Shown here piece after piece: positions 1-47,171 of a DNA stretch of 47,171 nt; position 1 is the first letter of the stretch, and each line of letters opens with the position of its first letter. Source of the stretch: Candidatus Methanophaga sp. AG-394-G06 (GTDB lineage: Archaea > Halobacteriota > Syntropharchaeia > Alkanophagales > Methanospirareceae); assembly GCA_009903405.1 (NCBI GenBank), contig PRCZ01000007.1, positions 1 through 47,171 on the forward strand. The letters run 5' to 3'. The notes below the pieces were generated by a model. The model made no database searches and was not told the origin of the DNA. It was given only the letters and a program-made list of their open reading frames with translations. Position numbers and translations under genes: made by a program.

Positions 1-39
1 GTATTAGACACATTAAGAAAAATAGGAAGGAAGAAATAA
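1..39 (+). CDS. C-terminal end of an upstream gene, truncated by window edge (...VLDTLRKIGRKK*)
   Basis: Frame 1 reads VLDTLRKIGRKK-stop directly before the ATG at 41. Confidence 0.4.
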   Translation, partial: VLDTLRKIGRKK

Positions 40-40
40 G

Positions 41-487
41 ATGAAAGTACTGGTGTATCCACCGAATAGCATGATACTAGCGGATTTGGTGGAAAGAGGC
101 GGGCATGAGCCCGTAGTATTAATGAAAGAAATAGGAGAACACGTGAGGGAGGCTGAGATAGACGCACCACCGCTGAATATCACCGAGGAGGACTTGAAAA
201 GGGCGTTGAGATATGTCTCCGTGGAAGAACCAGCAGGCCTAAAAGGGCGAATAGGGCTGCTTGCACCTCTACTGGAGGCGGCAGAAGCTTCGATTATATT
301 GCGCGATGCACCCCCTACTTTTGGCTGCATGGGCTGCGCAGTTGCAGACGAATTCTTCAAGTATCTGATAAGGCGGCGCGAGATACCGACATTAGAAGTG
401 ACGTATGAAGGCGGCGAGAAAGTGGAAGAGATGGTATCGGAAGTAATGACGTTTTTAGAGCAGTTAAAGAAGGAAGGGCAAAGATAA
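41..487 (+). CDS. Methanogenesis marker protein 5-like
   Basis: 148 aa ORF; MKVLVYPPNSMILADLVERGGHEP start; directly precedes the marker 15-like gene. Confidence 0.7.
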   Translation: MKVLVYPPNSMILADLVERGGHEPVVLMKEIGEHVREAEIDAPPLNITEEDLKRALRYVSVEEPAGLKGRIGLLAPLLEAAEASIILRDAPPTFGCMGCAVADEFFKYLIRRREIPTLEVTYEGGEKVEEMVSEVMTFLEQLKKEGQR

Positions 488-488
488 A

Positions 489-1706
489 ATGGAGAAGGTG
501 AGAGTTGCACAGATATCTTGTGGTACCGAATACAGTGGTATCCAATGGATATTTGACGACATAGCAGAGCGGGTAGGTATAGAACTGGTCTATCCAGAGA
601 TGGAATTGTCGGAGGTGGAACTAGCCTGTAAAGAGTTTGGATTCGAGGTAGAAAGCCCCAGCCTGAATATGATGATGGCAAGAGCGATATCCATGTTAGA
701 TGACCCTACGATAAAGGGTGCCTTACTCCTCACTTGCTTCAAATGTGCTGAGGGCACAATAGTAAAAGATACGATAAGAAGGTTCCTGCAGGAGAGAATT
801 GATATACCAATTATAGTATATTCAAATGTGGAGAAGCCGAAGGAGATAGAGATATATTCGAGGCTGGAAGCGCTGAGGACGTTAATAGCGCGGAAGTCGC
901 TTTTAATGCGTGAGAAGCAGGAAGGGATCACAATTGGCGTTGATTCCGGCTCTTCTACCACAAAAGCGGTGGTGATGAAGGATAATGAGATAGTGGGGGA
1001 AGGCTGGATACCAACAACAGACCCAGTAGAAAGTGCGGATGAAGTGATAGAATCGGCGTTAAAGGGTGCGGGTATTTCGAGAACGGATGTGGATGCGATT
1101 GGTGTTACAGGTCATGGACGTGAACTTGTAGGCAAGCATGTGAAGGCGGCACTCAATTTAGAAGAGGTGAGTGTAATCGCGAAAGGAGCGGCTTTGCTTT
1201 CTCGACAGCATAAAGGCGATGCAACAGTGATTGATATAGGTGGAATGAACAATAAGTTGATACTGATGCGAGATGGTATAGCAACTAGTTTCAATTTAGG
1301 CGGTATTTGTGGTGGCTCATCCGGGCGGTTTCTGGAAGTGGCATCGAATAGATTGGATGTGGACATCTCGAAGTTGGGACAACTGGCGCTGAAGTCAAAA
1401 GTGAAACACGTGTTGCAGAGCTATTGCATGGTATTTGGAATACAAAGTCTTGTCGTTGCTCTTGGTTCCGGGGTGAAGCCAGAAGACGTAGCTGCTGCTG
1501 CTTGCAGGTCGGTTGCGAACCAGGTGTATGAAAATCAGATACAGGAGATGGAGATGAGACCACCGATTATCTTTGTTGGCGGTGTATCGCTAATAGAAGG
1601 GGTGACGCACGAATTTGAGACTATGCTCGGCATTGATATTACGGTCCCGCCTAATTCACAGTACGCAGGTGCAGTAGGTATTGCTACGCTGGCGTCCGGC
1701 GTTTAA
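489..1706 (+). CDS. Methanogenesis marker protein 15-like (BcrAD/BadFG ATPase family)
   Basis: ASKHA ATPase motifs IGVDSGSSTTKAVVM and VIDIGGMNNK; CGGSSGRFLE; FVGGVSLIEG. Confidence 0.8.
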   Translation: MEKVRVAQISCGTEYSGIQWIFDDIAERVGIELVYPEMELSEVELACKEFGFEVESPSLNMMMARAISMLDDPTIKGALLLTCFKCAEGTIVKDTIRRFLQERIDIPIIVYSNVEKPKEIEIYSRLEALRTLIARKSLLMREKQEGITIGVDSGSSTTKAVVMKDNEIVGEGWIPTTDPVESADEVIESALKGAGISRTDVDAIGVTGHGRELVGKHVKAALNLEEVSVIAKGAALLSRQHKGDATVIDIGGMNNKLILMRDGIATSFNLGGICGGSSGRFLEVASNRLDVDISKLGQLALKSKVKHVLQSYCMVFGIQSLVVALGSGVKPEDVAAAACRSVANQVYENQIQEMEMRPPIIFVGGVSLIEGVTHEFETMLGIDITVPPNSQYAGAVGIATLASGV

Positions 1707-3062
1707 TTACGACACTACCTGCAGCTTTGATACCATAATTGATGGCGTGACCACATTAGATATCTGCCGTGTATCGGTCCCAACCAATTCCACATGTTTC
1801 AGCACCTCTTGCATGTTGCCTGCGAGCATCACCTGCGTAATGGGATACAACTCACCATTTTTAATGCCAAGAGCATTCTGAGTAACGACAGAGAAATCAC
1901 CGGATGCTCTTGATGCGGTATGTGCACCGATTACATCATTTATAAATAGGCCAGCGCCTGTTTCGCGGATCATTTCGTCCGTAGAAGCTCTGCGCCCACT
2001 TATAGTGAAATTCGTTGCCCCAGGTGCGGGTAAACTGTCAAAACCTCTTATTGCATTACCCGTGCTTTTCACATTGTCTTTACCTGCGGTGTAGGAATCA
2101 TAGAGGAAATTCTTTAGCACGCCCTTATCAACCAAACGTGTAGCTTCTGAGCGGACGCCTTCGCCATCCATCTGCCTACTATTTATCCCTAACGGCATCG
2201 TAGCATTGTCAATAATCGAAAGATTCTCAGACGCTATTTCCTCTCCTTTCTTTCCCTGGTATGGTGATTGTCTCCGCTGCACGCTCTCAGCGCTAAGTTG
2301 CGGGATCAGAGTATAAGCGAAAAGACTTTGCACCGCTCTAGGAGAGAAGATAACGGGTATCTCCTTCGTTTCTAGTTTCTTACCACCTAAACTATCCGCC
2401 GCTATTTTCACTGCGGACCGACCAATCCAATCAAAATCTATCTCACTGAGCATCCTACTGGTTTTTCCCTCCCAGCCAGAAGTTTCTTCGCCATCATCTT
2501 CACTTGCCACAATCGCTATTCCGGCAGCGACATAAGTGCCGGTATCACTCGTCTCGATACCCTCAGAATTCAAAATGTATGTTTCGTCATGTGCAGCGGC
2601 GAAGCTGCCTTCTGTTGGTATGCAGGTAACGCTTTTTCTTACCGTATACGCTTCCATTCCCGTTAGCAGCTCTTTACAATGTTCTATTGCATCACCGGTC
2701 CCACTCTCGAGAAGGTCAATTATTCGTGGATCAAACGTCTTTTTCGGCTTCGTGTAGCTCTGTGTTGATCGTGCCGGTAAGCACACGAAATGAGGATCCG
2801 GATCAGACACCCGCGCTTGTTTTATTGCATGTTCTACGCATGTTTCTATCGCCTCTGATTCCAAAGCCGTGGTGGACGAGAACCCGATTTTATTTGATAA
2901 TACTACTCGCACGCCAATGCCTGCGCTTTTAACGTGCTTCACCTTTTTGACTTCCTCGCGCTCAAGGTCAATGCTTAACACATTGCCCCGCTCACCATAG
3001 ATCTCTACCTGATCACAGCTCTCCAACGCCTTTTTCAATGCTTTATGCATGATGTTGAACAT
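1707..3062 (-). CDS. TldD/PmbA family protein (PmbA-like)
   Basis: 451 aa; PmbA-like architecture, with DSYTAGKDNVKSTGNAIRGFDSLPAPGATNF and conserved C-terminal region. Confidence 0.85.
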   Translation of the reverse strand: MFNIMHKALKKALESCDQVEIYGERGNVLSIDLEREEVKKVKHVKSAGIGVRVVLSNKIGFSSTTALESEAIETCVEHAIKQARVSDPDPHFVCLPARSTQSYTKPKKTFDPRIIDLLESGTGDAIEHCKELLTGMEAYTVRKSVTCIPTEGSFAAAHDETYILNSEGIETSDTGTYVAAGIAIVASEDDGEETSGWEGKTSRMLSEIDFDWIGRSAVKIAADSLGGKKLETKEIPVIFSPRAVQSLFAYTLIPQLSAESVQRRQSPYQGKKGEEIASENLSIIDNATMPLGINSRQMDGEGVRSEATRLVDKGVLKNFLYDSYTAGKDNVKSTGNAIRGFDSLPAPGATNFTISGRRASTDEMIRETGAGLFINDVIGAHTASRASGDFSVVTQNALGIKNGELYPITQVMLAGNMQEVLKHVELVGTDTRQISNVVTPSIMVSKLQVVS

Positions 3063-3283
3063 TTTTCTTTCTTGTTGTTGTATATAAAGTATAGCTTCTA
3101 CATACTTAATTTAGTTTAGGACGCGGATTTACACGGATTTAATTTCTTCTGCGCTAATCTGCGTTAATCTGTGTCAATAATCAATTTTAGTTGGATATTA
3201 TGAACTTTGCTCGGCACACACTCTCTTACCCGCAAGAATAAACATGTGGCCGGGAGGGTTGATAAGGGGGGCCTGGCCCCTTA

Positions 3284-6200
3284 TTACATGAAATCTGTCA
3301 AAGCCTTCTGCTGCTTCCCGGCATCAGGAAAGAGCGAATTCACATCCTTCTGCAACAGCTCCAGCCGTTGTCGCGTGTAATCAGAAAGATGATACTCATT
3401 TGCCATACGCAGCGAGACGTCAAGATACTTTTTCACACTTGCTATATGTACTGTAGGGAGTATCTTACTGCCGCACCGCGTGCATTTGCCACTCAGCGGA
3501 ATCCGCCTGTATTTAGCATTACATTTACTGCACCTCATCCTCTGAGATCCAAACGCTCTGAGGTTACCCTTTATATCACGTAGGAAATGGTTTTCTATGA
3601 CCGCTTCCGCCACTTCAGGTGCATCCACAGCCCTTATTATCCGCGCTAGTTTTAACTGCGCATCCAATTTCTCCATCATAGTTCCCAAACTCTTATATAA
3701 CGAATTTAAAGGACCTGCTGCGATGTCTGTTGTCTCATGTGTATAAAGGAATCCATAAACATCCTTTGGCTCTTCTATTCTGGTCGACGCAGTCTCTATA
3801 TCCACCTCTTTTGGAAGCTTCTCCAAGCAAGCAGCCTCGTAGAATTCCAATGGGTATTCACGCGCGATAGAAACGTTACGTGCCTCTTTATCTACCTCCT
3901 TCGGATTGATGAATGGAATGAGAACAAGAGGCGCATCCATTCTGCCACCGCGTTTCTCAGGTAAAAAGAAGAGCGAGAAATTGATAAGAGCATCCAACAG
4001 AAGGAGGACGGAGTCCTCGTCACCGTCACAGTTCCTCCTCTTCGCTGCATGGAAGAAAGGATGCGCGTAACAGGCCGAAGCCTTTGTGAAACCTATTATC
4101 CGACCCAAGATCCCAGCAGATGTATGTGGTGCCAGTCCAAGCACGAGTTCACCTAAAAGGTCCTCTTTGTTTGATGCACCATAATAAGGCGATAAGCCAT
4201 AGAATTTAGAGAGCAGAGAGTCCAGAAATTGGGTCACCTTTAGCAAATACGATGCCGCATCAAGCGAAATAACAATATCCTGCTGCTTGAGCTCTATTAC
4301 CTGTGTCTCATTTACCAATTCCTTACCGAAGGTATCATGCGAATAGCCCAGTTCCTTCGCCTTCTCCAGGCCCAAACCTATCTCTTTGGGCTTGAAATGC
4401 GTTAACGGTAGATTCGTGAAATCATATCTTATCGTGCCATCCTTGAACACAAACACGCCATGTTTTGCCCTTAATATACCCTTACCTAAATGCTCAGCCA
4501 CTTTATGCTTTGAAATAAGCCCCTGCACGCATTTCACGTTCTGTTTGTTAGGCGATTCACCCAGTTTCTTTATTGTCGCATGATAATAATTCCACAGATC
4601 TATGCTCTTTTTAGCTCTAGAACCCGTTTTTAGCCGGGATCTTGCATCTTGCATCAAGCCAGGAGTTTTAAAGTTTGAAGAGCCGCACTTATCACAGATG
4701 CATGAAGATGATATGAATTCATTACCGCATTCGTTGCACCGTCTCATGCCGATTTCTACCTCTATCACCTTCTTCTTTAATGCTTCCTTCAGCAACCTGC
4801 TCTTTCCTCCGTATTCGCCTACCGGGAAGATAGAATGCGGTGCAGGAGTCATCCGCCGCTCTTTCGATTTCTCCGGTCGACCCATGCGAACACCGATTCT
4901 TGTCGGTGCTTTGTTCCTCGTCTTTACCCGCGTAAATTCGTCTCGCCTCAAATCTCCGGTTATCCCTAAAGACCTTAACAGAGCATCTGGCTCCTCTATC
5001 GCTAAAGAACCATTTTCAATGTGATGCAGGACAAGCAAATCCTCTAGAATCGCCTTTACTCTGCCTCCATCATCAGAGTGAATAAAGAGCATATTCTTTT
5101 CCAAAGTGCCCTTCTCGCATATAGAGTCCGCTAAATATGCGTTAGCCTCTTCTGTTATGTCCGCCCAGAGATACGTATATGCAGGATGTAACGGTACATC
5201 GAAGCGGGATGCAAGCTCTATTGCTTCTGCTTGATTAGGCGGCTTCAAACACCATTTAGCCGCTTCTTCATTTGATTTCACTTCCAATTCCCGTAACCAC
5301 CACTCATGCGAGTATGCACCGGGCATTAAACGATGTCCGGTCTCTAAAAAATCGCCATAATCTATGAGTATCTCGCCTACATCCACTATCTCTGCCACTT
5401 CGTCTCTTAGTTTAGTGACAGTCTCTGCGGAATCTAACCTGACAAGGGAACCATCTTTCAATTTCACTGTTGCCCCGTCAATAGAATCAACAGGTACAAC
5501 ACAGCCCGCTTTACCTGGTAGTTCGGGCTTTATCTGTGTGCCCGCAGCGACGAATCCAAGCAATGACATTGTAGCGGGGTTTAACCCGACAGTTTCGAGG
5601 CCCGTATTGCGAGAACGTCCATAACGGAGACTGAAGGAGCCTTTTGCCGATGGTCGTCCAAATACGGGTCTACCGGCGATTAAATCGCCTAAGAACTTCT
5701 TCTTTTTCTTCTCGCCTTTTGATTTCACCAACTTTGCTAAGAAGTCCCAGCCTTCGAGTCCAAGTCGGTCAACATGCCGTTTTATCTTCGTTGCCTTCAT
5801 TGCGATCCCCTCGATGAGTACGAGCACCATACCACCACGTATTTTATTCGTCGCGACCCTTTGGAGATCTTTAAAGCCGCCTACCTCCATATCTTCGGTT
5901 GCGTCTCCATCAATACAAATAGGGCAACCACGCACTATCTCCTTTATCTCTTCGTCCGTAGGCTTGTATTGCAAGCCGCTTATTCGCTCGTATACTGAAA
6001 CTTCTAATACGTACCGACCTATTTCATTTTCGCGTGGCTGATAAGCGGCAAAGCCCATTCTACACCTTATATAATCCGCAACCAGTACAGATAGCGCCTG
6101 TGCAGTTCCACCTGCACTTCTTATCGGACCTGAATAAAAGACTTTTATATACTCGCTACCATCATCGTTTCTATCTGATTCGACACGGGATATACCTTCG

Positions 6201-6547
6201 ATAGGTGCCGCAACTACGCCTTCGGTGAGAATCGCAACTGCGGTTCTTACAGCAAGCTCTACTATCTCTATCCGTCTATACTCACCAAACTTATTCTCTA
6301 CGAAGTCATAGCCGATTTTCAATGCCAACTCCTCTCTGCTATTACCTGCTTGCTCTAGTTCCCTTATCCTCGCACTCAAACCTTTTACCCCTATGAGTGC
6401 TTCGACCCGCTCTGCAAGGTCTTTTGTTATGTTGATTTCAGAAGTCGGAGCGGGGTCAAGGCCCTTTTCCCTCGCCGCTAGTGCTATATTTAGCTCAGTA
6501 TCTAATTTTTCCTTTAACGTGCTATGATAGATCGAAGTTGTAGCCAT
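3284..6547 (-). CDS. polC: DNA polymerase II (PolD) large subunit DP2
   Basis: 1087 aa; YYSGPIRSAGGTAQALSVL-type motif, NCDGDEDSVLLLLDALINFS catalytic region, C-terminal zinc fingers. Confidence 0.97.
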   Translation of the reverse strand: MATTSIYHSTLKEKLDTELNIALAAREKGLDPAPTSEINITKDLAERVEALIGVKGLSARIRELEQAGNSREELALKIGYDFVENKFGEYRRIEIVELAVRTAVAILTEGVVAAPIEGISRVESDRNDDGSEYIKVFYSGPIRSAGGTAQALSVLVADYIRCRMGFAAYQPRENEIGRYVLEVSVYERISGLQYKPTDEEIKEIVRGCPICIDGDATEDMEVGGFKDLQRVATNKIRGGMVLVLIEGIAMKATKIKRHVDRLGLEGWDFLAKLVKSKGEKKKKKFLGDLIAGRPVFGRPSAKGSFSLRYGRSRNTGLETVGLNPATMSLLGFVAAGTQIKPELPGKAGCVVPVDSIDGATVKLKDGSLVRLDSAETVTKLRDEVAEIVDVGEILIDYGDFLETGHRLMPGAYSHEWWLRELEVKSNEEAAKWCLKPPNQAEAIELASRFDVPLHPAYTYLWADITEEANAYLADSICEKGTLEKNMLFIHSDDGGRVKAILEDLLVLHHIENGSLAIEEPDALLRSLGITGDLRRDEFTRVKTRNKAPTRIGVRMGRPEKSKERRMTPAPHSIFPVGEYGGKSRLLKEALKKKVIEVEIGMRRCNECGNEFISSSCICDKCGSSNFKTPGLMQDARSRLKTGSRAKKSIDLWNYYHATIKKLGESPNKQNVKCVQGLISKHKVAEHLGKGILRAKHGVFVFKDGTIRYDFTNLPLTHFKPKEIGLGLEKAKELGYSHDTFGKELVNETQVIELKQQDIVISLDAASYLLKVTQFLDSLLSKFYGLSPYYGASNKEDLLGELVLGLAPHTSAGILGRIIGFTKASACYAHPFFHAAKRRNCDGDEDSVLLLLDALINFSLFFLPEKRGGRMDAPLVLIPFINPKEVDKEARNVSIAREYPLEFYEAACLEKLPKEVDIETASTRIEEPKDVYGFLYTHETTDIAAGPLNSLYKSLGTMMEKLDAQLKLARIIRAVDAPEVAEAVIENHFLRDIKGNLRAFGSQRMRCSKCNAKYRRIPLSGKCTRCGSKILPTVHIASVKKYLDVSLRMANEYHLSDYTRQRLELLQKDVNSLFPDAGKQQKALTDFM

Positions 6548-6565
6548 TGTGATTATAAATAATAT

Positions 6566-6967
6566 TTAGATAATTTTTTTCATTTCTGATTCCAGTCGTT
6601 CCGCTTCTTTAATTGCATTATCACGTTTTTTCTTCAGTTCAAGCCATTCCGGATATTTTTCATGTTCTATCAAAGCCTTCAACTGCTTTTCCTGCTGCGT
6701 CAACGCACGCTGTTCCGTTTTGAGCTCGTTCAACCGCTTTTTAAGCGCGACCTGTTTATTTCTTAGCCGCGCTATTGCTCGTTCTTCCAATCGCTGGAAT
6801 TTAGCATCCCCCTCGGCGTCTTCTTCACGTTCCATATCGGCCTTCAACTGCTTTTCCTCTATCACAAGCGCTTCCACATTCCTTTCAAGCTCGGCCATCT
6901 TCTCGTCGAGCTTTTCACGCTCGTTTTTGAGCGGCGCTTTTTGCTTGTCGCTCCAATTGCTATCCAT
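6566..6967 (-). CDS. Predicted coiled-coil protein of unknown function
   Basis: 133 aa, Lys/Glu-rich heptad-like sequence, 19 bp downstream of the DP2 start on the same strand orientation. Confidence 0.5.
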   Translation of the reverse strand: MDSNWSDKQKAPLKNEREKLDEKMAELERNVEALVIEEKQLKADMEREEDAEGDAKFQRLEERAIARLRNKQVALKKRLNELKTEQRALTQQEKQLKALIEHEKYPEWLELKKKRDNAIKEAERLESEMKKII

Positions 6968-7031
6968 AACAATCAGTTATGTTATACTTGCTGAAATAGT
7001 TAATAGCTACAAAATATTATGTGTATATTTT

Positions 7032-7258
7032 TTACCCTGAAATTGACTGTATTACTATTCCTGTCCGCCCCTCAAGTGTCTTAACGATAAACTCGGGCCG
7101 GCATACAAACAACAGCTCTCTCCCCGCCGTGTTCCACAAACTCCACCGCCGCTTCTATCTTGGCACCCATACTCCCAGGCGGAAACAGACCCTCACTGAG
7201 ATATTGTTTGGCTTCATTCAGGCTCAGCCGTTCCAGTTCTACTTGCTGTTTCTTTGTT
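7032..7258 (-). pseudogene. Decayed C-terminal fragment of a carbamate kinase-like amino acid kinase
   Basis: Minus strand reads KQQVELERLSLNEAKQYLSEGLFPPGSMGAKIEAAVEFVEHGGERAVVC, then after a frameshift RPEFIVKTLEGRTGIVIQSISG*; matches the carbamate kinase C-terminal pattern (FPPGSMGPKIEAA...EGRxGT). Confidence 0.65.
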
Positions 7259-7484
7259 CATCTTCTCAACAATCACTATCTCCGGAATGGTAGAGTTGAC
7301 GCATTTTGCTCTTTCACGCTCCCTATCACCCTGTTGACTTTTATCTGTGTAGAAGGCATTACTTCTATTGTATTTATGAACTGAAAAGGATGGTACATAT
7401 ATCCAATGTGCTGATCTCCAAGAGCCTTACCACAGGCGGGACATTTATCTTTAAATGGTACAGAGTTGATAATGAGAAAGAGCC

Positions 7485-8573
7485 ATGAAAATAGCAGTAA
7501 TATTAGGAACACGGCCAGAGATAATAAAGATGTCTCCTGTGATACGGGAATGCGAAAGACAAAATTTGGATTATTTTATCTTGCACACCGGTCAGCATTA
7601 CTCATATAACTTAGATAGTATCTTCTTTGGCGATTTAGAGCTGCCCGCAGCAAAATACAACCTGGATGTCGGCTCAGGCACGCATGCAGAAGAAACGGGG
7701 AAAATGCTAACTGGGATAGAAAAGATACTAAAAGAAGAAAAACCGACTGTCGTACTGGTTGAGGGCGACACAAACACGGTCTTAGCAGGTGCTTTAGCGG
7801 CTTCTAAGCTACATATATCGGTAGGTCATGTAGAAGCGGGTTTGCGCTCTTATGATAGAGCAATGCCAGAGGAAATAAACCGTGTTTTAGCTGATCATGC
7901 ATCTGATTATTTGTTTGCACCAACGGAAAGGGCAAAGGCGAATCTGTTACGAGAAGGGATACCCCAAGACAAGATTTTTGTCACGGGAAATACGATCGTG
8001 GACGCGGTTTTTCAGAATTTGGCGATTGCCAAAAGGAAAGTGGGTGTTCTAAATACACTTGGTTTAGAACGCGGTGGCTATTTTCTTATTACTGCACACA
8101 GGCAAGAGAATGTGGATATAGAAGAGCGATTAAGAAGTATTTTTGACGGATTAGAATCGGTTTACAAAGAGTTCCATCTTCCTATACTATACCCAATTCA
8201 TCCGAGAACGACGAAACGGATAGCAGAATTCGGATTGGAAATCCCAGAAGGCGTGGACTTAATCGAGCCGCAGGGTTTCCTCGAGTTTCTAGAATTGGAA
8301 GCAAATGCAAAGTTGGTTTTGACGGATTCCGGTGGTGTGCAAGAAGAAACGAGCATATTAAAAGTTCCTTGTGTTACGTTGCGAGACAATACGGAAAGAC
8401 CAGAGACGTTAGAAGTCGGAAGTAATGTTCTGGTTGGCGTAAATCAAACTAATATTTTGGATGGTGTTAAGAGCCAGCTAAGTAAAGAACGAAACTGGCA
8501 GAATCCATTTGGCGATGGTAACGCAGGAAGTATGATTGTGAAGCTATTAATGCAACCCCAAACATTAGATTAA
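7485..8573 (+). CDS. wecB: UDP-N-acetylglucosamine 2-epimerase (non-hydrolysing)
   Basis: MKIAVILGTRPEIIKMSPVIRE, HTGQHYS, GHVEAGLRS, TAHRQENV, TDSGGVQEE motifs. Confidence 0.95.
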   Translation: MKIAVILGTRPEIIKMSPVIRECERQNLDYFILHTGQHYSYNLDSIFFGDLELPAAKYNLDVGSGTHAEETGKMLTGIEKILKEEKPTVVLVEGDTNTVLAGALAASKLHISVGHVEAGLRSYDRAMPEEINRVLADHASDYLFAPTERAKANLLREGIPQDKIFVTGNTIVDAVFQNLAIAKRKVGVLNTLGLERGGYFLITAHRQENVDIEERLRSIFDGLESVYKEFHLPILYPIHPRTTKRIAEFGLEIPEGVDLIEPQGFLEFLELEANAKLVLTDSGGVQEETSILKVPCVTLRDNTERPETLEVGSNVLVGVNQTNILDGVKSQLSKERNWQNPFGDGNAGSMIVKLLMQPQTLD

Positions 8574-8798
8574 TTAAGTGAAGAGACCCAGGAAGTATTT
8601 AGGGCTATTGCGGACTTAAGCTCCGGCTCACCAACATCTTTAAGTAAGGCAATAGGGAAACCCCCCTCTACTATTCAATACCATTTGAATACACTAAAAC
8701 AGGCAGGACTCCTTGTAACTAAAGGAAAACCACCTACAACTAAATATTACATTAAAAGAGATGAAGATATAGGTGAACTAAAAAATATCTCCAAATAA
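8574..8798 (+). pseudogene. Start-less winged-helix (ArsR-like) DNA-binding domain remnant
   Basis: Open frame directly after the wecB stop and in the same frame: LSEETQEVFRAIADLSSGSPTSLSKAIGKPPSTIQYHLNTLKQAGLLVTKGKPPTTKYYIKRDEDIGELKNISK*; no ATG/GTG/TTG. Confidence 0.6.
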
Positions 8799-9062
8799 AA
8801 TTAGTGGCACCCCTTCATTTTATGTGTAAAAAACGAAAAGCATTTAGATATGCTGAGCATATATTGTTAAGATATACGGCAATCCTGCGATATCAATGAG
8901 GAGGCGAAGATGATGGTAAATCATACGGCAATCAGTATTATTATTTATGGGTTCACCAAGCGGTCTAGCAGAAGAGTGCGCACGGTTCATGAAATTGTTG
9001 CGGGAGTGATGGCAATGATGTCAAGGGCTAGGAAGGTTTGATAATAAGGGGTTAAAAGCATG
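8760..9062 (+). repeat. Leader segment copy 1 upstream of Roco gene 1
   Basis: Close similarity to 11250-11554: GATGAAGATATAGG..CCAAATAAAATTAGTGG..CTTCATTTTATGTG..GATATACGGCAATCCTG..ATATCAATGAGGAGGCGA..TTATTATTTATGGGTTCACCA..ATAATAAG. Confidence 0.85.
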
Positions 9063-11126
9063 CAAAAGCACAAGGTTTTGCAACTTATCGCGGAAGCGGC
9101 AAGAAAGAAGCAAACTGAATTGGAACTATCCTGGAATGAACTGAAGACATTGCCGGCGGAGATAGGCGAGCTAACGAACCTTACCAAGCTTGACCTATCC
9201 TATAATCAACTGAAGAGATTGCCAGCGGAGATAGGAAAGCTAACGAACCTTACCACGCTTGACCTATCCCTCAATGAACTGACGAGATTGCCGGCAGAGA
9301 TAGGGAAGCTAACGAACCTTACCGAGCTTGACCTATCCAGCAATCAACTGAGATCATTGCCGGCGGAAATAGCGGAGCTAAAAAACCTTAGCGCGCTTGA
9401 CCTATCCAACAATCAATTGAAGACATTGCCGGCGGAGATAGTGGAGCTAAAAAACCTTACCCTGCTTAACCTATCCGAAAATCCCCTGGAATCCCCCCCT
9501 CTGGATATTGCCAACAGGGGGATTGAAGCAATAAGATCTTATTTCAAATCATTGGAAGGAGAAAAACAACCATTAAACGAAGTAAAAGTGTTGTTGGTAG
9601 GTGATGGCGGAGCAGGAAAGACCTCATTGGTAAAACAAGTGTTGGGTGAAGAATTTGATAAGCATGAATCACAAACGCATGGTATAAATTTAAGAGATTG
9701 GAAAGTGGAAGAAATACATGTCCATTTCTGGGATTTTGGCGGTCAGGAGATTATGCACGCCACACACCAGTTCTTCTTATCAAAACGGAGCCTTTACCTT
9801 TTGGTTTTGGACGGTAGGAGAGACGAAAAGACCGAATACTGGCTCAAACATATAGAGAGTTTCGGCGGTGATTCGCCTATTTTAGTGGTTCTGAACAAAA
9901 TAGATGAGAATCCGAGCTTTGAAGTGAACCGTAAATTCTTACAGGAGAAATACAAGGGCATAAAGGGCTTTTTTCGTGTTTCGTGTGCTGAGGGCCAAGG
10001 AATAAAAGATTTTACCGGCGCTCTGAGCAAAGCAGTGGCAAACGTAGAGCTTATCGAAACCATGTGGCCAAAAACATGGTTCAATGTAAAGACGCAATTG
10101 GAAGAGATGACAGAAAATTTCATCAGTATTGACAAGTATAAAGAAATGTGCACGAACGAAAAGATAACAGAAAAAACTGATCAGGATACACTTGTAGATT
10201 TTCTGAACGATTTGGGCGTGATACTACATTTCAAGGATTTTGAGTTGCTAGACACGCATGTGCTAGAACCGAAATGGGTAACAAACGCCGTGTACAGGAT
10301 AATCAATTCAAAAGAATTAGCAGCGTGTAATGGCGTTTTAAAATTAGATTTATTAGATGAGATATTGAAAAAGGAAGCGGAAGACGATTATTATTACCCC
10401 TCTGGGAAATACAGGTACATCATAGATTTAATGAAGAAATTTGAGTTGTGCTATGAGATAGATAAAGAGACAGTACTGTTACCAGACCTGTTAGAAGTAC
10501 CAGAGCCCGAATTTGATTTTGACTATGGTGCGGCTTTGAAATTTGTCATTGACTATGATTTCTTACCCAGGTCCGTTATGCCGCGGTTTATAGTAAAGAT
10601 GCATAACGATATAGCGAGTGAATTGCGTTGGAGAACGGGCGTGGTGCTGGAAGAGAAAGCTTTTCGTTCTACTGCAGTTATTAAAGCAGATGAACGGGAT
10701 GAGAAAATATATATTTATGTTGATGGGGAACAAAAAAGAGATTATTTCTCCGCAATCTTATTTACTTTCCGGGGAATAAATAGAAGCTTCGAAAAATTAA
10801 AAGCAATCGAAAAAGTTCCTTTGCCGGATGAACCAGAAGTAACAGTGAGTTATGAGCATTTAATCAGATTGGAGAAAAAGGGTATTGAAGAGTTTATGCC
10901 AGATGGTTCAGAAAACGAATATAAGGTAAAAGATTTGTTGGGAACAATATACGTAGAAAAGAAGACAGAAGAAGAGATTATAACGATTTTAAGAGAACTT
11001 AAAGATAAATCGGATACTGAAGAAACTTTGCTACAAAAGGCGGAGGATGTTGTTATATTACAGCCAAACTTCATGGGGCTAGGGATAGATGTGAAAAAAG
11101 TGATTAAGAAGTTATTTCGTAAATAA
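9060..11126 (+). CDS. Roco-family protein: LRR - Roc GTPase - COR
   Basis: Five LRR-23 units (LPAEIGELTNLTxLDLSxNxLx), P-loop VGDGGAGKTS, switch II WDFGGQE, NKID, then a COR-like region. Confidence 0.95.
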   Translation: MQKHKVLQLIAEAARKKQTELELSWNELKTLPAEIGELTNLTKLDLSYNQLKRLPAEIGKLTNLTTLDLSLNELTRLPAEIGKLTNLTELDLSSNQLRSLPAEIAELKNLSALDLSNNQLKTLPAEIVELKNLTLLNLSENPLESPPLDIANRGIEAIRSYFKSLEGEKQPLNEVKVLLVGDGGAGKTSLVKQVLGEEFDKHESQTHGINLRDWKVEEIHVHFWDFGGQEIMHATHQFFLSKRSLYLLVLDGRRDEKTEYWLKHIESFGGDSPILVVLNKIDENPSFEVNRKFLQEKYKGIKGFFRVSCAEGQGIKDFTGALSKAVANVELIETMWPKTWFNVKTQLEEMTENFISIDKYKEMCTNEKITEKTDQDTLVDFLNDLGVILHFKDFELLDTHVLEPKWVTNAVYRIINSKELAACNGVLKLDLLDEILKKEAEDDYYYPSGKYRYIIDLMKKFELCYEIDKETVLLPDLLEVPEPEFDFDYGAALKFVIDYDFLPRSVMPRFIVKMHNDIASELRWRTGVVLEEKAFRSTAVIKADERDEKIYIYVDGEQKRDYFSAILFTFRGINRSFEKLKAIEKVPLPDEPEVTVSYEHLIRLEKKGIEEFMPDGSENEYKVKDLLGTIYVEKKTEEEIITILRELKDKSDTEETLLQKAEDVVILQPNFMGLGIDVKKVIKKLFRK
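9120..9500 (+). repeat. 69-nt tandem LRR-encoding repeats in Roco 1
   Basis: Near-identical units such as TTGCCGGCGGAGATAGG..GAGCTAACGAACCTTACC..CTTGACCTATCC. Confidence 0.9.
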
Positions 11127-11249
11127 TTATAGTGGGATCCTGTTTTTAGAAAAGAACGCAGTTATAGATTAGATCTATATACGAAATTCGCATATACTAA
11201 ATAGAATATACGAAAACTGCATAAGATGGGAGGCAATAAGATATTGCTT

Positions 11250-11554
11250 TAAAGATGAAGATATAGGCAAAAAAATATCCCCAAATAAAATTAGTGGCCA
11301 CACTTCATTTTATGTGGAAAAAAAACGAAAAGTTTTAAGATATGGGGGGTATATACTTTAGGATATACGGCAATCCTGTAATATCAATGAGGAGGCGATG
11401 ATGACGGCAATTCGTAAGGGAATCAGGATTATTATTTATGGGTTCACCAGGCGATCTAGTGGAAGAGCGCGCACTGTTTCATGGAATTGTTGCGGAAGTG
11501 ATGGCAAAGATGTCAAGAGGCAGGAAGGTATGATAATAAGGAGTTAAAAGCATG
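11250..11554 (+). repeat. Leader segment copy 2 upstream of Roco gene 2
   Basis: Aligns with 8760-9062, including the tail of the wHTH remnant (AAAGATGAAGATATAGGC). Confidence 0.85.
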
Positions 11555-12307
11555 GAAAATGACATGATTTTGCGTGTTATCGAGAAAGCTGCAAGAAATA
11601 AGCAAACCAAATTGGAACTATCCGGAAATCAACTGGAGAGATTGCCGGCGGAGATAGGAGAGCTAAAAGACCTTACCACGCTTTACCTGACCAGAAATCA
11701 ACTGGAGAGATTTCCAACGGAGATAGGAGAGTTAAAAAGCCTTACTACGCTTTACCTATCCGAAAATCGACTGACTTCATTGCCAGCGGAGATAGGAGAG
11801 CTAAAAAACCTTACCGAGCTTGACCTATCCGGGAATAAACTGAAGAGATTGCCGGCGGAGATAGGGAAGCTAAAAAACCTTACCTGGCTTAACCTATCCC
11901 TAAATAAACTGGAGAGATTGCCGGCGGAGATAGTGAAGCTAAAAAACCTTACCTCGCTTGACCTATCCGGGAATCAACTGAAGACCTTGCCGGGGGGGAT
12001 AGTGAAGCTAACGAACCTAACCAAGCTTTTCCTATCCGACAATCAACTGAAGACATTGCCGGCGGAGATAGAGGAGCTAACGAACCTTACCATGCTTAAC
12101 CTATCCGAAAATCAACTGAAGAGATTGCCGGCGGAGATAGTGGAGCTAAAAAACCTTACCATACTTTTCCTATCCAAAAATCCGCTGGAATCGCCACCAC
12201 CAGAAATAGCAGAACAGGGAATAGAGGCAATTTTTGAGTATCTGCGTCACCTCCCAGAGGAAGCAATAGAGCACAATGAAGCAAAGATGATCTTGGTAGG
12301 TCAATGA
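11552..12307 (+). CDS. LRR N-terminal part of a second Roco protein, ended by TGA inside the Roc P-loop
   Basis: Eight LRR-23 units, then EAKMILVGQ-TGA; the next in-frame codons read DVGKTCLAKRLIYDEF. Confidence 0.85.
   Translation: MENDMILRVIEKAARNKQTKLELSGNQLERLPAEIGELKDLTTLYLTRNQLERFPTEIGELKSLTTLYLSENRLTSLPAEIGELKNLTELDLSGNKLKRLPAEIGKLKNLTWLNLSLNKLERLPAEIVKLKNLTSLDLSGNQLKTLPGGIVKLTNLTKLFLSDNQLKTLPAEIEELTNLTMLNLSENQLKRLPAEIVELKNLTILFLSKNPLESPPPEIAEQGIEAIFEYLRHLPEEAIEHNEAKMILVGQ
11600..12190 (+). repeat. 69-nt tandem LRR-encoding repeats in Roco 2
   Basis: Eight LPAEI/LPGGI-type units with nearly identical codons. Confidence 0.9.
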
Positions 12308-12337
12308 GATGTAGGAAAGACCTGCCTTGCAAAACGA

Positions 12338-14173
12338 TTGATTTATGATGAATTCATAGAAGATAAAAGCACAGAAGGAATAGACATCTTAAAATGGGCA
12401 ATTACTGCACCCACAGCAGACGAGGAAGAGATAAAACTAAATGTATGGGACTTTGGAGGTCAGGAGATTTATCACGCCACGCATCAGTTCTTTCTCACCA
12501 AACGATCACTCTATCTACTAGTTTGGAATGCACGCAAGTCGCAGGATTATGAACATATTTACTACTGGCTGCATACAATAGAGGCTTTCGGAGAGGACAG
12601 CCCGATAGTATTAGTGCTGAGCAAATTGAACGAGCGGGACGATGATCTGAATATGAAAGAGCTAAGAGAAAAATTCCCGCAAATTGTCGGCTTATACAAA
12701 GTGGATAGCGAAGACGGAAAAGGAATTCCCACCTTGAAGGACATAATAAGTGAAACCGCCTGGCACCTGCCGCACATGCGGACTCCCTGGATCGAGTCAT
12801 GGTACAAGGTACGAGAACGATTAGAGCATGACGGACGGAATTGGATAGAATACGAAGAATTCAAGCAAATCTGCCAGTCAGAGGGATTGGATAACAAACA
12901 AACGGATATTTTAGATAAATCCCTGCACTATCTGGGCGTCATTATTCATTTCCAAGATAGATTGGAACTGCGCGACATGGTAATTTTAAATCCAGAATGG
13001 GCAACAAAGGCAGTGTATAAGATTCTGGATACGCAATCGATTTTAGATCGAGGCGGGATCTTATTGCACAGTGAATTAGACCAAATCTGGGATTCCAATA
13101 TTTATCCGCTGGATATTTTCCCAAAATTACTGGGACTGATGAAGAAATTTGAATTGGCGTTTGAACTGCCAGATAAGAAGAGCCACCTGGTTGCGGAACT
13201 ACTACCCAAAACAGAACCGGAATTTGAGTGGGATGAAACGAACAACTTGCGGTTTTATTACCGCTATGATTTTCTGCCTGCAGGAGTGATAACTCGCTTC
13301 ATTGTACTTATGCATGAGGATTTGGAGGATAAACCAGATGGGACTCATTTATGCTGGCGTGAAGGTGCGGTCTTGCAACGGGAAGATACACGTGCTCTTG
13401 TTAAGGTCATGCCACTGAAAAAACTGATTGAGATAAAGATCAATGGCAGCAGAAAACGGGAATTACTGGCTATCCTCCGCAACCAGTTTGACCACATTAA
13501 TAGTAAGATAAAAAAAGTAGCGGTTGCGCAAGAAATACCGTGTAATTGTTCAGAGGGATGCCCACATAGATTTGATTATATCCAATTATTAAATGCAGAA
13601 AACAAAGGTAAAATAACTGTTGATTGTCCAGAGAGCTGGGAAGAAGTACAGGTTTCGTTATTGTTAGACGGCTACAAAAAGAAAGAAGATAGAATGAAAG
13701 AAACAGAGGATATTTTTAAAGTTTTTAAAGAAAAAGGCATGCATGTTGAAATAAGCCCACAGATAGATGTAAATGTAAACTCTAAAGTAATCCAAAAAAC
13801 AGAAGTAGAAGCAAAAGCAAAAGCAGAAACAAATATTGAAATAAATTTAAAAATAGATTTACCTGCAATCCAAACGGAATTTCGTGAATTTAAAAGAGAA
13901 GTGACAAAATTGGATGACAAATTGGATGAAGAATTAGAAGATTTAGAAGACGATCTTTTAGAAATTACTCCTGCTTCTGAAGAAGGCAAGGTAAACAAAG
14001 CAATAAATAAATTATCGCTTTTTATGCAGAAACTAAAAGATAAAAATTCTAGATTTAGTAGAATAGTCAAAGGTACCAAAAAAGGAATAGAATTGGCACA
14101 AAAACTTGCTGTGACGTATAATAAATTTGCACAAGCGCTAGGATTAGATCCAGTCCAAGATTTATTTTTGTAA
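12338..14173 (+). CDS. Roc-COR C-terminal part of the second Roco protein, in frame with 11552-12307
   Basis: WDFGGQEIYHATHQFFL, LSKLNERDD, COR-like region, coiled C-terminus; (12338-11552)/3 is an integer. Confidence 0.85.
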   Translation: MIYDEFIEDKSTEGIDILKWAITAPTADEEEIKLNVWDFGGQEIYHATHQFFLTKRSLYLLVWNARKSQDYEHIYYWLHTIEAFGEDSPIVLVLSKLNERDDDLNMKELREKFPQIVGLYKVDSEDGKGIPTLKDIISETAWHLPHMRTPWIESWYKVRERLEHDGRNWIEYEEFKQICQSEGLDNKQTDILDKSLHYLGVIIHFQDRLELRDMVILNPEWATKAVYKILDTQSILDRGGILLHSELDQIWDSNIYPLDIFPKLLGLMKKFELAFELPDKKSHLVAELLPKTEPEFEWDETNNLRFYYRYDFLPAGVITRFIVLMHEDLEDKPDGTHLCWREGAVLQREDTRALVKVMPLKKLIEIKINGSRKRELLAILRNQFDHINSKIKKVAVAQEIPCNCSEGCPHRFDYIQLLNAENKGKITVDCPESWEEVQVSLLLDGYKKKEDRMKETEDIFKVFKEKGMHVEISPQIDVNVNSKVIQKTEVEAKAKAETNIEINLKIDLPAIQTEFREFKREVTKLDDKLDEELEDLEDDLLEITPASEEGKVNKAINKLSLFMQKLKDKNSRFSRIVKGTKKGIELAQKLAVTYNKFAQALGLDPVQDLFL

Positions 14174-14189
14174 TACATAACAATTTTAT

Positions 14190-14282
14190 AAAGACAAGAC
14201 AAAGAATACAAACAAGACAAACAAGACAACCGGAAACAAGACAAACAAGACAACACAAACAACACAAAAAAGACAAAGCAAG
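14190..14282 (+). repeat. AAGACAAAC-type low-complexity direct repeat leader
   Basis: 19-mer AACAAGACAAACAAGACAA at 14211-14229 and 14235-14253, with more AAGACAA variants; the same 19-mer recurs at 14977-14995. Confidence 0.85.
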
Positions 14283-14407
14283 ACCTGTGGTACGAAAGAT
14301 TTGGCTGGCGGGAAAATGTATTAACGACCAGGCCGAGTCCAAACCTGATAGGTCTGGAGCGAGAACGGCAAGAGCTAAAAGAATCCGTAGAGTCAGGCAG
14401 GATTTTA

Positions 14408-15193
14408 TTGATAAGAGGTGAAATAGGCACAGGCAAGACAAGTTTATTGCTCTGGTTAACGAATACACTGAAAAAGACAAATAAGACAAAACCTGTTATC
14501 CTTGAAGGCATAGAAACAAGAACAAAAGAGATTTTATTGTCTTCCTTGAGAAGACAAAGGACTTTGCGGGATAAGCTGATGCTGAGGTCGTATCCAAAGA
14601 ATCTTGTAGTGTTTTTAGACGAAGGGGAGAAGTTCCCCGAAGAGATAACCGAACATTTAAGGTTAATGTGGGACCGGAAAGACTTGTATTCAATTGTAAT
14701 AGCGACAACGGATCCCGCATTGGAGAATTTTACACCTGCTTTTAAGGACCGAATAGGAAAGACAATGGTCTTATCGTCTATAGCAAGAGGCGATCTGGTA
14801 GAAATAATAAGGAAAAGGGCGGGAGATAATAACCCTTTCACGTCCGAAGCGATGATAATCCTGGCGGAGAGATATAACTCGCCCAGACGACTCCTGGAAG
14901 GCTGTGCAGAAGTATGCATCTATTGTGCAGATGAAGGATTGGGTGAGGTAACAGAAGCTGTTGTTGAGGGATACATAACAAGACAAACAAGACAAGATGT
15001 AAGACTCTCTCCGGAGCAGCAGAAGATTGCAGATTTGGTGGGGCGAGGGGTGAATACGGTGAAGGAAATCGCGAAAGAATTGGATATGGGTGAGGCGGCA
15101 ACCAGGACACAGATAAAGCGAATGATTGAAAAAGGTTGTGTGGAGGTCGTTAGCAGTGAGCGACCAAAGAAGTATGGGTTGAAGTTGAGATAG
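14408..15193 (+). CDS. AAA+ ATPase with C-terminal winged helix (Orc1/Cdc6-like); N-terminus probably extends upstream of 14408
   Basis: Walker A GEIGTGKTS, Walker B-like LVVFLDEGEKF, ATTDP, wHTH VKEIAKELDMGEAATRTQIKRMIEKG; upstream frame encodes QDLWYERFGWRENVLTTRPSPNLIGLERERQELKESVESGRILL. Confidence 0.8.
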   Translation: MIRGEIGTGKTSLLLWLTNTLKKTNKTKPVILEGIETRTKEILLSSLRRQRTLRDKLMLRSYPKNLVVFLDEGEKFPEEITEHLRLMWDRKDLYSIVIATTDPALENFTPAFKDRIGKTMVLSSIARGDLVEIIRKRAGDNNPFTSEAMIILAERYNSPRRLLEGCAEVCIYCADEGLGEVTEAVVEGYITRQTRQDVRLSPEQQKIADLVGRGVNTVKEIAKELDMGEAATRTQIKRMIEKGCVEVVSSERPKKYGLKLR

Positions 15194-15200
15194 CTTTTAC

Positions 15201-15593
15201 TCAGTCACTAAAAATCTTTAAATTCTCCACTCTCTCGAACTCATTTATGTTATAGGTAAGAAGTGTTAAATTGTAGCAAAGACCAGTAGAAGCAATTAGA
15301 AGATCGAAATCACCAATAAGTTTACCCTGCGTCCTTAACTTCGCTCTAAGCTCTCCGAACTTCTTGCTGATTTCCTCATTTATTTCCAAAACCATAACGC
15401 CACTCAAGAAATCTTTTAAAACCGTTTCATTGGAAATAGGGTCAGCAGAGCGGTAAACGCCCTCATAAAGTTCAGCTAAAGAGATCACGCTTATTGCTAA
15501 ACCGTCCTTTTTTAATTCAAGGAGTTTCGTTACTTCTTTCTCTTTCCCATGAAGAGCATGAATTATCCAGTCGGTATCAACGAGATAATTCAT
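15201..15593 (-). CDS. vapC: PIN-domain toxin, VapC family
   Basis: MNYLVDTDWIIHAL, SVISLAELYEGVY, GDFDLLIASTGL; partner antitoxin gene overlaps its start. Confidence 0.85.
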   Translation of the reverse strand: MNYLVDTDWIIHALHGKEKEVTKLLELKKDGLAISVISLAELYEGVYRSADPISNETVLKDFLSGVMVLEINEEISKKFGELRAKLRTQGKLIGDFDLLIASTGLCYNLTLLTYNINEFERVENLKIFSD

Positions 15594-15826
15594 AACTCAA
15601 CTGCCGGTCTTTTAGTAGATAATTGTCTGCTTTTGTAAATATCATTAATCAGCTTCTCGCAGTCAATCTTCCCTTTCCAGCCCCCCATTGCCATTTCAAA
15701 AGCATCTTTTGTCTCATTTGTGACTTCTCTTATTGTTACTGTAACCTCTTTTCCCTCTTCAAGTTCCACTCTCTCCAAAGGCTTAAAAGCGCCCTCCAAG
15801 AACCTAGCCTTTATTACTTTTTCCAT
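15590..15826 (-). CDS. Antitoxin of DUF104/AF2212-like family
   Basis: MEKVIKARFLEGAFKPLERVELEEGKEVTVTI; ATG-proximal start chosen within ORF 15590-15940. Confidence 0.8.
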   Translation of the reverse strand: MEKVIKARFLEGAFKPLERVELEEGKEVTVTIREVTNETKDAFEMAMGGWKGKIDCEKLINDIYKSRQLSTKRPAVEL

Positions 15827-16030
15827 GTTTCCTGTTGCTTTTACTTTTGAAGTTTTCATATAAAAACTTGATGATCTCTTCGAGCTTTTTGCTATTTTTT
15901 TACTCATTGTCCGATTGCAAATGGCAAGCGTGGTATTCAAATCTTAAGAAATATTTTGGCAACAACCTTTCTTTGGAAAAGAAAGTTTAACCAAAGAAAC
16001 AGGTTTTCTTTTTTCTAAAAAGAAAAAGTA

Positions 16031-17002
16031 ATGAAAGCGTTAGCATTATTATCCGGCGGTTTGGATTCGATATTGGCGACTAAGCTTGTCATAGATCAGG
16101 GAATAGAAGTCGTAGCATTGCAACTTATTTTGCCATTTACAGCGGAAAAGACGGACTATGCAGGTGCAGTAGCCAAGAGGTTTGAGATACCGATTATACA
16201 TGTAGAAGCAGGAGCCGAGTATTTGGAGATAATAAGAAACCCTAAGTATGGCTATGGCTCGGGAATGAACCCCTGTATAGACTGTCATAGTTACATGCTG
16301 CGCGAAGCGAAAAGGATCGCGGAAGAAATAGGTGCCGACTTCATCTTCACGGGCGATGTTCTCGGAGAAAGACCAATGAGCCAGCACAAGAAAGCATTAG
16401 AAATAGCGGATAGGGAAGCGGGATTAGAAGGTATGGTCTTGAGACCGCTATCAGCAAAACTATTGCCAAAAACTATTCCAGAGTGCGAAGGCTGGATAGA
16501 CCGTAGCAAGCTATTAGATATAAAGGGTAAAGGCAGAAAGGTTCAGATCGCACTCGCAACGAAGTTTAATCTGGACTATCCCTCGCCTGCTGGCGGTTGT
16601 CTCCTAACAAACAAGGAATTTGCATCGAAAGTCAAGGATTTATTCGCGCATAAGGAGACAGTAACAAAGATAGATCTCGCGTTACTTAAGATAGGCAGGC
16701 ATTTTAGGCTCGCTTCGTCTAAACTCATAGTGGGTAGGAATGAAGCGGAGAATAGGCTTCTATCCGTTTTGAAGCGTCCGGAAGATTATGTTTTTGAGGT
16801 GCCTGGTTACGGAAGCCCAACAACGATTTTAGAAGGTTCTAAGAACAAAGAAGCAATTGAACTCGCAGCACGGCTGACCGCGCGATATTCTGATGCTCGT
16901 GCCGAGGAAGAGGTGTTGGTGGAATACCGAGATGGGAAAAGGAAATGGCGATTAATTGTTCCGCCTTTTGATTCTGACTCTAAAAGCGTTTTACGACTTT
17001 AG
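16031..17002 (+). CDS. MnmA/ThiI-like ATP pyrophosphatase (probable tRNA thiolation enzyme)
   Basis: PP-loop ALLSGGLDSILA; NPCIDCH; FIFTGDVLGERPMSQ; PSPAGGCLLT. Confidence 0.7.
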   Translation: MKALALLSGGLDSILATKLVIDQGIEVVALQLILPFTAEKTDYAGAVAKRFEIPIIHVEAGAEYLEIIRNPKYGYGSGMNPCIDCHSYMLREAKRIAEEIGADFIFTGDVLGERPMSQHKKALEIADREAGLEGMVLRPLSAKLLPKTIPECEGWIDRSKLLDIKGKGRKVQIALATKFNLDYPSPAGGCLLTNKEFASKVKDLFAHKETVTKIDLALLKIGRHFRLASSKLIVGRNEAENRLLSVLKRPEDYVFEVPGYGSPTTILEGSKNKEAIELAARLTARYSDARAEEEVLVEYRDGKRKWRLIVPPFDSDSKSVLRL

Positions 17003-17030
17003 CTTAGCTGCCTTTGCATTGCTAAGCTAA
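16999..17030. terminator. Stem-loop between convergent genes
   Basis: Perfect 10-bp inverted repeat TTAGCTTAGC ... GCTAAGCTAA with a 12-nt loop, at the stop of the 16031-17002 gene. Confidence 0.5.
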
Positions 17031-17079
17031 GCTAAGCAAAAAGCACACTTGCAAGTATTTAATGCTGCAGTATGTTCGC

Positions 17080-17988
17080 TCAGTTCATCATCCCTATTAT
17101 CTCGCAAGTCTTGCATATCCGTGATGCAGATGCTTCACCACATAGTTCACAGCGCAAAAGCTTTCGCTCTGTTTGCACCGCCGGCAAGAACTCAGACACT
17201 CTTGCATAGCCTCGCAACAATGAATATTTCGTCCCCGAATGCTTTCTCTCTAACTCGTTCAGCATACTCTTCACCGTGGAACGGAACGAAAGCGAAGCGT
17301 AAGGACAATGAATTGTATGTATCGGTATTCCAGCTACAAGCGCATACAGAGCAGCCTCCTTCTCATAAACGTCTCGTAACGGCTTAACTCGTGGAACGAA
17401 CTCCGCCCGACGTCCTTGCAACCGCCCTAAACGCTCAATATCGCCGCGTAGATAATTGATTAGAATCGTTTGCACTTCGTCGTCCAGATTATGGGCGGTT
17501 ACAACTTTCGTAGCGCCCATTTCCTTCGCCTTTACATCTAATATCCGCCGTCTCAGGACGCCACAGAACGTGCACGGCGCCTGGTCGAACCCTTTCGCCA
17601 CGATTTCGTCCAGTGTAAATCCAAACTCATGTGCGAAAGAATAAATAAAACAGTCGATTTCTAATTCCTTTGCCACCCTTTCCGCATTTCGTAGTGTTGC
17701 CGAACGGAATCCTTTTATGCCCTCATCCACGGCAATTGCAAAGAATTCTAAATCGTTTCGATCATGAAAAATCTTCTCCTTTAGCATATACAAAAGGGCT
17801 GAACTATCCTTCCCCCCGCTTAATGCTACTGCAATTCTATCTCCATACTCTATCATCAACTGCTTCCGCATCGCCTTTTTCACTTTCCGCTCTACAGCAG
17901 CAATAAAATGTGGTTCGCATAAGTGCAGCCCCGAATATCTCTGATATATTATTGCAGGGTTCGTGCATTTGCCTCTACTGCATCTCAT
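17080..17988 (-). CDS. tRNA 2-thiolation protein, TtuA/Ncs6/CTU1-like
   Basis: N-terminal zinc site CSRGKCTNPA..C..H, PP-loop ALSGGKDSSALL, CTFCGVLRRR, TAHNLDDE, C-terminal CELCGEASASRICKTC. Confidence 0.9.
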   Translation of the reverse strand: MRCSRGKCTNPAIIYQRYSGLHLCEPHFIAAVERKVKKAMRKQLMIEYGDRIAVALSGGKDSSALLYMLKEKIFHDRNDLEFFAIAVDEGIKGFRSATLRNAERVAKELEIDCFIYSFAHEFGFTLDEIVAKGFDQAPCTFCGVLRRRILDVKAKEMGATKVVTAHNLDDEVQTILINYLRGDIERLGRLQGRRAEFVPRVKPLRDVYEKEAALYALVAGIPIHTIHCPYASLSFRSTVKSMLNELERKHSGTKYSLLRGYARVSEFLPAVQTERKLLRCELCGEASASRICKTCEIIGMMN

Positions 17989-18206
17989 GATCTTTTCATA
18001 ACCTCAAGTTTCCGTCATACAATCGCGACCTACTCCCTTAACGTACATATAATATTAATTGTATCAGTTGTTATCAAACCCATTTTTCTGATCACCTTGT
18101 GACCTATTATATTCACTACTGGATATGACATAAAAGAATAGGTTTGTATGATTGTAAAATAGAAGCCAAAAGTATAATATATGTTCCGATTTCCATTGTA
18201 TCTACA

Positions 18207-18680
18207 ATGAAGAAAAGAATAGCTCTCGTTTATGTGCTTTCGATGTTCGCCCTCACAGGGATAACTGGCTCTTTGGTACGCTCAGAGGAAAACCCAGCCA
18301 AAGAAGTCATTACAACGACTGATGCGCCTAAGGCTATCGGCCCGTATAGTCAGGCTATAAGGGTAGGGAACATGCTCTTCTGTTCGGGCCAGATCCCGAT
18401 CAATCCCGAGACAGGCGAGATAATTTATGATGGCACAATAGAAACGCAGACGCAGCAGGTGCTTGACAATCTCGGTGCCGTGCTCAAGGAAGCTGGTATG
18501 GACTACACAGACGTGGTCAATGTCACAGTATTCATAGCTGACATGGACAACTTCGACCGAATAAACAAGGTATATGCAGGATACTTCAAGGATCGCCCAC
18601 CGGCACGCTGTGCGGTAGAAGTGGCGCGGCTGCCAAAGGAAGTCGGTATCGAAATCGCGTTAATCGCGATTGAGACGTAA
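18207..18680 (+). CDS. RidA/YjgF family deaminase with predicted N-terminal signal peptide
   Basis: [24 protein letters not shown] signal-like segment, then [33 protein letters not shown]. Confidence 0.9.
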
Positions 18681-18687
18681 TCAATAA

Positions 18688-19254
18688 ATGAAAGTGCTAG
18701 TCGGATCTCGGAACCCAGTGAAAGTGGCAGCGACAGCGGAGGCATTCTCCAAATATTTCGATACCGTTGATGTAGTGGGTATCAGTGTGAATAGTAACGT
18801 CCCCAATCAGCCAGTCGACACAGAAACCTTTGTGGGAGCAAAGAATAGAGCGTTTGAATTGAGTATGATAAACGAAGCGCGTAATTTCGGTGCCGAGTTC
18901 TTTGTCGGTATCGAAGGCGGGATAAAGAAATTATATGACCGGTGGTTCACTTTTGGCGTGATGTGTATCATGGACAATACTGAGCGAGTGGGTTATGGGA
19001 CCGCCCCTTTCTTTGAATTACCCGCGCATATCACCAAAGAGCTTTTAAATGGTGTCGAACTCGGCGATGTGATGGATACTTTGATTGGTGAACGGAATAC
19101 AAAAGAGAGACAGGGCGCTGTTGGGCATTTCACTAACGGCGTCATGGACAGGAAAGCGTATTATGTAGCGGGTTTAGTGGTTGCTTTGATCCCGTTTTTG
19201 AATCCCGATTTGTATTTCGAGTCAATCAAAAACCACGAGATTTCACAACCTTAA
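18688..19254 (+). CDS. Inosine/xanthosine triphosphatase-like (DUF84/YjjX family)
   Basis: VGSRNPVKVAAT, VGIEGGIKK, RKAYYVAGLVVALIPF. Confidence 0.85.
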   Translation: MKVLVGSRNPVKVAATAEAFSKYFDTVDVVGISVNSNVPNQPVDTETFVGAKNRAFELSMINEARNFGAEFFVGIEGGIKKLYDRWFTFGVMCIMDNTERVGYGTAPFFELPAHITKELLNGVELGDVMDTLIGERNTKERQGAVGHFTNGVMDRKAYYVAGLVVALIPFLNPDLYFESIKNHEISQP

Positions 19255-19386
19255 CACAACACTATAATTTTTCTTTTTTACAAAAAGAAAATTTAGCCTG
19301 TGCTAAAAGAAAAACAAATAAGTTCTTTTGGTAAAGCTTTTCTTTCTAAGAAAAGGTTTGTGGAAATCTGTGTAATCTTGTGGTTT
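19230..19386. mobile_element. Putative 157-bp MITE-like inverted-repeat element
   Basis: Ends AAACCACGAGATT (19230-19242) and AATCTTGTGGTTT (19374-19386) are 13-bp inverted repeats with one mismatch; AT-rich interior. Confidence 0.4.
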
Positions 19387-20695
19387 AAACCAACTTCCCG
19401 AACCGGCGCATCACAACACCCTCGGCGACCTTAGGCAGGAATAGCGTTGACTTCTGCGGGAACACCTTCTTCTCTACTTCTGTTTTATATTCCACATCTG
19501 CGATACGCAGCGGTTTAAGGAAAAATGCAACCTGATAAGCGCCCGTATCCACATTTGCCATTGCATCTTCCGGACTGGCGGTAAAAAGGATGTCCTCGGG
19601 CTTGCCAATAAGCGTTGGATTGATAAGCCATTCATGCAGGCTTATTACGTCCAGTCCAATTCGCTCGTCTCGCGCCTCCGCCAACTTCCTTATCCGGTCA
19701 GGATCAGCACGCAGCAAATAGAATTTCTCACCGTCATACATGCCCAACCGGACGTCATCATTGCAGCATTCACGGAGTTTCGTATTGATTGCGATCATTG
19801 CATCCGCGCAGTTACGCACATCATAGTCTTCAACAACAAAATTAGCACGTATTCGCATCCATAAATCCTCCTTGTGACACCTTTTTACACATCTGTGCCA
19901 GGGCAGCAATACAAGCGCTCTATCGCCTCCTTCTAAGAGCATCATCAACGTATAGTCTTCCATTCGATCTCTACTCAACTGATAAGATGCTGTATATCTG
20001 TGATGCCCATCGAGGATCATAACTCTTCTGTCGGTCATCAGCCGCATAATCTTATCTATAAGCGCTTCATCTGAAACTTCCCAGAGCAAGTGGCGTGCAC
20101 CGTCTAATACAACATCTATAATTGGCTCGTTCCGCGCATCTATCTTCAAATCCGGCCTGTGGAAGCCCAGATAATCCTCGAATATGTTGTTTAGCTCATG
20201 TCCCGGCATGTTGTATTCCGCAATTATAGGCGAGAAATTCATACCACATTCTTTCATCAGATGGTATCGCTCCTGCGTGCTCGACTCGAATGTCTTTTCG
20301 TGCCCCAACACATTGTGTTCATTGAGCTTCTCTACTTTCATCAGTGCAACTAATCCAAAAGCGAAATAGGTATCTTTTCGGGCTTCTTCCTGGATTTGTT
20401 CCGTAATCGCTTCTGATAGTCGGTATCTGATCCCATAGATGTAGAAGGAGCTCTTTTTTGTCTCTATTAATGTCCCATCGCGGAAAAAACGAGTGAGATT
20501 CTGTTTCGCATAATCGACAAAATCTTCCTCCTCCACTCCCGCCCTTCTCGTGGTGAAATGGATCACATTGTTTCGCTTCGCGGAATAATTGTCGTACCCT
20601 GATGCATCTACGGTATCGTAAACCGGGCAAACAAGTTCAGCACGGTTATCCAGTTTCGGGTTCAGTATTGTCGCCTTAAAGGATTTGAGTTGCAT
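19385..20695 (-). CDS. DUF1015 family protein
   Basis: MQLKSFKATILNPKL..CPVYD, ILDGHHRYTASYQL motif. Confidence 0.85.
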   Translation of the reverse strand: MQLKSFKATILNPKLDNRAELVCPVYDTVDASGYDNYSAKRNNVIHFTTRRAGVEEEDFVDYAKQNLTRFFRDGTLIETKKSSFYIYGIRYRLSEAITEQIQEEARKDTYFAFGLVALMKVEKLNEHNVLGHEKTFESSTQERYHLMKECGMNFSPIIAEYNMPGHELNNIFEDYLGFHRPDLKIDARNEPIIDVVLDGARHLLWEVSDEALIDKIMRLMTDRRVMILDGHHRYTASYQLSRDRMEDYTLMMLLEGGDRALVLLPWHRCVKRCHKEDLWMRIRANFVVEDYDVRNCADAMIAINTKLRECCNDDVRLGMYDGEKFYLLRADPDRIRKLAEARDERIGLDVISLHEWLINPTLIGKPEDILFTASPEDAMANVDTGAYQVAFFLKPLRIADVEYKTEVEKKVFPQKSTLFLPKVAEGVVMRRFGKLV

Positions 20696-20801
20696 GATCC
20701 TATGTATACCCAATATTTTTTATTTACCTTTCAACGGTTTTGTTGCCTTATTAATTTAGCATCACTAACTAATACAATATATATCGCATATACCGAAAAA
20801 A

Positions 20802-21518
20802 ATGGACTTCCGATTGATCTTTGTAATGGACTTGCTTGATGGCGTGGTAGTGCATGCGAAGCGAGGCGAGCGTGAGAAATACGTGCCGATTCACCGTTTC
20901 AGCTCTATCGTTACGTCGTCAGATCCTGCTCGTGTGATAGAAACGATAAAGCCCAAGGAAGTTTATATCGCTGACCTCAACAGACTCATGAGCACAGGCA
21001 ATAACAGACCGATTTTGAAAGATCTAAGAACTCGAAACCGGGATTTGAGGATTATGCTGGATTATGGAGTAAAAGGTATGGAAGACCTGAAAGAAGCTAT
21101 TGACGCGGAAATGGCCGATAAGTTCGTTTTAGGTACGGAAACCATATCCATTGAGCTATTAGAGGAAGCATCTAAGAGCGATATTATAAATGATATATGT
21201 ATAAGCCTTGACCTCTTCAATAACGAAGTGCTGACAAGCGATACAAGGATGAAGATAGACCCTCTGCGGTTAATAGAAGAGCTGAACAAATTCCCCGTTC
21301 GGGACGTGATAGTGCTGGAACTGAACAGGGTAGGCACGAAAAGCGGAATAGATTTTGAGTTCCTCGCTCGTGCAGTTGAACTCTCGGAACATGAGATTCT
21401 ATGCGGCGGCGGCGTGCGGAATTGCGAAGACGTACATAAAATGGCGGCGATCGGTGTAAAGGGCGCACTGGTCGCTACTGCGGTACATGATGGAGGTATT
21501 CCGTCATTTGAAGTATAA
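20802..21518 (+). CDS. HisA/HisF-related TIM-barrel protein
   Basis: FVMDLLDGVVVHAKRGER, YIADLNRL, CGGGVRNCEDV. Confidence 0.85.
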   Translation: MDFRLIFVMDLLDGVVVHAKRGEREKYVPIHRFSSIVTSSDPARVIETIKPKEVYIADLNRLMSTGNNRPILKDLRTRNRDLRIMLDYGVKGMEDLKEAIDAEMADKFVLGTETISIELLEEASKSDIINDICISLDLFNNEVLTSDTRMKIDPLRLIEELNKFPVRDVIVLELNRVGTKSGIDFEFLARAVELSEHEILCGGGVRNCEDVHKMAAIGVKGALVATAVHDGGIPSFEV

Positions 21519-21647
21519 ACGTAATCGCTCAATATTAACACAGTTGGAAATTGGTTTTTAATACTAGAATATCAACGACAAAACTTGTTTTGCCTTCTCT
21601 CCATCCTTAAAGTGCACCTTTTTAACGCTATAAATTTATTATTGAAA

Positions 21648-22550
21648 TCAGGGGCAATACGGCATATCCGACGAGTTAGACATATTAGACGTAGATGTTG
21701 ATCTTGCATCATCTATTTTTATAACCTGAGAAACATTGAACCGCCCAAAATAATCCTCAGAAATTCTTGTCTCAGTTGTTCTTGCACCTACATGAATAGA
21801 GTCATTGAACGAAGTTTCAAACGCCATTGACGACTTAGTCGCAGTTGTATCATCCTTCATAGTGGCGGCATTGCTTATCTTCTTATGTATCGCAGTGCCT
21901 GCCTTTTTGTCCTTACTGCAGATGCTCTGCATCCAGTTAGAAGAGAAGTTCACACTGAAACCGTCCGAGAAGTTAAATGTAGTGGGCTGGTATTCCGCTT
22001 CTGTGCTCTTATTCAGTCGTTGTGAGTTAAAATCAGTGTCAGAGGAATAGATTCCGCTTCCATGCTCTACGACCTGGATATGACCGTAAGCGAGTTCATT
22101 ATCCACCATCACATAGCCCTCTCCGTCCACACTTTCTGATATTTTCCTCTGTCTGCAATCGTATACGTTTAGCGTGCCGTCCTCGGTCCTAACATCTAAG
22201 ACGTAGATTGTCTCATTACCTACTTTTACCGTTGCCGTTTCATTATTGGCAGCCAATATTACTTCGGCAGAGTGCCAATCGATAGAAATGTTGATGATCC
22301 TATCGTCATCGGATTTGGTAATGGTTGCATTCTCGGCCCAATAAAGGTTAATATCAGGATTATCAACGAGGAACTGTATCAGATTCTCGCTATCGTTTCC
22401 CGGAACACGGCTCCAGTTGAAAAGATACTGGCACTCTTCTTTTGCGGCCCAAAATATCTTGAACTCGCCGATGTAATCTTCTGATGTCGTTACGTCCTTT
22501 GATACCGCACCTATGTGTGCCGCACCCTGGAAAGAAGACGCAAATTCCAT
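21648..22550 (-). pseudogene. Fragment of a secreted/surface repeat protein
   Basis: Two related modules (MEFASSFQGAAHIGAVSKDVTTSEDYIGEFKI and MAFETSFNDSIHVGARTTETRISEDYFGRFNV); homologous sequence continues upstream of the ATG to an in-frame TAA. Confidence 0.5.
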
Positions 22551-23049
22551 AGATGTGCCATATTCGCCCGTTTTCGTTTTCGTTTCGTCCTTGATGTATG
22601 TGGCATCCTTTATGCCTGCCGATTATCCCGCATCGAGAAATGCTAGGGTATGTAACGGGCTTATATCGCAGAAAGCCAGCCCTTTCCAGCGGCATCGCAC
22701 AGAAAGAGACGGTCATTCTTCTCCCTCACTATCTCAGACTTCGATATAAGTTCCTTTGTTATCGCCTCCTTTCAATTTCGCGATTAGCTGCACGACATCC
22801 TCTGCCATCTGCTCTACAACCACTCCGGTCAAGTCAAGTCAATTCATTTTCATATGAATTTTTATGCAACGAATTCACCACACGAAAAGAAGAGATGATG
22901 GCTTTGTCCCCTGTTGCTCTTGCAAGCCTGCTCACATCACAAAAGCCCACAAAGCACCGTGCTGCTCATTTTCTTATTTCGCCTCTTATTTTTTAGGTCA
23001 ACGCTCACACCGGAAGCTTAATCATTCAAACCTCTCTATCAAGTCATCA

Positions 23050-23181
23050 TCAGTGTAAATATCTTCCTCCTCGCTTTTCAAGATTTACATCCAAAGGCGG
23101 GGTCTGACTATGGATATTAACTTCCGAAATCTGTATTTTCCCGCCATCATAAATGGTTTCCACGGATAACAGACGATTCAT
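23050..23181 (-). CDS. Short antitoxin-like ORF, possibly frameshifted
   Basis: GGAGGAGATATTC ribosome-binding context; MNRLLSVETIYDGGKIQISEVNIHSQTPPLDVNLEKRGGRYLH*; the +1 frame continues KSEEEDIYTDDDLIERFE*. Confidence 0.35.
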   Translation of the reverse strand: MNRLLSVETIYDGGKIQISEVNIHSQTPPLDVNLEKRGGRYLH

Positions 23182-23492
23182 GAATATCTCCTCCTTTGGT
23201 GGCCATCCCTAAAGTATCAGGAACTAGTATATTTACCGTGTGCGCGAGACGATAGAAAAGGGAAAGAAGAAGAAAGTAAATTGTACACCGCATTACGCGG
23301 CGATACATAAAGTCAGAAAAAAAGGTGAACGGCGATTTGAATACGCTGCACGGTTATGACTTATGTAGCGGATGCCCGAGTTTCTGATATTTAAGAGAAA
23401 GATTATTTATTTTTGTAACGCTTTTAAAGCTTTTTGAAAGAGATGTTTTTTATAGAAGTTCACCGTTTAAACAAAAGAGGGGGCACAAAAGA

Positions 23493-24686
23493 ATGAGGGA
23501 TGTAGCGATAATAGGAATTGGACATACTAAGTTTGGGCGCGCATCGAAAGCGTCACTTGAATTGTTCTCTGAGTCGGTATTGCAAGCAATTGACGATGCA
23601 GGCGTGGAATTAAAGGACATAGAAGCTCTATTCCAGGGCGCTGCACTCGCAGGCTTTGAAGAAGGGCAGGTAATGTCTGCGGCATTTTCTGCCGCTGACC
23701 TCAACTTAGGGCCGATACCTGCAACGCGATATGAAGGTGCATGCGCATCCGCATCAATTGCGATACGAGATGCCGCCATGTGGGTCGGTTCCGGGGAATA
23801 TGATATGGTTATTGCAGGCGGCATGGAGAAAGCACTGACAATGGGTACGCTATTTGCAACACGGACTTTCGCGATGGCATGTCACGCGCCAACAGAAGGG
23901 CCTGTGGGACTCACGTTCCCGGCAGTGTTCGCAATGGCGGCAATGCGGTATGCCAAGAATTATGACATACCATTAGAGAAACTGCGAGAGAAAATGGCGC
24001 ACGTTTCGATAAAGAATCACAAGCATGGCGCTTTAAACCCGTTGGCGCAGTTTTATAAGAAGTTAGGTGCTTTGAAGCTAGAAGAAGTAATAGACTCGAA
24101 GATGGTAGCAGACCCGCTGTCGCTTCTGGATTGCTGTCCCTTCTCCGATGGTGCATCTGCACTTGTGCTCTGCGCCGCCGAGGAAGCGCGGAAATATACT
24201 GATGAGCCTGTTTATATCTTGGGTACCGGACAGGGCTCAGGAGGTCCGTTATCCAAGATGGAAGACCTAACAAAGCCCGTTTCTCGCATAAGTTCTGCGA
24301 AGGCCGCATTTAAACAAGCAGGACTCACACCAAAAGATATAGACCTCGTAGAAGTTCACGATTGTTTTACTATTGCTGAACTGATCGCACTCGAGTGTAT
24401 GGGCTTCTTTGATTGGGGCGAAGCAGCAGATGCAGTCGAAGAAGGGCAAACGGAGCTTGGCGGTAAAATACCCGTTAACATGTCTGGCGGATTAATAGGT
24501 AAAGGGCATCCGATAGGCGCAACCGGGGCGTCTCAGATTTACTGGATCATTAAGCAGATGCGGGGCGAAGCAGCAAAAGGGAATCAAATTGACCCTGTTC
24601 CTGAGTATGGCATGACCGATACACTTGGTGGTGACTTCGGGACATTATGTCATATTATACTCGGAAGGTCGAAGCGAAAGAAATAA
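23493..24686 (+). CDS. Archaeal thiolase-family protein (acetyl-CoA C-acyltransferase / SCP-x-like)
   Basis: IGIGHTKFGR, YEGACASASIAIRDA, VEVHDCFTIAE, GGLIGKGHPIGATG. Confidence 0.92.
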   Translation: MRDVAIIGIGHTKFGRASKASLELFSESVLQAIDDAGVELKDIEALFQGAALAGFEEGQVMSAAFSAADLNLGPIPATRYEGACASASIAIRDAAMWVGSGEYDMVIAGGMEKALTMGTLFATRTFAMACHAPTEGPVGLTFPAVFAMAAMRYAKNYDIPLEKLREKMAHVSIKNHKHGALNPLAQFYKKLGALKLEEVIDSKMVADPLSLLDCCPFSDGASALVLCAAEEARKYTDEPVYILGTGQGSGGPLSKMEDLTKPVSRISSAKAAFKQAGLTPKDIDLVEVHDCFTIAELIALECMGFFDWGEAADAVEEGQTELGGKIPVNMSGGLIGKGHPIGATGASQIYWIIKQMRGEAAKGNQIDPVPEYGMTDTLGGDFGTLCHIILGRSKRKK

Positions 24687-24702
24687 TAAAGGGTGATAAA
24701 AA

Positions 24703-25158
24703 ATGGCTGGAATGGCGCAAGAGGAGATAGAAAAGGAGTTATCTAGGGTATATACCGTTTTAACCTATGAGGATTATGAAGCGGGCTTGAAAGAAGGGCG
24801 ATTATTTGGGCTGAAATGTGCATCGTGCGGTAAAATAACTTGCCATCCTATGCACGTTTGCCAATGGTGCAGTAGTCGGAGCCTTGAAAGAACAAAGTTG
24901 TGTGGCGAAGGAGAGTTGACGACGTTTACGGTAATCCGTGTGCCACCGGAAGGATTTGAAGCAGATGTCCCTTATATCCCCTGCATAGTGGAGACAAAAG
25001 AGGGACCTTGTGTTATGGGGCGGCTCGATTATGATGCTGAACGTGCCACACCAGAACTAATCGGCATGCAGGTGAAACTGAGTGGTGCATATACCTATGA
25101 AGGCGATAAGTACTCTGGCGGGGCGCACACATGCCCGGTTTTTAAGGTTGTAGGATAA
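24703..25158 (+). CDS. Zn-ribbon/OB-fold (DUF35) protein, thiolase partner
   Basis: CASCGKITCHPMHVCQWC zinc ribbon; FTVIRVPPEGF..PYIPCIVE OB fold; 16 bp after the thiolase. Confidence 0.9.
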   Translation: MAGMAQEEIEKELSRVYTVLTYEDYEAGLKEGRLFGLKCASCGKITCHPMHVCQWCSSRSLERTKLCGEGELTTFTVIRVPPEGFEADVPYIPCIVETKEGPCVMGRLDYDAERATPELIGMQVKLSGAYTYEGDKYSGGAHTCPVFKVVG

Positions 25159-25194
25159 ATTTTTATAGTAATAGGAAAGGATGATGTAAGTGCC

Positions 25195-26055
25195 ATGAAC
25201 AAAAAGAAAGTTTGTGTTGTAGGTGTTGGTATAATGGGGAGTGGAATAGTGCAGACATGTGCACAAGCGGGTTACGATGTGTCCGCAGTATACAAGACAG
25301 AAGAATCTTTTGAAAAAGGGCTTGGAACGATAAAAAAGAACCTCTCGAGACTTGTAAAGAAGGAGCGTATGGAGCAAGCGGAGGTAGATAGACTTCTGTA
25401 TTCGATACGTGCAAATGCAACTATGTATTTAGAAGAGGGAGCAAAGCACGCGGATTTCGTGATAGAAGCAGTATCTGAAGATTTAGAACTGAAGAAGGAG
25501 CTATTTCGGATATTTGGTCTGATCTGTCCGGAACATACCATCCTTGGGAGTAATACATCTACATTTCCTATTACTGCTTTAGCGGCGGCAACAACGAGAC
25601 CCGATAAGGTAATTGGGGTCCATTTCATGAATCCCGTGCCTCAGATGCGTGGTGTGGAGATAATAAAATCGTTGCGGACTTCAGAAGATACGCTAAATAG
25701 CACGTTGGAGTTTGTCCATTCGCTGGGTAAAGAGACAGTGGTTGTGAATGATTCTCCTGGTTTCGTCACAAGCCGAATGATGTGTCTCATACTAAACGAG
25801 GCGGTAAAGATGCGTGAATGCGGGCTCGCATCCGTAGAGGATATAGATAAGATACAAAAACTCTCTTTCAACTGGCCTCTTGGCCCTTTTCAACTTTTGG
25901 ACTTGATCGGGATAGACATTGTGGTTGCAGTGCTCAATACAATATATAACGAGACGGGCTTTGAGCGATTCAAACCCGCTGTTCTTATGGTGCAGATGGT
26001 AAGAGCAGGATGGACAGGACAAAAAGCAGGGAAAGGTTTCTATGATTATAAGTGA
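25195..26055 (+). CDS. 3-hydroxyacyl-CoA (3-hydroxybutyryl-CoA) dehydrogenase
   Basis: VCVVGVGIMGSGIVQTCAQAGYDV Rossmann motif, SNTSTFPITALA, GVHFMNPVPQM, VNDSPGFVTSRM. Confidence 0.93.
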   Translation: MNKKKVCVVGVGIMGSGIVQTCAQAGYDVSAVYKTEESFEKGLGTIKKNLSRLVKKERMEQAEVDRLLYSIRANATMYLEEGAKHADFVIEAVSEDLELKKELFRIFGLICPEHTILGSNTSTFPITALAAATTRPDKVIGVHFMNPVPQMRGVEIIKSLRTSEDTLNSTLEFVHSLGKETVVVNDSPGFVTSRMMCLILNEAVKMRECGLASVEDIDKIQKLSFNWPLGPFQLLDLIGIDIVVAVLNTIYNETGFERFKPAVLMVQMVRAGWTGQKAGKGFYDYK

Positions 26056-26079
26056 GCTATTATTTGTTCATAAACAAGA

Positions 26080-26859
26080 TTATAGCTTGAGTTTCTCAAC
26101 TGCTACTTCCGCCGCTTTCTTTCCCGACATCAACATAGAGCCAAATGTAGGGCCCATCCTCGGAAGCCCGTATGCAGCGGAAACCGCCATGCCTGTGACT
26201 ATCAGTCCGGGATAGAATTCGGATGTGTGCTCTACTACGAGCTCTTCAGATCTGTCAACCCACATTGCACCCTGCCCCTTTATCTTAAGCAGCCCTCTCT
26301 CCTCTAACTTCTTCACCACTGTCGCATCATGACCTGTTGCATCAATAACAAGCTCAGATTCCAATGAAATCGGATCAACACAAGCTACTTCTCGTGGCAG
26401 AGCCGCAACAGCAGCCCAATTTATCACTACCCCGCTCACTTTATCGTTATGCAGAACTACATCATCCAGAGCCACCATATTCAATATCTTCGCACCGGCA
26501 TCGCATGTTGCAGCAATTAATTTCGAGCATGCTTGTGGCGCATCTGCAACGTATAACCCTTTACTATATTCCTTATGTGGCACTCCAAGTTCAGCTAAGA
26601 CACTTTCTGCTGGTGATCTAACCGTGAGCTTATTCATTAAAAACCCGCCCAGCCAGAACCCACCGCCCAAATAGTTGTTCCGCTCTATAATCAATACCTT
26701 TACACCGCGGGATGCCAGTTCCTTCCCTGCTATTAATCCCGATGGGCCCCCCCCTACGATTATTACGTCTGTCTTCACGCAGTCCGCAAATTCTTTTGTG
26801 TATTCCGTTACTATCGCTCTCGTAATCTGACTTTCTGATGCGGGCGAAAATTTCATCAT
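26080..26859 (-). CDS. thi4: Thiazole synthase Thi4 family
   Basis: [59 protein letters not shown]. Confidence 0.9.
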
Positions 26860-27006
26860 ATCCTACCTATTCTAGTTACGTCTTTATAGTATTTGTGTAA
26901 ATGCACAACAAATATCTTGTGAATTGTCGTGGTTTTTAATATTAGCTTAGCGATACATTCAAATACTTTAGATGTATCTATTCTTGTGGTTCTATAGATA
27001 TACAAT

Positions 27007-28056
27007 TCAACCCTTCCTGATACAATTCGCTTCCGTAAGCGCATTGTTCAATATCTCCGTGGTTTCGTCCATCGTCTTCTTATCCACTGGATATGGCACA
27101 CCATCTTTACCGCCAAATGCGAACGAGAATTTAACTGGGTCCTGCCAACTTGGCTTCTCACCATATATCAACTCGGCAATAAGCGCTAATGCACGCACTG
27201 TCGCAGGCCCTATACCCTTTATGCAGAGGAACTGCTCATAATTTGCCGGCTGCTTGTCATAGGCTACACGAAGTGCATCCCAGTTCACTCTTCTCGGTAA
27301 CCGGTAAATAACGTCTTCTACGTTTTTGCATGTATTCGCCTCTTTTGATACTATATCAAACTCAGAAAGAGTCTTCTGACCGCGCTGTATCATTTTTATA
27401 CTATTCATGCTGCCTTCAAGCTCTTTATATGCTCGCTCTAATTCGTTAGGTTTGGCATTTGCAAGGTCTACTGTTGTATCTCTACATCCCCCGCTCTCTT
27501 TTGAAGTCATGTCTAGCACATTATCCTGCAAAAAACCTACTATACCCTGGTGTGGCTCTTCGTCATACCTCTTTACCGCGGATGAGAGCCAGTGGTATCG
27601 CCGGGCATATCGGTTGCCGGAGTTCATCCCTTGCTGGATCACCGCCCATTCTCCCTTCTCTGTGACGAACATCGAATGATGATAGAGCTGATAACCATCC
27701 TGTATACATGCATTATCCACCTTTGCTGATATTCGACTTGCGTATTTCAACTCTTCTATCTTACGATCGCTGAGCTTTAACTTCTCACCTATTGCATCTA
27801 TGTCCGATAAGGTATTCCGCGATGCTTTTCCTTTTCCTCCCGCCACACCTATACCAAACTCCTCCGGGTCAATAACCGACTTCAAAACGCCGCAGACCAC
27901 TGTTGTGGTTCCACTGCTATGCCAGTCATAAGCCAGTGCACAGGATAGCGATTGAAACCAGAGCGGATCTGATAATTTCTCTATCGCACCATTAACACCA
28001 TATTCGTCTACTATCGTCTCGAAGATAGCATGAGCTAATTTCTTCATCCGCTTCAC
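27007..28056 (-). CDS. DUF763 family protein; conserved N-terminus extends to about 28115
   Basis: ALAYDWHSSGTTT, GVAGGKGKASRNT, QDGYQLYHHSM, IQQGMN, HhH-like FLCIKGIGPATVRALALIAELIYGEKPSW. Confidence 0.85.
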   Translation of the reverse strand: MKRMKKLAHAIFETIVDEYGVNGAIEKLSDPLWFQSLSCALAYDWHSSGTTTVVCGVLKSVIDPEEFGIGVAGGKGKASRNTLSDIDAIGEKLKLSDRKIEELKYASRISAKVDNACIQDGYQLYHHSMFVTEKGEWAVIQQGMNSGNRYARRYHWLSSAVKRYDEEPHQGIVGFLQDNVLDMTSKESGGCRDTTVDLANAKPNELERAYKELEGSMNSIKMIQRGQKTLSEFDIVSKEANTCKNVEDVIYRLPRRVNWDALRVAYDKQPANYEQFLCIKGIGPATVRALALIAELIYGEKPSWQDPVKFSFAFGGKDGVPYPVDKKTMDETTEILNNALTEANCIRKG

Positions 28057-28117
28057 TAACCAGTAAGGTGCTTTTCCTCCGTGAAGCGGTAAATCTACCG
28101 CGCCTCTTTTATTCCGT

Positions 28118-28648
28118 TCAGCGAACTAAACCCCTCCCCTTTTTTCCTGCTGAGGTCAGCCCTCTAAAAACCCTTCGTGTATTCGCGGGATTAGCAACCC
28201 AATTCAGATTCTTATCCGATTTTATCACGGGATTAGTAGGCTCGACGAGGATTATTTCATACCATTTCCTCTTTCCATCCTCCGCCACCCAGTAGGAATT
28301 AAGGACCTCCATGTTTGGATATTTTCTTGAAGTTCGCTCTTCTGCAATCCGCTGCAAGCTCTTCCCGGGCGTCAATTTATGTACGCCCATACCTTTAGTT
28401 GTCCTACCGTGTTTTGGTCGTGATTTCCTCCGCCCGCCTCTTCTTACCTTTGCTCTAACTATGATGATGCCCTGTTTCGCTTTATATCCTAAAGAGCGTG
28501 CTCTATCAAGTCTCGTTGGCCGTTCTAATCTTATAACTGCTGGCTCTCTCCTCCATCCCACTAATCTTTTCAGCCGGAGTTCTCGCATATGTGCTGCTAC
28601 TGGCCTCTTCCACGTATCGCTTATATATCCATAAAATGACTTTGCCAT
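28118..28648 (-). CDS. rpl15e: 50S ribosomal protein L15e
   Basis: [56 protein letters not shown]. Confidence 0.97.
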
Positions 28649-28768
28649 TTTTTCTGTTCTCCCTGAACTTTAATAATATAATATAAGAAAGGAAAATAAA
28701 GATATATGCTATCCTATTATTCTATACTACTATAAAATACTCGATACGGGTAGCAAGTAGCGCAGTAA

Positions 28769-29259
<491 letters not shown>

Positions 29260-29271
29260 AGCAAAGAAGCG

Positions 29272-29357
29272 GCCGAGGTAGCTTAGCGGACTAAAGCGCC
29301 GGCCTTGAGAGCCGGTGTCCCACAAGGGACACAGGGGTTCGAATCCCTTCCTCGGCG
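29272..29357 (+). tRNA. tRNA-Ser (anticodon TGA)
   Basis: Acceptor GCCGAGG/CCTCGGC, anticodon loop CTTGAGA, long variable arm TGTCCCACAAGGGACA, T-loop GGTTCGAATCC. Confidence 0.93.
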
Positions 29358-29403
29358 TTCGCTCAGGGTATAACTCGACTATTGTGCAGGTGCAAAAGTA
29401 AAA

Positions 29404-29829
29404 ATGGATGAATATATCAAATTCTTAGATAGGGTTTTGAAGCAATTACCAAGTACGAAAACTACGGATTCTCGTTTCTCTATACCTCAACTAAAGGTAT
29501 TTGTAGAGGGAAAGACCACCATATTCGACAATTTTGATGTTGTTTGCAATTACATAAATCGGGAACAGGAGCATGTAATGAAATTTTTATTAAATGAACT
29601 GGGGACAGCGGGTAAGATAATAGGAGATAGGGCAATTTTCCAGGGACGATTCAACACAAGTGAAATAGAGCATCAAATTCAGCGCTATTTGGATGAGTAT
29701 GTGCTGTGCTGGGAGTGTAAGAAGCCAGATACACACTTCACGAAGATGGATCGTGTGTGGGTGCTGAAATGTGATGCATGCGGCGCTATTCGACCTATTA
29801 TAAAAAGAAAAGGCATGAAAGTCAAATAA
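29404..29829 (+). CDS. eif2b: Translation initiation factor aIF2 subunit beta
   Basis: FSIPQLKVFVEGKTTIFDNFDVVCNYINREQEHVMKFLLNELGT; C-terminal CWECKKPDT..CDACGA zinc ribbon. Confidence 0.95.
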   Translation: MDEYIKFLDRVLKQLPSTKTTDSRFSIPQLKVFVEGKTTIFDNFDVVCNYINREQEHVMKFLLNELGTAGKIIGDRAIFQGRFNTSEIEHQIQRYLDEYVLCWECKKPDTHFTKMDRVWVLKCDACGAIRPIIKRKGMKVK

Positions 29830-30787
29830 TCCCTTTTTCTACTTCTATGCCCAATATGTCCCTCTCGCCGTAGAAAACGTCCTTAGCTATTTCTGCACAG
29901 CCTATCGCAGCACTGTACCTTGTCAATGTCTTGCTTTTAACATCCAAAAGTCGATTTATTCTCGCCGTTATACCTGCTTTTTCTCCCTCCGAGCCGGTCA
30001 AGAAAACTTCACCGTTGGGTACATCGTAATCACGCATGAGAACGCGCATCGCGGAAATCTCCATTGCAACAAACAAAGACAGTGCATCGGAAAACAACGC
30101 CTCGTCCTTTTCTTTCTGCCATCTCTTACGTAAGATGCCGGCATTCGAGAAAGCTTCGTTTGCGCTTAGCTCACCCTCGTCAATCAATCTCAAAAGCTGA
30201 AGGTCAATTGGTCCTTGATACAAGCCAGGTGCGAGGATACATGCATCTATCGCCCCTATTATTGTCCCTTTTGCAACAGCCATCGTAACGGTATTAGAGC
30301 TGATGTCAGAGAAAATGAAGTTCTCATTTCCCTTTTTATATATGTTATATGCAACACCCACCTTTTCTGGGCTCGCGCAATGAGAAAAGAACTTCATCCG
30401 AGGGTCTATTTTTTCGCTACCTGCATGTATGCCCGGTATCATTATCGTGGGTACTCCTGCATCTTTTATCGCATCAAACACCTTAGTGCCACCACCGATC
30501 CTTGTACCAGCACCTTTTTCACTTTTTAGCCCTCTATTCTTTACCTTTTTTATATTCTTTATAATGGAAAAATCATCACCCATAGAATAAGTCATGGCCG
30601 TTAATTTTATCTCTTCTATATCTAATCCAACCTCTACCGCTCTTATTATCTTCTCGCCGCTCATCTCTGCGGCAGCCTTTCGCGAAAGCTCGAAAACCGC
30701 TATATCTCGCCTTTTCCCATCTTCTAACCCTGCGAATCTTATTCCGACAGTACCATGATCCACGCCCACGAAAGTAGTATTAGACAT
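29822..30787 (-). CDS. Methanogenesis marker protein 12-like (BcrAD/BadFG-related)
   Basis: FVGVDHGTVGIRFAGLED, MTYSMGDDFSIIKNIKKVKNRG, GAGTRIGGGTKVFDAI, FLTGSEGEKAG. Confidence 0.85.
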   Translation of the reverse strand: MSNTTFVGVDHGTVGIRFAGLEDGKRRDIAVFELSRKAAAEMSGEKIIRAVEVGLDIEEIKLTAMTYSMGDDFSIIKNIKKVKNRGLKSEKGAGTRIGGGTKVFDAIKDAGVPTIMIPGIHAGSEKIDPRMKFFSHCASPEKVGVAYNIYKKGNENFIFSDISSNTVTMAVAKGTIIGAIDACILAPGLYQGPIDLQLLRLIDEGELSANEAFSNAGILRKRWQKEKDEALFSDALSLFVAMEISAMRVLMRDYDVPNGEVFLTGSEGEKAGITARINRLLDVKSKTLTRYSAAIGCAEIAKDVFYGERDILGIEVEKGII

Positions 30788-30825
30788 TGTTTTATTCCTA
30801 TGCTATCTATACTGCCACAATTCAC

Positions 30826-31281
30826 CTATTTGCGTTCTCGGAGCATTTTCACTACTTTTAAGGTTCGCCCTTTTTTGCATGCAACACTAGGATCATCGGT
30901 CACTTCTATTATAGTACCGCTATCCCCTTCTCTCAAACCCGCGGGGTGGCAAGAGTCATAAAGCTCGCAATCGGTTTCTTCGCATTTCGGTGATGTAAAA
31001 ACAATTTTAGAATTTTTGAAAGCGAATTTAGCATCTATCGCTACCGTTACAGGTGGTTCTATTACTTCTACTACACATACACCATTTTCGTGGATGTAAC
31101 AGTCATGCTTTATCACATCTCTTACTTTCTCTATCCGATATCTTCTGTCAATCGCGAGGGTCATGCAAGAATGTTTTAACTTGCACAACTCGCATCGCTC
31201 CGACAGCCCTAAAAAAAAGAACTCTTCTCCTACTTTTGCATATTTTGCACCGATTAACGTTACTATCCTTCCTTCTTCCAT
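30826..31281 (-). CDS. UPF0179 family protein
   Basis: LIGAKYAKVGEEFFFLGLSERCELCKLKHSCM; CDLY-type Cys cluster. Confidence 0.85.
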   Translation of the reverse strand: MEEGRIVTLIGAKYAKVGEEFFFLGLSERCELCKLKHSCMTLAIDRRYRIEKVRDVIKHDCYIHENGVCVVEVIEPPVTVAIDAKFAFKNSKIVFTSPKCEETDCELYDSCHPAGLREGDSGTIIEVTDDPSVACKKGRTLKVVKMLRERK

Positions 31282-31283
31282 CT

Positions 31284-32363
31284 TTATCCGGTCACCTCGG
31301 TAGCGAGTGCAAGTCTTTCTGCCGCTTCATGTGTGAGTCCCAAATCGCCTAATATCGTATACCTGCCAGGGTTTATCTCATGAGCGTGTGTCAGTGCTTC
31401 TACTATCTCTTCATCTGTAACGCCTAATTCTTTTGCGGTCGTTGGAGCGCCAATCTTACTCAGCACTTCTCGGATCCGCTGCCAGTTATTGCCATACAGA
31501 TAAGTCATCATTATGGTACCGACACCGCATTGTTCGCCATGTAACGCTGGTTTTTCCGCTATCATATCCAGAGCATGACTGAATTTATGCTCTGAGCCAG
31601 AAGCAGGTGCGGATGACCCGGCGATGCTTATTGCAACACCACTGGAAACCAATGCCTTTACTACCGTCCCGGTTGATTTTTCATCTTTTTTCATTATCTC
31701 ATTGACGTGCTCCATAATCATATTTGCAGTCATCTCAGAGAGGGCCGCGGCGTAACTGCTGAATTCCGCGTTCTTTATGCGGTCTGCAAGTTGCCAATCC
31801 CGGACAGCAGTATAGTTGGCAAGAATATCGCCACAGCCCGCAGCAGTAAACCTGTACGGGGCCGAAGCTAATATGGCTGTATCGGCAACAACCGCCAGTG
31901 GTGCATGCGTCTGAATGGAAACAGGACTGTTGCCCCTCTCCTTGTCCTTTATAGATGCCCTTGGCGATGCTATTCCATCGTGAGAAGCGATAGTAGGAAC
32001 AGCGATAAATGGTACGTGTAGCTCAAAAGCGGCTATTTTGCCTGTATCTATTTTAGTTCCTCCACCCACGCCGAGCATGAACTCAGCTTTATCTTCCAGA
32101 GCCCTTTTTTTCACGCTTTCTATACTTTCCCTATTTATAGAACTCACTTCTACCAGGTTGATTTCGTATCCTGAATCAGATAAAATCTCAAGCACACTCT
32201 CTCCCGCTATCTTTCTTGTCTTCCTGCCGGTAACAATAATGGCTCTTTTACCCATATCTAACTGCTTACACACGGTACCCACCTCTTGTAGCACGTCATG
32301 ACCAATCAGAACCTCTCGTGGTAATTGCATCCATTTCCCCTTTCCTATCACTTCTACGGTCAT
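31284..32363 (-). CDS. egsA: NAD(P)-dependent glycerol-1-phosphate dehydrogenase
   Basis: MQLPREVLIGHDVL, LGVGGGTKIDTGKIAA, VPTIASHDGIASPRASI, GSEHKFSHALD, HGEQCGVGTIMM. Confidence 0.95.
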   Translation of the reverse strand: MTVEVIGKGKWMQLPREVLIGHDVLQEVGTVCKQLDMGKRAIIVTGRKTRKIAGESVLEILSDSGYEINLVEVSSINRESIESVKKRALEDKAEFMLGVGGGTKIDTGKIAAFELHVPFIAVPTIASHDGIASPRASIKDKERGNSPVSIQTHAPLAVVADTAILASAPYRFTAAGCGDILANYTAVRDWQLADRIKNAEFSSYAAALSEMTANMIMEHVNEIMKKDEKSTGTVVKALVSSGVAISIAGSSAPASGSEHKFSHALDMIAEKPALHGEQCGVGTIMMTYLYGNNWQRIREVLSKIGAPTTAKELGVTDEEIVEALTHAHEINPGRYTILGDLGLTHEAAERLALATEVTG

Positions 32364-33127
32364 CCTTCTACAACCTCCAGCATTCCTACCTCGGGTGCAT
32401 AGCAATGCCCGCCCTCAATAAGCTCGTCAATTAGTTCCTCTACCCACGCTTCCTCAAACCCTTTCTTCATAAGCTCTTTTATTAATTTATCATGCTCCAT
32501 ACACTTAGTATTTTTTAATATCTCTAATATCATCTCCCTCGTCGTTTTACTGTGTTTCTGCCACACGTCATTTACCGCCGTTATCGCCATCTTCGCTAGT
32601 TCATCTAGCTTGTCATCACAAATCGCATAGTGCTCCTGCGCTTTCATAAAAGCGCCCGTTTTAGCATTGTCTTCACCAATGGCTAGGCTTTGGCAATCAA
32701 AAGAACGAGTTCGAAGCAATTCTAGACGCTCCATTGTCCTCTTTGCAGTGGTTAGTACCCAATTATTTCTTGTGTTTTCCTCTACCACCTCTACCTCTTC
32801 AGCCAGTACGCTAAAGTTCCCGGCACCTTCACGAGCATGCACGATACCGCTAAAAGCAACGAAGTCTCTTTTCTCGACTGTACTGTTGGTTATATATTGT
32901 TTATTTGTGTAGATATTAAGAGCGGCGGTCAAATCGTTTATTTTTATCCTGGCTATATTCCCCCTTTTCTCTACTTCTTCAACTTCTCCAACGCCAAAGA
33001 GTCTATTGCATCTCGCACAGGTAGGGGTAATAATGGTCGTCATCCCATTTTCCTTTATAATATAGTCGCTCTCCGATAGCTCTTCAAAAAACACTCTACA
33101 ATCGTACTTCCTCTTTTTCCCTCGCAT
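32360..33127 (-). CDS. Archaeal OB-fold/RPA-associated-type protein (tentative)
   Basis: 255 aa with TCARCNRLFGVG Cys pair, OB-like N-terminal half; 4-nt overlap with egsA. Confidence 0.45.
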   Translation of the reverse strand: MRGKKRKYDCRVFFEELSESDYIIKENGMTTIITPTCARCNRLFGVGEVEEVEKRGNIARIKINDLTAALNIYTNKQYITNSTVEKRDFVAFSGIVHAREGAGNFSVLAEEVEVVEENTRNNWVLTTAKRTMERLELLRTRSFDCQSLAIGEDNAKTGAFMKAQEHYAICDDKLDELAKMAITAVNDVWQKHSKTTREMILEILKNTKCMEHDKLIKELMKKGFEEAWVEELIDELIEGGHCYAPEVGMLEVVEG

Positions 33128-33145
33128 GTCACAACTAACTAAAAA

Positions 33146-33946
33146 TTAAGAAAATGTGATGGCTGCGTATCCGACAACGCTGGACCGATCACCAGTGCTG
33201 TCACCGCTTGTTGCGTATCTCACTAATTCCCCTGCCCTTGCACCGAGTCTTTTTGCCGCGTGCATCACTGCTGCAATCGGTCCAATGCCACATGCTGTCA
33301 CATTTCGTGCATAGACCCTATTGTAGAACTTAGATACATCTAACTCTTTTATCGCTTCGATTACGTATTCGTCCTTATCCCTTGCTATCCCCTCGGGTTC
33401 ATAATGGGTAAAATCCGAAGATGCGAGCATAACCACTTTCTTATCCGTTTTTGCAATTGTGTCTGCTAACTCATTTCCTACCTCTTTCGCAGTCTCTTCG
33501 TCGCTTAAACTCATGCAAATAGGGACGAAAGTGAATTTTTCATGGAAGAGAAATTGAAGAAAAGGGAGTTGAACTTCTATGGCGTGCTCGTACCTATGCG
33601 CATTTTCATCAAGGTCTATAATCCGTTTTGGTAGTGCATCTACAAATGCTCTGTCTACATCTACCGCACCTAAAGGCGTTTCCCAGGTGTCCGTGGAAAC
33701 AGCAACGAGCGACCCTATGCCTTGATGATTAGGACCGAGGATAACAAAGATGTCCGCACTGGGAAGTTTGGCGTAGGCTCCCGCAGCTACACTGCACGAA
33801 TGCATATACCCTGCGTGAGGAACTACCGCACCGATAACACGCTCGTCTTCCTCTCTCGTTAGACCGGCGAAGCAATCATTTAACTGCCTTTCCAAACCTG
33901 CTCTTTCACCTTCATAAAAGGCTCCCGCCACTACCGGTCTTCTCAC
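33146..33946 (-). CDS. MEMO1 family protein (AmmeMemoRadiSam system protein B)
   Basis: MRRPVVAGAFYEGE, VVPHAGYMHSCSVAAGAY, ILGPNHQG, ASSDFTHYEP. Confidence 0.93.
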   Translation of the reverse strand: MRRPVVAGAFYEGERAGLERQLNDCFAGLTREEDERVIGAVVPHAGYMHSCSVAAGAYAKLPSADIFVILGPNHQGIGSLVAVSTDTWETPLGAVDVDRAFVDALPKRIIDLDENAHRYEHAIEVQLPFLQFLFHEKFTFVPICMSLSDEETAKEVGNELADTIAKTDKKVVMLASSDFTHYEPEGIARDKDEYVIEAIKELDVSKFYNRVYARNVTACGIGPIAAVMHAAKRLGARAGELVRYATSGDSTGDRSSVVGYAAITFS

Positions 33947-33988
33947 TTCTCAGCTCCCTATCCTACTCTAAGCCTACCCTAGCCTACC

Positions 33989-34612
33989 TTACATATCAGC
34001 CTCAAAATCCTCTACCGAGTAATTGAATATGAATTCTTCTTCTTTACCTACGCTACGGAGCCTCTCCCGCAGCATTTCTCTTGCAAGCAGCCAATAAACA
34101 GTGGCAAGCGCTTTCCTACCTTTGTTATTCGTGGGAATGATAAAATCTAAGTCAGAAGTAGAATTGTTTGTATCACATAGCGCCACGATGGGTAGACCTG
34201 CAGCCACGCCTTCCCTTAATGCCTGCTCGTCGGTCATTGGATCGGTCACGACCAGTATGGCAGGCTCAGTGAAGTATTCGCATCCGGGATTCGTTAAAGT
34301 TCCTGGTATGAACCTTCCGACTATTGCCGCAGCCCCCGTAACCTCCGCGAACATGCTCACTGGACGATGCCCATATTCTCTTGACGATACAACTAATATG
34401 GAGGGCGGATCATAATTTGCCAAAAACCCTGCTGCTGACTTCAGTCGATCATCTAATGTTTCTATATCTAATAGATACAAACCGTCGGGTCTTGCCTGGT
34501 AGATAAATCTCTTCATATCTCCTGTTTTTTGCTGCGTTCCTATATGAACACCACTGGCTAAGTAATCAGGACTGGGTATTAATGTCTCTGTTTTTTCCGC
34601 TTCTTCTGCCAT
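33989..34612 (-). CDS. rps2: 30S ribosomal protein S2
   Basis: [76 protein letters not shown]. Confidence 0.97.
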
Positions 34613-34653
34613 GTTTCTTTTACCTCATTCTATTAATCATAATACTGGCTTAA

Positions 34654-36666
<2,013 letters not shown>

Positions 36667-36792
36667 TTTTGATTGAACTTCCGGGAAAAGTTTAAAATTA
36701 TCAATGGCAGGGTAATAGCGATGAATCAATAATATTGAAGAATTCAAAAGGGGCGGTGGTTAATAGGACACCCATAGTAAGCGATACTGAAT

Positions 36793-36906
36793 ATTAGCTT
36801 AGCGGTTGTTTATGTTGATGAAACAAATGTTAATGAGAAGCTGCTAAGAGACGGATATGCAGAGGTTATGTATATTCCACCTTCTGAGTTCGATTTCCTG
36901 GAGTAG
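36793..36906 (+). pseudogene. C-terminal remnant of a staphylococcal nuclease-like protein
   Basis: ISLAVVYVDETNVNEKLLRDGYAEVMYIPPSEFDFLE*. Confidence 0.55.
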
Positions 36907-37107
36907 GTAGCGGATTATACGCCTTCGTCAAGTCCAATGCTTTCGCCAACACCTACCCTTTTGGATTAGGCGAAGAGGTCATGTGTATTAATTTAATAAA
37001 ATAACACGCATTGATCTTGCAGATAAGCTAAAAATAGGAAAATATACTTATATGGGATGAATACCCAAGATAAAATCAAAATGATTGTTAATTGAGTGAT
37101 ATGAAAG

Positions 37108-38940
37108 ATGGATAAAAGATATGGTATACTAATTGTAAGCGTTACGACTTTGGTTCTATGCTTTGTGGGAACTGCATCGGCAACGAACTGGTCTGTGGAT
37201 GGCAGCGGCGGGGCAGATTTCATAGGGATACAAGATGCGATAAATAATGCTAAGGATGGCGATACGATATTAGTTTATTCCGGTATTTACTACGAGAATA
37301 TGTATGTGGATAAATCGGTTACGCTAAGGGGGATTGATCAACCAGTTGTGGATGCCAGAGGAAGTGATAGTGCGATTACATTAACTGCGGATGGAATTAC
37401 GCTTGTAGGATTCAATGCAACAAACTCTGGAAGTTCGTGGAGCGATGTTGGGATCAAGGTAGCCTCAAGCAATAACACCATAACAGGCAACAATGTCCGC
37501 AACAACAATGGGTACGGAATCAGCCTCTCCTCTTCCAGCAACAACACAATTACAGGCAACAATGTCTGCAACAACAGCTATAACGGCATCTACCTCTCCT
37601 CTTCCAGCAACAACACAATTACAGGCAACAACACAATTACAGGCAACAATGTCTGCAACAACAATGGCGTCGGCATCAGCCTCTTCTCTTCCCGTAACAA
37701 CACCATAACAGGCAACAATGTCAGCAACAACAACTATGACGGCATCCGCCTCTACTATTCCAGCAACAACAACACAATTACAGGCAATGTATTTGTAAAT
37801 GATGGTCTTTTTGTTCTTTATTCCTATCAAAATACCGTGGAAGACAATACAGTAAATGGTAAACCTCTTGTTTATCTTGAAGAGGTATCGGATTACAAAG
37901 TTGAAGATGCTGGACAGGTCATAATTGTTAATTGTAACAATATCACTATAGAAAATCTTGATTTATCTAATACATGCGGTGGCATCGCACTCTGGAAGAC
38001 AGAAAACAGTAAAATGTCAAACAACACAGTATGCAACAACAACAGGGGCGGCATCTCCCTCAAATCTTCCAGCAACAACACAATTACAGGCAACAATGTC
38101 TGCAACAACAACTGGGACGGCATCAGCCTCTCCTATTCCAGCAACAACAACACAATAACAGGCAACAATGTCTGCAACAACAACAGGGGCGACCTCAGCC
38201 CCTCCTGGGGCGGCATCGGCCTCTACTATTCCAGCAACAACAACACCATCACAGGCAATGTATTTCTAAATGATGGTCTTTCTGTTTATTCTTCCTATCA
38301 AAATACCGTGGAAGACAATACAGTAAATGGTAAACCTCTTGTTTATCTTGAAGAGGTATCGGATTACAAAGTTGAAGATGCTGGACAGGTCATAATTGTT
38401 AATTGTAACAATATCACAGTGGAAAATCTTGTTTTATCTAATACAAGCCGTGGCATCGCACTCTGGAAGACAGAAAACAGTAAAATATCAAACAATAAAG
38501 TATGCAACAACAGCGGTGACGGTATCGGCCTCGACGATTCCAGCAACAACACAATCACAGGCAACAATGTCAGCAACAACGAGGAAGGCATCAGCCTCGG
38601 CGATTCCAGCAACAACAGCATAACAGGCAACAATGTCAGCAACAACGAGGAAGGCATCAACCTCTGGGATTCCTGCAACAACACAATCTACTTCAACAAC
38701 TTCATAAACAACACCGATAATGTCGATTATTATAAATCAACCAACATCTGGAACTCGACATTGGAAATAACCTACACTTATGATGGAACAACTTACAAAA
38801 GCTACTTAGGCAACTACTGGGATGATTACGAAGGAACTGATGCAGATGGAGATGGAATTGGAGACACACATTACAGCACATATTCTAAAAGTGATGATTA
38901 TCCCTTAATGAAGCCTATTGAGAACTATATTCTTCCCTGA
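37108..38940 (+). CDS. NosD-like right-handed parallel beta-helix surface protein
   Basis: Signal peptide; many SSNNTITGNNVxNNxxGIxL repeats; C-terminal NYWDDYEGTDADGDGIGDTHY. Confidence 0.93.
   Translation: MDKRYGILIVSVTTLVLCFVGTASATNWSVDGSGGADFIGIQDAINNAKDGDTILVYSGIYYENMYVDKSVTLRGIDQPVVDARGSDSAITLTADGITLVGFNATNSGSSWSDVGIKVASSNNTITGNNVRNNNGYGISLSSSSNNTITGNNVCNNSYNGIYLSSSSNNTITGNNTITGNNVCNNNGVGISLFSSRNNTITGNNVSNNNYDGIRLYYSSNNNTITGNVFVNDGLFVLYSYQNTVEDNTVNGKPLVYLEEVSDYKVEDAGQVIIVNCNNITIENLDLSNTCGGIALWKTENSKMSNNTVCNNNRGGISLKSSSNNTITGNNVCNNNWDGISLSYSSNNNTITGNNVCNNNRGDLSPSWGGIGLYYSSNNNTITGNVFLNDGLSVYSSYQNTVEDNTVNGKPLVYLEEVSDYKVEDAGQVIIVNCNNITVENLVLSNTSRGIALWKTENSKISNNKVCNNSGDGIGLDDSSNNTITGNNVSNNEEGISLGDSSNNSITGNNVSNNEEGINLWDSCNNTIYFNNFINNTDNVDYYKSTNIWNSTLEITYTYDGTTYKSYLGNYWDDYEGTDADGDGIGDTHYSTYSKSDDYPLMKPIENYILP
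37783..38025 (+). repeat. 243-bp internal direct repeat, copy 1
   Basis: Nearly identical to 38253-38495 (GGCAATGTATTT.TAAATGATGGTCTTT...AAAAT.TCAAACAA). Confidence 0.9.
38253..38495 (+). repeat. 243-bp internal direct repeat, copy 2
   Basis: See copy 1. Confidence 0.9.
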
Positions 38941-39415
38941 TCAGCACCCACATAACTGCCTACAACCGGCTGATTTTTTGTTTGCTATTGCATTGAACTT
39001 ATTATTATGTAACAAGGTTAATTTTTGTGGTGCCAGGCCTGCTGATCCACCAGAGCTCATGATCCCGATCCAAAACAAATTATACATTTGTAGAACAGCA
39101 AAAAGTGCGCAGTTTTTAACATGTTGAAAACGGTCGCAAAACGGTCATAGAATGGCGGAGCGAAGAGAGAAGAAAAAGAAAAAATGACGAGTTTAATGGG
39201 ATTTGGAGTGATTATAGAAGAATAAACATAGGGGCGGTGATTAAAAGGGGTACTTTTTAAGTTTTTCTACCTGATTCTCTTGAGGCATATGTTTTAATGT
39301 CCCTAAGAGCGGTTTAAATATTGAAAAGATAAGTTTTATAAAGGGTACTGCTCAATTTGTACAATGAGTGGTGAATTTTAACAAAACCCCACCATAAACG
39401 TAGTTAAGAGGTAAA

Positions 39416-39829
39416 ATGGCAAAAAATAAAATGTATTGGTTCTACAATCCACCTAAACCGCCCAAACCCAAAGTTCCAGAGTTAATGAAAATTGAAGTAA
39501 AGAAAGTAGGTGATGAACTCATTGAATCAGTTTTGAAACCTAAATTCATTGAGCCTAATCCAAAAGAAAAGCGCTTTAATTACATCGTGGATATTTTTAC
39601 GAAGTGGTATCGCAACTATTTCTATTTTTATGCAAAATATCATTCCCCTGGCCCAGATGCCATAGAACCTTTTTTTGAGACAGGGTTTGCCCTGATGGAA
39701 TTTGTCAGTAAAAACCGGTTTAATTTGTCGTATATGAGGCACACAGGGAAGTGGTGGGAGATTTATCCGGATTTGACTCTAGATGAATGTATGAACGCTA
39801 TTAGGGAAGAGCCACATTTTATGCCATAA
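39416..39829 (+). CDS. Hypothetical protein
   Basis: 137 aa aromatic-rich ORF with TATA-like AAGTTTTATAAAG upstream (about 39330). Confidence 0.6.
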   Translation: MAKNKMYWFYNPPKPPKPKVPELMKIEVKKVGDELIESVLKPKFIEPNPKEKRFNYIVDIFTKWYRNYFYFYAKYHSPGPDAIEPFFETGFALMEFVSKNRFNLSYMRHTGKWWEIYPDLTLDECMNAIREEPHFMP

Positions 39830-39864
39830 ATATCTCAATATATTTAGATTACATAGTTTATACT

Positions 39865-40086
39865 ATGTCTGAAGTATTCTCAATTCGTATACCAGGAGAG
39901 CTGAAGGGGATGATGCGTGAAGAGGAAGTAGATTGGGCGAGCTTTGTAAGAGGCACGGTGGAGGCGAAGGTGAGAGAGGAGAAGAGGAAGAACGCGATGA
40001 AGTTGATGGATGAGTCAAGGAGAAAGACGAGAAGTGTAAAATTTAACGCCGTTGAAGTCATCAGAACTTTAAGGAACGAGAGATGA
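39865..40086 (+). CDS. VapB-like antitoxin
   Basis: MSEVFSIRIPGELKGMMREEEVDWASFVRGTVEAKVREEKRKNAMK..MDESR; followed by a PIN fragment. Confidence 0.7.
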   Translation: MSEVFSIRIPGELKGMMREEEVDWASFVRGTVEAKVREEKRKNAMKLMDESRRKTRSVKFNAVEVIRTLRNER

Positions 40087-40238
40087 AGAATGTCTTCGAG
40101 CATGGCAGGAAGTTTGGAATAACGTTTTACGATGCCGTATATGTTACTTTAGCGGAGAAGGAAGATTGCAAACTAATAACTGCGGATGCTAAGCTTCAAA
40201 GGAACGTGGGGGGGCGCACAGATGTGGAGTTATTGTAA
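40083..40238 (+). pseudogene. Truncated PIN-domain toxin (C-terminal half of VapC)
   Basis: MKNVFEHGRKFGITFYDAVYVTLAEKEDCKLITADAKLQRNVGGRTDVELL*; overlaps the antitoxin stop. Confidence 0.7.
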
Positions 40239-40241
40239 AAG

Positions 40242-41972
40242 ATGATAAACCTCGACATGGCACGGATTTTTGACGAAATAGCAGACATTTTTGAGGTGAA
40301 AGGTGAGAACCCGTTCAAAATAAGAGCGTATAGACGAGCAGCCCGTACGATAGAATCGCTTACGCAGGACCTGAAAGTGATAGCGGAGCGAGGCGGCGTG
40401 AGTGAATTGAAGAAGATACCTGGGGTGGGCGAGGGGATAGCGAAGAAGATAGTGGAAATCGCTCAGACCGGCGATTGCAAGAAACATCGGGAGCTCACAC
40501 AAGAAGTGCCATCTGGCGTGCTTGAACTCCTGGCTATTCCGCGCGTCGGGCCGAAGACAATTGCAAAAGTGCATGACGAGCTTGGTATCGGCAGCATAGC
40601 TGACCTGGAAGAAGCTGCCAAGTCACATAAGTTAGAAAAGCTTCCAGGATTAGGTGCCAAAGTGGAAGAGAACATATTGAAAGGGATAGCGCAATATAGA
40701 AGCTATAAAGGCCGTGTTCTGCTTTCCGAAGCGCTTCCACGTGCGGAATCAATAGTAACCGAATTGAAGAAGCTAGATGCAGTGGCGAAAATAACCATTG
40801 CCGGTAGCTTGCGCAGGATGCGTGAGACGATAGGCGACATAGACATATTAGTGGTCTCAAATAGGCCAAGGGCGGTAATGGATGCGTTTACGTGTCTAGA
40901 CGGCGTCGAGGACATAGTGGCAAAAGGCGATACGAAATCATCCATTCTATTACGGGGTATAAATGTGGACTTGCGGGTTGTAGATGAAGCATCTTTTGGT
41001 GCCGCTGCTCATTACTTCACGGGCTCCAAGCATCATAACATAAGAATACGGGAGTTGGGCATGAAGCAAGGGTTAAAAATAAACGAATATGGCATCTTCA
41101 GAGGTGATGAGCGGATAGGCGGGGAGGATGAAGCGGACGTGTTCGCGAGTGTAGGTCTAGCATATATACCACCGGAGTTGAGAGAAGATCGGGGCGAGAT
41201 AGAAGCCGCTAAGGCGAATAGGATACCTGAATTGGTGGCGGCGAACGATATAAAAGGCGATCTGCACGTGCATACAAACTGGAGCGATGGTAAGAACAGC
41301 ATAGAAGAGATGGCTCTGACTGCTATTTCCTCAGGTTATGAGTATATTGCGGTAGCGGACCATTCTCCTGCGGTTGGTATTGCCGGTGGGATGAATGAGG
41401 ATAAGATAACGAAACGGGAGGTGGAGATAGAGAAGGTAAACAAACGATTTGAAGATGAAGGCACCAATTTCAAGGTTTTATCGGCATCAGAAGTAGATAT
41501 AAAGTCCGATTTCTCTATGGACTTTCCTGATGATGTATTAAAATCATTAGACGTGGTCGTGGGTGCAATCCATACTAAATTCACGCAAGATCGTGAGACT
41601 ATGACAAAGCGGATTGTTACCGCAATGGAGAACCCCAACGTGGACATAATTGCGCATCCCACAGGTCGTCTCCTGGGGAAGAGGGACCCATATGAAGTGG
41701 ATATGGAGCAGCTTATGGAATCGGCAAAGGCTACAGGCACCGTCATGGAGCTTAATTCGTTCCCCGGTCGGCTAGACCTCAACGATGTCCATTGCAAGAT
41801 GGCGAAGGATTACGGTGTGCTCATTGCTATCTCAACGGATGCACATGATGCGATGCAGATGCGCGATGTGATAAAATATGGGGTGGCAACTGCAAGAAGA
41901 GGTTGGCTTGAACCGAAGGATGTGGTGAATACGAGGGGGTTGGAAGACGTGATGAATGTGATGAAGAGATGA
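40242..41972 (+). CDS. polX: Family X DNA polymerase with PHP domain
   Basis: ADIFEVKGENPFKIRAYRRAARTIE, two HhH motifs, GSLRRMRETIGDIDILV, PHP domain GDLHVHTNWSDGKNSIEEM..VADHSP. Confidence 0.96.
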   Translation: MINLDMARIFDEIADIFEVKGENPFKIRAYRRAARTIESLTQDLKVIAERGGVSELKKIPGVGEGIAKKIVEIAQTGDCKKHRELTQEVPSGVLELLAIPRVGPKTIAKVHDELGIGSIADLEEAAKSHKLEKLPGLGAKVEENILKGIAQYRSYKGRVLLSEALPRAESIVTELKKLDAVAKITIAGSLRRMRETIGDIDILVVSNRPRAVMDAFTCLDGVEDIVAKGDTKSSILLRGINVDLRVVDEASFGAAAHYFTGSKHHNIRIRELGMKQGLKINEYGIFRGDERIGGEDEADVFASVGLAYIPPELREDRGEIEAAKANRIPELVAANDIKGDLHVHTNWSDGKNSIEEMALTAISSGYEYIAVADHSPAVGIAGGMNEDKITKREVEIEKVNKRFEDEGTNFKVLSASEVDIKSDFSMDFPDDVLKSLDVVVGAIHTKFTQDRETMTKRIVTAMENPNVDIIAHPTGRLLGKRDPYEVDMEQLMESAKATGTVMELNSFPGRLDLNDVHCKMAKDYGVLIAISTDAHDAMQMRDVIKYGVATARRGWLEPKDVVNTRGLEDVMNVMKR

Positions 41973-42001
41973 ATTTATTATCGGTATGCAAAATTTTTAT
42001 G

Positions 42002-44941
42002 CTATATCTCTTTTGTCCAAAGTCGTGTTCCATCGTATCCTCTTAGGGCGTCAATTCTGCAACATCCAATCCGTACTGTTAAATCAGTTGCACCATCGCC
42101 CGTTAAATCATCTGCGGGGCTAAAAGTTGCTACATCCGGGTAGTGATTGCTCCAGATCTCTATGCCATTACTCCCATTTATCGCGATTACATCAGGTGTC
42201 GTAGTATTCATTCCCTCTTCTGGCATGCCTATTACCACTTCATCTTTTCCATCATTACTTAAATCTACTGGAACTCCAAATACTAGACTGTCGGTAAAAG
42301 ACTTTTCCCAGAGTTCTGAGCCATCACTTCCGTTTATTGCCGTTATTTCTGTTCTGGATCCATAAAGAGAAGAGTATTTTGATTTTCCTTTATTTTCGTT
42401 CCATACACGATACTCTTTTGGGTTATACCGCGATATTTTTGGTGGTTTTTCAAAATCCTCAGAAAGCGTTAAAGTGCTTATAACTACATCAGTCCTATTT
42501 GTAGAAGTTAAATTTGCTGCGACACCTACCATCACTACCACTCCGTACTTAGCTCCTGTTTTCGATTTGTTCCAAAGCTCCACGCCATTGCAGCCATTTA
42601 CGCCTATTACTTTTGCAGAAGACCCCGTTGAAATTGGATCAATATACACTAAATTTAGGACAATATCTGTTTTATTGTCGCCATTTAGATCCCCTGCTGA
42701 TAATGTAACTGCAAGGCAATCCTCAAAACTTTTGTTCCATAGCGTTTCGCCATTACTTCCATTTACTGCTTCTATATCAGACAATATTGTGTGCTCGCCT
42801 GTAGCGGGGTCAACGGTATATGAAAACACCAATATGTCATTAATTGAGTCTCCGGTTATATCGCAATGTAAAAGAGACAAGACGGAAGCTTCAGGTACAT
42901 CAAGTGGTGACACAAGCATTTCTACGGTCGCTGTATCGGTGTTCCCTTCACCATCGTCTGCTTTAAGTGTGTAAACTCCTGGAACAGCACCCATAGTCTC
43001 AATTGTCGCTGTGAATACACCATGATCCGCGGTTGGCCATTCAACCATGGTTATAACTGCGGGTAGAATCGTAGAGCCTTCAATTACCCATATCGCGATC
43101 TCTGTACCAGATTCTCGGTTTGTTTTACCTGTTATCGCTAAAGGCTCTCCGATCCTAACATTTTCAATTGGATTGAAACTAACATATGCTGGCTCAATAG
43201 TGAAATTAAATAGCATGAATAAATCATCACTCCCTGCTGATCCATCCGTAAGAATTGCCACTTGTTCCTCTAAGGTCTTGTTTTTGCCACCTATTACCCA
43301 CTTACCATTTTCTATTACATTTGTTCTCCCATCTCGGCCTTCACAAAGAGCAATCACAGCATAATCGCCAATATCGAGCTCGCCAATAATTTCAGTCCAC
43401 TCACCGTCCTCAACAGGGGTCCTTGCTGCAGTTACCACACTTGCATTTTTACTTGCAGGGAATATTACTTCCCCTTTGTAGTTGATAACGATAATATAAA
43501 TGTGGTCTGTCCCAGTAGTTATGCCGCTTATTATAACGTCATCACTCTCAGCTATGTGTTTTGGAACAGTCATGCTTAACATTGGAGGAAACAAGAATAG
43601 GGATGCCGATGCATCCACACCCTCTTTCCTCTGCCAATCCTCACTGACGTTCTCACCAATGGAGAATGGAACATGCTCGCACAATATAAAAACCTTAATT
43701 TCTTTTCCGCCTTCGAGTTCGCCGCTCGTGTCCCAATACCATTTGAAATCATCATCGCTTATTGGCACTTCGCCTTTAAAAACATCATCAATTATAAAGA
43801 CTGCCAAATCACCATACTCTGAAATCCCTTCTATAGGGACAATATCACCAACAATTGCAATTTTTGGCACTTTTATGCTCGTTTCACATTTCTTTATCAC
43901 CACATATTTGGTATCTCGCAAGCCGCAAACCTCAACCGTTACCCTGTACCTGCCGTAATCTATATCTTCTGTGGGGATCGTTACCTTCTTCTTGCCTTCT
44001 TCGTCAAGAGTTAATGATTTATTGTAAAATGTTCCGACTTTTACATCTACTTCTTCCTCGTAGAACGAACTCTCTATTTCTATCTCTATGTCCTTGCCTT
44101 TCAACACCGCCTCATCGCACGCAACTTCCAGATAAATCTTCTCGACCTCGATATCTACATCCTCCTTCTCCCCTGTTGCATGGTCTTTCAGGATTATCGA
44201 ATATTTACCCGCGTTCATGTTCAACTGCGAGGTATTAAAAACAAGCTCCCCCCCGGCATCGTATACTAGCCCACACACATGCTTACCTCCTGTATCAACA
44301 GGATCAGAGTCAAAGGTCCTCCCCGTGAAATGCACGAGAACCTTGTATATGTCCTGGGCGTTGTCATTCATTATTGAATATCCATCCAGGTCTTCGATGG
44401 TGAGCTCCATCACTCCCTGCTCCTTGTTGTTCGTTTTTAATGATAGGTCGAAACTCTCTTTCTCTTGCACTTTATCTTTCTCAAGCTTCAAGCTAAAAGT
44501 ATGTCTATCCAAACCGAACCAGCAACCGATTTCTGGTCTTGCTTTCTCGACAACTTTGAAGAAGTAGCCAGTTCTCATCCCACTTGAATCCCATGACTTG
44601 TTCGCTTTCACCGGGTAGTCCATACAGCCGGACCTCTTATCGGCATCTCCCTCATAGGCTCCGGTGACGATGACATCTACGTAATCCCCTGCCGCATTCT
44701 TAAAGCGAATCTCTTCACCTTCATACACGGGAATACTTCTTGGCTCGTGATTTGCACTCCTTGGAAACGTCCCTTCGTATGTCAGCACGCCGCCTACTCC
44801 GTCATAGGTTCGTCCAACGGCAGATGCTGATGCTAAAGAAGAAAATGCAATAAGCACCAGGATTGCTGCTACGGGAAAAATTGATGCAGCCGTTACAATT
44901 CCCTTTAGCTCTTTCTCCATCCTAATTTTTTTTTTCTTCAT
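42002..44941 (-). CDS. Large secreted surface protein: DUF3821-like N-terminus, Ig-like middle, FG-GAP/VCBS-like repeats
   Basis: Signal peptide IFPVAAILVLIAFSSLASASA; repeated AINGSNGxxLW and DLxGDGxxDLxV motifs. Confidence 0.85.
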   Translation of the reverse strand: MKKKKIRMEKELKGIVTAASIFPVAAILVLIAFSSLASASAVGRTYDGVGGVLTYEGTFPRSANHEPRSIPVYEGEEIRFKNAAGDYVDVIVTGAYEGDADKRSGCMDYPVKANKSWDSSGMRTGYFFKVVEKARPEIGCWFGLDRHTFSLKLEKDKVQEKESFDLSLKTNNKEQGVMELTIEDLDGYSIMNDNAQDIYKVLVHFTGRTFDSDPVDTGGKHVCGLVYDAGGELVFNTSQLNMNAGKYSIILKDHATGEKEDVDIEVEKIYLEVACDEAVLKGKDIEIEIESSFYEEEVDVKVGTFYNKSLTLDEEGKKKVTIPTEDIDYGRYRVTVEVCGLRDTKYVVIKKCETSIKVPKIAIVGDIVPIEGISEYGDLAVFIIDDVFKGEVPISDDDFKWYWDTSGELEGGKEIKVFILCEHVPFSIGENVSEDWQRKEGVDASASLFLFPPMLSMTVPKHIAESDDVIISGITTGTDHIYIIVINYKGEVIFPASKNASVVTAARTPVEDGEWTEIIGELDIGDYAVIALCEGRDGRTNVIENGKWVIGGKNKTLEEQVAILTDGSAGSDDLFMLFNFTIEPAYVSFNPIENVRIGEPLAITGKTNRESGTEIAIWVIEGSTILPAVITMVEWPTADHGVFTATIETMGAVPGVYTLKADDGEGNTDTATVEMLVSPLDVPEASVLSLLHCDITGDSINDILVFSYTVDPATGEHTILSDIEAVNGSNGETLWNKSFEDCLAVTLSAGDLNGDNKTDIVLNLVYIDPISTGSSAKVIGVNGCNGVELWNKSKTGAKYGVVVMVGVAANLTSTNRTDVVISTLTLSEDFEKPPKISRYNPKEYRVWNENKGKSKYSSLYGSRTEITAINGSDGSELWEKSFTDSLVFGVPVDLSNDGKDEVVIGMPEEGMNTTTPDVIAINGSNGIEIWSNHYPDVATFSPADDLTGDGATDLTVRIGCCRIDALRGYDGTRLWTKEI

Positions 44942-45048
44942 TTTTCTCAATCTACTATACCAGCCGAGAAAATCGGCCAAATAGCCACAGCGATCAGAAA
45001 TAGATGAATCACATCCCAAAGCTTCATGACAATAAAAAAGATATGTCT

Positions 45049-46257
45049 TTAAAACGTTTTCAATTCCTCTCTTATCACCATCTCCGTTATCTCAGTTATG
45101 TTTGCGAGCCATTCATCGGTTATCCGCTCCACCTTCTTTTTTATTGCCCCCAAGTTCACATCGCTTTTTGGAACAATCTGAGCATTTGCCACCTTCGGGT
45201 CGTCTATACTCCTGCCTATCTCAGAGAGGATCTTTATATACACCTCCTGTATTCCGTCCACCTTCGCCACTACTTCGTTCGCTATTGTATTAGCAAGCAA
45301 ATTGTATATCTTCCCTGTATGGTTAACCGGATTTTTTCCCGGTGTTGCTTCCATGCTCATCGGTCTGTTTAATGTGATAAGTCCATTGCTCCTGTTACCG
45401 CGACCCTCAGCCCCGTCATCACCCATCTCCGCTGATGTCCCGGACACAGTGATAAAAACAGAGTCAGGCGAGTCAGCCACGTTTATCATGGTATTTACTT
45501 CCCTGGAGGTATAAGCTTCCGCAACACCGTTTATATATTCCTTTAATCCGCGCCTTATATCCTTATAATGCTCGTAATCATCCACGTATTTGGATACAAA
45601 GGCATCACCTATCGTTAATGAAATCTTATCCTTTTCTCTAAGTGCCATCACCTTCATATCCTCACCTATCGCTTTCTCCTTGTTGCGCAAGTCAGCCATC
45701 ACTTTATTTTCTGCATTAAGAGTTATGGACTCTATTTCAGAAAGGGGTGCATGGGCAACACCGAAAGAGGTATCATTTGCCATTGGCACTTCAGTATTAC
45801 TCTTAAAAACTTCTATAAGGTCTGATGAGCCATCACCCATTCTACTCTCTATTATAACGTGGTTATCCACGTCCAAGTTCCTTATGTTCCGCAAATAGTC
45901 CCTAGCAGCTCTCGTTGCTACGATGTCTACCGCGATCTCTTCGCCTTCAAACCTTCTTGTTGCCCGACCGCCCAACAATATGTAAATCGGAGAGATGACC
46001 TCACCGCCACCATATCGCGGATTTGACCTGCCTGCAACGAGTTGCACCTTATCGGTATTATGATGCAGTATCAATCCGTACTTCCTTCTATACTCCTTGC
46101 AGAGCGCAACACTAACAGCCTCTGCTATGCCATCGCATAAGCTGTCCGGATGTCCCAAACCTTTCCTTTCCACTATCTCTATCTCTTGCTCTTCTACTGG
46201 TTCCGTGCTTACAGTCTCAACTTTTATATTCCTCTTTACTGACCTGTCCCCACTCAT
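45049..46257 (-). CDS. mat: Archaeal S-adenosylmethionine synthetase
   Basis: VERKGLGHPDSLCDGIAEAVS, GRSNPRYGGG, GDDGAEGRGNRSNGLITLNRPMSMEA, GKNPVNHTGKIYN. Confidence 0.97.
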   Translation of the reverse strand: MSGDRSVKRNIKVETVSTEPVEEQEIEIVERKGLGHPDSLCDGIAEAVSVALCKEYRRKYGLILHHNTDKVQLVAGRSNPRYGGGEVISPIYILLGGRATRRFEGEEIAVDIVATRAARDYLRNIRNLDVDNHVIIESRMGDGSSDLIEVFKSNTEVPMANDTSFGVAHAPLSEIESITLNAENKVMADLRNKEKAIGEDMKVMALREKDKISLTIGDAFVSKYVDDYEHYKDIRRGLKEYINGVAEAYTSREVNTMINVADSPDSVFITVSGTSAEMGDDGAEGRGNRSNGLITLNRPMSMEATPGKNPVNHTGKIYNLLANTIANEVVAKVDGIQEVYIKILSEIGRSIDDPKVANAQIVPKSDVNLGAIKKKVERITDEWLANITEITEMVIREELKTF

Positions 46258-46295
46258 TTTTTACACCTCTTCTTACTATGACAAATGAACTAAAT

Positions 46296-46808
46296 TTAAA
46301 TCCCTTTAGTAAAACTATCTTTACTAAAGAAAAGTTTATTGGGTATTATCGCACTGTTACCCGTAGGGTCATCTATTATTAATGTCATACTTGCTTTACC
46401 CGCTTTTATTCTCTCTATCTGCTCCAAAACCGTCTCGGCACGCTTCTTCGCAGTACCTTCTACCTCTCGAGCCAACATCTTCACCACCCCTTCCACTCGA
46501 TTTAATACGCCTTCAACAGTGGAAATAAATGCGTCACCCCTTTTTGGCTCTACGCTTACAAACAATTCTGGTATCTCAATGGTTCCAAACGGCGACCTTA
46601 TAACAATTGCATTTAAATCATCTGTAGAAGAAATAACCATCTCACATCTTGTTCTCTTCTTCTCTGTGAGCACCATTACATCGGTACTATGATACCCGCA
46701 TGATGAACAAACCGCAGTAGTTATCATTATTTCGCCGAAGAAAGGGATTTTATAGGGCACAAAATGTAATTCACTTTCCGCACCGCAAAGAGGGCATTCC
46801 TCTTTCAC
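46296..46808 (-). CDS. ZPR1 zinc-finger domain protein
   Basis: CPLCGAESELHF..IPFFGEIMITTAVCSSCGYHSTDV. Confidence 0.92.
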   Translation of the reverse strand: MKEECPLCGAESELHFVPYKIPFFGEIMITTAVCSSCGYHSTDVMVLTEKKRTRCEMVISSTDDLNAIVIRSPFGTIEIPELFVSVEPKRGDAFISTVEGVLNRVEGVVKMLAREVEGTAKKRAETVLEQIERIKAGKASMTLIIDDPTGNSAIIPNKLFFSKDSFTKGI

Positions 46809-46832
46809 CGCATTGCAACTCCGAGGTAAGAG

Positions 46833-47171
46833 CTACCGCCCACTCAGTTTTTTCCGCTCTATCTTAATTCCTTCTGGTGCTATAACTACCATGTCATCAC
46901 CGATACCGGCAATGTCTCCGCCCACATCAAATGCTGCCAGCTTCAAGTCTTTTATCGCTTTCTCTACCAGGACTCGATCCTGCCTTGCCAGCGATATATC
47001 AAGAATCAGTATATTGCCCGCATATATCTCCTTTTTCAATTCAGGGACATCAAATAAACCGGTCAATTCCGAAGTCTTTATGTACAGCTTTACGCCTTCT
47101 TCATCCATCATATCTGCTTCATACTCTTCTATGTCCAGGTCTAGATAAGGTGCAACTCGTTGCAGGCAGGT
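46833..47171 (-). CDS. sepF: SepF-like cell division protein, 5' end beyond window
   Basis: VKLYIKTSELTGLFDVPELKKEIYAGNILILDIS..DLKLAAFDVGGDIAGIGDDMVVIAPEGIKIERKKL; frame open to window edge. Confidence 0.85.
   Translation of the reverse strand, partial: TCLQRVAPYLDLDIEEYEADMMDEEGVKLYIKTSELTGLFDVPELKKEIYAGNILILDISLARQDRVLVEKAIKDLKLAAFDVGGDIAGIGDDMVVIAPEGIKIERKKLSGR

Follow-up and report, generated by a model that had tools for sequence, protein, structure and literature searches.

A repeat family confined to one AAA+/winged-HTH gene of ANME-1 archaea links its leader and its coding linker and probably represents a locus-private minisatellite

An A-rich unit of ~9 bp, (A)ACAAGACA with its variants, forms one repeat family that occurs in variable copy number in the leader of an AAA+/winged HTH (wHTH) gene, in the interdomain linker encoded by the same gene, and in the 3′ flank of the gene in a relative. 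We propose that these repeats are probably a minisatellite private to the locus of this accessory ANME-1 gene, spread by slippage and local recombination. The window, i.e., the whole stretch of 47,171 nucleotides that was analyzed, comes from a genus within the Methanophagales (ANME-1). Its own genome, referred to here as G000, comprises 1.53 Mb and is 75% complete; G026 is a same-genus relative, a Methanophagales archaeon, whose contigs 80 and 123 we refer to as C80 and C123. The features of the locus are as follows.

14171 to 14190, plus strand: putative promoter, with ATACATAACAA (14173-14183) and then the TATA-like TTTTATAAAG, between the stop codon of the ROCO gene and the repeat tract.
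14191 to 14284, plus strand: leader repeat tract, ~9-bp unit (A)ACAAGACA (from TRF, the D1 family, alignment, and composition).
14211 to 14229, plus strand: 19-mer copy 1, exact match.
14235 to 14253, plus strand: 19-mer copy 2, overlapping AGACAACCGGAAACAAGACAAA, identical to part of the G026 coding linker.
14285 to 15193, plus strand: gene of 302 codons for an AAA+ (AAA_22-like) ATPase with a C-terminal winged HTH (from Pfam, orthologue starts, and dN/dS).
14472 to 14489, plus strand: degenerate internal copy with 2 mismatches, coding for KTNKTK; the G026-C80 orthologue has no copy.
14971 to 14981, plus strand: second copy of the 11-mer ATACATAACAA (the first is at 14173-14183), at the presumed deletion junction of G028.
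14977 to 14995, plus strand: 19-mer copy 3, coding for TRQTRQ in the linker between the AAA+ lid and the wHTH.

The encoded protein matched Pfam AAA_22 (9.4e-08), with weak matches to MarR_2/TrmB, and a dN/dS of ~0.10 in both domains shows that it is under purifying selection. A 415-aa antisense ORF (13672-14919) was discarded as spurious, since divergence follows the codon positions of the plus strand. Identification by fold was abandoned because the AlphaFold model (mean pLDDT, 41) was of insufficient quality, and assignment to a defense system was rejected, as no PADLOC system fitted and only weak ATPase/wHTH matches were obtained. In the collections searched, a full orthologue was found only in G026, and fragments of the gene were found on C123 and in G027 and G028; both full gene copies (n = 2) come from draft assemblies, which may misrepresent the number of repeats. 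In the window (9060-14173), the AAA+ gene is adjoined by two genes of the Roc-COR (ROCO) type and by an LRR gene; the latter contains 69-bp LRR repeats that match many places in G026 contig 80.

We considered whether the repeats could be a replication origin or the plasmid iteron array of an integrated element. Like iteron or DnaA-box arrays beside AAA+ initiator genes, the locus combines ~9-bp direct repeats, located within the gene and ahead of it, with an AAA+ protein that carries a wHTH and is likely to bind DNA, and weak matches to phrog_296 and phrog_168 point in the same direction. Unlike in such arrays, however, spacing is not fixed, binding is putative, and no sign of a replicon was seen: the gene has no relative in the plasmid, phage, and viral-contig collections, and its chromosomal neighborhood (ROCO/LRR upstream, ThiI-like downstream) is common to the genomes. 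The origin-like array envisaged in an earlier, sequence-only reading of this DNA is thus highly improbable.

The same reading had described a 19-mer, AACAAGACAAACAAGACAA, which we recovered at all three of its positions (14211-14229, 14235-14253, and 14977-14995), together with the shorter variant reported near 14475 (AAAAGACAAATAAGACAA at 14472-14489, 2 mismatches). The leader tract was likewise real, with its limits corrected from 14190-14282 to about 14191-14284. Within the window, ACAAGACAA occurred seven times, on one strand and always within the AAA+ gene locus, compared to 0.42 occurrences expected from shuffles, none of which (0/100) reached seven. When the whole of G000 (1.53 Mb) was searched with the 18-mer core at ≤2 mismatches, all eight matches fell in the AAA+/wHTH gene and its leader and none elsewhere; there were no matches on the opposite strand and none with the reversed control. 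The motif was also found at related loci: all 16 matches at ≤2 mismatches in G026 lay on the same gene family, and, among the four other genomes assigned to the genus, two carried the repeat, each time on this AAA+/wHTH gene. Other 2-mismatch matches in genomes of the family were about as frequent as those of the reversed control. Five viral contigs with the exact 19-mer were set aside as unrelated, since the runs in them were short and isolated and the gene had no relative there. A TRF survey of 251 kb of G000, in which the leader tract itself was masked by the spurious antisense ORF, detected two other noncoding arrays with scores of at least 60 (61 and 73); the leader tract scores 106. Dispersed intergenic 10-bp repeats of TCTGCGTTAA were seen in both genomes of the genus (L100 51-84 and L123 8230-8263).

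The internal copies are not mere codon bias, because synonymous recoding of the protein yielded a perfect 18-mer in only 2 of 2,000 trials and a perfect copy together with a ≤2-mismatch copy in none (0/2,000). The repeat does behave as a unit of DNA, occurring across codon phases, in line with the earlier reading, which had argued for conservation at the DNA or RNA level. The phase argument itself is weaker than originally put, since the leader is not coding, and it is restricted to the copies at 14472 (KTNKT) and 14977 (TRQTRQ). The former is missing from the closest orthologue, which reads KKEIKTKP there.

That the leader tract is almost certainly untranslated follows from the relatives, as in both G026 copies the ATG comes directly after the tract (gacATGTGG). 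The window reads gacCTGTGG at 14285, and this CTG (14285-14287) could reflect rare initiation at CTG, recent loss of the start codon, or an error in sequencing. The promoter segment (14171-14190) is identical in G000 and G026-C80 and nearly identical in G026-C123, and archaeal promoter rules make TTTTATAAAG a putative TATA-like box. The tract is composed of 59 A, 21 C, 12 G, and 1 T in 93 nt, with TRF scores of 83 to 106 and arrays of period 9, 23, and 33; unit spacings include 5 and 23. With ~10 units in G000 and ~3 in G026 according to TRF, it is expanded relative to G026. The leader RNA was unstructured (z = 0.06), which argues against an RNA structure element. G000 and G026-C80 share the same 64-bp leader core, which is near-identical in C123, at a gene divergence of 6.5% between G000 and G026, which could mean constraint and would count against a minisatellite. 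This identity is not decisive, because the first 90 coding bases, adjoining the leader, are also nearly invariant (two differing sites between G000 and G026), and leader conservation was thus dropped as proof of constraint at the DNA level.

At the site of 19-mer copy 3, the linker between AAA+ and wHTH in G026 holds a 336-bp array, filled by the repeat in a single frame and reading TRQTRQVETRQTRQERQ..., compared to two units in G000 and G028. All 12 spacings in this linker are multiples of three. A second G026 array lies 3′ of the stop codon and extends to the contig end, with linker-like spacings (9, 15, and 87) and one 14-nt frame slip. The similar spacing pattern combined with this slip suggests that the downstream array is a copy of linker-like sequence freed from frame-keeping. 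Periods of the G026 TRF arrays were 9, 33, and 43. An inverted copy (AAACAAGACAAAC, minus strand) was noted a short distance past the stop codon of the gene in G026 (L028 5354-5368). Two interrupted words are common to different sites, AGACAACCGGAAACAAGACAAA (22 bp) to the G000 leader and the G026 linker and AAGACAAAGAATACAAACAAGACAACA (27 bp) to the G026 leader and the G026 downstream array; as these words exceed plain 9-bp periodicity, units appear to have been exchanged between sites.

Composite units of 165 to 186 bp, present in the G026 linker and downstream array, might be taken as the footprint of a mobile element inserting ACAAGACAA-containing repeats, a signature that the sequence-only reading had also raised. 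Since the composite unit is missing from the rest of G026, other genomes of the family are not above control level, and neither a transposase nor inverted termini were seen, we regard such an insertion as very unlikely. It is also improbable, in our assessment, that selection acts on the (TRQ)n linker repeat of the protein and that the leader copies derive from the linker as by-products. Such selection would fit the frame maintained in the G026 linker and the G000 leader unit of a type found in that linker. Against it, both genomes have the leader-type unit AAAGAATACAAACAAGACAA in their leaders, most of the variation among linker units changes an amino acid (T/I/P/K/E), and a two-unit linker is enough in G000.

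The 11-mer ATACATAACAA stands directly 5′ of the repeats both in the leader and in the linker, its only two sites in the window. In G028, a leader-type flank resembling that of C123 leads directly to ATACATAACAAGACAAACAAGACAA and the wHTH, and the AAA+ domain is absent; this loss coincides exactly with the 11-mer. Farther downstream, G028 and the window share ~96% identity. We infer that G028 represents a deletion rather than an ancestral short gene, because its remnant has no obvious ATG start and a remote homologue is also fused. The truncated copies in C123 and G027 stop at or within ~10 bp of the 14472 repeat. A flank of ~80 bp (GGAAAGACAGAACA...GACATTTTGCGACACGGGAGT) is common to the regions upstream of two truncated copies (L030 4862-4936 and L029 508-590).

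Unit exchange, frame-keeping expansion, and deletion at a repeat junction together point to minisatellite-type evolution. Consistently, the TRF arrays are head-to-tail direct repeats with units in the ~6- to 100-bp range of minisatellites, and copy number is variable among related strains or species, as seen in the leader and linker lengths of G000 and G026. Prokaryotic minisatellites (VNTRs) are direct repeats of variable copy number that arise by slippage or recombination, with possible effects on promoters or linkers, and there is usually a single array per gene; unlike in the usual case, exchange is visible here between regulatory and coding sites of one gene. Units would multiply via replication slippage or unequal crossing-over, and template switching or short-range recombination would copy them from site to site. 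Under selection to keep the frame open, the linker could lengthen only by multiples of three, which would yield a disordered hinge rich in T/R/Q/K/E, and the leader, being outside the coding sequence, could expand freely. The same direct repeats would also permit deletions, of which the missing AAA+ domain of G028 would be an example. The repeats would then need no specific function, and leader or hinge length may tune expression and protein behavior. Slippage with local recombination would thereby account for exchange, framed expansion, and breakage, with no need for a binding protein. However, slippage alone does not account for the confinement to one gene, and the 18-bp linker core, unchanged in G000, G026, and G028, also speaks against a minisatellite.

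The closest known system is that of the tandem repeats in Borg elements of Methanoperedens, which are A-rich short direct repeats in intergenic and coding DNA, with coding units divisible by three, and which give rise to disordered protein segments and turn over rapidly (PMC9879509). Borg repeats are near-perfect and pervasive, with a separate unit for each region (PMC9879509). The repeats described here are similarly A-rich and present in intergenic and coding DNA, with a coding spacing divisible by three (12/12 in the G026 linker). Unlike Borg repeats, they belong to one imperfect unit family common to three sites of a single ANME-1 gene (leader, linker, and 3′ flank), so that the unit is not unique to one repeat region, and they do not reside on a Borg element of Methanoperedens, the same-genus relative being a Methanophagales archaeon. 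The locus thus documents, in uncultured methane-oxidizing archaea, one repeat family trading units between the untranslated leader and the protein linker of the same gene, together with a deletion that can be traced to the repeat. The repeat appears to reshape and sometimes break its gene, and its role as a control site is putative.

In such a role, the repeats would serve the encoded AAA+/wHTH protein as operators or iteron-like sites; direct repeats that overlap the transcription start would bring about autoregulation, and internal or downstream copies would extend the platform. Several observations are in line with this idea: the tract lies just 3′ of the TATA-like box, the motif is kept at the orthologue promoters (G026-C80 and C123), the repeats are exclusive to a gene encoding a wHTH, and the 18-mer matches are all on one strand. 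Furthermore, an AAA+/wHTH homologue with 24% identity on contig 41 of G039 has an unrelated upstream array of ~11-bp GTGAAC-type units, ~300 bp in length, for which five of six genome matches at ≤2 mismatches are on contig 41. On the other hand, the motif lacks a dyad, neither copy number nor spacing is conserved, and units lie inside a coding linker where growth obeys the reading frame. Because slippage suffices, no strong array is seen upstream of more distant AAA+ relatives, and the G039 parallel is a single case whose contig may be of another archaeal lineage, we consider operator sites possible but unlikely. If they were real, they would offer a simple system, open to testing, in which AAA+ regulators address themselves through binding arrays private to their genes. 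It is more doubtful whether such a regulator recognizes its own gene via private arrays in leader, linker, and 3′ flank while distant members carry other arrays (9-bp ACAAGACAA here, 11-bp GTGAAC type in G039). On G039 contig 41, the GTGAAC-type ~11-bp repeats extend over several hundred base pairs (L032/L133 1500-2155, minus strand). This array adjoins a small HTH gene, lies near genes whose products read by eye as RadA-like and RPA-like, and looks like an operator or origin array.
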